Notes under the pieces: model-generated
The model's input: the letters and a program-made list of their open reading frames with translations, nothing else
Told to the model about the DNA's origin: nothing
Databases searched by the model: none
Shown here: positions 1 through 64,000 of the stretch, piece by piece
Layout of the letters: every line of letters starts with the position of its first letter
Numbering within the stretch: position 1 is the stretch's first letter
Source: Bacteroides faecichinchillae JCM 17102
GTDB lineage: Bacteria; Bacteroidota; Bacteroidia; Bacteroidales; Bacteroidaceae
Direction: 5' to 3'
Assembly (NCBI RefSeq): GCF_000614145.1
Contig: NZ_BAKK01000008.1
Location: 1-64,000 of the forward strand
Length of the DNA stretch: 64,000 nucleotides
Made by a program: the position numbers and the translations under genes

Positions 1-4
1 AGTA

Positions 5-700
5 ATGGGTAGAAAGAATCCTATTTTATTGAGTGTTATTATATTTATAAGTATAATATTTAATGCATGTTCTTCTGCAGAGGAATATGATTTGCCAGTG
101 GATCAAGATTATCTTGATTTTGTCGATGATGATTTTTATGAAATGCAAATTGGTGTAATAGAAAAAGCAGCAGAACGTATGGATAAATATGTGCATTATC
201 AGAATGGCCAGTATGTTATGGTATCTTGTGATCCAGTTCATCTTAATTTATCCCGTCGTTTATATGATTATATGATCACTTTAATGAAGCAACAAAATAA
301 AGAACTTGATCGAAGTGATAATTTATATCAGATGAGTGAAAAGTCGTTTATGCGTATTGATAGTATTCCATTAGCTGTAACTAAGCTTAAGACAAGAAGC
401 GAAACTATAAATGGTGGAATAAACAATGCTGTCGTCGAAATTACATGGTACGCAACATATGTACATATATATATATCTAACGATACATTGAGATATTCTT
501 CATATTTATCAGGTGCTGCAGCTGCCATAGCCGCAGGCTGTCCTGATGGTACCGCAACTAAGGCTGTTGCCTTGGCATGTGGACTTGGATCTGTAGCATG
601 CACTATATTAAAAGATGAATACCCTAATGGTGTAATTGTTTCTTTGATTCATCCATTACATTCTTCTGGCTGTATTCCTTATTCATTACAAAGTCAATAA
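5..700 (+). CDS. Small lipoprotein with Ala/Gly-rich hydrophobic C-terminal segment, unknown function
   Basis: This 231-aa protein begins with a lysine/arginine-containing hydrophobic leader ending in a lipobox-like FNAC, so Cys22 is the likely lipidated residue. An acidic stretch follows (residues 25-45). The middle has no motif I recognise. Residues about 168-202 form an Ala/Gly-rich hydrophobic segment containing SGAAAAIAAGC and ACGLGSVAC, unusual for a lipoprotein and similar in composition to the membrane-active segments of small bacteriocins. The next gene starts 3 nt after this stop and encodes a small membrane protein, so the two are probably co-transcribed and functionally coupled. 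The region is clearly AT-rich. The gene starts at the window edge, so its promoter is outside. Function unknown; the bacteriocin comparison rests on composition only. Confidence 0.7.
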   Translation: MGRKNPILLSVIIFISIIFNACSSAEEYDLPVDQDYLDFVDDDFYEMQIGVIEKAAERMDKYVHYQNGQYVMVSCDPVHLNLSRRLYDYMITLMKQQNKELDRSDNLYQMSEKSFMRIDSIPLAVTKLKTRSETINGGINNAVVEITWYATYVHIYISNDTLRYSSYLSGAAAAIAAGCPDGTATKAVALACGLGSVACTILKDEYPNGVIVSLIHPLHSSGCIPYSLQSQ

Positions 701-703
701 GCT

Positions 704-955
704 ATGAAAAAAATATTATCTATAATTTATCTAATTACTGGATATCTTATTCTTGCATACGTTTTAAGGGAGATGAGTCTTGAGATTATATGTTTTAGTC
801 TTTTAGGTATATTTTTTATTGCATCTGGTATTTTTTATGTTATCTCAGATTATAACATTCATCAATTATCTTGGTTTCATAAACGAACAGGGTTTCTGTA
901 TTTGTTATTTCTAATACCAGTACCAATTTTTATATTTCTATTCCGAACCCTATGA
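704..955 (+). CDS. Small integral membrane protein, partner of the upstream lipoprotein
   Basis: This 83-aa protein has three hydrophobic stretches (about residues 3-21, 28-47 and 63-81) separated by short charged loops, including an HKRTG turn. It is therefore predicted to be an inner-membrane protein with almost no soluble part. The start codon lies 3 nt after the stop of the upstream lipoprotein, which suggests translational coupling. Size and topology are those of small immunity or accessory membrane proteins, but no family is recognised. A hairpin about 100 nt downstream probably ends the transcript. Confidence 0.65.
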   Translation: MKKILSIIYLITGYLILAYVLREMSLEIICFSLLGIFFIASGIFYVISDYNIHQLSWFHKRTGFLYLLFLIPVPIFIFLFRTL

Positions 956-1054
956 CTTGTTTAACAAATTAGGAATTAAAAAAGAGTGTCTTTCCGAATT
1001 CCTTGAATTATATAATTGGGTGAATTCAGTAAATATTATTTTTAGCAAATCCAT

Positions 1055-1092
1055 AAAGAGGGTGTCTGAAAGCTTTTCGGACACCCTCTTTT
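1055..1092. terminator. Bidirectional intrinsic terminator
   Basis: A 12-bp perfect stem (AAAGAGGGTGTC at 1055-1066, GACACCCTCTTT at 1080-1091) is followed by T-rich sequence on the plus strand and by TTTATGG on the minus strand. It lies between the convergent small-membrane-protein gene and the SusD gene and can serve both. Confidence 0.85.
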
Positions 1093-1197
1093 ATATGAGT
1101 AAATTGATACCACCTGAATGATACAATTTCTATCGTGAGTTACTCAACACAACTATAATAACTAGATTATCTAAATAATCGTATATTAATTTTATAC

Positions 1198-2540
1198 TCA
1201 ATCCATTAAGTTAGGATTGGCACTGGTTGCACTTAGTGGGATTTGTATTGTATAGCGAACATCATCTTGTTGTAAAATGATAGTTTGTTCATTAAATACT
1301 TTCTTAATTTCTGGTCGCGTAGTACGACGTAAATCAAACCAGCGATGACCTTCGAAAGCCAATTCACGAGCACGTTCATTCAATATTTCCGTGATCAAAT
1401 CAGCTTGATTCATATTGTTTACTTCAGTTTCTTTATGCTCGAATGCAGTTGGAGTATATCGTTTTTCCATTAGTTGTAACAAACGATTACGTGCTTCTGG
1501 TAACTTATTTAGATGAGCAGCAGCTTCTGCTGCATTCAGGTATAGCTCCGAAGTACGGAAACTGCATTTGTATTTACTAGTTCCATCATTTTTTATAATA
1601 GGATAATTACCATCTGCATTTACTACGTCAATATATTTTGCGAGACGAAGGTCACCCTCTTGGAACATTTGTACAAATGCTTCTGTAGCCTGTGAAGCTT
1701 TGAGTGTGCTATTATTGTATATGTTTTCATAAGCAGTAATAGATTCAATCGACTCATAAAGATTTGGCATTTTGAAATCGGGACTATTGTAATCTTCTAA
1801 TGCCGATTTTTGTGCTAATAAACGTTCGGCTGTATCATAAGCAGTTTTCCAATCGCCTTTATAAAGGCACACTCGTGATTCAAAAGCGTCTACAGCTAAA
1901 GTAGTAAAACGATAATTATAACCTGTTTCCCATTCTGTCCGATTGATGAACTTACGTGCATTTTCAATATCGGAAAGAATGGATGTATATATCTGTTCTA
2001 CTGTATTGCGGGTTGGTAACTCTTCTAAATCAAGTGTTAGTTTCAAAGGAATTGCTTTTGTTTCCGGTGCTCCCTCTTTGGTATATGGTTGCCCAAAAAG
2101 ATTGACTAGTATAAAGTGCATATATCCTCTCATAAAATAAGCTTCTCCAACCAGTTGGTCAATATCCCCCTTGCTACCTTCTGTAATATCATTTTGCTTA
2201 TTTATAATAGCATTGGCATAATAGATATTTTCATAATATGAAGACCAGCCAAATTCGGTTCCGGAAGGATTGTTGGCTACCCATCTCTCAATGTCTCTGT
2301 AGGTACTTTGATCAAATTCATCATTCCGGATTGTAATATCACCTGTACGCATGTCACAAAGACTTCTATCTATCAATCCATTAGAATAGACAGTAGTATG
2401 AGTGCTCTGTATTCTTCCAATGTATTGGGAATTACTTTCCCTGTGGGCTGTATGTCTAAAAAGTTACTGCATGAAGTTATAATAAGACTTCCGGCAAACA
2501 TGAAGAATATATATAATTTTTGAATTTTATTCATATTCAT
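1198..2540 (-). CDS. SusD/RagB-family surface lipoprotein (one frame disruption)
   Basis: SusD-like substrate-binding lipoprotein, cell-surface partner of the SusC porin encoded 14 nt upstream. Read from ATG 2540, it starts MNMNKIQKLYIFFMF and has a lipobox around ITSC, then the family opening NFLDIQPTGKVIPNTLEEY. Helical TPR-like regions follow (GEAYFMRGYMHFILVNLFGQ; SELYLNAAEAAAHLNK), and the protein ends in the usual NPNLMD. The reading frame shifts near 2398: after EEYRAL one base appears to be missing (CATACT for probable CATGACT), and the rest continues in the next frame. With that base restored the protein is 447 aa, normal for the family, so I read it as one gene. Substrate is not evident; the protease upstream suggests peptides or glycoproteins, which is inference only. 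Confidence 0.88.
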
Positions 2541-2554
2541 GATTGTTTTTTAGT

Positions 2555-5500
2555 TTAAAAGTTAAGACTGAGATTGAATGTAAACGATTTAGCTATAGGA
2601 GTAGAATAAAGGTTTCCCATTGATTCTGGATCCATATAATTTTTGTAGCTGGAACCGAAAACAAACAGATTACGTCCTTCCAAAGCAACTGTTGCTCCAT
2701 GAATGCTGAACTTACGTAACCATTCTTGTGGCAATGTGTATGCTAATCGTATGTTCTGAAGTCGTACGTAGCTAAGACGTTTTACCCATAAATCGAGGTT
2801 TCTGTAAAGTGCTCTCTCGTTTCCGAATAGATAATAGTCAGCTGAATAATTATTTCGGTTAAGTAAAGCGGGAAATTGTCCATTTTTGTTTTCTGGTGTC
2901 CATCTATTGAGAACATCTCGGTTTGCATTATGTCCCGGATCAAAATCAACAATATCATATGAAGGACTAGTACGAACGTGTGCTCCAAGATTATAAGCAA
3001 AGTTGAAACTTAACTCCCAATTACGGTAGTTGAAAGTATTGATAAATCCTCCGGTATATGGTGCTTCAGTTGTTCCAGCAGATGTGTATAAATCCCGTTG
3101 GAAATCAGCTCTTTCATTATATGAATAGTAGCCGATGCCACTTTCATCATACATATCGAAGAGCGTTTCAACATTGACTGGTTCGGAACTATCTTTTGGA
3201 TAGATTAATATACGTCCTGTTTCAGGGTCTACTTTGCTTTTGATAGCGAAAATAGTACCTACTGGATATCCTTGCAGTCCTGGAGTTTTTTCATCTGAAG
3301 CGGTTAAGACTTTCAATACCTTATTATAATTATATGCGAAATTGAATGTAGTATACCACGAGAAATTGCGTGTAGTAATGTTACGTGTTTGCAAATTTAC
3401 TTCTACACCTTTATTCTCCATGCTTGCCCAGTTGATTGTCATACTTTCAAAACCATTCTCCAGAGGTAGATTTTTTTGACCAATAAGATCTGTTCCTTTA
3501 CGATAATAATAGTCTACACTAAGATTGATAGCAGAATTGAGTATGGAGAAATCAATTCCAGCATTGTACGAAGCTGTTTTTTCCCAGCGTAATTTGTCGT
3601 TAGGAGCGCCGGAAATTTCAATATTGGTTTCTGTATTGCCCGGTAGTATAGTTTGGTTTTTGTATATCCCTACAAGGAATGGAGAGGTGTTTTTGTCTAT
3701 ATTTCCTTGCAGTCCGTAGGATAATCGCAGTGACAAATTATCCATCCAATTCTTAGCAGATTCAAGGAATGATTCATTAGAAATACGCCATAAACCACTT
3801 ATAGAATAAATAGGCAGGAATCTATATTTCTTGTCTACTCCAAAAAGATCAGAGCCATCCATACGGATACTTCCTCCTAATGTGTAACGTTTCATTAAAG
3901 TATATGAACCATTTGCATAAAAGGACGCAAAAGCGTTTTCAATATAACTTTTCGTATGTAATGGATAAGATTTGGCTTGGTCTTCATCTTTAAAGATGAG
4001 AGGTTTTGTTGTAAGTGTTTTTGGATCATAGCCGTATGCATTGGAGGTCAATGACTCATACCAGTTTTTTCGAATTTCGGAACCAGCCATAATCTGAACT
4101 TCATGAATATCTTTAAAGGTTTGATTCCATTCTCCTTGTACTTTCCACGTTACTTGTGATGTTGTAGAGTTAGTTGCTTTATGCATTCCTCCTTCAGGGA
4201 TGACATATTTATATACCTGTTTACGTTATCCCAGTATTGGCTGCCTTCACGCAAATTACGAGTTGTAAATGTGTTGTTTCCGACATATTGTTCCAACCCT
4301 GCCTGTTCCCATTGCAGACCAACTTGAGATGATAGTTTCCAGTGGTCATTGAAGCGTAAATCTGCACTAAAGATTGCATTAATAGCAGTCGTTAGTGTTT
4401 CCTTACTTGTATTAGCTCTTTCTTCAAAAATGTTAAATCCTTGCTTAGGATTGGGAATATTACTGCTTGAAATATCATAATCATATAAATAGTTTCCATC
4501 TGAATCGAAAGGTTTCAGATATGGATTGGCTGTGCGAGCATAGTAGATAGGATTAGCATAGCCATATTTATCTGTTACATAATTTGTATTCTTTCGGCGG
4601 TTAGCAAAAAGGGACATACCAATTTTTAACATATTATTTGCTTGATAGGAGGTTTTGCTTGTCAAATTGAAACGACTCATACTTACTCCTGGGACATTAC
4701 CATCTTCTTTTGAGTAGCCAAGTGAATTGTAGTATGTAACTTCTCGCTTCCACCTGAAATACTAAAATTATAATCTTGTGTGAAAGCGTCTCTAAACAAA
4801 ATGTCATTCCAATCTGTATTGATTGTTTTTAATTGGTTAATCGCATTTTGTGCTTCAGCTGTTAAACCGTTCCAACCTTTTTCCTGATAGGTATCAAATA
4901 AATTATATTGTTTTAATATGGAAGCTACACCTCCTTTCTGATAGAAAGCTGGAATTCCTAGAATTGGATCTGCTGGTTCTTTCATTAATTCTAGCTCTAA
5001 GTCGATCTTCTCTTGTGAGTTAAGTAGGTTTAATCGGGAAGTATCAAGGTTTGGGCTATAAGTCAATCGCGTGTTGAAATTAATTACGGGTTTCCCTGTT
5101 TTTCCTCGTTTCGTAGTCACCACAATCACACCATTTGCAGCACGTGCACCATAGATAGCTGTGGCTGCTGCGTCTTTCAAAATAGTAATACTTTCAATAT
5201 CGTTGGGGCTGAGTCCGGCGATTGAAGATTGTTTCATATCAACGATATTATTATCATTGTCTCCTAAGCTGGGAATATCCGTTCCTTCCAAAGGAATCCC
5301 ATCTAATACCCACAAAGGATCTTGAGTTCCATTCAAAGAAGCAGTTCCACGAATACGAATACGTGCCGGAGATCCCGGAGCACCGGAAGTGTTGGTAACT
5401 GCCACACCGGCAATTTGTCCGGCTAATGCCTGATCGATACTTTTTGCAGAGCCTAACATGGCATCTGTTACGTCTACTTTAGAAATAGCAGCAGTTAATT

Positions 5501-5888
5501 TTCGGCGTTCCAATTCCTGATAACCTGTAACTACTACATCTCCTAATGTATGTGATGACGTTTGGAGTACAATGCGGTAATCGTTTTTTCCGGTTTGTAG
5601 TTTGATTACCTGCTCTTCGTATCCGATATAGCTACAATGAATATTTGTTATATTTTCGGGAACGGAAATAGAAAACTTTCCATCTAAATCAGTAATAGTA
5701 CCTAAAGAGGTTTCAGAGGCACCGGCTTTTTGTAATTCGTCGGAGGGTACAAATATAGAAGCACCGATCAATGGTTGATCATCTTCACCAGATACTACGA
5801 CACCTGTGATAGTGCGATTGTTGGCACCAGCCATTGCCAGCGCGTTTGCGAGAAAGCATATAAGTATGCACAAATGTTTTTTTTCCAT
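2555..5888 (-). CDS. SusC/RagA-family TonB-dependent outer-membrane transporter (two frame disruptions)
   Basis: TonB-dependent oligomer importer. In order: a signal peptide ending near LAMAGA, a CarboxypepD_reg-like domain (ITGVVVSGEDDQPLIGASI), a plug domain with the family segment LAGQIAGVAVTN and the sequence IYGARAANGVIVVTTKRG, then a long beta-barrel ending in NLSLNF. The frame breaks twice, near 4734 (SGGSEKLH, then the other frame YNSLGYSKEDGN) and near 4188 (SSLKE, then GMHKATNS). Each is explained by one missing base. Restored length is 1111 aa, typical of SusC. It lies 31 nt downstream of the metalloprotease and 14 nt upstream of SusD, so one operon. If the shifts were real the transporter would be dead; the pattern across the window argues for sequence error. 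Confidence 0.9.
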
Positions 5889-5919
5889 TAATTGTAGATA
5901 TGCTTAAGTTAATATTTTC

Positions 5920-8556
5920 TTATTTGATTCCCAGTGCAGTATTGATACGCAATATCATATCTTCGTAATGATATCGTGTTGCAGTATCAGAAGTGCTGAG
6001 ACGGTTCTGCAAGAGTTTCTTGATACGTAATAATTCTCCGCGTTTTACAGAAATAGCATCTGAGATACGGTTAAGTTGGCTACCATAAAAATTCAATACT
6101 CGTGGAGCACCCATCCGGCTTTCTTCGTGCAGAGTACGCTGTTCGGCAGCATGGCAGCTACAAAAAGAAGTAGAATGATCGAGTAAGAAATGTTCGTCAG
6201 CCAGTTTCTTATTGATTTTAACCGCTTCGGGCTCTGCGGCTGCTGTAAGTAAAGCATCCAGAAAGTTTTTCTGTAAAGAGCGTTCCATCACATCTGGAGT
6301 TCCTCCCCGTTCGGTAACACCGAAAATGTTTTTGTGAAGCGCATCCATAAATTCTACTACTGTAAATGCTTTCTTGCCATTTACAGACTCATTTTCGATC
6401 ATACGCATCAATCGATTGTTACCTAGCAGATCCCAAAGGATATATGCCTGCGCATTTTTCAATATTTGTGTAGGTGCGTTCTCTTGTTTACCAACCGGAG
6501 TCTTACGAAGTAAATATGTATATTGTCCAACTTCCGTATCAAACAACCATTTGGGATAAGTCAGTACTTCGTCCATCAGGAACTTCAATGAAGCTTGTTG
6601 TTTCTCTTTTTCCACAAATGTATATGTCTTAACGCCATCACCTACTGTCGTATTTTCAATATAGATACCACCAATATTAGTCAGTACATGATACAAGTAA
6701 TTGTTCCATTGATTGATAACAGCGTAATATAATCGTGACGCGTCTTCATACGTTTGTCCTTTTTCTCCGGTAGTAGTCCATTGGAGAATTTGAGGAACGA
6801 TACGTTTTAGATTTTCGATACCGAGTAGAGAAGAACGAACCGGATCATCTCCTAAATCTTCATTCTGCGCACGCGGATCAACAGCATCACGTATATCTTG
6901 TGCTTCACTATACTTGTAAAGGCGGTCTGTATGCTTACTCAGGAAATCGAACAGAAGATTTTTTTCTTCCTCCGGAGTATTTTTACCATACCAACGATAC
7001 CCATATTCAATAGCAAATTGGTCATAAGGGCCAATATGTGGAGAAAGGACTTTAACTCCATCTCCCGGTTGAGCGATATAATTGAAACGGGCGTAATCCA
7101 TGATCGATGAAGCGGTGGAGTTCATCTTGGATGTGAATGACTCAGAGCGCAGAGAATCTGTAGGGAATGCAGCTGATCCCATCATATTATGGCGCAGACC
7201 TAGAGAGTGGCCTACTTCGTGACAAGCCACAAAACGGATAGCGTCACCCATCAGAGAATCAGGTAATTGTACGCTACGTGCTGCCGGGCAGACTGTTCCG
7301 GTTTGTACAGTGATCCATTCGCGTACCATGGAGAGTACATTGTGCCACCACATGATGTCAGCTTCTAGAATTTCTCCTGAACGTGGATCAAGGATGGAAG
7401 GTCCCATAGCGTTCTTTTTTTCTGAAGCTGCGTACGTTATTACAGAGTAATTAACGTCATCCATATCAATTTGCATACTGTCGGTAATCTCCTTGGCAAT
7501 AATTGCATTTTTGAACCCTGCTTTTTCAAAAGCGGCTTGCCAATCTTCGATTCCCTTTTTTATATAAGCACGCCATTGATAAGGTGTTGAGTTATCTATA
7601 TAAAACACGATAGGTTTAGCCGGTTCTACGAGTTTCCCTTTTAGATATGCTTCCCGATCTTCCGGTTTAGGTTCTAGGCGCCAACGAGTGATATAGTGTT
7701 TGGTATCGGTACCTTGCTGTGTATCACTGAAACTTAATAGTGGATTAGTAAAGTATCCTACTTTCTGATTGTCGAAGCGTCCCATCATTGGAATCTCCGG
7801 TAACAAAAGGATAGATGAGCTGACCTCTACAGTTACATAAACACTAGTTGTTCCTTCTGTGACTTTAGTTGTCAATTCCGAAGTTGCTACTACATTGTTC
7901 GGGAAAGACTTCACAGAAAGAATACGTGAAAGGTTTTTGATGGCTGATGTTCCTAAATTAATATTTGTGAATACATTATTAATGCTGGTTTCTGTTCCAT
8001 CATAGATATCATTTACTTTAATAACCAAAGCTGTAGAATCCTGATTAATTGCTTCAATTTTGAATGCAGCGATCAAGGGAGAGATAAAGTTATCTTTCAC
8101 CGATTGATAGATAGCATCAGTTTTGGGAGCTAAAGGTAAAGGGCGTTGCTGACGAAACATTAGTTTTTTGCTGGCTTTGTCCCATTCAGCGCTGATCATT
8201 TGATTTTCATAATTTACCCCACGGTTTACACCAGCTTCATTCAGCTCTGCGGGTACACGTTGTAGCTTATTGACCACTAATAGGTCACGACCTAACAAAG
8301 AGGTAGGAACTTCGAAATAAAAATCATTTTCTTTCTGGTATACAGTAAACATTCCTTTGGAAATTTTACTGCCTTCTACCAACTTTTCATAGTCTGTTTT
8401 TGACTTTTCTTCCTGTTCGGGCTTCTTCTTTTTTTTCTTCTTGAACCAACTCGCTTGTTCTGCGACCGAGGATTCTGCTGATGCCATGTGGGGGCATACA
8501 ACACCTAGCAGTACGCAGGCAACCACTGTTGCCATTACTCTCTCATAAATTCTCAT
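5920..8556 (-). CDS. Zinc-dependent metalloprotease (DUF5117/DUF5118-type), exported
   Basis: This 878-aa protein has a signal peptide (cleavage near PHMASA) and a lysine-rich patch (WFKKKKKKKPEQ) right after it. The zinc site HEVGHSLGLRH spans residues 446-456 and fits HExxHxxGxxH, with SIMDYARF downstream as a probable Met-turn, so it belongs to the metzincin-like Bacteroidetes proteases with DUF5117/DUF5118 regions. It is the first gene of an operon with SusC and SusD, and a Bacteroides -7 box precedes it. Known architecture of such loci suggests the enzyme cuts a protein or peptide that SusC/D then binds or imports; that link is inferred from context. Acting in the periplasm or at the surface cannot be decided; no lipobox was seen. 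Confidence 0.88.
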   Translation of the reverse strand: MRIYERVMATVVACVLLGVVCPHMASAESSVAEQASWFKKKKKKKPEQEEKSKTDYEKLVEGSKISKGMFTVYQKENDFYFEVPTSLLGRDLLVVNKLQRVPAELNEAGVNRGVNYENQMISAEWDKASKKLMFRQQRPLPLAPKTDAIYQSVKDNFISPLIAAFKIEAINQDSTALVIKVNDIYDGTETSINNVFTNINLGTSAIKNLSRILSVKSFPNNVVATSELTTKVTEGTTSVYVTVEVSSSILLLPEIPMMGRFDNQKVGYFTNPLLSFSDTQQGTDTKHYITRWRLEPKPEDREAYLKGKLVEPAKPIVFYIDNSTPYQWRAYIKKGIEDWQAAFEKAGFKNAIIAKEITDSMQIDMDDVNYSVITYAASEKKNAMGPSILDPRSGEILEADIMWWHNVLSMVREWITVQTGTVCPAARSVQLPDSLMGDAIRFVACHEVGHSLGLRHNMMGSAAFPTDSLRSESFTSKMNSTASSIMDYARFNYIAQPGDGVKVLSPHIGPYDQFAIEYGYRWYGKNTPEEEKNLLFDFLSKHTDRLYKYSEAQDIRDAVDPRAQNEDLGDDPVRSSLLGIENLKRIVPQILQWTTTGEKGQTYEDASRLYYAVINQWNNYLYHVLTNIGGIYIENTTVGDGVKTYTFVEKEKQQASLKFLMDEVLTYPKWLFDTEVGQYTYLLRKTPVGKQENAPTQILKNAQAYILWDLLGNNRLMRMIENESVNGKKAFTVVEFMDALHKNIFGVTERGGTPDVMERSLQKNFLDALLTAAAEPEAVKINKKLADEHFLLDHSTSFCSCHAAEQRTLHEESRMGAPRVLNFYGSQLNRISDAISVKRGELLRIKKLLQNRLSTSDTATRYHYEDMILRINTALGIK

Positions 8557-8593
8557 TGTTTTTTTCGATTAATTAAAAATAAGAAACAGCCTA

Positions 8594-8629
8594 CAAAAAT
8601 ACGAATATAATTCATATGTTACTTTCAAA
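8594..8629 (-). promoter_or_regulatory. Probable promoter of the metalloprotease-susC-susD operon
   Basis: On the minus strand, TATTTTTG (plus 8594-8601) matches the Bacteroides -7 consensus TAnnTTTG. A TTTG (plus CAAA 8626-8629) lies upstream with 24-nt spacing, slightly longer than the usual 19-21, so the -33 assignment is weak. Confidence 0.45.
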
Positions 8630-8697
8630 ATGAGAGATAAATACGAAAAATAAAAGAATTATTAACTAGTATTCGGTATATCATTCGCTTCGGGACA

Positions 8698-8729
8698 TTT
8701 CGTAATCTACTTAAAATAGTGTACTTTTG
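8698..8729 (+). promoter_or_regulatory. Promoter of the M23 peptidase gene
   Basis: TACTTTTG at 8722-8729 fits the -7 element, and TTTC at 8698-8701 lies 20 nt upstream in the -33 position. The predicted start is only about 10-20 nt before the coding region, so the leader is very short. Confidence 0.6.
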
Positions 8730-8746
8730 TAGAGTTTTTAAAATGT

Positions 8747-10407
8747 ATGTGTTATATGAAACAATATATTGCTGCCTTTTTGCTTGCTTGTTGCATTCAA
8801 GGGTATGCGCAAGAGAAAAAGCAAGTGACTTTTACGCCGCCTTTCGATTTCCCTCTCACTTTAAGCGGAAATTTTGGAGAAATCCGTACCAATCATTTCC
8901 ATGGAGGATTAGATTTTAAGACGGGAGGAGTGATCGGTAAACCTGTACATGCCTTGGCTGATGGTTATATTTCGCGTATCCGCGTCACTAATGGTTCAGG
9001 ATATGTACTTGATGTTTGCTATTATAATGGATATTCAACTATAAACCGACATCTAAGTGTTTTTCTTTCTCCTATTGCCGAAAGAGTGGAAAAGCTTCAG
9101 TATGAAAATGAGAATTGGGAAGTAGAGATTATTCCCGGACCAGAAGAATACCCTGTAAAAGCCGGACAACCGATCGCTTGGAGTGGGAATACAGGATATT
9201 CGTTCGGACCTCATCTCCATCTGGATGTATTCGAAACAGAATCGGGTGAATTTATTGATCCTATGCCTTTCTTCAGAACGAAAATAAAGGATACGCGTGC
9301 GCCTAAGGCGGATGGTATCATGTTATTCCTCAAGCGGGTAAAGGTGTAGTAGCGGGTAAGCAGGAGAACTTAACGATCCTACCGAATCATGAACAGCCTG
9401 TAGAAGCGTGGGGTATAATTGGTACAGGTATTAAAGCGTATGATTATATGGATGGCGTGAGCAATCATTATGGAGTATATTCCGTAGTACTTTCAGTAGA
9501 TGGAAACGAAGTATTTCGTAGTACTGTAGATCGCTTTTCCCAAAATGAAAACAGAATGATTAATTCCTGGACTTATGGACAATATATGAAATCTTTTATT
9601 GATCCGGGAAATACTTTACGTATGCTAAAAGCTTCAAATGGAAATCGTGGTCTGATCACTATCGATGAAGAACGGGATTATCAATTCTTGTATACTTTGA
9701 AAGATGTTTTTGGTAATGCCTCCCGTTATCGTTTTACAGTACGTGGACGAAAACAACCGATTCAACCGTTGGAATATCAGGATAAATACTTCTTTGCATG
9801 GAATAAAACAAATTTTCTGCATGAACCGGGATTGAGTCTGGCTGTGCCGAAAGGGGCGTTGTATGATGATGTGAATCTTCATTATGAAGTAAAAGCGGAT
9901 AGCGGGGCTATTGCACTAACTTATCAGTTGAATGATGAATCGACACCTCTTCATGCCGGTTGTGAATTACGAATTGGATTATTGAAGAAACCATTGGCAG
10001 ACACTACAAAATATTATATAGCCTCAGTTACTCCCAAAGGAACAAGATACAGTGTGGGTGGTATATATGAAAATGGATATATGAAAACAAATATCCAGGA
10101 GTTAGGTACTTATACGGTAGATATTGATACTGTTCCGCCAGAGATTATTCCTATCAATAAGAATCAATGGGCAAAAAATAAAAAGATTGTTTATCGATTG
10201 AAAGATAAGGGTACGGGAGTCTGTTCTTATCGTGGAACGATTGATGGAAAGTATGCGCTTTTCGGACGTCCCAATATTGTTAAGTCTTATTGGGAATGTG
10301 AGCTCGATCCGAAATATATCAAGAAGGGAGGGAAGCATATTGTCGAATTTACCGTAACTGATAATTGTGGTAACAAGACCATTTCTCGGGAAAGTTTTAT
10401 CTGGTAA
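8747..10407 (+). CDS. M23-family (LytM) metallopeptidase (one frame disruption)
   Basis: Exported peptidoglycan-endopeptidase-like protein. After a signal peptide (MKQYIAAFLLACCIQGYAQ) comes the LytM core: NHFHGGLDFKTGG, where the H and D are zinc ligands, then GYVLDVCYYNGYSTINRHL and GPHLHLDVFE with the HLH motif. The C-terminal two thirds is a beta-rich extension with no catalytic motif. The frame shifts near 9328: MLF continues as PQAGKGVVAGKQ only if one C is restored (TTCCT for TTCCCT). Restored length is 553 aa. ATG 8756 gives a cleaner signal peptide than ATG 8747 and may be the true start. The C69 dipeptidase follows 25 nt later, so the two probably share a transcript. Confidence 0.85.
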
Positions 10408-10432
10408 TTATTAAAAATGTGAATCATATATT

Positions 10433-12073
10433 ATGAAAAGAAGAATTGTCTTTTGTGCTGTAGTATTCCTGACAGCTGTAGCGAATACTTTCGCCTGTAC
10501 CAATCTGATTGTCGGAAAAAATGCTTCTACCGACGGATCAACTATAGTTTCTTATTCTGCTGATTCCTATGGATTGTTTGGTGAGCTTTATCACTATCCT
10601 GCCGCCACATATCCGAAAGGAACGATGTTGAAAGTGTACGAATGGGATACTGGTAAATATCTGGGAGAAATAGAGCAAGCGCGTCAGACTTATAATGTAA
10701 ATGGTAACATGAATGAATATCAGGTGACTATTGGTGAAACAACTTTCGGTGGTCGTCCTGAATTGGCTGATTCTACCGGGATTATAGATTATGGGAGTTT
10801 GATTTATATCGGTCTGCAACGTTCGCGTACGGCGCGTGAAGCTATTAAGATAATGACTGATTTGGTACAACAATACGGTTATTATAGCGAAGGGGAATCT
10901 TTTACTATTGCCGATCCTAATGAGGTTTGGATTATGGAGATGATTGGTAAAGGTCCAGGTGTACGTGGAGCGGTTTGGGTAGCTGTACGAGTGCCGGATG
11001 ATTGTATTTCAGCTCATGCTAATCAATCCCGTATTCATCAATTTGATATGAGCGACAAAGAAAACTGTTTGTATTCGCATGATGTTATTTCGTTTGCACG
11101 TGAGAAAGGTTATTTCAATGGAGTCAATAAAGACTTTAGTTTTGCCAATGCGTATGCACCGCTTGATTTTGGTGCCCGTCGATTCTGTGAGGCTCGTGTA
11201 TGGAGCTATTTTAATAAGTTCACTGATCATGGAAAAGAATACCTTCCTTATATAGAAGGTAAGACAAACGATCCGATGCCTCTTTTCATTCGTCCGAAAC
11301 AGAAGCTTTCTGTTCAGGATGTGAAAGATATGATGCGTGATCACTATGAAGGAACGCCTCTCGATATTTCTAATGATTTCGGAGCAGGTCCTTATAAAAC
11401 TCCTTATCGCCTTTCTCCACTGAATTTTAAGGTTGGTGATAAAGAGTATTTCAACGAACGTCCTATTTCTACTCAGCAAAGCGGTTTTGTGTTTGTGGCA
11501 CAGATGCGTGCGAATAAACCCGATGTGATTGGTGGTGTGCTTTGGTTTGGTGTAGATGATGCAAACATGACTGTATTTACTCCTGTTTATTGTTGTTCAA
11601 CCCAAGCTCCATTATGCTATACACGCGTAGATGGAGCAGATTATATTACTTTCTCATGGAATTCTGCTTTTTGGATTTTCAATTGGGTGTCGAATATGGT
11701 ATATCCTCGTTATAGCCTGATGATAGATGACGTTCGTGCTACTCAAAAAGAACTGGAAACGACTTTCAATCAAGCACAGGACGGTATTGAAGAAATGGCA
11801 GCTAAACTATTGGCAAAAGATAAGAATGCTGCAATCGAATTTCTGACAAATTATACTAATATGACTGCTCAAAGTACTTTTGATACATGGAAACAACTCG
11901 GAACTTTCCTTATCGTGAAGTATAACGACGGAGTGGTAAAACGTATGAAAGATGGAAAATTTGAACGTAACTCTATCGGTCAGCCTGCCGGCGTCATCCG
12001 TCCGGGATATCCGAAGGAGTTTCTCGAAGAATATGTAAAACAAACCGGAGAAAGATACATGGTTACGGAATAA
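10433..12073 (+). CDS. C69-family dipeptidase (PepD-like Ntn hydrolase), exported
   Basis: This 546-aa protein opens with a signal sequence whose end (NTFA) is followed directly by CTNLIVGKNAS. In the C69 family a cysteine at this position becomes the N-terminal nucleophile after processing, so signal cleavage could itself expose the catalytic Cys23. Other family segments are DGSTIVSYSADS, FTIADPNEVWIMEMIG and the SAHANQSRI loop. It hydrolyses small peptides, probably in the periplasm. Together with the upstream M23 peptidase it could handle wall peptides or imported peptides; that is inference. The length matches the Bacteroides forms (about 540-560 aa). A strong terminator follows. Confidence 0.9.
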   Translation: MKRRIVFCAVVFLTAVANTFACTNLIVGKNASTDGSTIVSYSADSYGLFGELYHYPAATYPKGTMLKVYEWDTGKYLGEIEQARQTYNVNGNMNEYQVTIGETTFGGRPELADSTGIIDYGSLIYIGLQRSRTAREAIKIMTDLVQQYGYYSEGESFTIADPNEVWIMEMIGKGPGVRGAVWVAVRVPDDCISAHANQSRIHQFDMSDKENCLYSHDVISFAREKGYFNGVNKDFSFANAYAPLDFGARRFCEARVWSYFNKFTDHGKEYLPYIEGKTNDPMPLFIRPKQKLSVQDVKDMMRDHYEGTPLDISNDFGAGPYKTPYRLSPLNFKVGDKEYFNERPISTQQSGFVFVAQMRANKPDVIGGVLWFGVDDANMTVFTPVYCCSTQAPLCYTRVDGADYITFSWNSAFWIFNWVSNMVYPRYSLMIDDVRATQKELETTFNQAQDGIEEMAAKLLAKDKNAAIEFLTNYTNMTAQSTFDTWKQLGTFLIVKYNDGVVKRMKDGKFERNSIGQPAGVIRPGYPKEFLEEYVKQTGERYMVTE

Positions 12074-12109
12074 TTCTGTTATTATCGTCTTTTCTGTTTA
12101 AAATGTTGT

Positions 12110-12150
12110 CCACATCATTCAAATTATTTGAATGATGTGGATTTCTATTT
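12110..12150 (+). terminator. Intrinsic terminator after the C69 dipeptidase
   Basis: A perfect 14-bp stem (CCACATCATTCAAA 12110-12123 with its complement at 12127-12140) and a 3-nt loop are followed by ATTTCTATTTTATT. Confidence 0.9.
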
Positions 12151-12198
12151 TATTAATAATCAAATGAATACATGCGCTTAATTTGTCCATCTATAATA

Positions 12199-12230
12199 TT
12201 TGCTTTCTTTCTAGATACTTCCTACATTTG
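12199..12230 (+). promoter_or_regulatory. Strong Bacteroides promoter for the TPR regulator operon
   Basis: TTTG (12199-12202), 20 nt, then TACATTTG (12223-12230) is an exact match to the -33/-7 consensus. It decides the downstream start: ATG 12255 lies after it, while the longer open frame from 12183 would begin upstream of the promoter. Confidence 0.8.
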
Positions 12231-12254
12231 CATAAACTAGTAAATCATGATAAG

Positions 12255-13811
12255 ATGAAAATCACCTTACTTTTATATATGCTAATTTCGGGAATTTTCT
12301 TTTTCTCTTGTCAATCTTCGTCACAAGAGAAAAATATTCAAGAAGAAATGCATTTTTTATTTGAGAAAGGTGATAGTTGTAGGGAACATGGGGATGAAGA
12401 AAGTGCAGTAAATTTCTATAATCAATCCTTGAATTTAGTAAAGTGTGAAAATGATTCTTGGTTGGAGGCTACTCTTTATAGTCGGCTTGGTACTATATAT
12501 ATGTATCGCGAGATATATAGTGCTGCTTTAGAAATGTTTAAACTGGGTGCTTCTATATATGCGACTATTCCTCCTTGTGTGGAAAGAGCTATCACATTAC
12601 GAAATATTGGCAGAGTCAATTTATTGCAGCATCAATCTGATAGTATTTTTTGTTATTATGATCAGGCATTGGAAGTTGCGATGCAGTTATCTGATGAGGA
12701 ATTACAGCATAAAATATCATCAGAATTAGAGGCTATATATTCGAAAATAGGACTTTTTCATTTTTCTACCAGAATATTATTGAGATTTCTTGATAGTTTG
12801 GAAGATAAGGCTTCTACTTATTTGTTACTCGGAGAATATGAATCTTTTCAGAATCGAAAAGATGACGCGAGAAAATGGTTATTGAAGGCTACTCAAACGA
12901 ATGATATGTATATTTGTTCGAATGCTTACTTGCAATTGTATAATTTGGAGAAAGAAGAACAATGTTGGGAAGCTGCAGTTCATTATGCTGATTCTTATAA
13001 TCAATGTAGAGATTCTTTGGAACAGCAGTTATCTTACTCTTCTGATATTCGGGCTTTGGGACAAAAATATGAGAAGGAACGTCTTCAGAGCGAAAATCGA
13101 GAATTACAGAATGAGCAATTACGACGGAGAATGCACTATCTAATTGGCATATTGGTTGTTTGCTTTTTGTTTATAATCGTTTTGTTCTTTTATTATCGGG
13201 AGAAGAGGAAAAAAGAGGAAGAACTCTCTCGAATCATGCAGAGATTGAGAGAAAATGAACAACAAATCGGTGATTATACTTCTTTGTTACAAGAAAATAA
13301 ACGAATGATTGCCAATTTGTTGAGTGACCAGAAAAAGAACTCTGTGTTGTTGGAGGAGAAGGGGATGGAATATGAAAACCTGAAAGAACGAAATAATCGA
13401 TTATCGACGGAGCTCAGGACTTTACTTTCAGATAGAGAGGGTATATTACGCCGGCTTAATGTAGGGACTTTTGAAATGAACTTTTCTGAACAGTATATGG
13501 CTTATACCCATCTTTGCCAATTGAGGAGTGAACCTTACTATGGACTTCTTGAAACTCAGAAGGAATGGGATCAGTTATATGTAATAATAGACTTGTTGTA
13601 TGGAGATATTTCCGGGAAGATTAGTAAATACGGATTACTGACAGAACAAGATAAAAGAGTTTGTTACTTGCTTCATATGGGTATTAATAATACGGATTTG
13701 GGTCGGCTTTTTAACATTGATTCTCGCTCTGTAACCAAGTCTAAACAACGAATCAAGAAGAAAATGAATCTTGCACCAGACGATTTATTGGAAGAGTTTT
13801 TATTAAAATAG
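12255..13811 (+). CDS. Membrane-anchored TPR protein with C-terminal helix-turn-helix-like domain (putative regulator)
   Basis: This 518-aa protein starts with a lipoprotein-type leader (GIFFFSC). TPR repeats cover about residues 30-270 (for example FEKGDSCREHGDEESAVNFYNQSL), followed by one transmembrane helix (YLIGILVVCFLFIIVLFFYY, about residues 293-312). A long coiled coil follows (about 315-415). The C-terminus (LLTEQDKRVCYLLHMGINNTDLGRLFNI, then SRSVTKSKQRIKKKMNL) has the layout of a LuxR-type helix-turn-helix. This TPR-TM-coil-HTH architecture is common in Bacteroides as a one-component signalling protein tied to the envelope. Two beta-propeller genes follow, 30 nt downstream and beyond, and are its likely targets or ligands (inference). 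Not a two-component protein: no kinase or receiver motifs. Confidence 0.8.
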   Translation: MKITLLLYMLISGIFFFSCQSSSQEKNIQEEMHFLFEKGDSCREHGDEESAVNFYNQSLNLVKCENDSWLEATLYSRLGTIYMYREIYSAALEMFKLGASIYATIPPCVERAITLRNIGRVNLLQHQSDSIFCYYDQALEVAMQLSDEELQHKISSELEAIYSKIGLFHFSTRILLRFLDSLEDKASTYLLLGEYESFQNRKDDARKWLLKATQTNDMYICSNAYLQLYNLEKEEQCWEAAVHYADSYNQCRDSLEQQLSYSSDIRALGQKYEKERLQSENRELQNEQLRRRMHYLIGILVVCFLFIIVLFFYYREKRKKEEELSRIMQRLRENEQQIGDYTSLLQENKRMIANLLSDQKKNSVLLEEKGMEYENLKERNNRLSTELRTLLSDREGILRRLNVGTFEMNFSEQYMAYTHLCQLRSEPYYGLLETQKEWDQLYVIIDLLYGDISGKISKYGLLTEQDKRVCYLLHMGINNTDLGRLFNIDSRSVTKSKQRIKKKMNLAPDDLLEEFLLK

Positions 13812-13841
13812 TATTTGTTTCACCTTTAAAAATAAAAGACC

Positions 13842-15020
13842 ATGAGAAAACTATTATTGGTATCATTTGCGCTGTGCATGGTGTTTAATACATCTGCACA
13901 GACTAAAAAACAACCCAAAAGTAAAGCTTTGCCGGTAATTGATGTTACGAAAGATTATCCGAAGAAGGAAATTACATTGAAAGACTATGTTACAACAGAA
14001 TTTATTCCGTTGGAGACCACTGATGACGTACTGCTTGATAATCTCGTTTATTATAGAACTACTTTTACAGACCATTATATCGCGACCTGTAATAGACAAG
14101 ATGGTACTATTTTTGTCTTTGATCGGGCGGGTAAAATTAAGCACCATTTTAATCGTAAAGGTCAGAGCGGGGAAGAGTATATTTATATATTCAGTCTGCG
14201 AATAGACGAAAAAGCAAAGGAATTATACTTATTGGATGGCAATAAAGTTTTGGTTTACTCTTTTGAGGGGAATTTTAAACGTCGTTTACCTGTCCCTAGA
14301 GATATTAGAATCAGTAAGATGTATATTTATGATGATCAATCGTTGATATGTTATGATAGTTACGATTTGGATAGGACGGGAAAGGTCCCGAATGATTGTC
14401 CCTATTTCTTGATGTCAAAGAAAGATGGTACTATTTCACGCCTTCCAATAACAATAAAGAATAGGATTGGTAATATGATTTATACTAAGGATACACCGGA
14501 AATGACCTCAACATATTCAATGACTGCTTCACCAATGGTTAGTAATGGAACAGAATTTATTCTTTCAGATTTGGCGGGAGATACCGTTTATCTTTTTAAA
14601 AATAAGAAAATTACTCCTTTGTTTGTTCGTACCCCGAAGTCGGCAGAAACCGATCCTCGTGTGATGTTCTATTGTGACTCGAAAGTGGGGAATTACCTCT
14701 TTATGTCGGCAATTCCGAAGAGGATGTACAAAGATTCAGAAAGAATTAAAGCAAAAACATTTGTATTCGATCTTTCAACAGGAGAAATATATGGAAGTTT
14801 GGAAATAATGAATGCTGATATTTCAAATAAACGTCCGTTTATGATTGACAATTGTGATGTCCAATTACCAGAAAATTGTACTCTTGAGTGTCATGATTCA
14901 GAACGTTTGCTCAAAGCTTATAAAGAAAGCAAGCTGACAGGTAAATTAAAAGAGATTGCTTCTAAAATGACTGAGGATGATAATCCTGTATTTGCATTGT
15001 CTAAATTCAATCTCAAATAA
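13842..15020 (+). CDS. Exported 6-bladed beta-propeller protein
   Basis: This 392-aa protein has a signal peptide (MRKLLLVSFALCMVFNTSAQ), a basic linker and then the entry strand of the Bacteroides 6-bladed beta-propeller family (LPVIDVTKDYPKKEITLKDY, FIPLETTDDVLLDN). Propeller-like strands recur, such as IFVFDRAGKIKHHFNRKGQSGEEY and ELYLLDGNKVLVYSFEGNFKRRL. It is paralogous to the next gene (the same DVT/DIT-DYP start, VFVFDRAGK segment and LTGKLKEIASK tail). Role unknown; in the family it is a periplasmic or surface binding protein. It lies 30 nt downstream of the TPR regulator and 2 nt upstream of the paralogue, so it belongs to a three-gene operon. Confidence 0.8.
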   Translation: MRKLLLVSFALCMVFNTSAQTKKQPKSKALPVIDVTKDYPKKEITLKDYVTTEFIPLETTDDVLLDNLVYYRTTFTDHYIATCNRQDGTIFVFDRAGKIKHHFNRKGQSGEEYIYIFSLRIDEKAKELYLLDGNKVLVYSFEGNFKRRLPVPRDIRISKMYIYDDQSLICYDSYDLDRTGKVPNDCPYFLMSKKDGTISRLPITIKNRIGNMIYTKDTPEMTSTYSMTASPMVSNGTEFILSDLAGDTVYLFKNKKITPLFVRTPKSAETDPRVMFYCDSKVGNYLFMSAIPKRMYKDSERIKAKTFVFDLSTGEIYGSLEIMNADISNKRPFMIDNCDVQLPENCTLECHDSERLLKAYKESKLTGKLKEIASKMTEDDNPVFALSKFNLK

Positions 15021-15022
15021 TC

Positions 15023-16195
15023 ATGAGGTTCGTATGGTTTCTTTTCTCACTTAGTCTGTTGGCAGGATGTAGCCGTCAATCGGTAACAGTTAATCCGGAC
15101 TCTTCATTACCGGTACTGGATATCACCGCTGATTATCCGGAAAGAGAAATAGACTTGGTAGAAGAGGCTGAAATCGAATACATTCCTTTGCAACTTCAAG
15201 GAACGGAACGGTTGGAAACATTCGATCTGTTGCGTGGAACAATATCAGAAAATATGATATTCGCATATAACAAGAAAGGAACAGTTTTTGTATTCGATAG
15301 GGCAGGGAAACAACTACATCGATTCAATCATACTAGGGGAGAAAAGAAACAATACGACTATATTTTTTCGATTTATGGAGATGAAAAGAATCAAGAGATA
15401 TTTATAAAGACTTCTCGTTATAGGATTCAGGTTTACTCCTTGGCTGGTGAATATAAAAGGAGTTTGATAGCTTCTTATCCAATATCATTCAATCAAGTTT
15501 TCGGGTATAATAAAGATTCTTTGGTTTTTAGTGATGGGATAAGCAAAATCAAAGATAGGTTTGATAATGGAATTTATTATTATAAATTATCCAAGAAAGA
15601 CGCTGGGGTATCTCCTTTTCCGTTTTATGTGAAGCATCGGATTACGAATACTTTTACTTGTGAAGTACGGGAAGAGAAACAAATTAGTAGTTTGAGTTAT
15701 ACAATTACTATCGAGCCGATGATAAAAAATGGAAATGAAGTGATTCTTTCAGATTTCGCCTGTGATACTATTTTTTTATTTGATGGTGGAACAAAGAAGG
15801 CTTTGTTACGCCGAACTCCTGCCGTTCGTTCTACTTTTCCTCTGAAGTTGATAGGAGTCAGTATAAAGACTGATCGTTTTATTTTTATGGATATTATAGA
15901 AAAAGTATATATTCCCAATGAGAAAGGAGTAAAAAATAAATCATTATTATTTGATTTGAAGACACAAGAGGTTTCTGTTCCTATACTCATAAATAAAGAG
16001 TTTACTCCTCCGTTTCCTGTCAATGTGGGAAATAGCAATGGGAATTTTCCGAAAAATACTTGTATATCCGCAATACATTCGAAAAAACTACTTGAGTTAT
16101 ATAAATCAGGAAGATTATCCGGTAAAGCAAAAGAAGTGGCTTCTCGTTTGCGTATGGATGATACTCTCGTTTTAATCTTGTATCATTTCAAATAA
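15023..16195 (+). CDS. 6-bladed beta-propeller lipoprotein, paralogue of the upstream gene
   Basis: This 390-aa lipoprotein (lipobox LAGC, Cys16) starts 2 nt after the stop of the preceding paralogue. It shares the N-terminal blade (LPVLDITADYPEREIDL), the VFVFDRAGKQLHRFNH segment, the SDFACDTIFLFDGG strand and the SGKAKEVASRLRMDD tail, so the pair arose by tandem duplication. One copy keeps a lipid anchor while the other has only a cleavable signal peptide, which suggests different locations or a two-part complex (inference). No enzymatic motif. Confidence 0.8.
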   Translation: MRFVWFLFSLSLLAGCSRQSVTVNPDSSLPVLDITADYPEREIDLVEEAEIEYIPLQLQGTERLETFDLLRGTISENMIFAYNKKGTVFVFDRAGKQLHRFNHTRGEKKQYDYIFSIYGDEKNQEIFIKTSRYRIQVYSLAGEYKRSLIASYPISFNQVFGYNKDSLVFSDGISKIKDRFDNGIYYYKLSKKDAGVSPFPFYVKHRITNTFTCEVREEKQISSLSYTITIEPMIKNGNEVILSDFACDTIFLFDGGTKKALLRRTPAVRSTFPLKLIGVSIKTDRFIFMDIIEKVYIPNEKGVKNKSLLFDLKTQEVSVPILINKEFTPPFPVNVGNSNGNFPKNTCISAIHSKKLLELYKSGRLSGKAKEVASRLRMDDTLVLILYHFK

Positions 16196-16265
16196 TAGTA
16201 TGGGTAAAATCCCCTTTTAGGTGATTAAATTTAGGTAAAATGTAGGATTTATAAACTTATTCTTT

Positions 16266-16322
16266 TACATTTGTATGCTCAACTTGCTAGCTGGATTACT
16301 TCTAGCGGGACATTGTGTTGAG
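16266..16322 (+). promoter_or_regulatory. Promoter -7 box and structured 5' leader of the phosphohexomutase gene
   Basis: TACATTTG at 16266-16273 is a consensus -7 box; no good -33 is seen. The transcribed leader contains two nested inverted repeats: CTCAAC (16278-16283) with GTTGAG (16317-16322), and inside it GCTAG (16286-16290) with CTAGC (16302-16306). The outer arm begins almost at the predicted transcript start, so the mRNA would have a folded 5' end. Confidence 0.5.
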
Positions 16323-16357
16323 TTCTGACAAAAATATCAACTAATAATTAAATAGAA

Positions 16358-18103
16358 ATGGAAAATCAAGAACTTATTAAACAGGTTACAGAGAAGGCTG
16401 AGAAATGGTTGACTCCGGCGTATGATGCCGAAACTCAGGCTGAAGTGAAACGTATGTTGGAAAACGAGGATAAGACAGAGTTGATCGAAGCGTTTTATAA
16501 AGATCTGGAATTTGGTACAGGTGGTTTACGTGGAATCATGGGGGTAGGAAGTAACCGCATGAATATATATACTGTGGGTGCTGCTACTCAAGGACTTTCC
16601 AACTATCTAAAGAAAAATTTCAAGGATCTTCCTCAAATATCTGTTGTAGTAGGTCACGATTGTCGTAACAATAGCCGCCTGTTTGCAGAAACTTCTGCTA
16701 ACATTTTCTCTGCCAACGGTATCAAAGTATATTTGTTCGACGATATGCGCCCAACTCCTGAGATGTCTTTTGCTATTCGACATCTTGGTTGCCAAAGTGG
16801 TATTATTTTGACTGCTTCACACAATCCTAAAGAATATAACGGTTATAAGGCATATTGGGATGATGGAGCACAAGTATTGGCTCCGCATGATAAAGGTATT
16901 ATTGACGAAGTAAATAATATCGCTTCAGCTGCTGATATCAAGTTCGAAGGAAATCCGGATCTGATTCAGATTATCGGTGAAGATATAGATAAGGTTTATC
17001 TGGATATGGTGAAAACAGTATCTATTGATCCGGAAGCTATTGCTCGTCATAAAGATATGAAGATCGTTTATACTCCGATCCATGGTACAGGTATGATGTT
17101 GATTCCACGTGCATTGAAGATGTGGGGATTTGAAAATGTGTTTACTGTCCCCGAACAAATGATTAAGGATGGTAACTTCCCGACTGTTGTTTCTCCGAAT
17201 CCGGAAAATGCTGAGGCTTTAACAATGGCAATCAATTTGGCAAAAGAAATTGACGCTGACCTTGTGATGGCTTCCGATCCGGACGCTGACCGCGTAGGTA
17301 TCGCTTGTAAGGACGATAAAGGTGAGTGGATATTGATTAACGGTAATCAGACTTGTATGATGTACCTTTATTATATCTTGACTCAATACAAGCAATTGGG
17401 TAAGATTAAGGGTAATGAATTTTGTGTAAAGACAATTGTAACAACAGAATTGATCAAGAAGATTGCCGATAAGAATCATATTGAAATGCTGGATTGCTAC
17501 ACCGGTTTTAAATGGATTGCCCGCGAAATTCGTTTGCGTGAAGGCAAGAAGAAATATATCGGTGGTGGTGAAGAAAGCTACGGATTCCTTGCTGAAGACT
17601 TTGTTCGTGATAAAGATGCCGTATCTGCATGCTGTCTGATCGCTGAAGTTGCTGCATGGGCTAAAGACAATGGTAAATCATTGTATCAGTTGTTGTTGGA
17701 TATCTATGTTGAGTATGGATTTTCTAAAGAATTCACTGTGAATGTAGTGAAACCAGGAAAGAGTGGGGCAGAAGAGATTAAAGCAATGATGGAAAATTTC
17801 CGTTCTAATCCTCCGAAAGAATTGGGTGGCTCGAAAGTTATTCTGAGCAAAGACTATAAGACTTTGAAACAAACAGATGCTCAAGGTAATGTTATTTCAA
17901 TTGATATGCCGGAACCGTCTAATGTTCTGCAATATTTCACAGAAGATGGTAGTAAAGTTTCCGTTCGCCCATCAGGTACTGAACCAAAGATTAAGTTCTA
18001 CATGGAAGTGCAAGGTGAAATGGGTTGTCGTAACTGTTATGCTTCTGCCGAGTCGGATGCAATGGAAAAAATTGAAGCAGTGAAGAAATCATTAGGTATT
18101 TGA
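16358..18103 (+). CDS. Phospho-sugar mutase (alpha-D-phosphohexomutase; phosphoglucomutase/phosphomannomutase)
   Basis: Cytoplasmic enzyme interconverting hexose-1- and hexose-6-phosphates, feeding nucleotide-sugar and glycogen synthesis. All four family signatures are present: the phosphoserine loop TASHNPKEYNGYK (Ser154), the Mg loop DPDADRVG (Asp307, 309, 311), the sugar-binding GGGEESYG, and the phosphate-binding RPSGTEPKIKFY near the C-terminus. At 581 aa it matches the long PgcA-type subgroup rather than the ~450-aa phosphomannomutase/phosphoglucosamine mutase group. Monocistronic: a -7 box and structured leader precede it and terminators follow. Whether glucose or mannose is preferred cannot be read from sequence. 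Confidence 0.93.
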   Translation: MENQELIKQVTEKAEKWLTPAYDAETQAEVKRMLENEDKTELIEAFYKDLEFGTGGLRGIMGVGSNRMNIYTVGAATQGLSNYLKKNFKDLPQISVVVGHDCRNNSRLFAETSANIFSANGIKVYLFDDMRPTPEMSFAIRHLGCQSGIILTASHNPKEYNGYKAYWDDGAQVLAPHDKGIIDEVNNIASAADIKFEGNPDLIQIIGEDIDKVYLDMVKTVSIDPEAIARHKDMKIVYTPIHGTGMMLIPRALKMWGFENVFTVPEQMIKDGNFPTVVSPNPENAEALTMAINLAKEIDADLVMASDPDADRVGIACKDDKGEWILINGNQTCMMYLYYILTQYKQLGKIKGNEFCVKTIVTTELIKKIADKNHIEMLDCYTGFKWIAREIRLREGKKKYIGGGEESYGFLAEDFVRDKDAVSACCLIAEVAAWAKDNGKSLYQLLLDIYVEYGFSKEFTVNVVKPGKSGAEEIKAMMENFRSNPPKELGGSKVILSKDYKTLKQTDAQGNVISIDMPEPSNVLQYFTEDGSKVSVRPSGTEPKIKFYMEVQGEMGCRNCYASAESDAMEKIEAVKKSLGI

Positions 18104-18139
18104 TTGAATTCAGATACTTTTATTGATAAATAGTAAAAG

Positions 18140-18157
18140 AGGCTTTTGGGAAAGCCT
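18140..18157 (+). terminator. Hairpin after the phosphohexomutase (weak terminator)
   Basis: AGGCTTT (18140-18146), a TGGG loop and AAAGCCT (18151-18157) form a compact hairpin, but the following sequence is not T-rich, so termination here may be partial. A stronger hairpin lies 45 nt further on. Confidence 0.4.
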
Positions 18158-18201
18158 TGTCCTATAAGATTTAGGCAATGTGTTAAAATCCACTTTTCAA
18201 C

Positions 18202-18241
18202 GAATCACCCTCAATACAACTACTTGTAGCGAGGGTGATTC
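18202..18241. terminator. Two-part hairpin between convergent genes
   Basis: GAATCACCCTC (18202-18212) pairs perfectly with GAGGGTGATTC (18231-18241), and the loop holds a second stem, TACAA/TTGTA. It sits between the phosphohexomutase (plus) and the TPR gene (minus), so it can end both transcripts. Confidence 0.7.
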
Positions 18242-18355
18242 CTATTTATGAGGTTTTTGATGCTCTCTCTTTCTATATCATTAGTGACTTTTGTGTAGCC
18301 TTTTTTATCATATCTCCCTCATTTAACGATAGAAATGAGTGAAAGATAGTTATAC

Positions 18356-19360
18356 TTATTCTTTTTTTTCAAAAACTGCTAAAATGTTATCAGCCCATTT
18401 TATGTTTTCCGGATTGGAGTGTACGCCATTCTCTTTGAGCATTGTTAAGACTTGTTTCGCTGAAAGTGCAGCATGGTAACATCTTTCATAGTCTTTTAAA
18501 TGAAAGCAGGTATGTGAAAAATAAAGATAAATCTCTGCCATAAGTGAGAAGAAAGGAACAGTATTGGCTTTCTTTACCAATTCATTTACGTGATTAATCG
18601 CTTCTCCAAATTCTTGTTGAGCGGATTGATAGTTTTCAAGTCGCAGATAACTTTTTCCGGTAGCTTTTAGTGCATTAACCAGACTACTTTGCCATTGTTT
18701 ACGGCTTGGATTGTTTTCATACAATTCAGCAGCATGCCTTTTGTATTCCTGATAGGAGCTTAATGCTGTGTCATATCTATTGTTTTTGAAGGCAAAGTCT
18801 CCTAGAACGCGGGAAATACTTAGTATTCTCATCTTGCCATCTTCAAAATCGGGATTGTGCATATGTATCTCTTTTGCCAATCTTTGTGCCTCTAAATAAG
18901 TTGAGAGTGCTATATCGTCCTCTTGCGCTTTTTCGTATAATAAACCGGTAGCCTGAAGAGATAAGATGTATTCGGCAATATCTTCTAAACTCCCAGAGTC
19001 TACGCATATTGATCTATACAAAGTACAGGATTCTTGTTGGCAGGCTATTGCTAATTGTTTGTGCATTGGTAATATAACTTTTGCAATATTTTCCATAAAT
19101 AGAGCCAGGATGGGTACTCTTGCTTCCCAGATGGTAAGAGTTCTTAGATATTCTTCAGAATATTTTTTCTCATGCTTTCCATTAATAATATCCTCCATAA
19201 ATGCATTATACAACTCTTCAAAGTTTTTTTTATCTTCCATATTTGGATTCTTTAAAGTATAATGTAGCAAGAGTAAACCAAGATAAGCTCTTTCATCTAG
19301 CCAATCTGCTTCCCATTTGTCCGGTAATTCCTTATCAATGATTTCGATAGTATCTTGCAC
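18356..19360 (-). CDS. TPR-repeat protein, C-terminal part or partner of the STAND NTPase
   Basis: This helical protein of about 334 aa has TPR-like pairs, for example SLEDIAEYILSLQATGLLYEKAQ, NRYDTALSSYQEYKRHAAEL and ENYQSAQQEFGEAINHVNEL. There is no ATG at the right place; the first usable start is GTG 19360. The frame is open from immediately after the stop of the upstream NTPase gene, and the offset between the two frames is the one expected from a single missing base near 19393. Since several other genes here are broken in the same way, the two may be one protein of about 1207 aa (DUF4062-NTPase-TPR, as in nephrocystin-3-like STAND proteins). Otherwise it is a translationally coupled partner. 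Confidence 0.7.
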   Translation of the reverse strand: MQDTIEIIDKELPDKWEADWLDERAYLGLLLLHYTLKNPNMEDKKNFEELYNAFMEDIINGKHEKKYSEEYLRTLTIWEARVPILALFMENIAKVILPMHKQLAIACQQESCTLYRSICVDSGSLEDIAEYILSLQATGLLYEKAQEDDIALSTYLEAQRLAKEIHMHNPDFEDGKMRILSISRVLGDFAFKNNRYDTALSSYQEYKRHAAELYENNPSRKQWQSSLVNALKATGKSYLRLENYQSAQQEFGEAINHVNELVKKANTVPFFSLMAEIYLYFSHTCFHLKDYERCYHAALSAKQVLTMLKENGVHSNPENIKWADNILAVFEKKE

Positions 19361-19395
19361 AATTTGATTATGATCCTCATTTTCTAACGTGTTGT

Positions 19396-21978
19396 TTAGT
19401 TAGAAAGATCCATAAAGAGGTTGCGGGAGAAATCAAGAGAAGAGATTTCTGTGAGTTCCTTGTATTTTTCGTTATAATATTCTTTTAGTTTTATGTTGTA
19501 GCAATGTTCATAGATGTTCCTTAAATTTTTATATGCATTGGGAAGTAAAATCTCCTTTACTACTAAATCATCCATATCCTCCTCCATCATAGGAATAATG
19601 ATCTGAAGGATTTTTTCGTTCATTTCTTCCTTACCAATAAACATCAGGTGGTTAGACATCGTTCTCACTATGCGGTCGTACATATGACGCGACTGACAAG
19701 TATTGTTTTGATATTTGTCTAGAATGTTATCATTATCAGTTGTATTTTGGCTTTCATTCAAATGCTGCGATAAATACTCCTGTGCCTTTTTCCAAGTCTC
19801 TTTATTTTCTTGATTACCTCGATATAATTCCTGAATTTCCTCGCAAAACATTTCGAATAATTGCGGATTATTCTCAAATTCATCCACAAGGGTCAATGTT
19901 CCGATTTGTATTGCTATGGGGAGGCGGCAGGAATATGTATAGTGGAATAAGAGAAATTCTTTTGCTTTAGCAGCATGATACATTAGCTCTTTGATACGTA
20001 TGGGATCATCCGGTTTCAGGTTATTTAGATGTCGTAATATTGTTTGGTGAGTATCGCATAGATTCTCTTTATTGAGCTCATTCAGTCTGTTTCTCAATAA
20101 CTGGTGGGAGATGTTCCATTGTTTATCAATACCATTTTCTATAAAATAAGGACGGAACCAACGGCGTAAGATAGAGAATGTGAGTTCATTCCATTCTTCT
20201 TTAAGTAATACGGATAAATCAGATTCACGAAGTCCATAACGTGAAGCTGTCAAATAATACATGACCTGATAAACAAACTTATCTCCAAGATTTTCAGCTG
20301 CCCGTTTTAGTAAATAAAGAAACATATCGCCTGGTGTATTTGGAAATTCATTGATAAGTTTGAGCATGTATTGTTCTATTTTCACTTCATTGTCTTCCTC
20401 TTCTCTTTCGCGAATGGCTTCGAAATCTGAGATATCGAGTGTAAACAGGGCATGGGTAGCCATTTTCAACCATAAGGGAGAATAGTGTGAAAGATACTTG
20501 GAAGTACCATGTTGCAATAGTGCATTGACCACACTGGAATGAACCTCTTTACAATTATAGGTACAAAGAGAAGTGATCATGTCGCGAGTATCTGATTCAT
20601 CGAATGAGGGAACTTCTATGATAAAACTTTGAGGTATTTTTTGTAGTTCTTCTATTGAATCAGGGATTGTACTTATTAAAGTTGATACGTTGAGCAGAGA
20701 TAACCATTGTAATGATATTAATTGCGAATGTTTGTTGAAACAGTCATAAGCGTCAATCAGTAATGTTAAATGTATTCCTGCCTTAGTAGCATGATTAACC
20801 AACTTCTCGAAATTGTGAAGAACAATCTGATCATGAGACATATAATTAACTTTCTCCTGCCCAATAACATTGAATGTGCTTACCCAACTGGAAAATGCTT
20901 TAAATTCTTCTCCTGACATTTCCGCTCCTTCTTCTACGGGTTCGTACGTTTGATTTAAGATAGTTGCTATTTGATGACAGAAACATTCCAGCATATTGCT
21001 AACGGATGAAGCATTACCTGAAACGGATGCGCTGTGAAATAGAAGCAAATGTTTCGGATCGTCTTCCCATTCTATTTGTATTTCATTGGCCAGCTGACAC
21101 ATAATCGAACTCTTTCCGGAACCGGATTCTCCTGAAAACAGAATGATAGGGTACTCTGCCTTCTCTAAATTATTTTTAAGCTCTGAAAGAATAGATTCAC
21201 GTCCTATAAACGAGCGGGTATTCTGTTGGATAAACCCAACTTGTTCTGCAATGTCTTTTTCTATCCAATTCTCATAATTCAGTTGCCTTTCTCCTACATC
21301 TTCTAAAATACATTTTTTTAATAGCTCATAGAGTTTTGTGTCGAATTCGTCCAGATTTTCAAAATTTCTTCCGTTCCATGTGGGCGAATAATTCATTAAT
21401 AATTCATCCATATCATTCCGATGGAAGTACTTAGTAATAATTTCCTTGAGATTGTTGAGTTCAGGTTTATGTTGTGTTTCGATATATTTCTTTTGATATT
21501 CTTCGGGAATTTCGTGATTAGCCTCTTCGTTGCGAATACATACGATGCTTCGATTCAGATGATTTTTTTCAAATAAACCGTAATAAAATTCTAATGCAGT
21601 TACACTGATTTCGTCAGTTTGTAGCAAATTGCAGCAACGGTCTATATCTAACTGTGGGAGTGAACGTTTGATACGAATATTACCCGGCACCCATCCATAA
21701 CGTGAACCAAGTAACCCAATAAAGAAAGGACGGCTTCTGTCTATCTCTTCCATACATACTTTCAGTATCTTTGCGTCACGGTCAATTAGACTCTTGTCAT
21801 CAGTAGTATTTACTCCCCAGCGTAAGTCAATGATTCGAATTGCTACGTGTAGAGGATTGAAGAACTCTTCTAGTTGAGGGATTACTATTCGGCGGATATG
21901 ATCTCTTTCTGCATCCATGTCTGCAAATGTGCTACTGATAAAGAGTGTTACTGTGGTCCATTCGTCGTTTTGCTTCAT
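19396..21978 (-). CDS. DUF4062-domain STAND P-loop NTPase (candidate defence/sensor protein)
   Basis: This 860-aa cytoplasmic protein has an N-terminal DUF4062 domain (residues about 8-100), recognisable by VTLFISSTFADMDAERDHI, RIIDLRWGVN and IGLLGSRYGWVPG, a module also found at the head of TEP1/nephrocystin-like proteins. A P-loop NTPase follows: Walker A GESGSGKSS (283-291) and Walker B LTLLIDAYD (404-412), then helical STAND-type regions with SPLWLKMATHALF and a winged-helix-like YGLRESDLSVLL. The TPR protein follows immediately. STAND NTPases with DUF4062 and TPRs are signalling switches, and related proteins act in phage defence, but there is no effector domain I can name, so the defence role is inference. 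Own promoter; flanking genes are unrelated housekeeping genes. Confidence 0.82.
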   Translation of the reverse strand: MKQNDEWTTVTLFISSTFADMDAERDHIRRIVIPQLEEFFNPLHVAIRIIDLRWGVNTTDDKSLIDRDAKILKVCMEEIDRSRPFFIGLLGSRYGWVPGNIRIKRSLPQLDIDRCCNLLQTDEISVTALEFYYGLFEKNHLNRSIVCIRNEEANHEIPEEYQKKYIETQHKPELNNLKEIITKYFHRNDMDELLMNYSPTWNGRNFENLDEFDTKLYELLKKCILEDVGERQLNYENWIEKDIAEQVGFIQQNTRSFIGRESILSELKNNLEKAEYPIILFSGESGSGKSSIMCQLANEIQIEWEDDPKHLLLFHSASVSGNASSVSNMLECFCHQIATILNQTYEPVEEGAEMSGEEFKAFSSWVSTFNVIGQEKVNYMSHDQIVLHNFEKLVNHATKAGIHLTLLIDAYDCFNKHSQLISLQWLSLLNVSTLISTIPDSIEELQKIPQSFIIEVPSFDESDTRDMITSLCTYNCKEVHSSVVNALLQHGTSKYLSHYSPLWLKMATHALFTLDISDFEAIREREEEDNEVKIEQYMLKLINEFPNTPGDMFLYLLKRAAENLGDKFVYQVMYYLTASRYGLRESDLSVLLKEEWNELTFSILRRWFRPYFIENGIDKQWNISHQLLRNRLNELNKENLCDTHQTILRHLNNLKPDDPIRIKELMYHAAKAKEFLLFHYTYSCRLPIAIQIGTLTLVDEFENNPQLFEMFCEEIQELYRGNQENKETWKKAQEYLSQHLNESQNTTDNDNILDKYQNNTCQSRHMYDRIVRTMSNHLMFIGKEEMNEKILQIIIPMMEEDMDDLVVKEILLPNAYKNLRNIYEHCYNIKLKEYYNEKYKELTEISSLDFSRNLFMDLSN

Positions 21979-22005
21979 AGTTGAATTTTTTCGGTTCGTA
22001 ATTCA

Positions 22006-22035
22006 CAAATATAAGAAAGTTGGGCGGATATCCAA
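22006..22035 (-). promoter_or_regulatory. Promoter of the STAND NTPase gene
   Basis: The minus strand reads TATATTTG (plus 22006-22013), a perfect -7 box; TTGG (plus 22032-22035) lies 18 nt upstream as a weak -33. The predicted start is about 20 nt before the ATG. Confidence 0.55.
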
Positions 22036-22141
22036 TGAATAATCTCTTTGTTAGTTTCATTTCCTTTGCATTCTTTAAGTTCCCTTTCTAATCCTTCTGC
22101 CCTGAATCTTGTTCTATCTGCAACATCTCAATTTAAACATG

Positions 22142-22245
22142 CAGGCTACGGGGGCACAAGGTTTTTGTTGATGCTTTAGAGTGGATGCGTTTCGTTTCAT
22201 TCTCATAAGTTGTTCGTTTGTAGTTTGTGTGTACTTCGTAGCCTG
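22142..22245. repeat. 9-bp inverted repeat in the nudC-STAND intergenic region
   Basis: CAGGCTACG (22142-22150) recurs inverted as CGTAGCCTG (22237-22245), 86 bp apart, in a stretch without any gene. It could close a structured RNA or be a scar of a lost element; no more is visible. Confidence 0.35.
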
Positions 22246-22271
22246 TTCTTGTTGTACTAGAATACGATTGA

Positions 22272-23069
22272 TTATATTGCTTCAGAGGTAGGATTTTCTA
22301 TCCACCAATCAATCATCTTTCTAGCCAAACTCAGTTTATGTGGAAGCTCTGGCAAATTGTCTCTCCTGTAAAAGGCTCCCGAATTCAGTTCCTCTTTTTG
22401 TAACTTGATTTCTCCTCCGGCATAATCGGCAATAAAGCCGACCATTAATCCGCTGGGATAAGGCCATGGCTGATTGCCAAAATAAGTGATATGATTTACA
22501 TCTAGTCCTGTTTCCTCTTTTACTTCACGTGCTACACATTCTTCCAGTGTCTCTCCTGTTTCCAAAAATCCGGCAACAAGGCTATTGAATGTTCCTTTAA
22601 AATTATGGGCATGGACGAGCAAGATAGAATCCTCTTTGCGTACCAAAACCAAGATAGCGGTAGAAATAGCCGGATACACTTCTTGTCCGCACTTAGGACA
22701 ACGCTTCATAATTGTTTCTTTTTGTTCCAGAGGAGTTCCACAAGCAGAACAGAAACGGTTGTTTCTGTCCCAATGTAATATTTCATATGCTTTTCCCGCT
22801 GTCTGATAATGAACTACTGATAAATATTCGTACGAAGCACGAAGTCCGACCATTACAAATTGTTCCGATTCTTCGACAGGAGATGTGATGGAAAAGGATT
22901 TACAAATACTATTTCCCAGTATGGTAATATCGTGTATTGTAGTTTTCTCTTTGATATTAATAGGAGGTACTTCTCTATAAGGAATAGTGAATGTCCCATT
23001 TTCATTCTTTTCAAGTAGTAGCTGGTCTTTATAAAAGATGAACCACCAAAGTCGCATTGTTTGACTCAT
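22272..23069 (-). CDS. nudC: NAD+ diphosphatase (NudC-type Nudix hydrolase)
   Basis: This 265-aa cytoplasmic enzyme hydrolyses NADH/NAD+ to NMN(H) and AMP; NudC enzymes also remove NAD caps from RNA. A zinc ribbon is present (Cys107, Cys110, Cys124, Cys127), then the Nudix box GFLETGETLEECVAREVKEE (from residue 167) with its REVKEE core, followed by the NudC-specific NQPWPYPSGLM (consensus SQPWPFPxS). The length matches E. coli NudC (257 aa). Monocistronic or with its own promoter; no operon partner within 110 nt. Confidence 0.93.
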   Translation of the reverse strand: MSQTMRLWWFIFYKDQLLLEKNENGTFTIPYREVPPINIKEKTTIHDITILGNSICKSFSITSPVEESEQFVMVGLRASYEYLSVVHYQTAGKAYEILHWDRNNRFCSACGTPLEQKETIMKRCPKCGQEVYPAISTAILVLVRKEDSILLVHAHNFKGTFNSLVAGFLETGETLEECVAREVKEETGLDVNHITYFGNQPWPYPSGLMVGFIADYAGGEIKLQKEELNSGAFYRRDNLPELPHKLSLARKMIDWWIENPTSEAI

Positions 23070-23188
23070 TTTCTTCTAAGGTTTTTTCGCGGTATTTTCC
23101 ACAAATGTTTTCGTGGATATTCTTTCACGCAGCGAAGTTATAAAAAACTGATTTGATATTTAAACTTGTGGAGTAAATTATCAGTGGA

Positions 23189-24814
23189 TTATTCTAATAA
23201 TATTCGTTGTTTTATTCCAATCTCCTTGATAAAATAACTATCATGGGAAATAGCGATAATAGTTCCTGCATAGTTCTTAATCGTTGAAGTAATGATATCG
23301 ATACTTTGTATATCCAAATTATTGGTCGGTTCATCCAAGATAAACATATCCGGTGTATGGTTATTAATCATTAAGGAACAAAAAGCAAGTCTCATTTTCT
23401 CTCCACCACTAAGTTTTTTGCAAGGTTTCTCCCAAACCGTTGCAGGAAATAGATACCGATTTAGAATAGTTTTTAATTCATGCTCTGGAAGATTACGGGT
23501 ATTAAAGGTATATGCTTGTTCTAAAATACTTTTACGGTCATCAATAATAGAATATTCCTGATTCAGGTAGATATATGTAAACTCGGCTTTGATCAGACTT
23601 CCCGTAAGCGGTTGAAGTTGTTTGGTAATTAATTTTAATAGAGTTGTTTTTCCGCTTCCATTATTACCTTCGATCGTAATACGGTCACCGCTTCTTATTT
23701 GGAAGCTGATGGGAGAGTGCCAGAGAAAATTCTTAGTTTGATTCGACTCAGGGTAATTATCGGCATTTTGATAACTGAAGTTGATTTCTTTTGCTGTTAC
23801 TAATATTTTTCCTGTATGTAAGGAAGAACTGCTGAAATCTGTCTTCAATGTTGTAACAGGTGAGAGCGAGTTCTGAAGTTGATTACGTTCATTTGCTATT
23901 TTTTCGGTTTTCTCCTGATGGATATTACTCAGTTTGCTTGTACTTTGTTCAGACTTACTTTTAAGAGCATTTAGCATGATGCGCGGGACACCTTTTTTAA
24001 TGTTGGCTTTTTCACCACGTACATTCTGTTTATCTCTTCGTTCGGCTGTCTCACGCGAAATCTTTTGTGCTAATTTGAGTGCTTTATCTTTTTCTTCAAT
24101 ACGCTGTTGCAAAGCTTGTTGCATGATCATTTTCTGCTTTTTGTAAAACTCATAATTCCCTCCGTAGTAAGTAATCTGATGTTTTTCTAATTCGCAGATT
24201 TCCGGAAGAAGATTAAGTAACGTACGATCGTGACTTACTACTAGCAGAGTAGAACGGCATTTTTCTACCCAACTGTATAAACGTTGTCTACCTGATAAAT
24301 CAAGATGGTTGGTTGGTTCATCCATTAGTATCAAAGATGGATTATGAATAGTTGTTCCTGCTAGAAATACGCGTGTCTTTTCTCCGCCACTAAGCAGATA
24401 TATTGGATAAGATAAAGTAAACTCTCCTAATCCCCATGTGTTCAGTGCGGCCATAGAACGTTCTTCAATATTCCAGTCATCGTTTAAGATCCTGAAATTT
24501 TCGTTAGAAGTATCTCCAGCTAAGATAACCTGTAATGCTTGTTGTTTTTGGTCTATCCGAAGTGCTTGAGCAATGGTTAGTGAATCATACTGTCCGAAAT
24601 GTTGCGGAATATAATAAATGTCATCTGGGCGGACCACAGTACCGCTGGATGGAGATAGTTGTCCGGCAATGATTTGCAGTAGGGTAGATTTTCCACAACC
24701 GTTATTGCCAACAAGTCCTAATCTTTGTCCTTTTCTGATTGAAAAATTGAGATCGCTGAATAATATTTCTTTATCCGGATGGATATAACTAATTTGTTGA
24801 ATACTGATAGGCAT
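23189..24814 (-). CDS. ABC-F family ATPase (ribosome-associated, duplicated ATP-binding domains)
   Basis: This 541-aa soluble protein has two ABC domains and no membrane segment. Walker A motifs are GNNGCGKST (36-44) and GNNGSGKTT; ABC signatures are LSGGEKTRVFLAG and LSGGEKMRLAFCS; Walker B motifs are SLILMDEPTNHLDLSG and MFILDEPTNNLDIQS. The charged linker between domains (QQRIEEKDKALKLAQKISRE) is the arm that enters the ribosome. ABC-F proteins rescue or protect ribosomes and some give antibiotic resistance; which applies here cannot be read from the sequence. The long leader with a short ORF and hairpins upstream is reminiscent of drug-inducible ABC-F resistance genes. Confidence 0.88.
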   Translation of the reverse strand: MPISIQQISYIHPDKEILFSDLNFSIRKGQRLGLVGNNGCGKSTLLQIIAGQLSPSSGTVVRPDDIYYIPQHFGQYDSLTIAQALRIDQKQQALQVILAGDTSNENFRILNDDWNIEERSMAALNTWGLGEFTLSYPIYLLSGGEKTRVFLAGTTIHNPSLILMDEPTNHLDLSGRQRLYSWVEKCRSTLLVVSHDRTLLNLLPEICELEKHQITYYGGNYEFYKKQKMIMQQALQQRIEEKDKALKLAQKISRETAERRDKQNVRGEKANIKKGVPRIMLNALKSKSEQSTSKLSNIHQEKTEKIANERNQLQNSLSPVTTLKTDFSSSSLHTGKILVTAKEINFSYQNADNYPESNQTKNFLWHSPISFQIRSGDRITIEGNNGSGKTTLLKLITKQLQPLTGSLIKAEFTYIYLNQEYSIIDDRKSILEQAYTFNTRNLPEHELKTILNRYLFPATVWEKPCKKLSGGEKMRLAFCSLMINNHTPDMFILDEPTNNLDIQSIDIITSTIKNYAGTIIAISHDSYFIKEIGIKQRILLE

Positions 24815-25026
24815 AATATAAACTATTGAGTTTGAAGTTGGAAAACTAGTGAAAACGAATCACAAAAAAGAAGGGAATGACAAACACAATATAGGCTATA
24901 CAACACGAATTTCGTGATGCTTAACGATGAAAAAGCATGTTAAAAAAGTGATGTTTAAAGAAAGTGTTGTCTTACTTAGATATTCTCATGGGAGTAATTA
25001 TGAAGTTTAATTTGTGTGCAAAGATA
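24815..25026 (-). promoter_or_regulatory. ABC-F promoter and long structured leader with a 5-codon ORF
   Basis: The minus strand has a -7 box TATCTTTG (plus 25019-25026), giving a leader of nearly 200 nt. In transcript order it contains a tiny ORF, MRISK then stop (24989-24972), a hairpin ATGCTT/AAGCAT (24938-24917), and an adjoining hairpin CACGAA/TTCGTG (24916-24904). No ribosome-binding site is clear for the short ORF. The arrangement could support translation-dependent attenuation, but this is inference. Confidence 0.4.
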
Positions 25027-25129
25027 ATATTTTCCATCAATATACTCGTGTTTTTTATCAAAAATATAAGTGTGTCCAGATTAAAAGACAAATCTTCAGA
25101 ATATTGAGCTAGGAAGAGTGAATAAGTAA

Positions 25130-25179
25130 TATTAAAAAATCAAACAGAGGTTGAGCTTGAAATAAACGTACCCTCTGTT
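25130..25179 (-). terminator. Terminator of the RclA-like gene
   Basis: AACAGAGG (25143-25150) pairs with CCTCTGTT (25172-25179); on the minus strand the stem is followed by TTTGATTTTTTAA. It lies about 60 nt beyond the stop of the oxidoreductase. Confidence 0.65.
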
Positions 25180-25236
25180 CTCCTCATTTACAATTTCTGT
25201 TTTCTAAACTATGTAGTTTTTATATATAAATTGACC

Positions 25237-26610
25237 TTACACATCAAACAACTCATTTAATCCTTCACTCATACTTGGATGTGTGAAGATAAAGTCGCGA
25301 AGGAAAGTATAATGCTGCCCAGTTTTCATTGCTATTGCCACGATATTGATTATTTCCGATGCATCCACGCAAAACAAAGTACATCCCATTATCTTTCCAT
25401 TATGGTTGTTTACAATTGCTTTCAACATACCATCTATCTGTTGTAAAGTACGTGAACGTACCACAGCTGTTGCTGGTAATCGTGAAACCTTGATAGAGTA
25501 ACCTCTCTTTAGTGCTTCCTCTTCAGTGAGTCCGATATGTGCCAATGGTGGATCAATAAATACTGCGTAAGGAACAGGAGTTCTATCACCAATATCCCGT
25601 TTTTTATCTCCAAAAAGCTGATCACGAATAATCCGGAAATCATCCAAGGAGAGGTAAGTAAATTGCGCTCCTCCTTTTACATCACCCATTGCCCATATAT
25701 GAGGAACATTGGTACGGAGTTGGTCACTGACAGTAATAGCCCCATGAGCATCTACTGTCACGCCTGCTGCCGAGAGGTTCAGGTCTTTAATCATCGGTTT
25801 GCGTCCCGTTGCTATCAGGATAGCGTCCCCATCTATAAAATAAGGAGTGCCGTCAGAAACATCGGAATACGTTAGCGTTACTCCGTCATTCGTGTCATGA
25901 ATGGATTGCGCACGCGAATTCAAGCGGATTTCAATTCCTTTCCTTTTCATGACATCTTTCACACTGTTGGCAATATCACGATCTTCATTAGGCATAAACT
26001 TATTTCCTCCTTCAAGTATTGTAACTTTACTGCCGAATCCTGCATACATAGAAGCGAATTCCAGTCTGATATATCCTCCACCAACGATAATTAAATGTTT
26101 AGGTAATAAATCTACTTCCAGCATTGTTGCACTTGTGTACACTTTCTGGCTTTGTTTGATTCCATCTATTGCTGGAATTATAGGTGTAGAACCAGTGTTG
26201 ATAAAAATCTCTTTACCCTGCAGTTCAATATCTCCGTCAGGTAGAGCAACTTTAATCGTATTGGCCGATGTGAATGAACCTACACCTGTATAAATCGTAA
26301 CATTAGGACGTTTACTCAGCTTTTCGTAGTTGCTATCCCGTAAGAACGAAGTTAGTTTATTCTTGCGGGATATTGCTTGTTTATACATATTTGCCTGTTT
26401 AGGATAGTCTTCATGAAAAAACAGACTGGAAATATCAGCTTCATGTATCAGAGCCTTCGTAGGAATACAAGCTATATTGGGGCAACTTCCTCCGTACATC
26501 GTCTTGGAACGCTCTACGATGGCAACTTTCCATCCCCGGTTTGAAAGTTCGGCAGCAAGAACTTTGCCTGCTTTTCCGAACCCTATAATAATAGCATCAT
26601 ATTGTTTCAT
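25237..26610 (-). CDS. RclA-like FAD/NAD(P)-dependent disulfide oxidoreductase
   Basis: This 457-aa flavoprotein has an N-terminal FAD site (IIGFGKAGKVLAAELSNRG), the redox pair in GGSCPNIACIPTKALIHEAD (CxxxxC), an NAD(P) site (HLIIVGGGYIRLEFASMYAG), the second FAD motif (IWAMGDVKGGAQFTY), and the C-terminal dimer domain ending FTHPSMSEGLNELF. It resembles mercuric reductase and lipoamide dehydrogenase. The neighbouring DUF417 protein and AraC regulator reproduce the E. coli rclA/rclC/rclR set, where RclA is a flavoenzyme that protects against reactive chlorine and copper. It lacks the heavy-metal N-terminal domain and sits with no pyruvate dehydrogenase genes, so RclA-like is the best call. 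About 80 nt downstream of the DUF417 gene. Confidence 0.82.
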   Translation of the reverse strand: MKQYDAIIIGFGKAGKVLAAELSNRGWKVAIVERSKTMYGGSCPNIACIPTKALIHEADISSLFFHEDYPKQANMYKQAISRKNKLTSFLRDSNYEKLSKRPNVTIYTGVGSFTSANTIKVALPDGDIELQGKEIFINTGSTPIIPAIDGIKQSQKVYTSATMLEVDLLPKHLIIVGGGYIRLEFASMYAGFGSKVTILEGGNKFMPNEDRDIANSVKDVMKRKGIEIRLNSRAQSIHDTNDGVTLTYSDVSDGTPYFIDGDAILIATGRKPMIKDLNLSAAGVTVDAHGAITVSDQLRTNVPHIWAMGDVKGGAQFTYLSLDDFRIIRDQLFGDKKRDIGDRTPVPYAVFIDPPLAHIGLTEEEALKRGYSIKVSRLPATAVVRSRTLQQIDGMLKAIVNNHNGKIMGCTLFCVDASEIINIVAIAMKTGQHYTFLRDFIFTHPSMSEGLNELFDV

Positions 26611-26688
26611 AAATTATTCGCTTTAACTGTTTATACTCAGCCATATAAACAGCAGAAGAGAATATTTGTTTATGTTGTGAAAGGCTGC

Positions 26689-27270
26689 TTATACGTTTTT
26701 AAGTGTTTTGAGTACGCGTTGTGACGAATTGGAAAGTAATACGACTGCTCCGGCAAGAATTACGATATCTTTAATCACCAATCTACCGGCACCGGACAGT
26801 AACGGGAAACCGAATTCATCACCCCCAAGATTAGGTACCCAGACTTCCGGTGTAGTGACAAGAAAGGAAAGTGTACCAAGCGTCATAATAATAGCTAGTG
26901 TATCACCTATCAGTCCAATTTTCGGGAAGAAAATACCTAGAAAAACAAGAACACCGATACTCATAATTAGTGCTCCTAATCCATAAGAGAAGATATAAGT
27001 ATGATTGGTTTCATGCCATGCTCTGTGTTCTGGAACAAAAGCTCCTTCCGGATTCTTAAACTCTTTGTATTCGGGTGCCTCCTTGGCATAGAAAAAGCTC
27101 ATAAATGGGCTGTTGGCAACAAACGGTACAATACCGTCAGCTTCATAATGGAAATACTTTAATCCGCCGATCCAAACAAATACAACCAAAATAGCGATAC
27201 GGATAAACTTGATCCCGAAATTCTGAAGACCTGAAGTAAAGGTAAGTAATGTGATAAATTTTTCTTTCAT
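26689..27270 (-). CDS. DUF417/YkgB (RclC-like) inner-membrane protein
   Basis: This 193-aa protein has about four transmembrane helices (near residues 21-40, 93-112, 119-140 and 165-182) and the family segments FVWIGGLKYFHYEADGIVPFVANSPFMSF (in part) and GEFGFPLLSG-type loop (GGDEFGFPLLSGAGRL). In E. coli the homologue RclC is part of the reactive-chlorine response. It lies between the AraC gene (89 nt upstream) and the RclA-like gene, on the same strand, supporting an rcl-type unit. Biochemical role of the family is not established. Confidence 0.8.
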   Translation of the reverse strand: MKEKFITLLTFTSGLQNFGIKFIRIAILVVFVWIGGLKYFHYEADGIVPFVANSPFMSFFYAKEAPEYKEFKNPEGAFVPEHRAWHETNHTYIFSYGLGALIMSIGVLVFLGIFFPKIGLIGDTLAIIMTLGTLSFLVTTPEVWVPNLGGDEFGFPLLSGAGRLVIKDIVILAGAVVLLSNSSQRVLKTLKNV

Positions 27271-27358
27271 CTTAATTGAGTTTTTATGAGTTTAACCTAC
27301 CCTGCAAAGATCGTGCTTTCCTCATAACTGCTCAATGGCAATACTTCCGTTTTACTTA

Positions 27359-28198
27359 TCAATTCTTCCTTTCAGTCTCATTTCTGAACTGTACAGCACT
27401 CTGTCCTGTCATATTTTTGAAAAAACGACTAAAAGAAGCTTGGTCTTCAAACCCTAGAATATCAGCAATTTCCTTGGCACTTTTGTTACTGTAAAGCAGT
27501 AGACGTTTGGCTTCTGCTTCCACTCTTTCGTGGATAACTCTCAGTGGAGATGGCAGTTTGCAAGTCGAAAATATGTTGGAAAGCGTCTTGGGAGACTTAT
27601 GCAACATATCTGCATAATCTTGTACCTGTTTTTTAGTCCGGTAATGCTCATCTACCAAATTATAGTATTGGCGTACTATCTCGAAACTGGATTCTTTCTC
27701 TCGCGTGATATCTAACCGTTGCCGAGCAATGCGGGTACATTGGATGATAAACCGTTTCAGCAGGATACGTAACATTTCTTCCTGAAGACTGTCGGAAACT
27801 GTGAATTCACTTTCCATAGCCTTAGTGATGTCATTCAACTGCTGGCGTTCTTTTTCATTCAAAGTAAAACGGATAAGATGTGAAGAGCCGTTGAAAAGAA
27901 AACCGCTGCACGATACTTCATGATCATTGCCGTAGATACAATAGAAATTACTATTGAATAATAAAGTCAGATATTCTCCGTCAATAGATTTGAATTCGAG
28001 ATGTTGCAGGTGAGTCAATGAAATTACGTCATTTTCTGAGATTAATATCTCTTGGTGGTCAATTTCCACAGTGATACTTCCTTTACGTACCCAGATGAAC
28101 TTATAAAGCCCTTTTTCTTTTTGAAGAGCTTTTTCCATCAAATAAGAATCTGTGAGTGCGAGTGTTCCTTTTAGTTTGGTGTGATACTGTTGTAGCAT
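27359..28198 (-). CDS. AraC-family transcriptional regulator
   Basis: This 279-aa protein has an N-terminal cupin-like sensing part (FIWVRKGSITVEIDHQEILISENDVISL) and a C-terminal double helix-turn-helix (residues about 180-275) with YADMLHKSPKTLSNIFS and SAKEIADILGFEDQASFSRFFKNMTGQS. It is encoded 2 nt after the cytidine deaminase stop and 89 nt before the DUF417 gene, so it probably controls the rcl-like genes downstream, as RclR does in E. coli. No cysteine pattern matching the RclR sensor was confirmed, so the inducer is open. Confidence 0.82.
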   Translation of the reverse strand: MLQQYHTKLKGTLALTDSYLMEKALQKEKGLYKFIWVRKGSITVEIDHQEILISENDVISLTHLQHLEFKSIDGEYLTLLFNSNFYCIYGNDHEVSCSGFLFNGSSHLIRFTLNEKERQQLNDITKAMESEFTVSDSLQEEMLRILLKRFIIQCTRIARQRLDITREKESSFEIVRQYYNLVDEHYRTKKQVQDYADMLHKSPKTLSNIFSTCKLPSPLRVIHERVEAEAKRLLLYSNKSAKEIADILGFEDQASFSRFFKNMTGQSAVQFRNETERKN

Positions 28199-28200
28199 AT

Positions 28201-28683
28201 TTATTCCTCCATAGCTGATGCGTCAAATGATAATGGAAGTAAGTCGCAAATACTTTTTACTTCGTAGATACATTCTTTACCATATAGCAACATACGGATG
28301 GGTTGCCCGTAACGTTTTTCTGTTTCCAGAATTACCTGTCGGCAAGCACCACATGGCGGAATCGGTGTTTGGATAAAGTCTTTCTCTGTTTTAGCGGCAA
28401 TGGCAAGTACTTTTACCGCTTGGTCAGGATATTGTGAATTAGCGTAAAACAGGGTAGTACGTTCTGCACATAACCCCGAAGGATATGCGGCATTCTCCTG
28501 ATTGGTTCCAGTTATTATTGTTCCGTTATTCAGCAATGCCGCTGCTCCCACTGAAAAATGGGAGTAGGGAACATAACTGCGGGCAGTTGCTTCCATAGCT
28601 GTTTTTATTAGCTTTTGGTCGTCTGTATTTAGTTCATCGAACTGATATACTCTGATAATAGCGGTTATTTGAAGCTCTTTCAT
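28201..28683 (-). CDS. cdd: Cytidine deaminase
   Basis: This 160-aa cytoplasmic enzyme converts cytidine or deoxycytidine to uridine or deoxyuridine for pyrimidine salvage. The zinc site is complete: Cys72-Ala73-Glu74 (LCAERTTLF) and PCGACRQV with Cys111 and Cys114. The substrate loop is YSHFSVGAAALLNNG. The length is slightly above the homotetrameric type (about 130-140 aa) because of an N-terminal extension. It is first in a transcript with the AraC regulator, whose start overlaps the region just 2 nt after this stop. Own promoter upstream. Confidence 0.93.
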   Translation of the reverse strand: MKELQITAIIRVYQFDELNTDDQKLIKTAMEATARSYVPYSHFSVGAAALLNNGTIITGTNQENAAYPSGLCAERTTLFYANSQYPDQAVKVLAIAAKTEKDFIQTPIPPCGACRQVILETEKRYGQPIRMLLYGKECIYEVKSICDLLPLSFDASAMEE

Positions 28684-28718
28684 ATCGACTGGAGAATTAG
28701 TTTCTACAATTAATGTTA

Positions 28719-28749
28719 CAAAGTTAGAAAAGAGATTGGTAATCCCAAT
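28719..28749 (-). promoter_or_regulatory. Promoter of cdd-araC
   Basis: The minus strand has TAACTTTG (plus 28719-28726), a perfect -7 box; ATTG (plus CAAT 28746-28749) lies 19 nt upstream as a near -33. Confidence 0.6.
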
Positions 28750-28794
28750 TATTTTTCAGATTTTTGTGCCTTATAATTCACTATTAGAATAAAA

Positions 28795-29700
28795 ATGGAG
28801 AATAAACTGTATAGACTTGTTTTTTTAACGGTTATTTTATTCTTTGCCATAGGAGTACAGGCACAACGACGAAATTCCCGTTATGTAGAATATATAAATA
28901 AATATAGCGATTTGGCTGTGGAGCAGATGAAACTCCATAAGATTCCTGCTAGTATCACATTGGCACAAGGGCTTTTGGAAAGTGGAGCCGGATATAGTGA
29001 GCTTGCCCGTAAAAGTAACAACCATTTTGGAATTAAGTGCGGTAGTAGTTGGCGAGGACGTTCGGTTCGTCACGATGATGATGCACGTAATGAATGTTTT
29101 CGTGCGTATAAGCATCCGCGTGATTCTTATGAAGACCATTCCGATTTCTTAAGACGCGGAGCCCGTTATGCTTTTCTTTTCAAACTTAATATAACAGATT
29201 ATAGAGGCTGGGCTCGAGGACTGAAGAAGGCGGGATATGCGACCGATCCTTCTTATGCTAACCGTTTGATAACCATCATCGAAGACTATGCCTTGTACAA
29301 ATACGATACTAAGGGAGTCTATTCGGTGCGTAAATTGAAAAAAGAGCCTTGGTTGTTGAACCCGCATCAGGTGTATATTGCAAATGGCATTGCTTATATT
29401 ATAGCACGTAATGGTGATACATTTAAGAGCTTGGATAAAGAGTTTGATATCAGTTGGCGTAAACTTGTGAAGTATAATGATCTGCAGCGTGATTATACAT
29501 TGATGGAAGGGGATATTATTTACTTAAAAAGTAAAAAGAAGAAAGCTTCCAAACCATATACTGTATATATAGTAAAAGACGGTGATTCTATGCATGGCAT
29601 TTCTCAGAAATTTGCTATTCGTCTGAAGAATCTGTATAAGATGAATCGTAAGGATGGTGAATATATTCCTGAGGTAGGAGATCGTCTACGCCTTCGTTAA
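28795..29700 (+). CDS. Glucosaminidase (GH73-type) with LysM repeats, exported
   Basis: This 301-aa protein cleaves peptidoglycan glycan strands. Signal peptide MENKLYRLVFLTVILFFAIG to VQAQ. The GH73/FlgJ-like domain (about residues 30-165) carries ASITLAQGLLESGAGYSELA, with the likely catalytic Glu in LLESG, and NNHFGIKC, RDSYEDHSDFLRRG, YATDPSYANRLI. Two LysM-like repeats follow: IARNGDTFKSLDKEFDISWR and IVKDGDSMHGISQKFAIRLK, which hold it to the wall. Divergent from cdd, 111 nt apart. Common architecture in Bacteroides. Confidence 0.9.
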   Translation: MENKLYRLVFLTVILFFAIGVQAQRRNSRYVEYINKYSDLAVEQMKLHKIPASITLAQGLLESGAGYSELARKSNNHFGIKCGSSWRGRSVRHDDDARNECFRAYKHPRDSYEDHSDFLRRGARYAFLFKLNITDYRGWARGLKKAGYATDPSYANRLITIIEDYALYKYDTKGVYSVRKLKKEPWLLNPHQVYIANGIAYIIARNGDTFKSLDKEFDISWRKLVKYNDLQRDYTLMEGDIIYLKSKKKKASKPYTVYIVKDGDSMHGISQKFAIRLKNLYKMNRKDGEYIPEVGDRLRLR

Positions 29701-29816
29701 TGTAACGTGTATTATTAGAGAAAGTGATGCCTTGAGTGAGACAAAAATATTCATGATTTATAAGTAAACTAAAAGTATACCTTATTTGTTATTAAGAGAA
29801 TAAACATGCTTAAGGT

Positions 29817-31205
29817 ATGAGTCTCAACATTGCAAAAACAGATAAGAAACGCGTTGTTATAGTAGGCGGTGGTTTCGGTGGCCTGAAATTAGCTAATAAG
29901 CTTAGAAAATCAGGCTTTCAGGTCGTATTGATTGATAAGAATAACTATCATCAATTTCCTCCATTAATCTATCAGGTAGCTTCGGCTGGTATGGAACCTA
30001 CTTCCATCTCTTTTCCTTTCCGCAAGATATTCCAACATCGGAAAGATTTTTATTTCCGTATGGCAGAGGTTCGTGCTATTTATCCTGAGCGAAATATGAT
30101 ACAAACTTCTATCGGGAAAGCGGAGTACGACTATCTGGTACTTGCCGCAGGTACTACTACTAATTTTTTTGATAATAAACATATCGAAGAAGAAGCTATG
30201 CCGATGAAAAATGTATCTGAAGCGATGGGCTTGCGAAATGCTTTGTTGGCTAATTTGGAGCGTGCTGTTACCTGCTCAAATAAGCAAGAACAACAAGAAT
30301 TATTGAATATCGTTGTGGTAGGAGGTGGAGCTACCGGAGTAGAAATAGCGGGTGTACTTTCTGAAATGAAAAGGTTTGTACTTCCGAATGACTATCCGGA
30401 TATGCCCAGTAGCTTGATGCACATCTATCTGATTGAGGCAGGACCACGTCTGTTAGCCGGAATGTCCGAAGATTCATCAGCTCATGCAGAACAATTTCTC
30501 CGTAAGATGGGAGTGAACATTTTTCTAAATAAACGAGTTGTTGATTATCGCGATCATAAAGTCATACTCGAAGATGGAAGTGAAATTGCTACACGTACAT
30601 TTATTTGGGTGAGCGGTGTTACCGGAGTTGCTATCGGTAATATGGATACCTCAATAATCGGTCGTGGTGGTAGAATTAAAGTAGATGCATTTAACCGGGT
30701 GGAAGGAATGAAAAATGTGTTTGCTATTGGTGATCAATGTGTACAATTTGCTGATAAAAACTATCCGAACGGGCATCCTCAATTGGCACAGGTAGCCATC
30801 CAACAGGGAGAACTGTTAGCTAAGAATCTGATTCGTCGGGAAAAAGGAAAGGAGATGAAACCTTTTCATTACCGGAATTTAGGAGCAATGGCAACTGTTG
30901 GACGTAATCGTGCTGTGGCGGAATTCAATAAAGTGAAGATGCAAGGTTGGTTTGCTTGGGTGATGTGGCTGGTAGTTCATTTGCGTTCTATCCTTGGAGT
31001 TCGTAATAAAGTGGTAGTATTACTCAATTGGGTATGGAACTACTTTACCTATGATCAATCCATGCGTATGATTGTGTATGCACGTAAAGCTAAAGAAATT
31101 CGCGACAGAGAAACTGTTGAAGCAACGACTCATTGGGGAAACGATTTGAATCCGACCTCAGAGGTATCTAAAGGACTACGAACACAGCTACCGGGCAAGG
31201 AATAA
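29817..31205 (+). CDS. ndh: Type II NADH dehydrogenase (NDH-2)
   Basis: This 462-aa peripheral membrane flavoprotein oxidises NADH and reduces the quinone pool without pumping protons. FAD site VVIVGGGFGGLKLANKLRKS, NADH site IVVVGGGATGVEIAGVLSEM, second FAD motif VFAIGDQCVQF, and the quinone-side AQVAIQQGELLAKNL. The C-terminal amphipathic part (GWFAWVMWLVVHLRSILGVRNK) anchors it to the membrane, as in other NDH-2s. Monocistronic, with 116 nt before and about 80 nt after. Confidence 0.92.
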   Translation: MSLNIAKTDKKRVVIVGGGFGGLKLANKLRKSGFQVVLIDKNNYHQFPPLIYQVASAGMEPTSISFPFRKIFQHRKDFYFRMAEVRAIYPERNMIQTSIGKAEYDYLVLAAGTTTNFFDNKHIEEEAMPMKNVSEAMGLRNALLANLERAVTCSNKQEQQELLNIVVVGGGATGVEIAGVLSEMKRFVLPNDYPDMPSSLMHIYLIEAGPRLLAGMSEDSSAHAEQFLRKMGVNIFLNKRVVDYRDHKVILEDGSEIATRTFIWVSGVTGVAIGNMDTSIIGRGGRIKVDAFNRVEGMKNVFAIGDQCVQFADKNYPNGHPQLAQVAIQQGELLAKNLIRREKGKEMKPFHYRNLGAMATVGRNRAVAEFNKVKMQGWFAWVMWLVVHLRSILGVRNKVVVLLNWVWNYFTYDQSMRMIVYARKAKEIRDRETVEATTHWGNDLNPTSEVSKGLRTQLPGKE

Positions 31206-31219
31206 AAAATAAATGTCTA

Positions 31220-31253
31220 TTTGCATCGTTTTCAATATAATAACGTATATTTG
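31220..31253 (+). promoter_or_regulatory. Promoter of the orphan sensor kinase
   Basis: TTTG (31220-31223), 22 nt, TATATTTG (31246-31253): a near-consensus Bacteroides promoter about 30 nt before the ATG. Confidence 0.65.
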
Positions 31254-31286
31254 CATGCACAATATTGAAAACATGCAGTTTTGCTT

Positions 31287-33899
31287 ATGAACCGACGATA
31301 TTATTGTTTGTTTGTAGTTTTGCTCTTTATTATTATTTTTAATCGAGTTATAGCTGCAGAAAACACATATAAGATATTATTTATTCAATCATATACATCC
31401 CAGACTCCATGGCATGCTGATCTTACAAGCGGTTTGGCCAAAGGATTTAAGGATAGTGGATTGAAAGTGGAAATTACGACAGAATATTTAGATGCTGATT
31501 TCTGGACTTTCAATTCGGAAAAGGTAATAATGCGTCGTTTCTGCCAACGTGCTCGTGAAAGGCGAACAGATTTGATAATAACTTCTAGCGATGAGGCTTT
31601 TTATACACTGTTTTCATGTGGTGATTCCTTACCGATGCAGCTCCCAGTTGTGTTTTTCGGAATTAAATATCCTGATGACCGATTAATATCGAATTATCCT
31701 AATGTGTGTGGATATACTTCTAATCCAGATTTTGCAGTTATGTTGCGTCAGGCGAAAAAGATATTTCCACAACGTAAGGACGTTGTTTGCGTGATAGATA
31801 ATAGTTTCCTTAGCAACAAGGGGCGTGAGGATTTTAAGGACGAATGGGAGATTTTCCATCAAGAGAATCCAGATTATAAGATGAAAATCTATAATACTCA
31901 GCAGGAAACTACTAATCATATCATTGCTGCCATTTGTTACCCTCGGAATAGTTATAACAGTGTCGTAATAGCTCCTAAATGGTCCCCTTTTCTATCTTTT
32001 GTGGGAAAGAACTCTAAGGCACCGGTCTTTTCTTGCCAGAATGTAGGACTCACAAATGGAGTATTTGTGGCTTATGATACGGATGCTTTTGCATCTGCGC
32101 ATCTGGCTGCTCAGAGAGCTTCTCAAGTGTTGCAAGGAACATCTCCTTCTGCATTGGGAATATCAAAACTTGATCAGGAATTTATCTATGATTATCGTCA
32201 GTTGGAATATTTTCATGTCAATCAAAGTAGAATTCCTGCTGGTGGAATTATAGTCAATCAACCTTATTGGGAGAAGTATAAATTCTTATTTATTCTATTT
32301 TATTCATCTATTCTGGTCTTATTGATTGGTTCGGTAGTATGGTTGGTACGTGTAAATCGCCGGGAGTCCAAACGAAGAATACATGCTCAGACACGCTTAT
32401 TAGTACAGAATAAGATGGTGGAACAGCGTAATGAGTTTGATAACATCTTCCATTCCATTCGTGATGGTGTTATTACTTATGATATCAATTTGAATATTCA
32501 TTTCACAAATCGATCTTTGTTAAAGATGCTTCATTTGCCATACGATACTCCTGCACGTCCTTACGAAGGAATGCCGGCTGGAAGTATTTTTAAGATATTT
32601 TACAATGGTGAGGAGATATTACGTGACATGTTGAATGAGGTAGCAACTACTGGAAATAGGGTTGTGATCCCTAAGGGAGCTTTTATGAAGGAAGTACATA
32701 GTGAAAACTACTTTCCTGTTTCCGGCGAAATAGTTCCGATTCATTCAAAGGGGCAAATAACAGGTATGGCTTTATCAGCGCGTAATGTTTCTGATGAAGA
32801 GATGCAGAAACGTTTCTTTGATATGGCGCTAGAGGAAAGTTTTATTTATCCTTGGCAGTTTGATGTGGCAATCAATTCTTTCATTTTTCCTCAAGGATTT
32901 CTTGTGCATTTTGGTTATGATGAATCTATTACTACTATCTCCCGTGATGAAATGGATCAGATGATTCATCCGGATGATTTGGTAGAAATGAGTCGTATCT
33001 TTGATAAAGCCTTGACTGGAGATGAGAGTTGTGCTCGATTGAATTTCCGTCAGCGTAATGCAACAGGAGAATATGAGTGGTGGGAGTACCGTTCATCCGT
33101 TATAACAGGATTAACCAGTGATTCATTATATAATATCCTTGGTGTATGTCAAAGTATTCAGCGATATAAAACTGCGGAACAGGAAATGAGAGAGGCGCGT
33201 GACAAGGCACTACAGGCAGATAAACTGAAGTCAGCTTTCCTTGCCAATATGAGTCATGAAATACGTACTCCGTTGAATGCTATTGTTGGATTCTCTGATT
33301 TACTGAGTGACACAAGTGCTTTCACTGTGGAGGAAGTCGCTCAGTTTATTGCTACTATTAATAAGAATTGTGGATTGTTGTTAGCGTTAATAAATGATAT
33401 TCTTGACTTATCTCGTATCGAATCGGGAACAATGGAATTCCAGTTTGCAAGTCATAATCTGTCTTTATTGCTCAAGACTGTTCATGATTCTCAGCGGCTT
33501 AATATGCCTCAGGGAGTAGAATTGGTATTGTGTGTACCTGAAGGAGATAAGAAATATTTGGTGACAGACAATGTTCGGTTACAACAAGTGATTAATAACC
33601 TGATTAACAATGCTGCTAAATTTACGACATCCGGATTCATTACTTTCGGCTATGAAGATGATAAAGATCCTAATTATACACTTCTTTTTGTAGAAGATAC
33701 GGGTGTCGGTATTACTCAGGAGGGAATTGAGCACATTTTCGAACGTTTCTATAAAGTCGATAACTTTACTCAGGGAGCCGGATTAGGGCTAAGTATTTGT
33801 CAGACTATTGTCGAACGTTTGCGAGGAACAATTTCAGTTTCTTCGGAAGTTGGTAAAGGAACACGTTTCACTGTACGCGTTCCCAATTCCTGCGAATAA
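31287..33899 (+). CDS. Membrane sensor histidine kinase with periplasmic ABC-binding-protein-like sensor and PAS domains
   Basis: 870 aa from ATG 31287 (the TTG at 31281 is less likely). A signal/TM leader precedes a periplasmic domain resembling ABC substrate-binding proteins (YKILFIQSYTSQTPWHADL, DLIITSSDEAFYTL, NVCGYTSNPDF), then a TM helix (FILFYSSILVLLIGSVVWLV). Two PAS-like regions follow, and the kinase core has FLANMSHEIRTPLNAIVGFS (His about residue 657), NNLINNAAKF, VEDTGVGIT and GAGLGLSICQTIVERL. No receiver domain and no adjacent response regulator, so it is an orphan kinase whose partner lies elsewhere. The ligand is unknown. Confidence 0.87.
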   Translation: MNRRYYCLFVVLLFIIIFNRVIAAENTYKILFIQSYTSQTPWHADLTSGLAKGFKDSGLKVEITTEYLDADFWTFNSEKVIMRRFCQRARERRTDLIITSSDEAFYTLFSCGDSLPMQLPVVFFGIKYPDDRLISNYPNVCGYTSNPDFAVMLRQAKKIFPQRKDVVCVIDNSFLSNKGREDFKDEWEIFHQENPDYKMKIYNTQQETTNHIIAAICYPRNSYNSVVIAPKWSPFLSFVGKNSKAPVFSCQNVGLTNGVFVAYDTDAFASAHLAAQRASQVLQGTSPSALGISKLDQEFIYDYRQLEYFHVNQSRIPAGGIIVNQPYWEKYKFLFILFYSSILVLLIGSVVWLVRVNRRESKRRIHAQTRLLVQNKMVEQRNEFDNIFHSIRDGVITYDINLNIHFTNRSLLKMLHLPYDTPARPYEGMPAGSIFKIFYNGEEILRDMLNEVATTGNRVVIPKGAFMKEVHSENYFPVSGEIVPIHSKGQITGMALSARNVSDEEMQKRFFDMALEESFIYPWQFDVAINSFIFPQGFLVHFGYDESITTISRDEMDQMIHPDDLVEMSRIFDKALTGDESCARLNFRQRNATGEYEWWEYRSSVITGLTSDSLYNILGVCQSIQRYKTAEQEMREARDKALQADKLKSAFLANMSHEIRTPLNAIVGFSDLLSDTSAFTVEEVAQFIATINKNCGLLLALINDILDLSRIESGTMEFQFASHNLSLLLKTVHDSQRLNMPQGVELVLCVPEGDKKYLVTDNVRLQQVINNLINNAAKFTTSGFITFGYEDDKDPNYTLLFVEDTGVGITQEGIEHIFERFYKVDNFTQGAGLGLSICQTIVERLRGTISVSSEVGKGTRFTVRVPNSCE

Positions 33900-33981
33900 G
33901 AACAGTTATTCCGATAAAAAGATCTTTTTTGGTTCTAAAATCCCCTCTAACTTTGCCCGTTCAATTCAATAGGACGTAGGT

Positions 33982-36534
33982 ATGAGATTAATAGTTAAGG
34001 GGGTATTAGCGATCTTTCTTATAATGTTTGTCAGCATTTCATTGAGTGCTCAATATATAGTACAAGGTATAGTGACAGATTCGCTGACAAAGGAACCTTT
34101 ACCTTATGTATCAGTACGCCTGAAAGGTACGACAGAAGGTACGACTACCGGAAGTGACGGGCGTTTCTACTTTAAGACTCATCGTACAGAAGCTGTGCTT
34201 ATTATATCTGCCATCGGTTATAACGAATACAATAGCCAGATTCATCCCTCTCGTGGAACCTCTTATAAAATTGCGTTATCAACAACGACCTATGCAATCA
34301 AAGAAATAACTGTAAAGCCCAAACGCGAACATTACCGTAAAAAAGATAATCCCGCTGTAGAGTTTGTCCGTCAAATGATAGAACATCGAGACGATCACTC
34401 TCCTGACGAAAAAGACTTCTGGCAACGTGAACGTTATGAAAAGACCACCTTTGCATTAAACAATTTCGATGAAGAAAAACAAAAGAAATGGCTATACCGT
34501 AAATTTGATTTCTTATCGAATTATGTAGATACTTCCGCTGTAACAGGTAAACCGATATTGACTGTCTCTGCAAGAGAGCTACTTGCTGTGGATTATTATC
34601 GCAAATCTCCCCGTACAGAAAAGCAACGGGTGAAAGGCCGTAAGCAAGCGGGTGTAGATGAGCTTCTTTCCCGTCAGGGAATGCAAGCAGCCATTAATGA
34701 GGTATTCAAAGACGTAAATATATATGATAATAATATCTCGCTCTTCACCAATAAGTTTGTTAGTCCATTATCACGTATCGGTACAGGATTTTATAAATAC
34801 TATCTAATGGACACGTTGCAAATAGCCGGAGAGTCTTGTGCGGACCTGACCTTTGTACCCTTCAATTCTGAATCTTTCGGTTTTACGGGGCATTTATATG
34901 TAACCCTTGATTCCACCTATTTTGTTAAACGTGCCGTATTCAATTTCCCGAAAAAGATTAATTTGAACTTCGTTGATTATATGTTGCTTGAACAAGAATT
35001 TAAACGGGCAGAAGACGGTACACGTCTGCTTGACCATGAGAGCATTACAGTTGAGTTTAAACTAGCAGAAGGACAGGATGGTATTTTTGCTCGTCGTGTG
35101 GCAGATTACAACAACTATACCTTTGAACCGACTGCCGAAGCAGATAAAGCATTTAATTGTCCAGAACGCATTATAGAAGAAACAGAAGCCTTATCACGTT
35201 CTGAAAACTATTGGGCAGAGAATCGTCCTCAGTCTGCCATCTCCAAACAAGAGGACTCAGTAGACCGGTTGATGGAGCAATTACGAGGCTACCCGGTCTA
35301 TTATTGGACGGAGAAAGTACTCTCCATTCTTTTTACGGGTTATATTCCCACTTCTAAAGAAGCACCACTTTTCTATATGGGGCCGATGAATGCAACTATC
35401 AGTGGTAATACACTCGAAGGACCCCGTATTCGCGCCGGGGGAATGACAACAGCTTGGCTTAATCCACATTTATTTGGTAAAGGATACATAGCCTATGGTT
35501 TCAAAGATGAACGACTGAAAGGACTTGCTGAAGTGGAATACTCTTTCAAAAAGAAAAAAGAATATGCTAACGAATTTCCGATTCATTCTTTAAAAGTGCG
35601 TTATGAATCGGACGTTAATCAATATGGTCAGAACTATTTGTATACAAGTAAAGATAATGTATTTCTGGCTTTGAAACGTGAAAAGGATGATCGCATTGGT
35701 TACTACCAACAAGCTGAAATGACCTATACCAATGAGTTTTATTCCGGCTTCTCATTCCAATTGACAGCCCGGAGAAGAACCGACGAATCATCTTATCTGA
35801 TCCCTTTTATAAAGAAAGAGAATGATGGTTATTTCCCAGTGAAGAGATTCTCGATGAGTGCTGCCGAGGTGAAACTGCGTTATGCCCCGAATGAGAAATT
35901 CTTTCAGACTCAGTGGAATCGCTTTCCCGTTTCTTTAGATGCTCCGGTGTTCACCCTGTCTCATACTATTGCTGGTAAAGGTGTATTAGGGAGTAATTAT
36001 ACCTACAACCATACGGAAGCTGGTATTCAGAAACGCTTTTGGTTTTCTGCCTTTGGTTATACGGATGTTATCCTGAAAGCAGGGAAAGTATGGGATAAAG
36101 TACCATTTCCCTTGCTTATTATGCCCAATGCAAACCTTTCGTATACCATTCAGCCAGAGTCTTATTCATTAATGAATGCGATGGAGTTTATGAATGATGA
36201 ATATTTCTCATGGGATGTTACTTATTTTCTCAACGGATGGTTATTCAACCGAATTCCGTTGCTGAAAAAACTGAAATGGAGAGAAGTACTTTCGTGCCGC
36301 GGAATATATGGTCATCTGAGTGATAAAAACAATCCGGAGATGAGTGACGGACTCTTTACTTTTCCAATAGCAGACACTCGTTCAATGGGGAAAACGCCTT
36401 ATGTAGAAGCCGGAATTGGCATAGAGAATATATTTAAAGTTCTACGTCTGGACTATGTCTGGCGGCTAACGTACAAGGATTCACCTAATATTGACAAGTC
36501 AGGTTTGAGAATTAGTCTCCACATGACCTTTTAA
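33982..36534 (+). CDS. DUF5686 outer-membrane protein with carboxypeptidase-regulatory-like domain
   Basis: This 850-aa protein has a signal peptide (through ISLSAQ), an N-terminal CarboxypepD_reg-like beta-sandwich (YIVQGIVTDSLTKEPLPYVSVR, GTTTGSDGRFYFKT; residues about 23-110), and a long DUF5686 region that ends in aromatic-rich beta strands (VLRLDYVWRL, GLRISLHMTF), consistent with an outer-membrane barrel. The final Phe fits an outer-membrane export signal. Function of the family is unknown. A -7 box TAACTTTG (33948-33955) precedes it; the -33 is poorly placed. Confidence 0.87.
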   Translation: MRLIVKGVLAIFLIMFVSISLSAQYIVQGIVTDSLTKEPLPYVSVRLKGTTEGTTTGSDGRFYFKTHRTEAVLIISAIGYNEYNSQIHPSRGTSYKIALSTTTYAIKEITVKPKREHYRKKDNPAVEFVRQMIEHRDDHSPDEKDFWQRERYEKTTFALNNFDEEKQKKWLYRKFDFLSNYVDTSAVTGKPILTVSARELLAVDYYRKSPRTEKQRVKGRKQAGVDELLSRQGMQAAINEVFKDVNIYDNNISLFTNKFVSPLSRIGTGFYKYYLMDTLQIAGESCADLTFVPFNSESFGFTGHLYVTLDSTYFVKRAVFNFPKKINLNFVDYMLLEQEFKRAEDGTRLLDHESITVEFKLAEGQDGIFARRVADYNNYTFEPTAEADKAFNCPERIIEETEALSRSENYWAENRPQSAISKQEDSVDRLMEQLRGYPVYYWTEKVLSILFTGYIPTSKEAPLFYMGPMNATISGNTLEGPRIRAGGMTTAWLNPHLFGKGYIAYGFKDERLKGLAEVEYSFKKKKEYANEFPIHSLKVRYESDVNQYGQNYLYTSKDNVFLALKREKDDRIGYYQQAEMTYTNEFYSGFSFQLTARRRTDESSYLIPFIKKENDGYFPVKRFSMSAAEVKLRYAPNEKFFQTQWNRFPVSLDAPVFTLSHTIAGKGVLGSNYTYNHTEAGIQKRFWFSAFGYTDVILKAGKVWDKVPFPLLIMPNANLSYTIQPESYSLMNAMEFMNDEYFSWDVTYFLNGWLFNRIPLLKKLKWREVLSCRGIYGHLSDKNNPEMSDGLFTFPIADTRSMGKTPYVEAGIGIENIFKVLRLDYVWRLTYKDSPNIDKSGLRISLHMTF

Positions 36535-36642
36535 AAGTTAAATCCTGCTAATTGCAATGTATATATGACAAATAAAAACCGTTTTAGTAATTAATTAATC
36601 TTATTTTTGCAACAATTTTAGTTTAATTTTAATAGAATAGAA

Positions 36643-37932
36643 ATGAAACAAGAAATTAAACCCGCTACTGGACGTCTTGGCGTATTGGTTGTCGGAGTCG
36701 GTGGTGCGGTTGCTACCACAATGATTACAGGTACACTGGCCTCTCGTAAGGGACTGGCAAAACCGATAGGATCTATTTCACAGCTTGCTACAATGCGTAT
36801 GGAAAACAACGAAGAGAAGCTCATCAAAGACGTTGTGCCTTTGACTGATTTGAAAGATATTGTTTTCGGTGGATGGGATATCTTCCCAGATAACGCATAT
36901 GAAGCTGCCATGTATGCAGAGGTCTTGAAGGAAAAAGATCTGAATGGAGTAAAAGAAGAGTTGGAAGCTATTAAGCCGATGCCAGCTGCTTTCGATCACA
37001 ACTGGGCAAAACGTCTGAACGGAACACACATTAAGAAAGCTGCTACCCGTTGGGAAATGGTAAAGCAACTCCGTCAAGATATTCGCGACTTTAAAGTTGC
37101 TAATAAGTGTGATCGTGTTGCTGTGCTTTGGGCTGCAAGTACTGAGATTTACATTCCTTTGTCAGACGAGCATAAGTCACTTGCTGCTTTAGAAAAAGCA
37201 ATGAAAGACAACAATACAACTGTGATCTCTCCAAGTATGTGCTATGCTTACGCTGCTATTGCAGAAGGTGCGCCGTTTATTATGGGGGCTCCTAACTTGT
37301 GCGTAGATACTCCGGCAATGTGGGAATTCTCTAAGAAGATGAATGTTCCTATCTCCGGTAAAGACTTTAAGAGCGGTCAGACATTAATGAAGACAGTATT
37401 AGCACCGATGTTCAAAACTCGTATGCTGGGTGTGAGCGGTTGGTTCTCTACTAATATTTTGGGTAATCGTGACGGCGAGGTACTCGATGATCCGGACAAC
37501 TTCAAGACAAAAGAAGTCAGCAAACTTTCTGTAATCGATACTATTTTCGAGCCGGAAAAATATCCGGATCTTTACGGTGATGTTTACCATAAAGTACGTA
37601 TCAATTACTATCCTCCTCGTAAAGATAATAAAGAAGCATGGGATAACATCGACATCTTCGGATGGATGGGCTATCCGATGGAAATCAAGGTAAACTTCCT
37701 TTGTCGTGACTCTATCCTTGCTGCTCCTATTGCTCTTGACCTGGTATTGTTCAGTGACTTGGCTTTGCGTGCAGGTATGTGTGGTATCCAGACATGGTTG
37801 TCATTCTTCTGCAAGAGTCCGATGCACGATTTCGAACATCAGCCGGAGCACGATTTGTTTACTCAATGGAGAATGGTAAAACAAACATTGCGTAACATGA
37901 TCGGTGAAAAAGAACCTGATTATTTAGCATAA
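36643..37932 (+). CDS. ino1: myo-Inositol-1(3)-phosphate synthase (MIPS)
   Basis: This 429-aa cytoplasmic NAD-dependent enzyme converts glucose 6-phosphate to inositol 3-phosphate. The dinucleotide site GVLVVGVGGAVATTMITGTL is at residues about 13-32; family segments include VLWAASTEIY, ITSPSMCYAY-like ISPSMCYAYAA, GKDFKSGQTLMKT and SWFSTNILGNRDG, and the KVRINYYPPRKDNKEAWDNID catalytic region (given in part). It heads a cluster with a CDP-alcohol transferase, a PgpA-like phosphatase and an Aur1-like synthase, which matches the B. thetaiotaomicron inositol-lipid locus reported to make phosphatidylinositol and inositol phosphorylceramide. A -7 box TATTTTTG (36602-36609) precedes it; a terminator follows, so the rest of the cluster may be transcribed separately. 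Confidence 0.93.
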   Translation: MKQEIKPATGRLGVLVVGVGGAVATTMITGTLASRKGLAKPIGSISQLATMRMENNEEKLIKDVVPLTDLKDIVFGGWDIFPDNAYEAAMYAEVLKEKDLNGVKEELEAIKPMPAAFDHNWAKRLNGTHIKKAATRWEMVKQLRQDIRDFKVANKCDRVAVLWAASTEIYIPLSDEHKSLAALEKAMKDNNTTVISPSMCYAYAAIAEGAPFIMGAPNLCVDTPAMWEFSKKMNVPISGKDFKSGQTLMKTVLAPMFKTRMLGVSGWFSTNILGNRDGEVLDDPDNFKTKEVSKLSVIDTIFEPEKYPDLYGDVYHKVRINYYPPRKDNKEAWDNIDIFGWMGYPMEIKVNFLCRDSILAAPIALDLVLFSDLALRAGMCGIQTWLSFFCKSPMHDFEHQPEHDLFTQWRMVKQTLRNMIGEKEPDYLA

Positions 37933-37950
37933 TAAGAGATCAATATAACC

Positions 37951-38010
37951 AAGTTGAGATTGAGATTTGCCCTGTTGTAAGGCAGGGCAGATACTCAACC
38001 TCAACTTTTG
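37951..38010 (+). terminator. Terminator between MIPS and the lipid genes
   Basis: Long hairpin: AAGTTGAGATTGAG (37951-37964) pairs with CTCAACCTCAACTT (37994-38007) with one mismatch, and the inner stem is GCCCTG/CAGGGC. TTGGTTTT follows. Confidence 0.8.
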
Positions 38011-38162
38011 GTTTTAATCATAACCCTCAGATTGCTGTCTTCAATCAAAGCATACATCAATTGATGAAACCCCGTATAAGTAACTGACAACTATTGATTT
38101 ATATTTTCTGCACTGTTGTTAGGTATTTTATGCTCGTTGATCGGTGATTAGTAATAAGTGAA

Positions 38163-38190
38163 TAATTTGTAATTAGTAATTTGTAATTAA
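38163..38190 (+). repeat. Two tandem 14-bp AT-rich repeats abutting the pgpA start
   Basis: TAATTTGTAATTAG (38163-38176) is followed at once by TAATTTGTAATTAA (38177-38190), the last base being the A of the pgpA ATG. The repeat therefore occupies the promoter/ribosome-binding region and could affect expression by copy-number change. Confidence 0.5.
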
Positions 38191-38669
38191 TGAAGACCCC
38201 TCCCTTTTTGCCTGTTTTGATAGGTACAGGCTTTGGCTCAGGATTCTCTCCCGTAGCTCCCGGTACAGCTGGGGCATTATTGGCTTCTATTATCTGGATT
38301 GTCCTTTATTTCTTACTACCTTTTTCTATTTTGCTGTGGGTAACTGCTGCTTTGGTCATCTTTTTTACTTTTGCAGGTATTTGGGCTGCCAATAAGCTGG
38401 AAAGCTATTGGGGTGAAGACCCTTCACGCATAGTAGTGGATGAGATGGTAGGTGCATGGATTCCGTTATTGGCTGTTCCTGCTAATGAACAGTGGTTCTG
38501 GTATGTGATCGGTGCCTTTTGTCTTTTCCGGATCTTCGATATAGTTAAACCTTTGGGGATACGCAGAATGGAAAGTTTACAAGGAGGAGTAGGGGTAATG
38601 ATGGACGATATCTTGGCAGGTATATACAGTTTTATTTTATTAATAGGAGTAAGATGGGTGATTGGCTGA
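38190..38669 (+). CDS. pgpA: PgpA-family phosphatase, probable phosphatidylinositol-phosphate phosphatase
   Basis: This 159-aa membrane protein is of the phosphatidylglycerophosphatase A family: GTGFGSGFSPVAPGTAGALLA at the start (in part), then DPSRIVVDEMVGAWI, and the C-terminal GVMMDDILAGIYS. About four TM helices. In the B. thetaiotaomicron inositol-lipid locus the PgpA-like protein dephosphorylates phosphatidylinositol phosphate to phosphatidylinositol; the position here, two genes before the CDP-alcohol transferase, supports that role over plain phosphatidylglycerol synthesis (inference from synteny). Its stop overlaps the start of the GtrA gene. Confidence 0.85.
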   Translation: MKTPPFLPVLIGTGFGSGFSPVAPGTAGALLASIIWIVLYFLLPFSILLWVTAALVIFFTFAGIWAANKLESYWGEDPSRIVVDEMVGAWIPLLAVPANEQWFWYVIGAFCLFRIFDIVKPLGIRRMESLQGGVGVMMDDILAGIYSFILLIGVRWVIG

Positions 38670-39151
38670 GAAAATTTGCGCGAATGGTTTCCCAGAAAGG
38701 TGGTATTTTCATGTTTCTGAGGGCACAGCTTTCTGCCCAGATGGCAACTATCGCGGACTTTCTCGTGACTATCTTGTTAGTTAAACTATTCGAAGTATAT
38801 TATGTCTATGCTACATTGGCAGGGGCAGTCTACGGAGGAATAGTCAATTGCGTTATTAATTATAAGTGGACTTTTAAATCAGATGGAAAGAAAATACACG
38901 TTGCTGTAAAATTTATAATCGTATGGTTTTGCAGTATTTGGTTGAATACGTGGGGGACGTATACACTGACTGAATCTCTTGGGAGAATTCCTTGGGTGCG
39001 CGATACGCTCAGTCAGCATTTCGGTGACTTTTTTATCATCCCTAAGATTGTAGTGTCAATCATAGTTGCGTTATTTTGGAACTACAATATGCAGCGTTAT
39101 TTTGTGTACCGGAATTTGGACATTAAAGGTTTTTTTAAAAAACAGCATTGA
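38654..39151 (+). CDS. GtrA-family membrane protein
   Basis: This 165-aa protein has four predicted TM helices and GtrA-type segments (FLRAQLSAQMATIADFLVTILL, GGIVNCVINYKWTF, FWNYNMQRYFVY). GtrA proteins are thought to help move lipid-linked sugars across the inner membrane. The start overlaps the pgpA stop by 16 nt (translational coupling), and the CDP-alcohol transferase follows after 22 nt. In this cluster it may handle an inositol lipid or its glycosylated form (inference). Confidence 0.82.
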   Translation: MGDWLRKFARMVSQKGGIFMFLRAQLSAQMATIADFLVTILLVKLFEVYYVYATLAGAVYGGIVNCVINYKWTFKSDGKKIHVAVKFIIVWFCSIWLNTWGTYTLTESLGRIPWVRDTLSQHFGDFFIIPKIVVSIIVALFWNYNMQRYFVYRNLDIKGFFKKQH

Positions 39152-39173
39152 ATATAAACAGAAGAATTAGGAT

Positions 39174-39841
39174 ATGAATTACAGAGATTATTTACAAAAA
39201 TTGATTTATAAGATCATTAATCCCGTAGTGCATGGAATGATTAAGATTGGGATCACTCCTAATTTTATCACTACTACCGGATTTCTACTGAATGTAGTTG
39301 CTGCAGGTGTGTTGATATATGCTTGCATGTACTGTGAATATGGTGAACTTGCATATTTGGGATGGGCAGGAGGTATTATCCTGTTTGCTGGTTTGTTCGA
39401 TATGATGGACGGTCGTGTGGCACGTGTTGGAATATGAGTTCCACATTCGGTGCGCTTTACGACTCGGTTCTCGACCGTTACAGTGAGCTGATTACTTTTT
39501 TTGGTATTTGTTATTACTTGCTGATAAAAGGTTATTTTCTCTATTCCGTTATTGCTTTCGTTGCGTTAATCGGTTCGTTGATGGTAAGCTATGTGCGTGC
39601 TCGTGCTGAAGGTTTGGGGATAGAATGTAAAGTGGGCTTCATGCAACGTCCGGAACGAGTAGTGCTGACTAGTTTGGGAGCTTTGTTTTGCGGAATCTTT
39701 AAAGATGTCACTCTTTTCGATCCGATTCTGATATTAGTCTTTCCTTTAGCATTCGTTGCTCTATTTTCCAATATTACGGCCTTTATGCGTGTAAACCATT
39801 GCCGGAGAGTAATGATGCAGAACGAACCAAAGAAATATTAA
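39174..39841 (+). CDS. CDP-alcohol phosphatidyltransferase, probable phosphatidylinositol-phosphate synthase (one frame disruption)
   Basis: Integral membrane enzyme joining inositol phosphate to CDP-diacylglycerol. With one base restored near 39431 (GGAATATG for probable GGAAATATG) the family signature DG-xx-AR-x8-G-x3-D-x3-D is complete: [20 protein letters not shown], then SVLD. The break falls exactly inside this motif. Restored length 222 aa, usual for the family. A second clue is [14 protein letters not shown], typical of archaeal/actinobacterial-type phosphatidylinositol phosphate synthases. Neighbours (MIPS, PgpA-like phosphatase, Aur1-like synthase) fit the reported B. thetaiotaomicron pathway. 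The next gene starts 2 nt after the stop. Confidence 0.87.
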
Positions 39842-39843
39842 TC

Positions 39844-40779
39844 ATGATAAAATCTGCCAAAATTCCATCAAAAAAAGAGGTTTGGACAGTAATCTGTGCA
39901 TTAGCTCTTTTTCTTTTGCTGACAGGTCTGTTTATCGGACTTCGTATCGAACACTTGTTGATGGCAGCGATCTACTTAGTATTATTCTTTGTGGGATTAC
40001 CTACCCGTAAACTAGCGGTGGCATTGTTACCATTCTTTATATTCGGTATTTCATATGACTGGATGCGTATATGTCCTAACTATCAGGTGAATCCGATTGA
40101 CGTGGCAGGGCTGTATAATGCAGAGAAATCTTTGTTCGGAGTGATGGATGGCGGAGTGCTTGTTACTCCCTGTGAATACTTTGCAGCTCACCATTGGGTA
40201 ATAGCTGATATTTTTGCTGGAATCTTTTATCTCTGTTGGGTACCTGTACCCATTGCATTTGGAATCTGGCTATATCTGTCGAAGTCGAGAAACATTTACC
40301 TGCGCTTTGCTATGGTTTTTCTGCTAGTCAATCTGATAGGTTTTGTCGGCTATTACATTCATCCGGCTGCTCCACCTTGGTATGCTATCAATTATGGTTT
40401 CGAACCGATCTTGAATACTCCGGGTAATGTAGCGGGGCTTAGTCGTTTTGATGCGCTTACAGGACTGACGGTTTTCGATTCTATCTATGGACGTAACGCT
40501 AATGTGTTTGCAGCAGTGCCTTCACTGCATGCGGCTTACATGGTAGTAGCATTAGCTTATGCCATCGTACACAGATGTAAATGGTATGTAATTACCCTTT
40601 TCTCCATTATCATGGTCGGTATTTGGGGAACAGCAGTATATTCTTGTCATCATTACATCATTGACGTGTTACTTGGCATATCTTGTGCTTTACTCGGCAT
40701 TCTGATCTTTGAGAAAGGATTGATGAAATTAGGCGGCTTCCGTCGTTTCTTTGACAGATATTATAATTACATTAAATAA
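39844..40779 (+). CDS. PAP2-superfamily membrane protein, Aur1-like inositol phosphorylceramide synthase
   Basis: 311 aa from ATG 39844 (an open frame from 39799 overlaps the upstream gene and is less likely). At least six TM helices. Active-site motifs of the Aur1 type: YYIHPAAPPWY, AAVPSLHAAYMVV (His229) and SCHHYIIDVLLG (His270, Asp274), matching the His-His-Asp triad of lipid phosphatase/transferases. Bacteroides make sphingolipids, and the homologous gene in the B. thetaiotaomicron inositol-lipid locus is the proposed inositol phosphorylceramide synthase, moving phosphoinositol from phosphatidylinositol to ceramide. Could in principle be a plain lipid phosphatase; context favours the synthase. 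Confidence 0.83.
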   Translation: MIKSAKIPSKKEVWTVICALALFLLLTGLFIGLRIEHLLMAAIYLVLFFVGLPTRKLAVALLPFFIFGISYDWMRICPNYQVNPIDVAGLYNAEKSLFGVMDGGVLVTPCEYFAAHHWVIADIFAGIFYLCWVPVPIAFGIWLYLSKSRNIYLRFAMVFLLVNLIGFVGYYIHPAAPPWYAINYGFEPILNTPGNVAGLSRFDALTGLTVFDSIYGRNANVFAAVPSLHAAYMVVALAYAIVHRCKWYVITLFSIIMVGIWGTAVYSCHHYIIDVLLGISCALLGILIFEKGLMKLGGFRRFFDRYYNYIK

Positions 40780-40812
40780 TAATCTGTGGTGAAGCCACCT
40801 ATTGACCCATAG

Positions 40813-41814
40813 ATGAAGAATAAATACCGTAATTTGTTTCTCGTTTTCGGCATAACTGCTGTCCTGATAATGATTCTCACTTTTGACATGAATTATCAGG
40901 AGTTATGGGAAAACGTGAAATGTGCGGGGATTTATTTACCTCTGATCTTGTTGCTGTGGTCATTTATCTATTTAGTAAATACTTTATCGTGGTACATCAT
41001 CATTCGTAGCGGTGGTAAGTTGGGACTTTCTTTTCCCCGGCTTTACAAGTTTACCGTTACCGGATTTGCACTTAATTATGTAACCCCTGTTGGATTGATG
41101 GGTGGCGAGCCATATCGTATCATGGAACTCACTCCATATATTGGAGTAGAGCGTGCCACATCTTCTGTGATTCTTTACGTGATGATGCACATCTTTTCTC
41201 ATTTCTGCTTTTGGCTGAGTTCCGTTATGCTCTATGTATGCCTTTATCCGGTGGGGTGGGCAATGAGTATTTTACTTGGGGCAATCACTGTATTTTGTCT
41301 GCTGATTGTCATACTGTTTGTGAAAGGTTATCAACATGGTATGGCAGTAGCTTGCATTCGTATGGGGAGCCGTTTGCCTTTTTTGAAACATCGGGTTATC
41401 CGTTTTGCCGAAAAACATCACGAACAACTGGTAAATATTGACCGACAAATAGCTTTTTTGCATCAACAAAAGAAACGTACTTTCTATACAGCCCTTTTGC
41501 TGGAATATATGGCACGTGTAGTCAGTTGTCTGGAAATATGGCTTATCCTGAATGTCTTGACAACCAATGTCAGCTTTATCAGTTGCATCCTGATTGCGGC
41601 TTTTTCTTCATTGCTTGCCAATCTTCTATTCTTTATGCCGATGCAACTTGGCGGTCGTGAAGGAGGCTTTGCCCTTGCTGTAAGTGGTCTAGCCCTTTCC
41701 GGAGCTTATGGAGTATACACTGCTCTTATCACCCGTTTGCGTGAGATCTTTTGGATCGTAATCGGACTTGTACTAATGAAAATAGGAAATAAAAGTGATA
41801 ATAAATCATTTTAA
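40813..41814 (+). CDS. Lysylphosphatidylglycerol-synthase-TM-like (UPF0104) membrane protein, putative lipid flippase
   Basis: This 333-aa polytopic protein has about seven to eight TM helices and the family segments NTLSWYIII, FTVTGFALNYVTPVGLMGGEPYRI (in part; the conserved GGEPYR is seen) and FFMPMQLGGREGGFALA. The soluble lysyltransferase part of MprF is absent, so it resembles the flippase half only. It lies at the end of the inositol-lipid cluster, 33 nt after the synthase, and may translocate an inositol or sphingolipid (inference). Confidence 0.82.
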   Translation: MKNKYRNLFLVFGITAVLIMILTFDMNYQELWENVKCAGIYLPLILLLWSFIYLVNTLSWYIIIRSGGKLGLSFPRLYKFTVTGFALNYVTPVGLMGGEPYRIMELTPYIGVERATSSVILYVMMHIFSHFCFWLSSVMLYVCLYPVGWAMSILLGAITVFCLLIVILFVKGYQHGMAVACIRMGSRLPFLKHRVIRFAEKHHEQLVNIDRQIAFLHQQKKRTFYTALLLEYMARVVSCLEIWLILNVLTTNVSFISCILIAAFSSLLANLLFFMPMQLGGREGGFALAVSGLALSGAYGVYTALITRLREIFWIVIGLVLMKIGNKSDNKSF

Positions 41815-41878
41815 GCTCCAAGTTTCCTCTTTATTTTATCTAATTTTTTAAATTTGTCAGGCTTATAATATGTAGACA

Positions 41879-43051
41879 ATGAATAATTTTATCTTTTACA
41901 GTCCTACCGAATTTGTATTCGGAAGAGGTGCGGAAGTTCAGACCGGAACGTTGGTAAAAAAATATGGTGCACATAAAGTAATGGTGGTTTATGGCGGGGG
42001 CTCTGTGGTTCGTAACGGACTTTTGGCGTGTGTGGAAAAATCCTTGCAGGAAGCAGGTATCGCTTATTGTATGCTTGGTGGTGTACAGCCCAATCCGGTT
42101 GATACGAAAGTGTATGAAGGGATAGAGCTTTGCCGTAAAGAACAGGTAGATATGATGCTTGCTGTAGGAGGAGGTTCGGTGATTGATACAGCAAAAGCCA
42201 TTGCTGCCGGAGTTCCTTATGACGGTGACTTCTGGGATTTCTATATTGGGAAATCTACCGTAACGGAAGCCTTGAAAGTGGCTGTCGTACTAACTATTCC
42301 TGCTGCCGGAAGCGAAGGTTCCGGTAATACAGTCATAACCAAGGTAGCCGGTTTACAGAAACTCAGTCTTCGTGTCCCTGGTTTGCTTCGTCCTGTTTTT
42401 GCGGTGATGAATCCGGAATTGACATATACACTTCCTCCTTTCCAAACTGCCTGTGGCATTGCCGATATGATGGCGCACATTATGGAACGTTACTTTACTA
42501 ATACTCAAGAGGTAGAAATAGGCGACCGTCTATGTGAAGGAACTTTGCTTGCTATCATCAAAGAAGCCGCTACTGTGATGAAAGAACCACAAAACTATGG
42601 TGCTCGAGCCAACTTGATGTGGTGTGGAACAATCGCTCATAACGGTACGTGTGGAGTTGGTTGTGAAGAAGACTGGGCTTCTCATTTTCTGGAACATGAA
42701 ATGAGTGCTATTTATAATGTGACGCATGGAGCCGGATTATCGGTTATTTTCCCAGCTTGGATGACGTGGATGGTTGATCATCATGTTGATAAAATTGTCC
42801 AATATGCAATACGTGTATGGGGAGTGCCAGAATCAGAAGATAAGAAATCTGTTGCATTTGAAGGAATCTCCCGCTTGAAAGCCTTTTTCAAATCTATTGG
42901 ATTGCCTATAACCTTTGCGGAATTAGGTATTGAAAATCCTGATATTGATCGATTAGTTGATAGCTTGCATCGTAACAAAGGTGAGTTGGTTGGTAATTAT
43001 GTTAAACTTACCCGAAAAGATAGTGGAGAGATTTATAGATTGGCATTGTGA
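41879..43051 (+). CDS. Iron-containing alcohol dehydrogenase (butanol dehydrogenase/YqhD type)
   Basis: This 390-aa cytoplasmic NAD(P)H-dependent enzyme reduces aldehydes. Cofactor motif GGGSVIDTAKAIAAG (97-111); metal-site segments are GIADMMAHIMERYF (Asp and His), ASHFLEHEMSAIYN and NVTHGAGLSVIFPAW (His residues). Length matches YqhD/BdhA. A -7 box TAAATTTG (41849-41856) precedes it. It is probably not part of the lipid pathway; a role in detoxifying aldehydes is possible but not shown by the sequence. Confidence 0.9.
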   Translation: MNNFIFYSPTEFVFGRGAEVQTGTLVKKYGAHKVMVVYGGGSVVRNGLLACVEKSLQEAGIAYCMLGGVQPNPVDTKVYEGIELCRKEQVDMMLAVGGGSVIDTAKAIAAGVPYDGDFWDFYIGKSTVTEALKVAVVLTIPAAGSEGSGNTVITKVAGLQKLSLRVPGLLRPVFAVMNPELTYTLPPFQTACGIADMMAHIMERYFTNTQEVEIGDRLCEGTLLAIIKEAATVMKEPQNYGARANLMWCGTIAHNGTCGVGCEEDWASHFLEHEMSAIYNVTHGAGLSVIFPAWMTWMVDHHVDKIVQYAIRVWGVPESEDKKSVAFEGISRLKAFFKSIGLPITFAELGIENPDIDRLVDSLHRNKGELVGNYVKLTRKDSGEIYRLAL

Positions 43052-43504
43052 ATAAACTCATATCATTGTTTTGTCTATTGGATACTGTAGGGTTATTTAG
43101 TGAGAATATTTATATAAATACTATTTGATTTTATTGTCATTGGTAGCTTGTCGAAATGATTGTCTTTTAAATTAGATAAAATAAAGTAGAATCTGTTCGT
43201 GAAATAGAAGATAATCTGAAAGTGTTTTTTTACTCCTTTAGCATTTCACATAGAACTGCGCTCATAAGGTTTGTTATCAAACTTGAGGTGTGCAGTTTAA
43301 TGTTTTTTAGTAGTCTGTAATCCAGAGTCGGTACCAATCTTATGTCAAATACACTCATATATACTCTTGATTTAATGTTTGAAAACGTTTTGCCTTCTAT
43401 GTTCTGAAAACAACTATACTTCTTATTTGTTATTGCCTACCCGGCGAAAAACTGTTCTGCCGGGTGATTGAATCAATAACAAAATATATGTCTATCGAAA
43501 AAGT
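43052..43504. other. Gene-free interval upstream of the recombinase
   Basis: 453 bp, AT-rich, with no supported gene. The only clear structure is the hairpin ACCCGGC (43439-43445) / GCCGGGT (43459-43465), about 80 nt before the recombinase start, which could act in its leader or end read-through from the alcohol dehydrogenase. Confidence 0.4.
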
Positions 43505-43546
43505 TTGAGAACGGGATATGATATATATTTATGGTCTAATTCTTTA

Positions 43547-44497
43547 ATGAGTAGTAAAATAATGAAGTTAGCGACATTTATGAAGCAAGTAGCCGATAGG
43601 CTCCAAATGGGGGGAAACTTTGGAACTGCACACGTATATCGGAGTAGTCTCAATGCCATTATTGCTTTTCATGGGAATGAGGATTTGGCTTTTCGGGAGG
43701 TGACTCCGGAATGGCTGAAAGGTTTTGAAATTCATCTTCGTAGCCGAGGATGCAGTTGGAATACGGTTTCCACTTATTTGCGTACTTTACGAGCGGTTTA
43801 CAATCGAGCAGTGGATAGTCGTAAGGCTCCTTATGTGCCTTATTTGTTCCGCTCGGTCTATACCGGAACAAAAGCGGACCACCGTAGGGCATTGAACGAC
43901 GAAGACATAAAGAAGGTATTTACTAAGTTACCGGGTACTTTTGCCAATATTCCTGTATTACGGCGTACCCAAGATTTATTTGTTTTGATGTTTTTACTTC
44001 GTGGGCTGCCTTTTGTCGATCTAGCCTATCTTCGCAAAAGTGATTTACGTGATAATGTTTTGACTTACCGTAGACGTAAAACGGGGCGTCCTTTGTCGGT
44101 AACATTAACTCCGGAAGCAATGTCGATCTTGAATAGATATGTAAATAGGAACAGCACTTCACCGTATCTATTTCCGCTTTTGACAAGTCGTGAAGGTACT
44201 CGGGAAGCGTATCGTGAATACCAAATGGCTCTTCGCAGTTTCAACCGGCAACTCATGTTATTGGGTGAAATACTGGGATTAGGTGATAGGCTGAGTTCAT
44301 ATAGTGCCCGCCATACTTGGGCCACAACTGCCTATTATTGCGAGATTCATCCGGGAATCATTTCCGAAGCTATGGGACATTCTTCAATCACTGTTACCGA
44401 GACTTACCTAAAACCTTTCAGGAATAAAAAAATAGACGAGGCAAATAAACGTGTAATAGATTATGTAAAACGCTTTGTGTCAGGTCTAATATGTTGA
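43547..44497 (+). CDS. Tyrosine site-specific recombinase (probable invertase of the adjacent promoter)
   Basis: Phage-integrase family: an N-terminal SAM-like DNA-binding part (TAHVYRSSLNAIIAFHG, WLKGFEIHLRSRGCSWNTVS) and a C-terminal catalytic domain with the arginine in FLLRGLPFVDLAYLRK, SARHTWAT (Arg-His), EAMGHSSITVTETYL (His, then the nucleophile Tyr). The first His of the usual HxxR is replaced by Tyr, as in other Bacteroides invertases. Length 316 aa from ATG 43547; ATG 43562 and TTG 43505 are alternatives. The left inverted repeat begins 10 nt after its stop, and tyrosine recombinases next to such repeats in Bacteroides invert promoters of surface genes. No other mobile-element genes are near, which argues against a prophage or conjugative element integrase. 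Confidence 0.88.
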   Translation: MSSKIMKLATFMKQVADRLQMGGNFGTAHVYRSSLNAIIAFHGNEDLAFREVTPEWLKGFEIHLRSRGCSWNTVSTYLRTLRAVYNRAVDSRKAPYVPYLFRSVYTGTKADHRRALNDEDIKKVFTKLPGTFANIPVLRRTQDLFVLMFLLRGLPFVDLAYLRKSDLRDNVLTYRRRKTGRPLSVTLTPEAMSILNRYVNRNSTSPYLFPLLTSREGTREAYREYQMALRSFNRQLMLLGEILGLGDRLSSYSARHTWATTAYYCEIHPGIISEAMGHSSITVTETYLKPFRNKKIDEANKRVIDYVKRFVSGLIC

Positions 44498-44507
44498 ACT
44501 CTAGTCT

Positions 44508-44526
44508 GTTACTTCGTAGGTAACGG
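44508..44526 (+). repeat. Left inverted repeat of the invertible element (recombination site)
   Basis: GTTACTTCGTAGGTAACGG, 19 bp, an exact inverted copy of 44790-44808. It contains GTTAC-N7-GTAAC, i.e. two 5-bp half-sites around a 7-bp TTCGTAG spacer, the design expected for a tyrosine-recombinase crossover site and, as I recall, the motif reported for phase-variable SusC/D loci of B. fragilis. Confidence 0.92.
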
Positions 44527-44789
44527 AGCTTAATAGCGGTGCAAATATGGAGATATTTTGGAAAACAACCAAACAAAAATGATATTTTTTCTGATAAACT
44601 ACTAAAAAAAGAAAATAGCACAATAAAACTGCGGATTTCTTTGTATCAGTACTTTTGTTACCTTCCAATACATAACAAAGATTTTCCTCCCCTCTGCTCT
44701 CTTTCGAAAGCAGGGGTAAATATGTTTCAATGTAGTTTTGCCTGGTTTTTCGTTTAGATGGCTCTCTGAGAGCTGGTACAAAGGTGTTC
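44527..44789. mobile_element. Invertible DNA segment carrying a promoter (263 bp between repeats)
   Basis: The segment is bounded by perfect 19-bp inverted repeats and adjoins a tyrosine recombinase. It holds no convincing gene. Structures inside: a strong minus-strand promoter near the left end; dyad TTTGTTA/TAACAAA (44654-44660, 44673-44679); a hairpin CCCCT..GCT/AGC..AGGGG (44689-44716) with the palindrome CTTTCGAAAG in it; and plus-strand -7-like boxes TACTTTTG (44650-44657) and TAGTTTTG (44733-44740), both without a proper -33. Inversion would swap which flank the strong promoter faces. Confidence 0.88.
44542..44573 (-). promoter_or_regulatory. Phase-variable promoter, currently pointing away from the surface-protein gene
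   Basis: On the minus strand, TTTG (plus CAAA 44570-44573), exactly 20 nt, then CATATTTG (plus 44542-44549), a 7/8 match to TAnnTTTG. Transcription would start near 44535 and run left through the left repeat, antisense into the recombinase 3' end. After inversion the same -7 would lie at about 44767-44774 on the plus strand, starting near 44781 and driving the lipoprotein gene at 44945. Confidence 0.7.
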
Positions 44790-44808
44790 CCGTTACCTAC
44801 GAAGTAAC
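44790..44808 (-). repeat. Right inverted repeat of the invertible element (recombination site)
   Basis: CCGTTACCTACGAAGTAAC, the exact reverse complement of 44508-44526. The match stops at the first base on either side, so the repeat is 19 bp. It lies 136 bp before the surface-lipoprotein ATG; the leader between them contains two direct copies of AGAGACTATAT (44842-44852, 44896-44906). Confidence 0.92.
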
Positions 44809-44944
44809 GGGATAAATTCATTATCATCAAATGAATAATTCAGAGACTATATGAAAATGAATGAGACAAGGTCGGAGGTTTTCAATTAGACAACTAGAGA
44901 CTATATTTTATTTTTTTTAATTTATAAATTAAAAGTTTTTTATT

Positions 44945-47900
44945 ATGAACAAAAAGTTTTTAAGTGTAGCCCTGTTTGGAGCGCTGTTGGCGGTTTCATC
45001 AGGCACATTTACGTCTTGTAAAGACTATGATGACGACATCGACAGTTTGAGTGAACGTGTGGATGCAAATCAGGCAACATTGGACGCGAAGGTTAAAGAA
45101 CTTCAGAATGCATTGGACGCTACTAAGCAAGAAATTGCTTCAGCTAAAAAAGCCGCAGAGGATGCACAAACAAGTGCAGAGAAAGCTGAGGCTGCCGCAA
45201 AAGAAGCTGCTGCAACTGCTAAAGCTGAAGCTATTGAAGAAGCACAAAAATTAGTTAATGAGCTGAGGGGTTCGATGGATCAGTATGATGAAAAGATAGC
45301 AGTGATTGAAGCTACTCTTAATTCTATCAATGGTCAGTTGGATAAGTTAGCTACCAAAGAACAATTAGCCGCTGCTGAAACTGCTCTTAAAACACAGATC
45401 TCAGCATTGGAAAGTTTCAAAGCTGCCATTGAGAAACTGAATTTAGGAACTGAACTTCCAGAAATGAAGTCACAGTTGAGTACATTACTCGGTGAAATGG
45501 CTGAATTGAAAACAAAAGTAAGTAGTAATGCAGAAAGCATTAGTAATCTGAAATCTGAATTATCAGCTCTTTCTACTGAGGTTAGCAATTTCCAGACAGG
45601 ATTGAACACGTTGAATGATTTACTTTCTCAACGTCTCACTGCCTTGACATTTGCACCATCTCAGTTTATTAATGGTATTGAAGTTGTCAATTTTGCAACT
45701 TTGAGATATACTCCTTGGAACAATCTGCTGACTGACAAGGCTGATGGAAAAAAAGAAACTTCTATCAATGACGGAAAAACTACTGCTTATTATTATGCTA
45801 ACCCGAGTAGTGTTAAAAAGTCAAGTATCAAGGGGCTTACCGTAATTACTAATGATGCTACTAATGAAATCAAGACCAGATCTGGTGAAAAGATTTCTGC
45901 TACTATTGCTGATATTAGTGCTACCGGTAAGGTAACTGTAAACTTGAAGAAATTGAGTGAGGGTTCATTCAATCAGGCTTCTGATAAGGAAAATGTAGAG
46001 AAATTTGCTATGATGCTATTCAGGCCGAAATTGCACTGACTCCTGAAGAAGAACAACAAGGTATTTCACCGGTTGTAACTTCTGACTGGGCACGTTTGGC
46101 CGAAACTTCTGCTATTCCGTTTATCCATAATAAGGAAGCTGCAACAGAGAAAGATGCAGATTTTGCTCATTTCTGGAATTATTCAACTATTCATGATGCT
46201 GCTAACGCAACTGACGTATGTACTACAGAAGGACAGTTTATCCTGAAACATCTGGCATATACTGACAATACTTTGAATCTGAATTCATTGGTTGAAGTTT
46301 GCGATAAAGAAGGAAATAAATACAATGCTGCAGACTACGGATTGGCTTTCGAATTTAACTTAATAGATTATTTGTTGAAAGACAATGCAGAGCAGTCTAC
46401 TAACCAGAAGGAATTTGCTACAATCAGCGAAGAGGGTGTTATCTCTTCTCGTTCTCGTAATGGAGAAGCTCTGAATAGAGATGCTATTGGTCGCGAACCT
46501 CTGGTACAGGTAATTTTGAGAAATACTGCTAATAAGGAAGTGGTAGATGTACGTTACTTCAAGATTGCTTGGACAAGTGAAAGAGTAAATAAGGATTTGG
46601 GAGAATTAATCGCAACATTTACTCCGAATAACAAGTTTGCTTGCAATACTTCTTATGTAGGTATCGTAGGTACAGCTGAAATGAATGATAAGATTTACAC
46701 TGTAGCTAAACAAAACGGTATTAGCAAGGAAGAATTCCACGAATTGTACAAGCTGGATGGTAATGTATATGCAAGTCTGGACGCTGCTAAGGCCGGTACT
46801 CCTGCTGTTACTACACTGGGTACTATTCAGGAAGTTCCTGCAGCTGGATCTGTTACAACATTCAACTTGCAGTGGGATATTGCTAATATTCAATTGACTA
46901 AGGAAGAATATGATGCAGGTAAAGCTGTAAGAACAGTATACGGACGTTATATCAGAAAGAGCGATGACGCTGAAACTTATACATTCAAGATTGTATTGAC
47001 ATTGACTGTTGATAAGATGGCATTTGTTGCCGGTTATATACAGACATACTGGAATACTGCTGATTTGACTACTAGCAACATTAATAAGGCATTCCAGGTT
47101 AATCCAGCTTTGACTGACGATGCTGTTTATGGTATCAGCAAATTCTATGATTGTCAGTTGATTGCTGATATGTTGAAGGGCTACAATAAGAATTCTGGTA
47201 TTACAGAGGTTGTTGATCTGGTTTCTAATGCAGATGACGCAGAATTCCAATTTGATGAAGCACGCGTTAAAGTTCTTCTTGGTAATGAATGGAGCGTACG
47301 TCTCAATGGTACTATCTTGTACAAAAACAACGTAAAAGCTGCTGAAATTAATGGTAGTATCATCCGTTTGTATGAAGAGACTCCTTCTGTTGGCGCTCAC
47401 AGTTTTGCAACTTCAGCTGCTCAGGAATTGTTAGGAAAGAATGTTCCGGTGAAACTTGTTGCTACTAACTGTGCAAATATCACTGTTGAACTTGATCACT
47501 TCTTGGTTAATTTCATTAATCCGTTGGCTATGACATTGGATGAAGTTAAGGAATCATTCAAAGACTTGCTGACTGGTGGTTCTACTATCAGCGTTGAAAA
47601 GATCGCTACTATCACAGAAACCTTCGGTTTGAAACGTACAGTTTGGGCTGACGGTAAAGAATTTGAACCTGCTAATAAGTTAGTTCAGTGGTACAACGTA
47701 GGTGGTGTAACTTGGGATTTGACTAACGCAACTACAAACTTGAAGAAACAAGGAGAAAGCATTGTTATCTCTCCGGATGTTAAAGCAAGCAAATGGAGTG
47801 ACTTTAAAGATAAATATGTATTGGAAGCTACTCCGTCTGAAGCAGGTGCAAAATCTCTGACATTCAAGAATAATAGTGGTGCTCATATCCAACAGGCATT

Positions 47901-48006
47901 CCAGATTGCAGTTCCTGTATATGTAAACACTAAGTGGTCTCCGACATTGGCTGACCCGGAAATGACAATCGTAGTATTGACTGTTAATTCTGGTGAAACT
48001 AAATAA
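44945..48006 (+). CDS. Large coiled-coil surface lipoprotein, S-layer-like, under invertible promoter (one frame disruption)
   Basis: Lipoprotein with signal and lipobox FTSC (Cys27?), then an acidic KDYDDDIDSLSERVD start. A long Ala/Glu/Lys-rich coiled coil covers about residues 30-225 (for example AKKAAEDAQTSAEKAEAAAK), followed by a large beta-rich domain. The frame shifts near 46009 (KFA, then YDAIQAEIALTPEEE once one T is restored: GCTATG for probable GCTTATG); restored length is 1020 aa. The architecture, the invertible promoter with a neighbouring tyrosine recombinase, and an OmpA-type gene downstream resemble the B. thetaiotaomicron BT1927-type S-layer lipoproteins, described as phase variable and protective against complement. 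Assignment to that family is by resemblance, not alignment. Confidence 0.85.
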
Positions 48007-48046
48007 TTGAAATCTTATTAGGAGAATTTCAATGAAATCTAAAAAG

Positions 48047-48085
48047 GAAGGCGTTCTCTTTTGAAAGAGAGAATGCCTTCTTTCT
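48047..48085 (+). terminator. Terminator/attenuator between the surface lipoprotein and OmpA genes
   Basis: GAAGGCGTTCTCTTT (from 48047) pairs with AAAGAGAGAATGCCTTC (48064-48080) with one bulge; TTTCTT follows. It may reduce, not abolish, read-through into the OmpA gene. Confidence 0.7.
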
Positions 48086-48148
48086 TAAAAAATAATATAT
48101 AAGATGGATTGAAGAAATTTGCAGAACTTTATTATTAACTGTAGACTT

Positions 48149-49240
48149 ATGAAGAAAAATATTTTAATCAGCTTAGTAGTATTACTCTGTACTACAATGA
48201 CTTTTGCACAAGAACGGCAGGTAAAAGAACCAGCTAAGGTTATCTTTCATCCTCATTGGTTCATACAGGCACAAGCAGGAGCTGCTCATACCATCGGTGA
48301 AGCAAAATTAGTCGATCTTATCTCTCCGGCTGCGGCTTTCAATGTCGGATATAAATTTGCTCCGGCATTTGGGGCACGTATTGGAGTCAGCGGATGGCAA
48401 GCCAAAGGTGGTTGGGTTAGTCCGAAGCAAGATTATCAATATAAATATTTGCAGGGAAATGTCGATATCATGACAGACCTCAGTTCTTTGTTTTGTGGAT
48501 TCAATCCGAAACGTGTCTTTAATGGTTATTTCTTTGCTGGAGTGGGTTTGAATCATGCATTTGATAATGACGAAGCAAATGCACTGGATACGAAAACCTA
48601 TGAAATGGAATATCTTTGGAAAAATAGTAAAAATTTGGTTGCCGGACGTTTGGGATTAGGTTGTGACCTCCGTTTAAATGATCGTCTGGCTATTAACATT
48701 GAAGCAAATGCAAATTTATTATCAGATAAATTTAATTCGAAGAAAGCTGGAAACTGTGATTGGCAAATCAATGCTTTAGTCGGTTTGAGTATTAAACTTG
48801 GAAAGAGTTATAAAAAGATAGCTCCGGTATATTATGAACCGCAAACTGTGGTAACAGAACAACCGAAACCTACTCCCGTAGTGGAACAACCGAAACCAAA
48901 GGCGGAAGTTGCTACTGTTGAACCTATGAAACAAAGTATCTTCTTTGCTCTGAATTCTGCACGAATTCGAAATGATCAACAAGCTAAGATTGCTTTATTA
49001 GTCGAATATCTGGAAAAATATCCCGCTTCAAGAGTGACTGTAACCGGTTATGCTGATGCGAATACCGGAAATGCAAGAATTAATTCTAAACTTTCGGAAA
49101 TGCGTGCGAAGAATGTGGCAGAAGCATTGAAAGCGAAAGGGATTGCAGCGGGAAGAATTGCGATCGATTTTAAAGGTGATACTGTACAACCTTATGATAC
49201 TCCCGAAGAAAATCGCGTTAGTATTTGTATTGCAAAATAA
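48149..49240 (+). CDS. OmpA-family outer-membrane protein
   Basis: 363 aa from ATG 48149 (upstream TTG 48119 is unlikely), with signal peptide MKKNILISLVVLLCTTMTFAQ. The N-terminal half is a small beta-barrel (FNVGYKFAPAFGARIGVSGW, YFFAGVGLNHAFDN, AGRLGLGCDLRLND). A proline-rich linker (QPKPTPVVEQPKPK) leads to the peptidoglycan-binding OmpA domain: SIFFALNSARIRNDQQ, VTVTGYADANTGNARINSKL and SEMRAKNVAEALKAKG, with NRVSI at the end. It lies 142 nt after the phase-variable lipoprotein, across a terminator, and may anchor or export the surface layer (inference; the B. thetaiotaomicron S-layer locus is arranged alike). Confidence 0.88.
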   Translation: MKKNILISLVVLLCTTMTFAQERQVKEPAKVIFHPHWFIQAQAGAAHTIGEAKLVDLISPAAAFNVGYKFAPAFGARIGVSGWQAKGGWVSPKQDYQYKYLQGNVDIMTDLSSLFCGFNPKRVFNGYFFAGVGLNHAFDNDEANALDTKTYEMEYLWKNSKNLVAGRLGLGCDLRLNDRLAINIEANANLLSDKFNSKKAGNCDWQINALVGLSIKLGKSYKKIAPVYYEPQTVVTEQPKPTPVVEQPKPKAEVATVEPMKQSIFFALNSARIRNDQQAKIALLVEYLEKYPASRVTVTGYADANTGNARINSKLSEMRAKNVAEALKAKGIAAGRIAIDFKGDTVQPYDTPEENRVSICIAK

Positions 49241-49350
49241 TATCTATCAAGACCCCTTTCTTCATAATGATTGTGTGAAGAAAATAATAAGGTGTAGAGA
49301 AGCAGAAGATTGTGCTTGTGAAAGTATATTCTTTGAAACCTACTCCTGTA

Positions 49351-49429
49351 GAGGATGCCCACTATAATGTTCCCCATTGGCATCCTCTTTTATAACAAAA
49401 GGCGGCTCGGTCTGTTCGAGTCGCCTTTT
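49351..49429. terminator. Two tandem hairpin terminators between convergent genes
   Basis: GAGGATGCC/GGCATCCTC (49351-49359, 49379-49387) followed by TTTTATAA ends the OmpA transcript. AAAAGGCGGCTCG/CGAGTCGCCTTTT (49397-49409, 49417-49429) has A/T runs on both sides and can serve both OmpA and the RNase G gene. Confidence 0.85.
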
Positions 49430-49432
49430 CTG

Positions 49433-51007
49433 TTATTTGATTTCGATTTCTTCCTTCATATCGATTTCCTCCCTATGTATATCATAGAACACATATTGAA
49501 GAAAAGCAAGTTTCTGATTAGGAATGATCTTGATACCGAATCCGTACTTCATTTGCCATTTACGCTTCAGAGACATGAGTCCCTGATTGATGTAAGCGGC
49601 CACATACGGATGGACGTGTAGCGAGAATTTCTTCACCTTCAGTTTATTGACCAGATAATCAATTTTACTCTCGAGAGTGTCCGTAAAGAGGATGGACGAC
49701 TTGATGGTACCTTTTCCAAAGCAAGTAGGGCAAGTTTCGGACGTGTTTACGTCCATGGCTGGACGCACACGTTGGCGCGTAATCTGCATCAGTCCGAATT
49801 TGCTGAGAGGCAGAATATTATGACGTGCCCTGTCTTTTTGCATATTGGCACACATACGTTCGTAAAGCTTCTGACGGTTTTCAGCTTCATTCATGTCGAT
49901 GAAGTCTACGACAATGATACCACCCATATCTCTCAATCTCAATTGGCGAGCCAGTTCGTCAGCGGCTCCCAAGTTTACTTCGAGTGCGTTACCTTCCTGC
50001 CCGTTGGCATTCTTGGTGCGGTTACCGCTGTTCACGTCTACTACGTGAAGCGCCTCAGTGTGCTCAATAATCAGGTAGGCACCACTCTTGTAAGAGATTG
50101 TTTTACCAAACGACGATTTAATTTGTTTGGTGATACCGAAATTGTCATAAATGGGAAGTTGTCCTTTGTACAGTTTCACAATGTTGGCGCGATCAGGTGC
50201 GATCAACGTAACATAGTCCTTGATTTCATTGTACACAGCCTCGTCATTGACGTATATATTCTCAAAAGAAGGATTGAAGAGGTCACGTAGCAAACCTACA
50301 GCGCGGCTTGTCTCTTCATAAATCAACGTCGGATACTTGGTGGCTTTTTGCACTTTGGTCATTGCATCTTCCCAATGTTTGACTAGGACTCTAAGCTCTC
50401 CGTCGAGTTCCGCTACACGTTTACCTTCGGCTACCGTTCGCACAATGACACCAAAATTTTTCGGCTTGATGCTCATCAGCAGTTGTTTCAGGCGGGCGCG
50501 TTCTTCGCTCGATTTAATTTTTTGGGAAACAGATACCTTATCGTTGAAGGGAATCAATACCAAATAGCGTCCGGCAAAAGAAATTTCGGACGTTAATCGG
50601 GGACCCTTGGTCGAAATAGGCTCTTTAACAATTTGCACCACTACTTCTTGTCCGACCTTTAATGTATTGGCTACAGTGCCATCCTTGTCAAGGTCAGGAA
50701 GTATGGTTGCTTTGCTGATGGAGTTCAGCTTCTTTCTGTCGCTTAGAGTTTGCTTTACAAACTTTTCGAGTGAGTTAAATTGAGGTCCCAGGTCTAAATA
50801 ATGAAGGAAAGCGTCTTTCTCGTAACCGACGTCCACAAAGCACGCATTCAGTCCCGGCATCAATTTCTTGATACGTCCCAAATACATATTACCCACAGAG
50901 AAAGAAATGTTTGTTCCTTCGCTTTGAAGTTCCACCAGACTTTTATCTTCGAGAAGGGCGATGGAGACCTCTTTGGGTTGTACGTCTACTACTAGTTCAC
51001 TTGTCAC
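49433..51007 (-). CDS. rng: Ribonuclease E/G family endoribonuclease (RNase G)
   Basis: This 524-aa cytoplasmic enzyme cuts single-stranded RNA for rRNA maturation and mRNA decay. S1-like RNA-binding part near residues 30-110 (GNMYLGRIKKLMPGLNACFVD), 5' sensor region (EPISTKGPRLTSEISFAGRY), catalytic DNase-I-like region with HVVDVNSGNRT and GGIIVVDFIDMNEAENRQKL (the two acidic residues), and the zinc-link CPTCFGKGTI. Length fits RNase G; no long C-terminal scaffold as in E. coli RNase E. It follows the HU and AURKAIP1-like genes on the same strand, separated from them by a terminator hairpin. Confidence 0.93.
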   Translation of the reverse strand: MTSELVVDVQPKEVSIALLEDKSLVELQSEGTNISFSVGNMYLGRIKKLMPGLNACFVDVGYEKDAFLHYLDLGPQFNSLEKFVKQTLSDRKKLNSISKATILPDLDKDGTVANTLKVGQEVVVQIVKEPISTKGPRLTSEISFAGRYLVLIPFNDKVSVSQKIKSSEERARLKQLLMSIKPKNFGVIVRTVAEGKRVAELDGELRVLVKHWEDAMTKVQKATKYPTLIYEETSRAVGLLRDLFNPSFENIYVNDEAVYNEIKDYVTLIAPDRANIVKLYKGQLPIYDNFGITKQIKSSFGKTISYKSGAYLIIEHTEALHVVDVNSGNRTKNANGQEGNALEVNLGAADELARQLRLRDMGGIIVVDFIDMNEAENRQKLYERMCANMQKDRARHNILPLSKFGLMQITRQRVRPAMDVNTSETCPTCFGKGTIKSSILFTDTLESKIDYLVNKLKVKKFSLHVHPYVAAYINQGLMSLKRKWQMKYGFGIKIIPNQKLAFLQYVFYDIHREEIDMKEEIEIK

Positions 51008-51096
51008 AGTTTCCTTTCCTTAAGTTATATTAGTTGAATCTCAATACAATGAACAACTTTTTTTACATTTTGTTCATTAAGGTCAGCTACTTAAAC

Positions 51097-51140
51097 AAAG
51101 AACAAACTTGAAAGACATAAGCTTCGCAAGTTTGTTCTTT
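51097..51140 (-). terminator. Terminator after the HU/AURKAIP1-like genes
   Basis: A 14-bp perfect stem (AAAGAACAAACTTG 51097-51110, complement 51127-51140), between the 30-aa gene and RNase G. It would separate the two transcripts, with T-rich sequence following on the minus strand. Confidence 0.8.
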
Positions 51141-51166
51141 ATTCTGTTTTGACTCAGACTTAAAAA

Positions 51167-51259
51167 TTATTTTTTGCTTTTATGTCTGTTCTTTCTTAGT
51201 CTTTTTTTACGCTTGTGCGTAGACATTTTATGTCTTTTTTTCTTTTTTCCGCTAGGCAT
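51167..51259 (-). CDS. 30-aa very basic AURKAIP1/COX24-type protein (probable small-subunit ribosome-associated)
   Basis: Open frame of 30 codons beginning MPSGKKKKRHKMSTHKRKK and ending in KSKK; 20 of 30 residues are Lys, Arg or His. This short Lys/Arg/His-rich pattern is that of the Bacteroidetes AURKAIP1/COX24-domain proteins, related to a mitochondrial small-subunit ribosomal protein. It is 35 nt downstream of HU and in the same direction, so co-transcribed. Too short for standard ORF cut-offs and easily missed. Confidence 0.8.
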   Translation of the reverse strand: MPSGKKKKRHKMSTHKRKKRLRKNRHKSKK

Positions 51260-51294
51260 AGCTTCACAATTTTATTGGTTAATACTCTTGTTTA

Positions 51295-51570
51295 TTATTT
51301 CTTCACTGAGATTGTAAATGTCTTAGCCGGTTTGAACGCCGGAATGTTGTGTTCCGGAATGATGATGGTAGTGTTCTTTGAAATATTACGAGCTGTCTTT
51401 TGTGCTCTTTTCTTCACTACGAAGCTACCAAATCCGCGAAGATATACATTTTCATCTTTTGACAAAGAATCTTTCACAGCATCCATGAATGCTTCCACTG
51501 TTGTAAGAACTGTAACCTTGTCAATTCCGGTTTTCTTTGTAATCTCGTTTACAATATCTGCTTTAGTCAT
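51295..51570 (-). CDS. HU-family DNA-binding protein
   Basis: This 91-aa histone-like dimeric DNA-bending protein starts MTKADIVNEITKKTGI and has the HU/IHF segment VYLRGFGSFVVKKRAQKTARN, followed by the beta-arm NTTIIIPEHNIPAFKPAK, with the Pro at the arm tip. Typical length. Preceded by a good Bacteroides promoter; the AURKAIP1-like gene follows. An AT run (TTTTTTTAAAAAAAA in the leader) lies just before the start. Confidence 0.93.
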   Translation of the reverse strand: MTKADIVNEITKKTGIDKVTVLTTVEAFMDAVKDSLSKDENVYLRGFGSFVVKKRAQKTARNISKNTTIIIPEHNIPAFKPAKTFTISVKK

Positions 51571-52250
51571 TTTTTTTAAAAAAAAAAATTATTACTCTGT
51601 TATTGCTAATTTTTTGGACTGCAAATATATAGCTTTTTAGTGGCTCTAAAAAATATATTTCGGACTATTTTTAGAAAAAGTCGTGAGATTATATGTTATT
51701 AAGCTGATTATGAGATGTTCTTTGTTATTCGAAATCGAATTTTTCTGGAAGGTATAGAGAACTCATCTATATATAATAGGTATAAAGTTTCAATTGACAT
51801 TATAGGAAGCCGGCATGTTAACAGATGATTAGAGAAATAAGAATTAGAACCTTTTCTGTTTTTTGAAAAACAGGTTGTGGAGTATGATTGAACAACTCAT
51901 GAGGTTGGATAAAAATATTATTTGGGAAGGAAACAAATTTTGTCGTCACTAAATCGTTAGTTTTCGTGTTTTACAATCGTTTTTACTTGGAAATATATAA
52001 CTAAAATAGTATAAGTGTCATATTTTTAAGCACAAATATCATTTTTGAGAGTTGTTTTACTAAAAAAATATCTAGGTTTGCTAAAAAAAAGATATACATT
52101 CATTTTTATTAATTTTATACAGTTGGATCTAAAAAACGGGTAAGTTAATTGTTTGTAGTGCATTGCCCCAATCAAAAAGAACAAAGTTATAGTGCTGTAA
52201 ATATGAATATGATTAAATATTGAAAAGTGATACATTAACCGATAAATTAA
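51571..52250. other. Gene-free AT-rich interval with the HU promoter
   Basis: 680 bp. The HU promoter is at 51622-51650: minus-strand TATATTTG (plus CAAATATA 51622-51629) with a TTTAG at the -33 distance. The remainder is AT-rich, with stops in all frames and no hairpin or repeat that I could support. Confidence 0.55.
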
Positions 52251-53088
52251 ATGAATATGAAAAAGTTGTTTTATTTTTATTGTGTTTTGTTTGTTTCGAT
52301 AAGTATTAGTTCTTGTGTACAGGATCAAATGTTCGAGAATGAAAGTGAGAAACAATTGGAATTGGCAAACTATAATTATGTTTGTAATTCGAAAAATAAA
52401 TGTATTCCTACTGTTAGTATCAGTGGTAATAGGAAGGATAGCGAATGTGCATTTATCTTGTGTAAATCATGATAATGATCATGAATTCACATTTAGATGT
52501 TGGGGGAAAAATGGATTTATATACAAAGAAGAAAATTTTCTTTCTGCCAATAGTTCGTTTACTATTGGTTTTCCACCATCATCTACTAATAAGGCCTATG
52601 ATGTTTCGTATAGCCTTTCTTGTCGTAGTTGCTATCAATGTAGTACTTCAGGTGTGATTCGGATAAATCCAGATGAGACCATAGATGCAGGTTCTATAAA
52701 TGATTGTTTTAAAGATTATTTGAGCTATTCTGTTATGTTAAATTACGGATACTCAAATAGTGTAATTATAGAAACACAAGATTATAACCATTTTCATGAT
52801 GAAGCAAATTATATGGACGTTAATAAGATACGGGTATATATTATAGATACGTATGGACAAAAAAGATTGTATCCTTCTCCTGTATCCATAGAGTTATTAT
52901 CACCTTACCGACTTAGAATATATGGTCTTCCTACGTCTAATAATACTCTTTCTATGAAAAGTTGTCAAGTTGAATTGTACAATGAGAAATGTAAAGGTAA
53001 CTTTGAACACTATTTGTACTTTATTTATACAAGTCATGGAGATATACGTTTAGGACAGTATGTTTTACAGAATCATAAAGAACATTAA
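52251..53088 (+). CDS. Hypothetical Cys-rich lipoprotein (one frame disruption)
   Basis: Lipoprotein leader MNMKKLFYFYCVLFVSISIS with lipobox ISSC, then CVQDQMFENESEK. The frame changes near 52455: the first frame ends soon after SGNRKDSECAF and the second continues SCVNHDNDHEFTFRCWGKNG. Unlike the other breaks in this window, the shift needs one extra base to be removed (probably from the TTT in GCATTTATC), giving 278 aa. Cys-rich in the middle (SLSCRSCYQCSTSG). No family recognised. It lies 4 nt before another lipoprotein gene; the pair sits between the conserved HU and mutY genes and looks like an accessory insertion. Confidence 0.6.
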
Positions 53089-53092
53089 ATAA

Positions 53093-53866
53093 ATGATTAG
53101 AATGAAACGAATAATTTTATCAATGATTTCTATGGCTCTGTTCATAGGATGTGCAAGTAGGAAGTATAGCGTTTTCGCCTCTTTTTATAAAGTAGAAAAA
53201 ACGGATTCTGTACGGATTGACAGTCATTCAATTGATTTGGACAGTATGCGTGTACTAATTGTAAGTATGCAAGATACGATTGCAAAGGATTTGAATATCA
53301 GTCAGCAGAAAAAAACGACTGTAGAGTATGAATCTCCGTACAATCGATATAAATGGTATAATCCGAATCAGGCAAACTATTCTTTTTCGCGCTGGCAGGG
53401 AAGTGTGGAATATCAATTTTTCAATAATATAATTGCACGTAGGGTGACTGAACTCTTGAAAGCTAAAACACCCACTGCTTTAGTGGAGAGTACGAGAAAA
53501 ATATTCGATGAGCAGGAAGTGGAGGATATCAACAAACGGTTTAATGCCGGATTGGTTGCTGTCATACGTGATATAAATTTTACTTTTGATTCTAAAAACG
53601 AATTTAGTAGCTATAAATCTTCTCCTGCTTTTCCTCATACCTATTCTTGGGGAGGAGATAATGTTTCGCAATCACAAGGAACAATGGTATGTTATCAGTC
53701 CGTTTGGGATTTGTTTTGGTTGGACACTTCTGGTTATCAAGTATTGCGTAAACAGACTATTGTACAGACAGGCAGATATTACGCCGGAGATGATGGAGAA
53801 CCACTGGAAAAAGTGTTATCATGTGCCTTAAAAGCAGGTGATGATTTTATTAACTTGTTTAAGTGA
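53093..53866 (+). CDS. Hypothetical lipoprotein, second gene of an accessory pair
   Basis: 257 aa, with leader MKRIILSMISMALFIGC (lipobox FIGC; ATG 53102 is as likely as 53093). The mature part is mixed alpha/beta, with KWYNPNQANYSFSRWQGSVE, NIIARRVTELLKAKTP and VVIDINFTF-like AVIRDINFTFDSK segments; no motif recognised. It starts 4 nt after the preceding lipoprotein, so the two are probably expressed and may function together at the envelope. Confidence 0.65.
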   Translation: MIRMKRIILSMISMALFIGCASRKYSVFASFYKVEKTDSVRIDSHSIDLDSMRVLIVSMQDTIAKDLNISQQKKTTVEYESPYNRYKWYNPNQANYSFSRWQGSVEYQFFNNIIARRVTELLKAKTPTALVESTRKIFDEQEVEDINKRFNAGLVAVIRDINFTFDSKNEFSSYKSSPAFPHTYSWGGDNVSQSQGTMVCYQSVWDLFWLDTSGYQVLRKQTIVQTGRYYAGDDGEPLEKVLSCALKAGDDFINLFK

Positions 53867-54019
53867 GGACTGGATAATTTTCAAAATAATGATTGATCTA
53901 ATTTCGATTTATTGATATTCAGTGGCTATCCTGAATACGTGTTTTTGAGTTCTTGGGAATATATTCTGCACATTTTCTAAAAAAGTGGAGGCATTAAGTT
54001 TTCTTAGAGTCAAAAGAGT

Positions 54020-54027
54020 TACTTTTG
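54020..54027 (+). promoter_or_regulatory. -7 box upstream of mutY
   Basis: TACTTTTG matches TAnnTTTG, 56 nt before the mutY ATG. The -33 element is not well placed (TTTTC with 16-nt spacing). Confidence 0.45.
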
Positions 54028-54083
54028 TGTGTCTTTTGAATAGCATATACAAGATAATTGTTAGACGAATCCTTTAGTGTGGA

Positions 54084-55133
54084 ATGAATGAATTTACAAG
54101 AACGATCGTAGAGTGGTATAATGAGTATAAACGAGATTTGCCTTGGAGAGAATCATCGGACCCTTATTTGATATGGATTTCCGAGATTATTCTTCAGCAG
54201 ACACGTGTAGCGCAGGGATATGATTACTATCTCCGTTTTATTAGACGTTTTCCCAATGTGCAGGCATTGGCAGACGCTGACGAAGATGAAGTGATGAAGT
54301 ATTGGCAGGGACTGGGATATTACTCTCGTGCCCGTAATCTTCATGCTGCTGCCAGAAGTATGAATGGCGTTTTTCCGAAAACGTATCAGGAGGTGTTATC
54401 ATTGAAAGGAGTGGGGGAGTATACAGCAGCAGCTATTTGTTCTTTCGCTTATGGAATGCCTTATGCAGTGGTAGATGGTAATGTATACCGGGTTCTTTCG
54501 CGTTACTTTGGGATAGATACGCCGATTGATTCGACAGAAGGGAAAAAGCTTTTTGCTACTTTGGCGAATGAAATGCTGGATAAGAAACATCCGGCGTTAT
54601 ACAATCAGGGAATTATGGATTTCGGTGCGATACAGTGTACTCCACAGTCGCCCAACTGTTTGTTTTGTCCGTTGGCGGAAAGTTGTTCGGCTTTGGCTAT
54701 GGGACGTGTGGCATTACTTCCGGTCAAGCAGCATAAAACGAAAACGACCAATCGCTATTTTAATTATATTTATGTACGTTCGGGCGTGTACACATATATA
54801 AATAAACGTACGGCAGATGATATCTGGAAGAATCTGTTTGAGCTTCCTTTGATTGAAACTCCTGTCTCTGTGACTGAAGAAGAGTTTCTGGCTTTGCCGG
54901 AGTTTCAATCATTGATTGCCGAGGAAGAGAAGCCACTGGTACGTACTGTTTGTAGGGATGTGAAGCACATCTTGTCTCATCGGGTAATTTATGCTAATTT
55001 CTATGAAGTAACGTTGCCCGAAGATTCGGTTTCCTTCACTAATTATCAGAAAATAAAAATGGACGAACTGGGGCGGTATGCAGTTCCTAAGCTAGTACAT
55101 GCTTTTATTGAGAAGTATGTCGGTTTGAAATAA
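54084..55133 (+). CDS. mutY: A/G-specific adenine glycosylase
   Basis: This 349-aa base-excision repair enzyme removes A opposite 8-oxoG. The catalytic Glu is in WISEIILQQTRVAQGYDYY, the helix-hairpin-helix is LKGVGEYTAAAICSFA, the catalytic Asp in AVVDGNVYRVLSR, and the 4Fe-4S ligands are in CTPQSPNCLFCPLAESC (C-x6-C-x2-C-x5-C). The C-terminal Nudix-like 8-oxoG-recognition domain is present (about residues 228-340). Full length. ssb follows 86 nt downstream, the usual Bacteroides neighbour. Confidence 0.94.
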   Translation: MNEFTRTIVEWYNEYKRDLPWRESSDPYLIWISEIILQQTRVAQGYDYYLRFIRRFPNVQALADADEDEVMKYWQGLGYYSRARNLHAAARSMNGVFPKTYQEVLSLKGVGEYTAAAICSFAYGMPYAVVDGNVYRVLSRYFGIDTPIDSTEGKKLFATLANEMLDKKHPALYNQGIMDFGAIQCTPQSPNCLFCPLAESCSALAMGRVALLPVKQHKTKTTNRYFNYIYVRSGVYTYINKRTADDIWKNLFELPLIETPVSVTEEEFLALPEFQSLIAEEEKPLVRTVCRDVKHILSHRVIYANFYEVTLPEDSVSFTNYQKIKMDELGRYAVPKLVHAFIEKYVGLK

Positions 55134-55219
55134 AAGTAACAACAATTCTTGCATTCTATTGTTATTCTGTTTAATTTTGGCAGCAGATTTAATTTTTGAA
55201 TAATAATCCCGATACATAT

Positions 55220-55684
55220 ATGTCAGTAAATAAAGTGATATTATTAGGAAATGTAGGACAAGATCCGAAAGTGAAATACTTTGATACGGGATCGGCTGTG
55301 GCTACTTTCCCTTTGGCTACAACAGATCGTGCTTATACGTTGGCAAATGGAACTCAGGTTCCCGAAAGAACAGAATGGCATAATATCGTAGCTTCGAACC
55401 GTTTAGCCGAAATTGTAGATAAATATGTGCATAAAGGTGATAAGTTATATCTGGAAGGAAAGATAAGGACTCGTTCTTATAGTGACCAGTCAGGAGCGAT
55501 GCGTTATATCACCGAGGTTTATGTAGATAATATGGAAATGTTGAGCCCTAAAGGTGCTAACCCGGGTATGGGAACTTCTGCCGGACAACAAGCTGCTTCG
55601 GCGCAATCTAATCCTGTGCAACAGGCGCAACTTTCTCAGACACAATCCGCACAAGGTGGTTCGGCGGATGATTTACCGTTCTAA
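55220..55684 (+). CDS. ssb: Single-stranded DNA-binding protein
   Basis: 154 aa from ATG 55220 (a TTG at 55196 would add eight residues not typical of SSB). OB-fold: MSVNKVILLGNVGQDPKVKY, ERTEWHNIVASNRLAEIVDK and GDKLYLEGKIRTRSYSDQSG (in part). A Gln/Gly/Ser-rich linker leads to the acidic protein-interaction tip DDLPF. Located between mutY and gldE, a conserved order. A terminator follows. Confidence 0.94.
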   Translation: MSVNKVILLGNVGQDPKVKYFDTGSAVATFPLATTDRAYTLANGTQVPERTEWHNIVASNRLAEIVDKYVHKGDKLYLEGKIRTRSYSDQSGAMRYITEVYVDNMEMLSPKGANPGMGTSAGQQAASAQSNPVQQAQLSQTQSAQGGSADDLPF

Positions 55685-55695
55685 AATACTGTGAT

Positions 55696-55738
55696 AATGT
55701 GTCAATAAGTTGCATAAACTCATTGGCACATTATTTTT
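55696..55738 (+). terminator. Terminator after ssb
   Basis: AATGTGTCAAT (55696-55706) pairs with ATTGGCACATT (55722-55732) with one G-U pair, followed by ATTTTTTG. Confidence 0.8.
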
Positions 55739-55761
55739 TGTTTAATTAAAATATATATTCT

Positions 55762-57107
55762 TTGGACTCAGATGGTTATTTAAGCCAATTGGCTGACATT
55801 TTTAACGGTATTACCGTACACACTCCTTCTATCTCTGCTATTATAGCCATAGTGCTGGCAGGTATTCTTCTGCTTGCTTCTGGCTTTGCTTCGGCTTCTG
55901 AAATAGCTTTTTTCTCTCTTGGTCCTTCAGATCTGAATGATATTGAAGACCACAATCATCCTTCCGACAATAAGATCAGTGCACTTTTGAGTGATTCGGA
56001 ACGTTTGTTGGCAACTATCTTGATTACGAACAACTTTGTGAACGTAACGATTATTATGCTCTGCAACTTTTTCTTCATGAATGTGTTTTCTTTCCATTCT
56101 CCTTTTGCAGAGTTTTTGATATTGACTGTCATTCTTACATTCTTGTTATTGTTGTTTGGTGAGATTATGCCGAAAATTTATTCGGCACAGAAAACGTTGG
56201 CTTTCTGTCGTTTCTCTGCACCGGGAATTTATTTCCTTGAAAAGGTATTTCGTCTGGTTGCTTCTGTTTTGGTGCAGTCTACCACTTTTCTAAATAAACA
56301 TTTCGCAAAGAAGAATCATAATATTTCTGTCGATGAGCTTTCTCATGCTTTGGAACTTACGGATAAGGCCGAAATCTCGGAAGAAAACAATATTTTGGAA
56401 GGGATTATACGTTTTGGAGGTGAGACTGTAAAAGAGGTGATGACATCGCGTTTGGATATGTCGATTTGGATATTCGTACACCTTTTAAGGAGGTGATGCA
56501 ATGTATCATTGAGAATGCTTATTCGCGTATTCCTGTTTATTCCGGCTCAAGGGATAATATCAAGGGAGTACTTTATATAAAAGACCTTTTGCCACATGTT
56601 AATAAGGGAGATAATTTCCGTTGGCAGTCGTTGATTCGTCCGGCTTATTTTGTTCCTGAAACGAAGATGATCGATGATCTTTTACGTGATTTTCAGGCTA
56701 ATAAGATTCATATTGCTATTGTTGTAGATGAGTTTGGAGGAACTTCCGGTCTGGTGACGATGGAAGATATTATTGAGGAAATTGTTGGTGAGATCCACGA
56801 TGAATATGATGACGAAGAACGTACCTATGTGAAGTTGAATGATCATACTTGGGTGTTTGAGGCAAAGACTCAGCTGACAGACTTCTATAAAATTGCAAAA
56901 GTAGACGAGGATGAATTTGAAAAGGTAGTAGGGGATGCGGATACATTGGCTGGTATGTTGCTTGAAATTAAGGGAGAGTTTCCTGCACTGCATGAAAAAG
57001 TAACGTATCATCATTACGAGTTTGAAGTGTTGGAAATGGATAGTCGGCGTATCTTGAAAGTCAAATTCACGATCAATCCAGTAGAGAGTCAGAAGTCGAA
57101 AGAGTAG
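55762..57107 (+). CDS. gldE: GldE-like CNNM/CorC-type transmembrane CBS-domain protein (one frame disruption)
   Basis: N-terminal CNNM domain with three to four TM helices (ILLLASGFASASEIAFFSLGP; FLILTVILTFLLLLFGEIMPK), then a CBS pair (VKEVMTSRLDM; IPVYSGSRDNIKGVLYIKDLL; IVVDEFGGTSGLVTMEDIIE) and a C-terminal CorC-HlyC domain. The frame shifts at 56460: RLDM continues VDLDIRTPFKEVM only if a G is restored (ATGTCG for probable ATGGTCG). Restored length is 448 aa. Start is TTG 55762 as no ATG is in frame nearby. Position between ssb and a phosphopantetheinyl transferase matches the gldE neighbourhood in Bacteroidetes. Function in non-gliding Bacteroides is unknown; ion transport is suggested by the CNNM fold. 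Confidence 0.87.
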
Positions 57108-57108
57108 G

Positions 57109-57741
57109 ATGGCTTTATTTCTGCAACATAAGGAACGCTCTTGTCAGTGGGCAGTCTGGAAGATGGACGAAGGTATAGAGGAATTATTGAATCTTTTGCC
57201 TGTTTCGTTAAAAACAGAATATGAAAAAGAGATCCAACAGTTTACGTCTGAGCATCGGAGACAGGAATGGCTATCGGTTCGTGTTTTGTTATTTACCCTC
57301 CTGGAAGAGAAGAAGGAAATTGGATATAAATCCAGTGGTAAACCTTTTTTGGTAGACGGTTCCTTTTATATTAGTATTTCTCATACCAAAGGGTATGTAG
57401 CAGTCATCCTAAGTTCGGAAGTACTGGTGGGAATTGATATTGAACAGTATGGAAAACGTATTCACAAAGTCATCGATCGTTTTATACGTCCAGATGAACA
57501 GGTTGGTTCTTATCAAGGGGATATTACGTGGGGATTATTATTACATTGGTCAGCTAAAGAAACAGTTTTTAAATACATGAAAGATCCCGATGCTGACTTG
57601 CGGAAACTTTGTTTATCTCCTTTTATCCTCCAAAAGGAAGGACAGTTTCAGCTTCGGGAATATGTCACAGAACAGAAGCAACTGTTTGATGTGGGCTATC
57701 GCATTAATCCCGATTTTGTATTAACTTGGGTAGCCGGTTGA
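57109..57741 (+). CDS. 4'-Phosphopantetheinyl transferase superfamily protein
   Basis: This 210-aa cytoplasmic enzyme transfers phosphopantetheine from CoA to carrier proteins. Family motifs: SGKPFLVDGSFYISISHTKG, VGIDIEQYGKR (Asp, Glu for Mg) and WSAKETVFKYM (the WxxKE signature). Length is that of the Sfp/AcpT-like group. The start is 1 nt after the gldE stop (translational coupling). The carrier-protein substrate cannot be read. Confidence 0.88.
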   Translation: MALFLQHKERSCQWAVWKMDEGIEELLNLLPVSLKTEYEKEIQQFTSEHRRQEWLSVRVLLFTLLEEKKEIGYKSSGKPFLVDGSFYISISHTKGYVAVILSSEVLVGIDIEQYGKRIHKVIDRFIRPDEQVGSYQGDITWGLLLHWSAKETVFKYMKDPDADLRKLCLSPFILQKEGQFQLREYVTEQKQLFDVGYRINPDFVLTWVAG

Positions 57742-57803
57742 TTGGGGCATTTCTATCTTTTATACAGATTTCTGCATGCTGCTATAGTTTCAGTTGATAA
57801 AAT

Positions 57804-57840
57804 GAAAAAAGCCAGAGTCTCTTTTTGAAAAACTCAGGTT
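57804..57840 (-). terminator. Terminator of the cobalamin-regulated operon
   Basis: Minus strand: CCTGAGT and ACTCTGG arms (one mismatch) followed by TTTTTT. Located between the convergent phosphopantetheinyl transferase and surface lipoprotein genes. Confidence 0.6.
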
Positions 57841-57862
57841 TATCTTGTGTTATATATTTTTT

Positions 57863-58717
57863 TTAAAATGCTTTGAAACCTGCTACTTCGGTAGAGACTT
57901 CACCAATTACTCCTGCATTTTTTAGAATTGCACTTTGTACTTTCACAAAATGAATACTTTCCAATTGCACCGGATCACCGTTCGAATCAACGGCATTGTC
58001 TAGATCGAATTGGTTGTAACGGTAATTTCCATATTCGTCTTTAGCAATATCTTTTCCCCAATTATCAGCATACCCTTCTCCAAAATCCTTGTTATGCCAT
58101 TCTCCTTCAACTTGTTCAGTACGTGGTTCAAGCTTACTTCCAGTTAATGTGTATGAACTAGTTTTGATCCAATTGGGATAATACATTTGTTTATGGAATT
58201 GAGGAAGGTGTGTGATCGTACCTGATTCTCCTTGATTGTCTTCCCAAGGAATATCTCCTATTTCGTCAGGTCTGTAATATGTTACTGAATAGTCGCGAGT
58301 CGTTTCATCGCTTCCATTCAATTCATACCAAACGTCGTCTGCTTTTCCGTTACCGTTATCATCTCTTGATACCCATACGATCCCTGGTTCGGAACTGCCG
58401 GAAAATGGGTTACCAATAATTGCAAAGTCATATCCTTTACGGTTCTTGATTTCTTTTGGCATTTTTACTGTTATATAACCTCCAAATGCTCCTAAAGAAA
58501 CAAATCCTTTCTTTTTGAAACGCTCTTCTGCATAGGTGTTTGCTTCATCCATTGTTTGGCAATTGTATCCATCGTTGATAAACTGTCCCGGTGCAGGACA
58601 ATACTCTAATACTTTTAGTTCTCCATCGTTGTTGTTTGGAAGAAGTTCGTCATGATCGTTTCCACATGAAGAAAATATAGTAGCTATGATAGCTAAAATA
58701 TACCAATGTTTTTTCAT
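57863..58717 (-). CDS. Surface lipoprotein of a B12-responsive operon
   Basis: 284 aa, lipobox FSSC (Cys18). Segments VSLGAFGGYITVKMP, YDFAIIGNPFSGSSEPGIVW and RDDNGNGKADDVWYELNGS (an Asp-rich, calcium-site-like loop) are typical of a Bacteroides cell-surface protein family that occurs in cobalamin-regulated loci. Third gene in the operon, 13 nt after the second propeller gene; transcription starts from the cobalamin riboswitch. It may help catch corrinoids at the surface; no direct evidence in the sequence. Confidence 0.75.
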   Translation of the reverse strand: MKKHWYILAIIATIFSSCGNDHDELLPNNNDGELKVLEYCPAPGQFINDGYNCQTMDEANTYAEERFKKKGFVSLGAFGGYITVKMPKEIKNRKGYDFAIIGNPFSGSSEPGIVWVSRDDNGNGKADDVWYELNGSDETTRDYSVTYYRPDEIGDIPWEDNQGESGTITHLPQFHKQMYYPNWIKTSSYTLTGSKLEPRTEQVEGEWHNKDFGEGYADNWGKDIAKDEYGNYRYNQFDLDNAVDSNGDPVQLESIHFVKVQSAILKNAGVIGEVSTEVAGFKAF

Positions 58718-58730
58718 AATTTATATCTGT

Positions 58731-60071
58731 TTAATTATTAAATATTATGTGAGATGGAACATTTTTACCACAATCAATGGAGTTAATTTGTTCTCCATCT
58801 TTGTTATAAATGACAATTTTATAATCTTCCCATTGTTCACCATAGATGGCGTATAGTTCGCCAGTCTTCTGGTTTAACTGTAAAGTAGTGGCAATTGGTA
58901 ATCCGGATTCATCGGCTGAGATGAAAGGTTCTTTGATAGAGTTGGGATCACCAATGATATATTTATAAATGCAATTGTCAGCAGACGCAATATAAATGAT
59001 ACCCTCCGTTTCTGATACAACCATACCAACTGTGGGGCTTGACCAATACGGACCTTTTGCCGGTTTAAAATTGATAGGAGTTTTTTGTACTGTAAAGTTT
59101 TTGTCGATTTGAACAATACTACAACCTTCGTCCGTTGATTCAAGTGTGTATATGTTGCCATCCTTTGCTTGTACAAAATTTATTTTCTGATTCTGTATTA
59201 TATCAAGTCCCGGTTCTATAGTTAAAGGCATTTCGTTTTCTTTAGCAGCCAACAGGTCACTTACATTATAACATTTAACTTGGGAGGGCTCTCCATAAGT
59301 ATCGTTCACCAGAACTTTTCCATTATATACAATTCCATTGAATAGGCTATAAGAACTGTTCTTTGTAAGGCTGACACTGCTTAGAGATTTAAGATTGATA
59401 CGTCGTATTCCATCTCCTCCTGCCAGTGCATATTGGTCATTCAGTATGATCATACCATGCAAATGAGTTCCAATCGTTGCCGATTTCTCATAGTAGAGAG
59501 TTTTCGAATCAACAATAAAAAGGTGCTCTGCATTAGTCGTGTTACTATTGTTTAGAATATATAACTTTCCATTATTGCTACAAACACTAGGCTTATCGGC
59601 TCCTAACTTTTTACCGGCATTTAAAGAACTATAACAATCTTCATATTTTACTTTCTTTTCTGCATCATAGAAGTTAAAAGTATCATCGATATAGAGGAAT
59701 CCTTTTGAGAAATCATGATTAGATTTGAAACTTGTAGTCATTTCTACCTTACCATATTCGTTGCTGATAATACAAGTTAGATTAGCACGACAAGGCTTAT
59801 CAACCTTATAGCTGAAAGTGTTTTCGTTGGAGTATTCTTCTCCATTGATAAGCCAAGAGTAAGTAGCATTTTCCGGATTGAGTAACTCCGGAGTAATTTC
59901 CAATGTTTCTCCCATGTTCAGAACCTGATTTTCTGTAGGAAATGTTCCTTTCAATACATTAGGGTAATGTGCCAGATTGTTGAGGTGTAAATCTTCGCAG
60001 TCATCGTTGCTGCATGAGGCAAAACCTATGGATACACATACCATCAATAAAATTGAATGTAATCTATTCAT
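58731..60071 (-). CDS. DUF5074/YncE-like beta-propeller lipoprotein (BtuG-like), copy 2
   Basis: 446 aa, lipobox FASC. An Ig/PKD-like domain (residues about 35-115: NMGETLEITPELLNPENATYSW in part) is followed by a beta-propeller (SKGFLYIDDTFNFYD, NGKLYILNNSNTTNAEHLFIVD, IYIASADNCIYKYIIGD). It shares the layout and opening (CSNDDCEDLHLNNLAHYPN) with the next gene upstream, so the two are paralogues. Control by a cobalamin riboswitch and the propeller fold recall BtuG, the surface B12-binding lipoprotein of Bacteroides; assignment by context. Spacing to the upstream gene is 18 nt. Confidence 0.78.
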   Translation of the reverse strand: MNRLHSILLMVCVSIGFASCSNDDCEDLHLNNLAHYPNVLKGTFPTENQVLNMGETLEITPELLNPENATYSWLINGEEYSNENTFSYKVDKPCRANLTCIISNEYGKVEMTTSFKSNHDFSKGFLYIDDTFNFYDAEKKVKYEDCYSSLNAGKKLGADKPSVCSNNGKLYILNNSNTTNAEHLFIVDSKTLYYEKSATIGTHLHGMIILNDQYALAGGDGIRRINLKSLSSVSLTKNSSYSLFNGIVYNGKVLVNDTYGEPSQVKCYNVSDLLAAKENEMPLTIEPGLDIIQNQKINFVQAKDGNIYTLESTDEGCSIVQIDKNFTVQKTPINFKPAKGPYWSSPTVGMVVSETEGIIYIASADNCIYKYIIGDPNSIKEPFISADESGLPIATTLQLNQKTGELYAIYGEQWEDYKIVIYNKDGEQINSIDCGKNVPSHIIFNN

Positions 60072-60089
60072 TATTTTCTGTTTTTGCGA

Positions 60090-61469
60090 TTAATTGAAAA
60101 TGAATGTAGCGGGGAAGAAGTATCCGTCATAAGCTACTTCTGATATTTTTTCTCCGGTTTTAGCGTTAAATCTTACTATTAGGTTTTTCTGATAATCTTC
60201 AGTCAGATAATTTGCTAATAATTCATTTGTTTTAGAGTTAATGCGAATACTTGCACCATAGAAGTTATATCCTTCCTTAGTATAGTTAATGAAAGCTTCC
60301 GAAGGAGCAGGATCATTAAAAGTTGCTTTGTATATGCTTCCGCCAGCAATATAGTAGAATGTACCATCAGGAGTACCACAGAAATTGGCTTCCCTATAAC
60401 TTCCAAAAGAGGAAGGTATATAGTTACTATGAATTGCTTTTTTTTCTATTTCCCAATTTGAGTTGATTTTTACCAGATTGTTTTCTATATTTTCTTTAAT
60501 TGTTTCCATTGTGTATAGATCCTTACCACATTGGACAAAGCGAGTACCTCCAGTTGTTTTTATATCTAATGTTTCGAATGGGAACTGGTTCTGCCAATTG
60601 TATTGAGAGAGGTCGCCACATAAAGTTTCAATATCAATAACATATATTTTTTGCCCTTTTACATTGAGCAGCAATTTATTATTGTAGACTATTCCACTTC
60701 CACAACCTCCCCAGCTGCTGCCTGTAGAGATTCCTACGGCTTCGAATGTATTTAGATCTACTCGATAGAAATCTCCATTGGCTGTTATTACACCGTAGCG
60801 GTCATTGATTCCAATAAATTCATAAGCTTGTCTATTATTAGGTAACAAATGCCCTATATTTTTCTCTACATAGAGTGTTTTAGGATCCATAATCACCAAT
60901 TGATTATTTTCTTTAGAGCAAACATATAATTTTCCATTCCACAATGTCGCTGATTGTGTAGTGACTCCTAAAACATCACCGAAATTTTGATTTTTATAAC
61001 ACCAATGGTCTATATTATTAGTCTGGTAATTATAAAATGAAATACTTCCTGTTCCATGTCCAAACCATCCTTCGTTAATTACGAAGCAACCTTTTGAATA
61101 GTCAGCTCCGGGGACAATCACTTTATTTTCCAAAGTTACCTTTCCGAGATCATTGCTAAGTTCCAGTACTACTTTTGTGCGGGTGGGGCGCTTGGCATGG
61201 AAAGTGAATGAAGGGTCTGTAGATATATCCTCACCATTCTGATACCATTGATAGTATATGTCTAATGGGCTACTTGCTTTGGGAGAATATTCATATAGCT
61301 CCCCGACATTGAGAGTTAGATTTTTTTCAGGAAAAGTTCCTTCTTTAAGAGTTGGCAATCCTTGTAATTTATCGATGTGGTCGAGATCACAATCATCGTT
61401 GGAACAAGCTGCAATGACAAGCACTGTAGCCAGGCATAGAAACGATTTAAATAGTTTTTTAAAGTTCAT
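60090..61469 (-). CDS. DUF5074/YncE-like beta-propeller lipoprotein (BtuG-like), copy 1
   Basis: 459 aa, lipobox IAAC (Cys22) then SNDDCDLDHIDKLQGLP. Ig/PKD-like domain about 45-115, then a propeller beginning KGCFVINEGWFGHGTGSISF, with NGKLYVCSKENNQLVIMDPK and FYRVDLNTFEAVG strands. First gene after the cobalamin riboswitch (terminator ends 57 nt before the start codon), so it is the most directly B12-controlled. BtuG-like surface corrinoid binding is the best inference. No BtuB receptor is encoded beside it. Confidence 0.8.
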   Translation of the reverse strand: MNFKKLFKSFLCLATVLVIAACSNDDCDLDHIDKLQGLPTLKEGTFPEKNLTLNVGELYEYSPKASSPLDIYYQWYQNGEDISTDPSFTFHAKRPTRTKVVLELSNDLGKVTLENKVIVPGADYSKGCFVINEGWFGHGTGSISFYNYQTNNIDHWCYKNQNFGDVLGVTTQSATLWNGKLYVCSKENNQLVIMDPKTLYVEKNIGHLLPNNRQAYEFIGINDRYGVITANGDFYRVDLNTFEAVGISTGSSWGGCGSGIVYNNKLLLNVKGQKIYVIDIETLCGDLSQYNWQNQFPFETLDIKTTGGTRFVQCGKDLYTMETIKENIENNLVKINSNWEIEKKAIHSNYIPSSFGSYREANFCGTPDGTFYYIAGGSIYKATFNDPAPSEAFINYTKEGYNFYGASIRINSKTNELLANYLTEDYQKNLIVRFNAKTGEKISEVAYDGYFFPATFIFN

Positions 61470-61525
61470 ATTTTATTTATTAAAAAAATGCTTGTAAATA
61501 CAATCCATAATACATTCTTCATAAA

Positions 61526-61558
61526 AGTGTCCGGGCGAAATCCCTTCGACCGGACACG
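61526..61558 (-). terminator. Riboswitch expression platform: intrinsic terminator
   Basis: In the transcript GTGTCCGG (plus 61550-61557) pairs with CCGGACAC (plus 61527-61534), with an inner CGAA/TTCG stem, followed by TTTTATG. It lies between the aptamer and the first gene, so cobalamin binding probably causes termination here. Confidence 0.8.
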
Positions 61559-61684
61559 CATAATAAACTTGGCAGAGTTTATCTTTACTACATACTTTCT
61601 CTGAATCAGAGTGGTGAATGAAATGATAGACGAATGGTCCGGTTCATTAGATTCAACGCTTTTTCCTCGAAAGCAGTGAAATAG

Positions 61685-61865
61685 GTTACATGGCAGGTCT
61701 TCTGACTTATTCCTGTTGTGAACGCCTTCCCGGAAAATTATCCAGTGGCTCATGAGTTCAGTTGCTCACAACATAATATATGGAACTTACAGCAGCGGGA
61801 CTGTTCAGGATTTACACCTGATTCCCTTTTAATCGCTTCCCTCGTATGAGAGTTGCAAACCAATG
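61685..61865 (-). promoter_or_regulatory. Cobalamin riboswitch
   Basis: Read on the minus strand, the conserved core elements appear in order: GGGAATCAGGTG, AAATCC, CAGTCCCGCTGCTGTAA, the B12-box region GCCACTGG, CCGGGAAGGCG, then AGTCAGAAGACCTGCC. This is the AdoCbl-type cobalamin aptamer. The downstream terminator provides the switch. It controls the three lipoprotein genes 61469-57863, which would be repressed when corrinoid is plentiful. Confidence 0.92.
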
Positions 61866-61870
61866 CAGGA

Positions 61871-61902
61871 CAAAGATAGGTAGTTTCTTTTTCTTATGCA
61901 AG
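61871..61902 (-). promoter_or_regulatory. Promoter of the cobalamin-regulated operon
   Basis: Minus strand TATCTTTG (plus 61871-61878) is a perfect -7; CTTG (plus 61899-61902) lies 20 nt upstream as a near -33. The predicted start (about 61864) coincides with the 5' edge of the riboswitch. Confidence 0.75.
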
Positions 61903-61925
61903 AAAGAAAGGAAGGGAATTTAAAT

Positions 61926-61977
61926 AATCTGATTATCCGTTCTTTTAATGCTGGGATAAGTAACGGATAATCAGATT
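61926..61977 (-). terminator. Terminator of the DUF5106/thioredoxin gene
   Basis: A perfect 15-bp stem (AATCTGATTATCCGT 61926-61940, complement 61963-61977), directly after the stop at 61983, followed by ATTTAAATT on the minus strand. Confidence 0.85.
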
Positions 61978-61982
61978 GTATT

Positions 61983-62923
61983 TTATGAATGGAGGGTTAA
62001 AAATTCTTCAATAGCTTGTGCTGTAGCATCTTTCAATAATACGGTTTTCTCTTTGTCAATGAGGTAAAGAGTAGGGATTGCTTTTAAATCGTAGATTTGC
62101 TCTTCTTTGATGGTGAATTTTTTATCATAAGCATTGATCCATTCTTTAGGAAATTCACTCAAATGTTTTCTCCATTCATCAAGTTCCTCATCTGGATAAA
62201 GAGAAAGTAGTATCAGTTTCTTTTCTTTCAGAAGTTTGTTGATGATAGGAGCATTCTTTAGTTGCCCGATCATTTCAGAACATGCGTGGCAACCGGGGTT
62301 GTTGATGAACAATAAGATGTAATCGGCATTAAGCTTATAGAGATTACCTTGTGCACCGGAAGCAACGTGTATGTAAAATCAAGTGCTTTTGTTCCGATAC
62401 GGTTTTTGAGGGCCAGTTCCAAACGAGCTTTTGGACGTATCTTTTCTGTTTCATTCAGTATGGGTGAGGCGATCATTGCTTCAAGCACAGGAATATAAAA
62501 TTCTTCGTTGCGTAACGGAGAATTAGGATCATATAAATATTTGTCGGCTAAATCTGTGATATAAAAAAATACTTTTTTATTTGCGTTCGTCTGTTCAATG
62601 GTCTTTCGGATAGCTTCATGAGCAGTTGTTAAAGGTACATGATTAAGGATATCACAATAATCAGCCCATGCTTGTTCTGTGATGTCAGGATGATGAATAT
62701 AATTTGTATCGGTAAAATTTACGTTATCCCAATAATGTTTTACCAGAAAGTCTGCACGTTGTTCCGGATCTGTCATCATTTGTGGAATGGAGGGCAAAGT
62801 GAAGGATTTAATGGTATCTTGTGGTATTTCATTCTTGTTTTGACTGGAAGCGTTCCCACTTTTGCAGGAAGTGCAAAGAAGAAAAAAACAAAGAATGGAA
62901 AGAAAGTTTATATTCAATTTCAT
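61983..62923 (-). CDS. DUF5106/thioredoxin-fold lipoprotein (one frame disruption)
   Basis: Lipoprotein (lipobox CTSC) with an N-terminal helical DUF5106-type part (FTLPSIPQMMTDPEQRADFLV, HYWDNVNFTDTNY) and a C-terminal thioredoxin fold carrying a CxxC motif, FINNPGCHACSEM, and the cis-proline region KAIPTLYLID. The frame shifts near 62363: DFTYTL continues ASGAQGNLYKLNADY only if a G is restored (TTGCTTC for probable TTGGCTTC). Restored length is 313 aa. CxxC suggests a periplasmic disulfide reductase. Monocistronic, with a strong promoter. Confidence 0.85.
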
Positions 62924-62967
62924 AACTTACTGTTTTTACGTTGAACTTTACATCATATACGTTGAGA

Positions 62968-62998
62968 CAAAGATAGCTTCCTTTTTACTTTCTTCAAA
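62968..62998 (-). promoter_or_regulatory. Promoter of the DUF5106/thioredoxin gene
   Basis: Minus strand TATCTTTG (plus 62968-62975) and TTTG (plus 62995-62998) with 19-nt spacing: a full consensus match, starting about 40 nt before the ATG. Confidence 0.75.
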
Positions 62999-63202
62999 GA
63001 ATTTTCAGAAAAGAATATTCCAGATATAAGAATGAATTAGGCTGAAAATGTGCTGTTTTTAAGAAATCTCTTCAATTTATTGATGGTTTGGTAAATGAAT
63101 TAGAAAAGAAATTGTATAAATGAGTGTAATAATATGCAGAAAGTCGGTTTGTTTTGTATGTTACTGCACAGAATATGCAATTAATAGTGTCACTATAAGT
63201 TA

Positions 63203-63268
63203 TGTTTCTCACCGACGAACACTCTGTTTCTCACTGATGAACACATTGTTTGTCGGTAATGAACATTC
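63203..63268 (+). repeat. Three degenerate tandem 22-bp repeats
   Basis: Units 63203-63224, 63225-63246 and 63247-63268 each begin TGTTT and contain GAACA near the end; units 1 and 2 share 18 of 22 bases, units 2 and 3 share 15. A fourth partial copy (GTTTCTTGG) follows. They lie in the gene-free interval 62924-63661, whose other contents are the promoter at 62968-62998 and a short broken ORF. Confidence 0.65.
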
Positions 63269-63425
63269 AGTTTCTTGGTAAACTAGTTATAATGTGAGAA
63301 AATCTATCTGTTTTTAGTCTGGTTTACTTTTTATTGAAGGTAGATGTAAATTGATAAAATGGAGTGAAATGCAGTCTATGTCGTTCTAAAAAATTATATT
63401 GACAAGTGAATATAATCGTTTTGAT

Positions 63426-63605
63426 ATGAATAAAGTCTTAGGTGTAGAAAAATGAAATTTACTATTGGTGAATGCCAGTGATTTTCTGTTTACTTCGGAA
63501 ACTCCGCTAGATTTATTCATTTATAGATTGATTAAATATCCCGTTTTTAAGGATGATCTATTTTATATCATTAATAAGTCTAAGAGTATCGATAAAAAGG
63601 AATAA
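63426..63605 (+). pseudogene. Possible short ORF interrupted by one in-frame stop
   Basis: From ATG 63426 a 60-codon frame runs to TAA 63603-63605 with a single TGA at codon 10 (63453-63455). The product would start MNKVLGVEK and, after the stop, read NLLLVNASDFLFTSETPLD and so on, ending KSIDKKE. The composition is protein-like, but no family is recognised and chance cannot be excluded in AT-rich DNA. Confidence 0.3.
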
Positions 63606-63661
63606 GTCGATTCATTGTTTCGATTCTAATCTATTGGTCATCTCGTAGACTTATATAATGT

Positions 63662-64000
63662 CTATTTTTCTTTAGCCAGTGTAAATACGAATTCCAATCC
63701 TCCTCCTTGATTATTTTTAGCGGAAATGCTTCCACCATGGATAATTACAGCATTCTTTACAATTGCCAGACCAAGCCCTGTTCCACCTAACTTACGTGAA
63801 CGTCCTTTATCTACGCGATAGAAACGTTCGAATAGGCGATTCAAGTGCTCGGGAGATACACCGATACCAGTATCGGCAACACTAAAATAATAGTAGTTTT
63901 CATCTTCACGAAAACAATTGATATTGATTTGGATATTTGTTCCGGCGTAGGCTATAGCATTATCCATCAGATTACGGAAGATAGAGTAAAGCAATGAGTA
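63662..64000 (-). CDS. Sensor histidine kinase, C-terminal ATPase part (truncated by window edge)
   Basis: The last 113 codons of a kinase; the frame is open to the window end. HATPase_c motifs are all present: FRNLMDNAIAYAG (N box), VADTGIGVSPEHL (G1), LFERFYRVDKGRSRKLGGTG (F and G2 boxes) and GLGLAIVKNAVIIHGG. This resembles OmpR-paired kinases of the PhoR/BaeS type; any response regulator would lie beyond the window. Sensor and dimerisation domains cannot be seen. Confidence 0.9.
   Translation of the reverse strand, partial: YSLLYSIFRNLMDNAIAYAGTNIQININCFREDENYYYFSVADTGIGVSPEHLNRLFERFYRVDKGRSRKLGGTGLGLAIVKNAVIIHGGSISAKNNQGGGLEFVFTLAKEK

Follow-up and report, generated by a model that had tools for sequence, protein, structure and literature searches.

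In the 64,000-nt stretch of the Bacteroides faecichinchillae JCM 17102 genome analysed here (the window), positions 44508-44808 very probably represent an invertible promoter belonging to a Bacteroides S-layer system of the BT1927 type, which is likely flipped by the tyrosine recombinase encoded upstream. In the proposed mechanism, recombinase monomers would occupy the half-sites GTTAC/GTAAC, with strand exchange taking place across a 7-bp core. In the ON orientation, the promoter would point to the right and the genes for a lipoprotein and an OmpA-like protein would be transcribed; in the OFF orientation, presumably the one present in this assembly, it would point to the left into the 3' end of the recombinase gene. 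That the segment switches in living cells is what we infer from the sequence. An earlier note had recognized the layout of a Bacteroides phase-variation switch, and this assignment is supported in that the repeat sequence, the adjoining recombinase, the promoter motif and the S-layer/OmpA-like gene pair fit a BT1927-type switch. The note overlooked two points, namely that the promoter is predicted to be OFF in the assembly and that the lipoprotein frame is broken.

Inverted repeats and predicted recombination sites

Inspection of the sequence revealed two arms of 19 nt each (44508-44526 and 44790-44808), which are 100% complementary and enclose 263 nt. The perfect 19-bp inverted repeats described earlier are thus exact reverse complements; the actual repeat unit, however, is a 17-bp site, and the match is lengthened to 19 bp by GG/CC. 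This site, GTTAC-TTCGTAG-GTAAC, is itself built from a 7-bp core between two 5-bp inverted arms, with GG in addition. The left predicted recombination site (44508-44526, plus strand) contains the 17-bp core site at 44508-44524 with the 7-bp central core TTCGTAG at 44513-44519, and the right one (44790-44808, minus strand) contains the 17-bp core site at 44792-44808 with an identical central core at 44797-44803. The right arm, CCGTTACCTACGAAGTAAC, fits the 19-bp repeat consensus CCGTTACCTABVRAGTAAC published for the phase-variable S-layer BT1927 loci of B. thetaiotaomicron (PMC12118408).

The core pattern GTTAC-N7-GTAAC occurs 19 times in the 4.78-Mb genome and a backwards control pattern 14 times, a difference in raw count that is not remarkable. 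What is remarkable and beyond chance is the inverted pairing of the sites rather than their number: 16 of the 19 form eight inverted pairs 220-284 nt apart, each with a match to the recombinase family PF00589 (Pfam) beside it. A paired-site pattern with a TTNNTAG core had matches in 14 of 60 genomes of the genus, and its backwards control had none.

The invertible segment and its predicted promoter

The predicted invertible segment between the repeats (44527-44789, 263 bp) had been called gene-free. Although a mechanical frame of 109 aa starting with TTG spans it on the minus strand, only 3 of 59 homologous segments keep a frame of 90 codons or more open on that strand, and the description therefore holds. 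The inner segment of Bacteroides faecalis (L001) aligns with that of the window in forward direction (257 of 267 aligned bases), whereas that of B. bouchesdurhonensis (L025), which lies between collinear flanks, has to be reverse-complemented to match (254 of 267 aligned bases), its forward alignment reaching only 18 bases. The promoter segment is thus seen in both orientations between species only (L025 inverted with respect to the window and L001); that a related species carries a near-identical segment the other way round speaks for inversion.

A scan of 350 nt on both strands, based on the Bacteroides promoter consensus with the -7 element TAnnTTTG (PMC7366714), gave a single pair of -33 and -7 elements. 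It is located on the minus strand (44573-44542) next to the left repeat. The predicted -7 element CATATTTG (44542-44549, minus strand) matches five of the six fixed bases of the consensus and reads away from the lipoprotein gene, and the predicted -33 element TTTG (44570-44573, minus strand), 20 nt from the -7 element, corresponds to a conserved CAAA column in the alignment of 59 segments. Judged by the spacing, transcription would be expected to begin close to 44536 (minus strand). The pair lies by the same arm in all 59 homologous cassettes, where the -7 element was preselected as part of the search pattern and the -33 element was not; of 59 shuffled segments, on average 2.2 have a pair at any position. 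A further promoter-like pair is present elsewhere in 6 of the 59 homologous segments. Since the predicted promoter points to the left, into the 3' end of the recombinase gene, the segment is predicted to be in the OFF orientation with respect to the lipoprotein in this assembly.

In the middle of the segment, a GC-rich hairpin (44691-44716) was computed. It was rejected as a terminator because no T run follows it, and terminator prediction gave no call within the segment; a shuffling control is weak, as -8 kcal/mol is reached by 59 of 59 native and by 43 of 59 shuffled segments. The hairpin is the one feature which would suit a reading of the repeats as attachment sites or as a transcription attenuator instead of an inversion cassette, a reading that is extremely improbable given that the sites are inverted and not direct, that the segment has the opposite orientation in L025, and that it contains no terminator-like site.

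The recombinase gene and the downstream genes

The gene for the tyrosine recombinase, the predicted invertase of the cassette, is an open frame from TTG (43505-44497, plus strand), with ATG 43562 as a possible alternative start. Its product shows domain matches to PF00589 (45.7 bits, cut-off 27.1; at 43982-44416, above the curated cut-off) and PF13102 (71.1 bits) and is 97% identical to a B. faecalis protein. As the frame ends at 44497, the left repeat does begin 10 nt after the recombinase gene, as had been stated.

On the other side of the cassette, the distance of 136 bp between the right repeat and a large surface lipoprotein was reproduced (ATG at 44945), but the lipoprotein frame proved to be broken in the window. 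The N-terminal part of this S-layer-type lipoprotein gene (44945-46039, plus strand; 364 codons) encodes a signal peptide and a TSCKDYDDD lipobox region; the frame is broken near 46 kb, and the remaining part is a 636-codon open frame (46096-48006, plus strand). The window copy may therefore not yield an intact protein. An intact allele of 1020 aa (P0004), which represents a protein-database cluster of 21 sequences, agrees with the first piece at 355 of 363 residues and with the second at 635 of 636, so that the break is to be read as a strain difference or a sequencing error. For the N-terminus of the lipoprotein, no Pfam or NCBIfam match reached its cut-off, and the matches resemble coiled-coil noise; a PDB sequence search with the C-terminal part gave no match at E 0.01. 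The lipoprotein gene is followed by a gene for an OmpA-like outer membrane protein (48119-49240, plus strand; PF00691, 54.7 bits, cut-off 27.2), a predicted anchor or partner as proposed for BT1926, and by a terminator-like hairpin 3' of it (49397-49429, plus strand; consensus match only).

The broken frame could indicate a frozen relic, in which repeats and recombinase persist without inverting while the lipoprotein gene decays. We regard this as quite unlikely, since the recombinase frame is uninterrupted throughout and highly similar to its B. faecalis counterpart, the two arms are identical, the other orientation is found in a related species, and the intact allele speaks for a strain difference or a sequencing error.

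Cassettes in the genus Bacteroides

A strict census pattern, which requires exact half-sites on both arms and leaves cassettes with imperfect half-sites uncounted, identified 59 cassettes in 21 of 158 Bacteroides genomes. Each of the 59 is adjoined by a recombinase match whose 3' end is next to the cassette; in L089, L112 and L133 this match corresponds to just the 3' portion of a cut gene. Downstream of all 59 cassettes lies a frame that has a cysteine in its lipobox region, with a CKDYDDD-like start in 48. Fifty-six cassettes were scored OFF and three ON; 44 of the OFF and the three ON assignments were made by the position of the S-layer start, and 12 OFF assignments by position relative to the recombinase only. 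A second class, recognized by a -7-like motif together with one exact site, comprises 113 fetched cassettes, of which 88 are OFF-like, 8 are ON-like, 11 have the recombinase within the segment, and 6 lack a partner arm. Seven of the eight cassettes in the genome to which the window belongs are OFF-like and one is ON-like (contig C93, L177). Contigs C93 and C138 of this genome both stop 249 bp past the right arm of a cassette, and their predicted orientations are opposite; repeated downstream genes may have halted the assembly at these contig ends. The 59 + 96 cassettes scored for orientation, core and recombinase position provide a sample for questions of OFF bias and partner choice, and the window locus adds one more cassette with a testable OFF prediction.

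Core sequence and choice of the partner site

The 7-bp core is the same in both arms in 57 of the 59 cassettes (mean after shuffled pairing, 14.8). The two exceptions, L089 and L135, each differ by one base; L089 is the same locus as L025 and its recombinase gene is interrupted, while no sign of a recombinase interruption was found at L135. Among the 107 paired cassettes of the second set, 13 have one arm mismatch, in every case within the outer ten bases and never in the core. Strand exchange across the core would be expected to produce this combination of identical cores and mismatches restricted to the outer bases.

The core might in addition function as an address: the arms must share a core, inversion keeps the copies identical, and neighbouring S-layer cassettes differ. 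If so, each cassette would flip alone without deletion or fusion of the surface genes in between. We put this idea forward tentatively and consider it rather doubtful. A shared core was found in 0 of 9 tandem pairs versus 21 of 79 distant pairs of the same genome (Fisher P 0.11; permutation P 0.07 overall and 0.21 within genomes), which is only suggestive of neighbouring cassettes carrying different cores, and the core TTCTTAG is common to 64 of the 107 paired cassettes of the second class, which argues against a generally private address.

Origin of the OFF bias

As the OFF orientation places the promoter convergent with the recombinase gene, we considered an antisense-RNA trap, in which the OFF promoter transcribes antisense into its own recombinase gene, silences it and thereby holds the cassette OFF; this would explain the OFF bias. 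The geometry agrees with such self-trapping, since the 3' end of the recombinase gene faces the cassette in all 155 paired cassettes with an adjoining match (59 + 96) and the predicted promoter points into the recombinase gene in 144 of them. Data on BF2766 of B. fragilis fit as well: the promoter located just downstream of BF2766 is reported to be biased OFF and a distant one is not, and the OFF bias was lost when the recombinase was provided on a plasmid (PMC4747536). Against self-trapping stand 11 loci with the recombinase gene inside the segment, where neither orientation gives such an antisense arrangement; 9 of the 9 scorable loci are nevertheless OFF, five of which look orthologous, so that these are not nine independent cases. 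The two unscored loci are one between two S-layer genes and one lacking a downstream S-layer frame in the stretch examined. Because the recombinase-inside loci are OFF in all scorable cases, an antisense trap is not needed as the cause of the OFF bias, and we consider it improbable; selection against ON in culture or low switching rates would be a simpler reading.

Variant and interrupted loci

The recombinase-inside architecture was found at L160, L168, L197, L203, L213, L232, L234, L236, L237, L248 and L249. The inverted sites are separated by 1.2-1.4 kb, and the recombinase gene would flip together with the promoter. Two more loci, L199 and L225, may belong here as well; no partner arm was found for them within the span searched. 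At L203 (G084:C5, about 274.6-281.0 kb), the recombinase-bearing segment is located between two divergent, near-identical S-layer genes, which are 99.94% identical over 3199 bp with no match in the 796 bp beyond (blastn). Either orientation would aim the promoter at one of the two S-layer genes; the arrangement may reflect a duplication or an assembly effect.

At four loci, namely L002 8810 / L025 8001 (the L089 locus), L027 8001, L028 8001 (the L133 locus) and L112 4290, a cassette-type recombinase gene is interrupted at one common codon (about 265, within a conserved ARHTW stretch); the hosts are B. bouchesdurhonensis (twice), B. xylanisolvens and G075. The interrupting DNA carries two tandem tyrosine-recombinase matches, and its last 140 nt are identical at 138-140 positions in the pairs compared. 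L002/L025 is the only locus at which both halves of the recombinase gene were seen; they lie on the same contig, separated by about 25 kb, and fimbrillin-like genes follow there. At the remaining loci only the 3' part was seen. The L089 switch beside the cut gene, with cores differing by one base, is predicted to be ON. An element homing into switch recombinases, if it exists, would freeze the switches.

Comparison with known systems

BT1927 is an S-layer lipoprotein of 100 kDa, for which BT1926 is the putative anchor or secretion partner (PMC12578637); about 1 in 1,000 cells is ON for BT1927, as cited in PMC12548429. The window contains the repeat consensus, an adjoining integrase gene and a lipoprotein gene (with a lipobox-like start and an intact allele, P0004) followed by an OmpA-like gene. 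It shares with the BT1927-BT1926 locus, as described in PMC12548429, PMC12118408 and PMC12578637, the 19-bp repeat consensus, a nearby site-specific integrase, a large surface lipoprotein with an OmpA-like/barrel partner, and a promoter that is inactive in most cells of the described system and predicted OFF here. The two loci differ in species and in the broken lipoprotein frame of the window, and they are likened by description rather than by direct sequence comparison. Since the right arm fits the consensus and an S-layer-type lipoprotein is accompanied by a partner as in BT1927/BT1926, we place the locus in the BT1927-type kind. A protective role of such S-layer switches in Bacteroides, against phages as well as complement-mediated killing, has been reported (PMC12548429).

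In the B. fragilis BF2766 system (PMC4747536), a tyrosine recombinase likewise flips a promoter immediately downstream of its own gene and this local promoter is biased OFF, but the system controls exopolysaccharide genes and a lipoprotein-bearing cluster, with one recombinase acting at two places; the word GTTAC is absent from the main text of the report on it. The recombinase-inside S-layer loci L160, L168, L197, L213, L232, L236, L237, L248 and L249 share the GTTAC/GTAAC half-sites and the lipoprotein start MNKK...SCKDYDDD with the window but differ in that their 1.2-1.4-kb segment would carry the recombinase gene along on inversion. Compared with these systems, the cassette described here is a sound but ordinary addition to a known family of switches.
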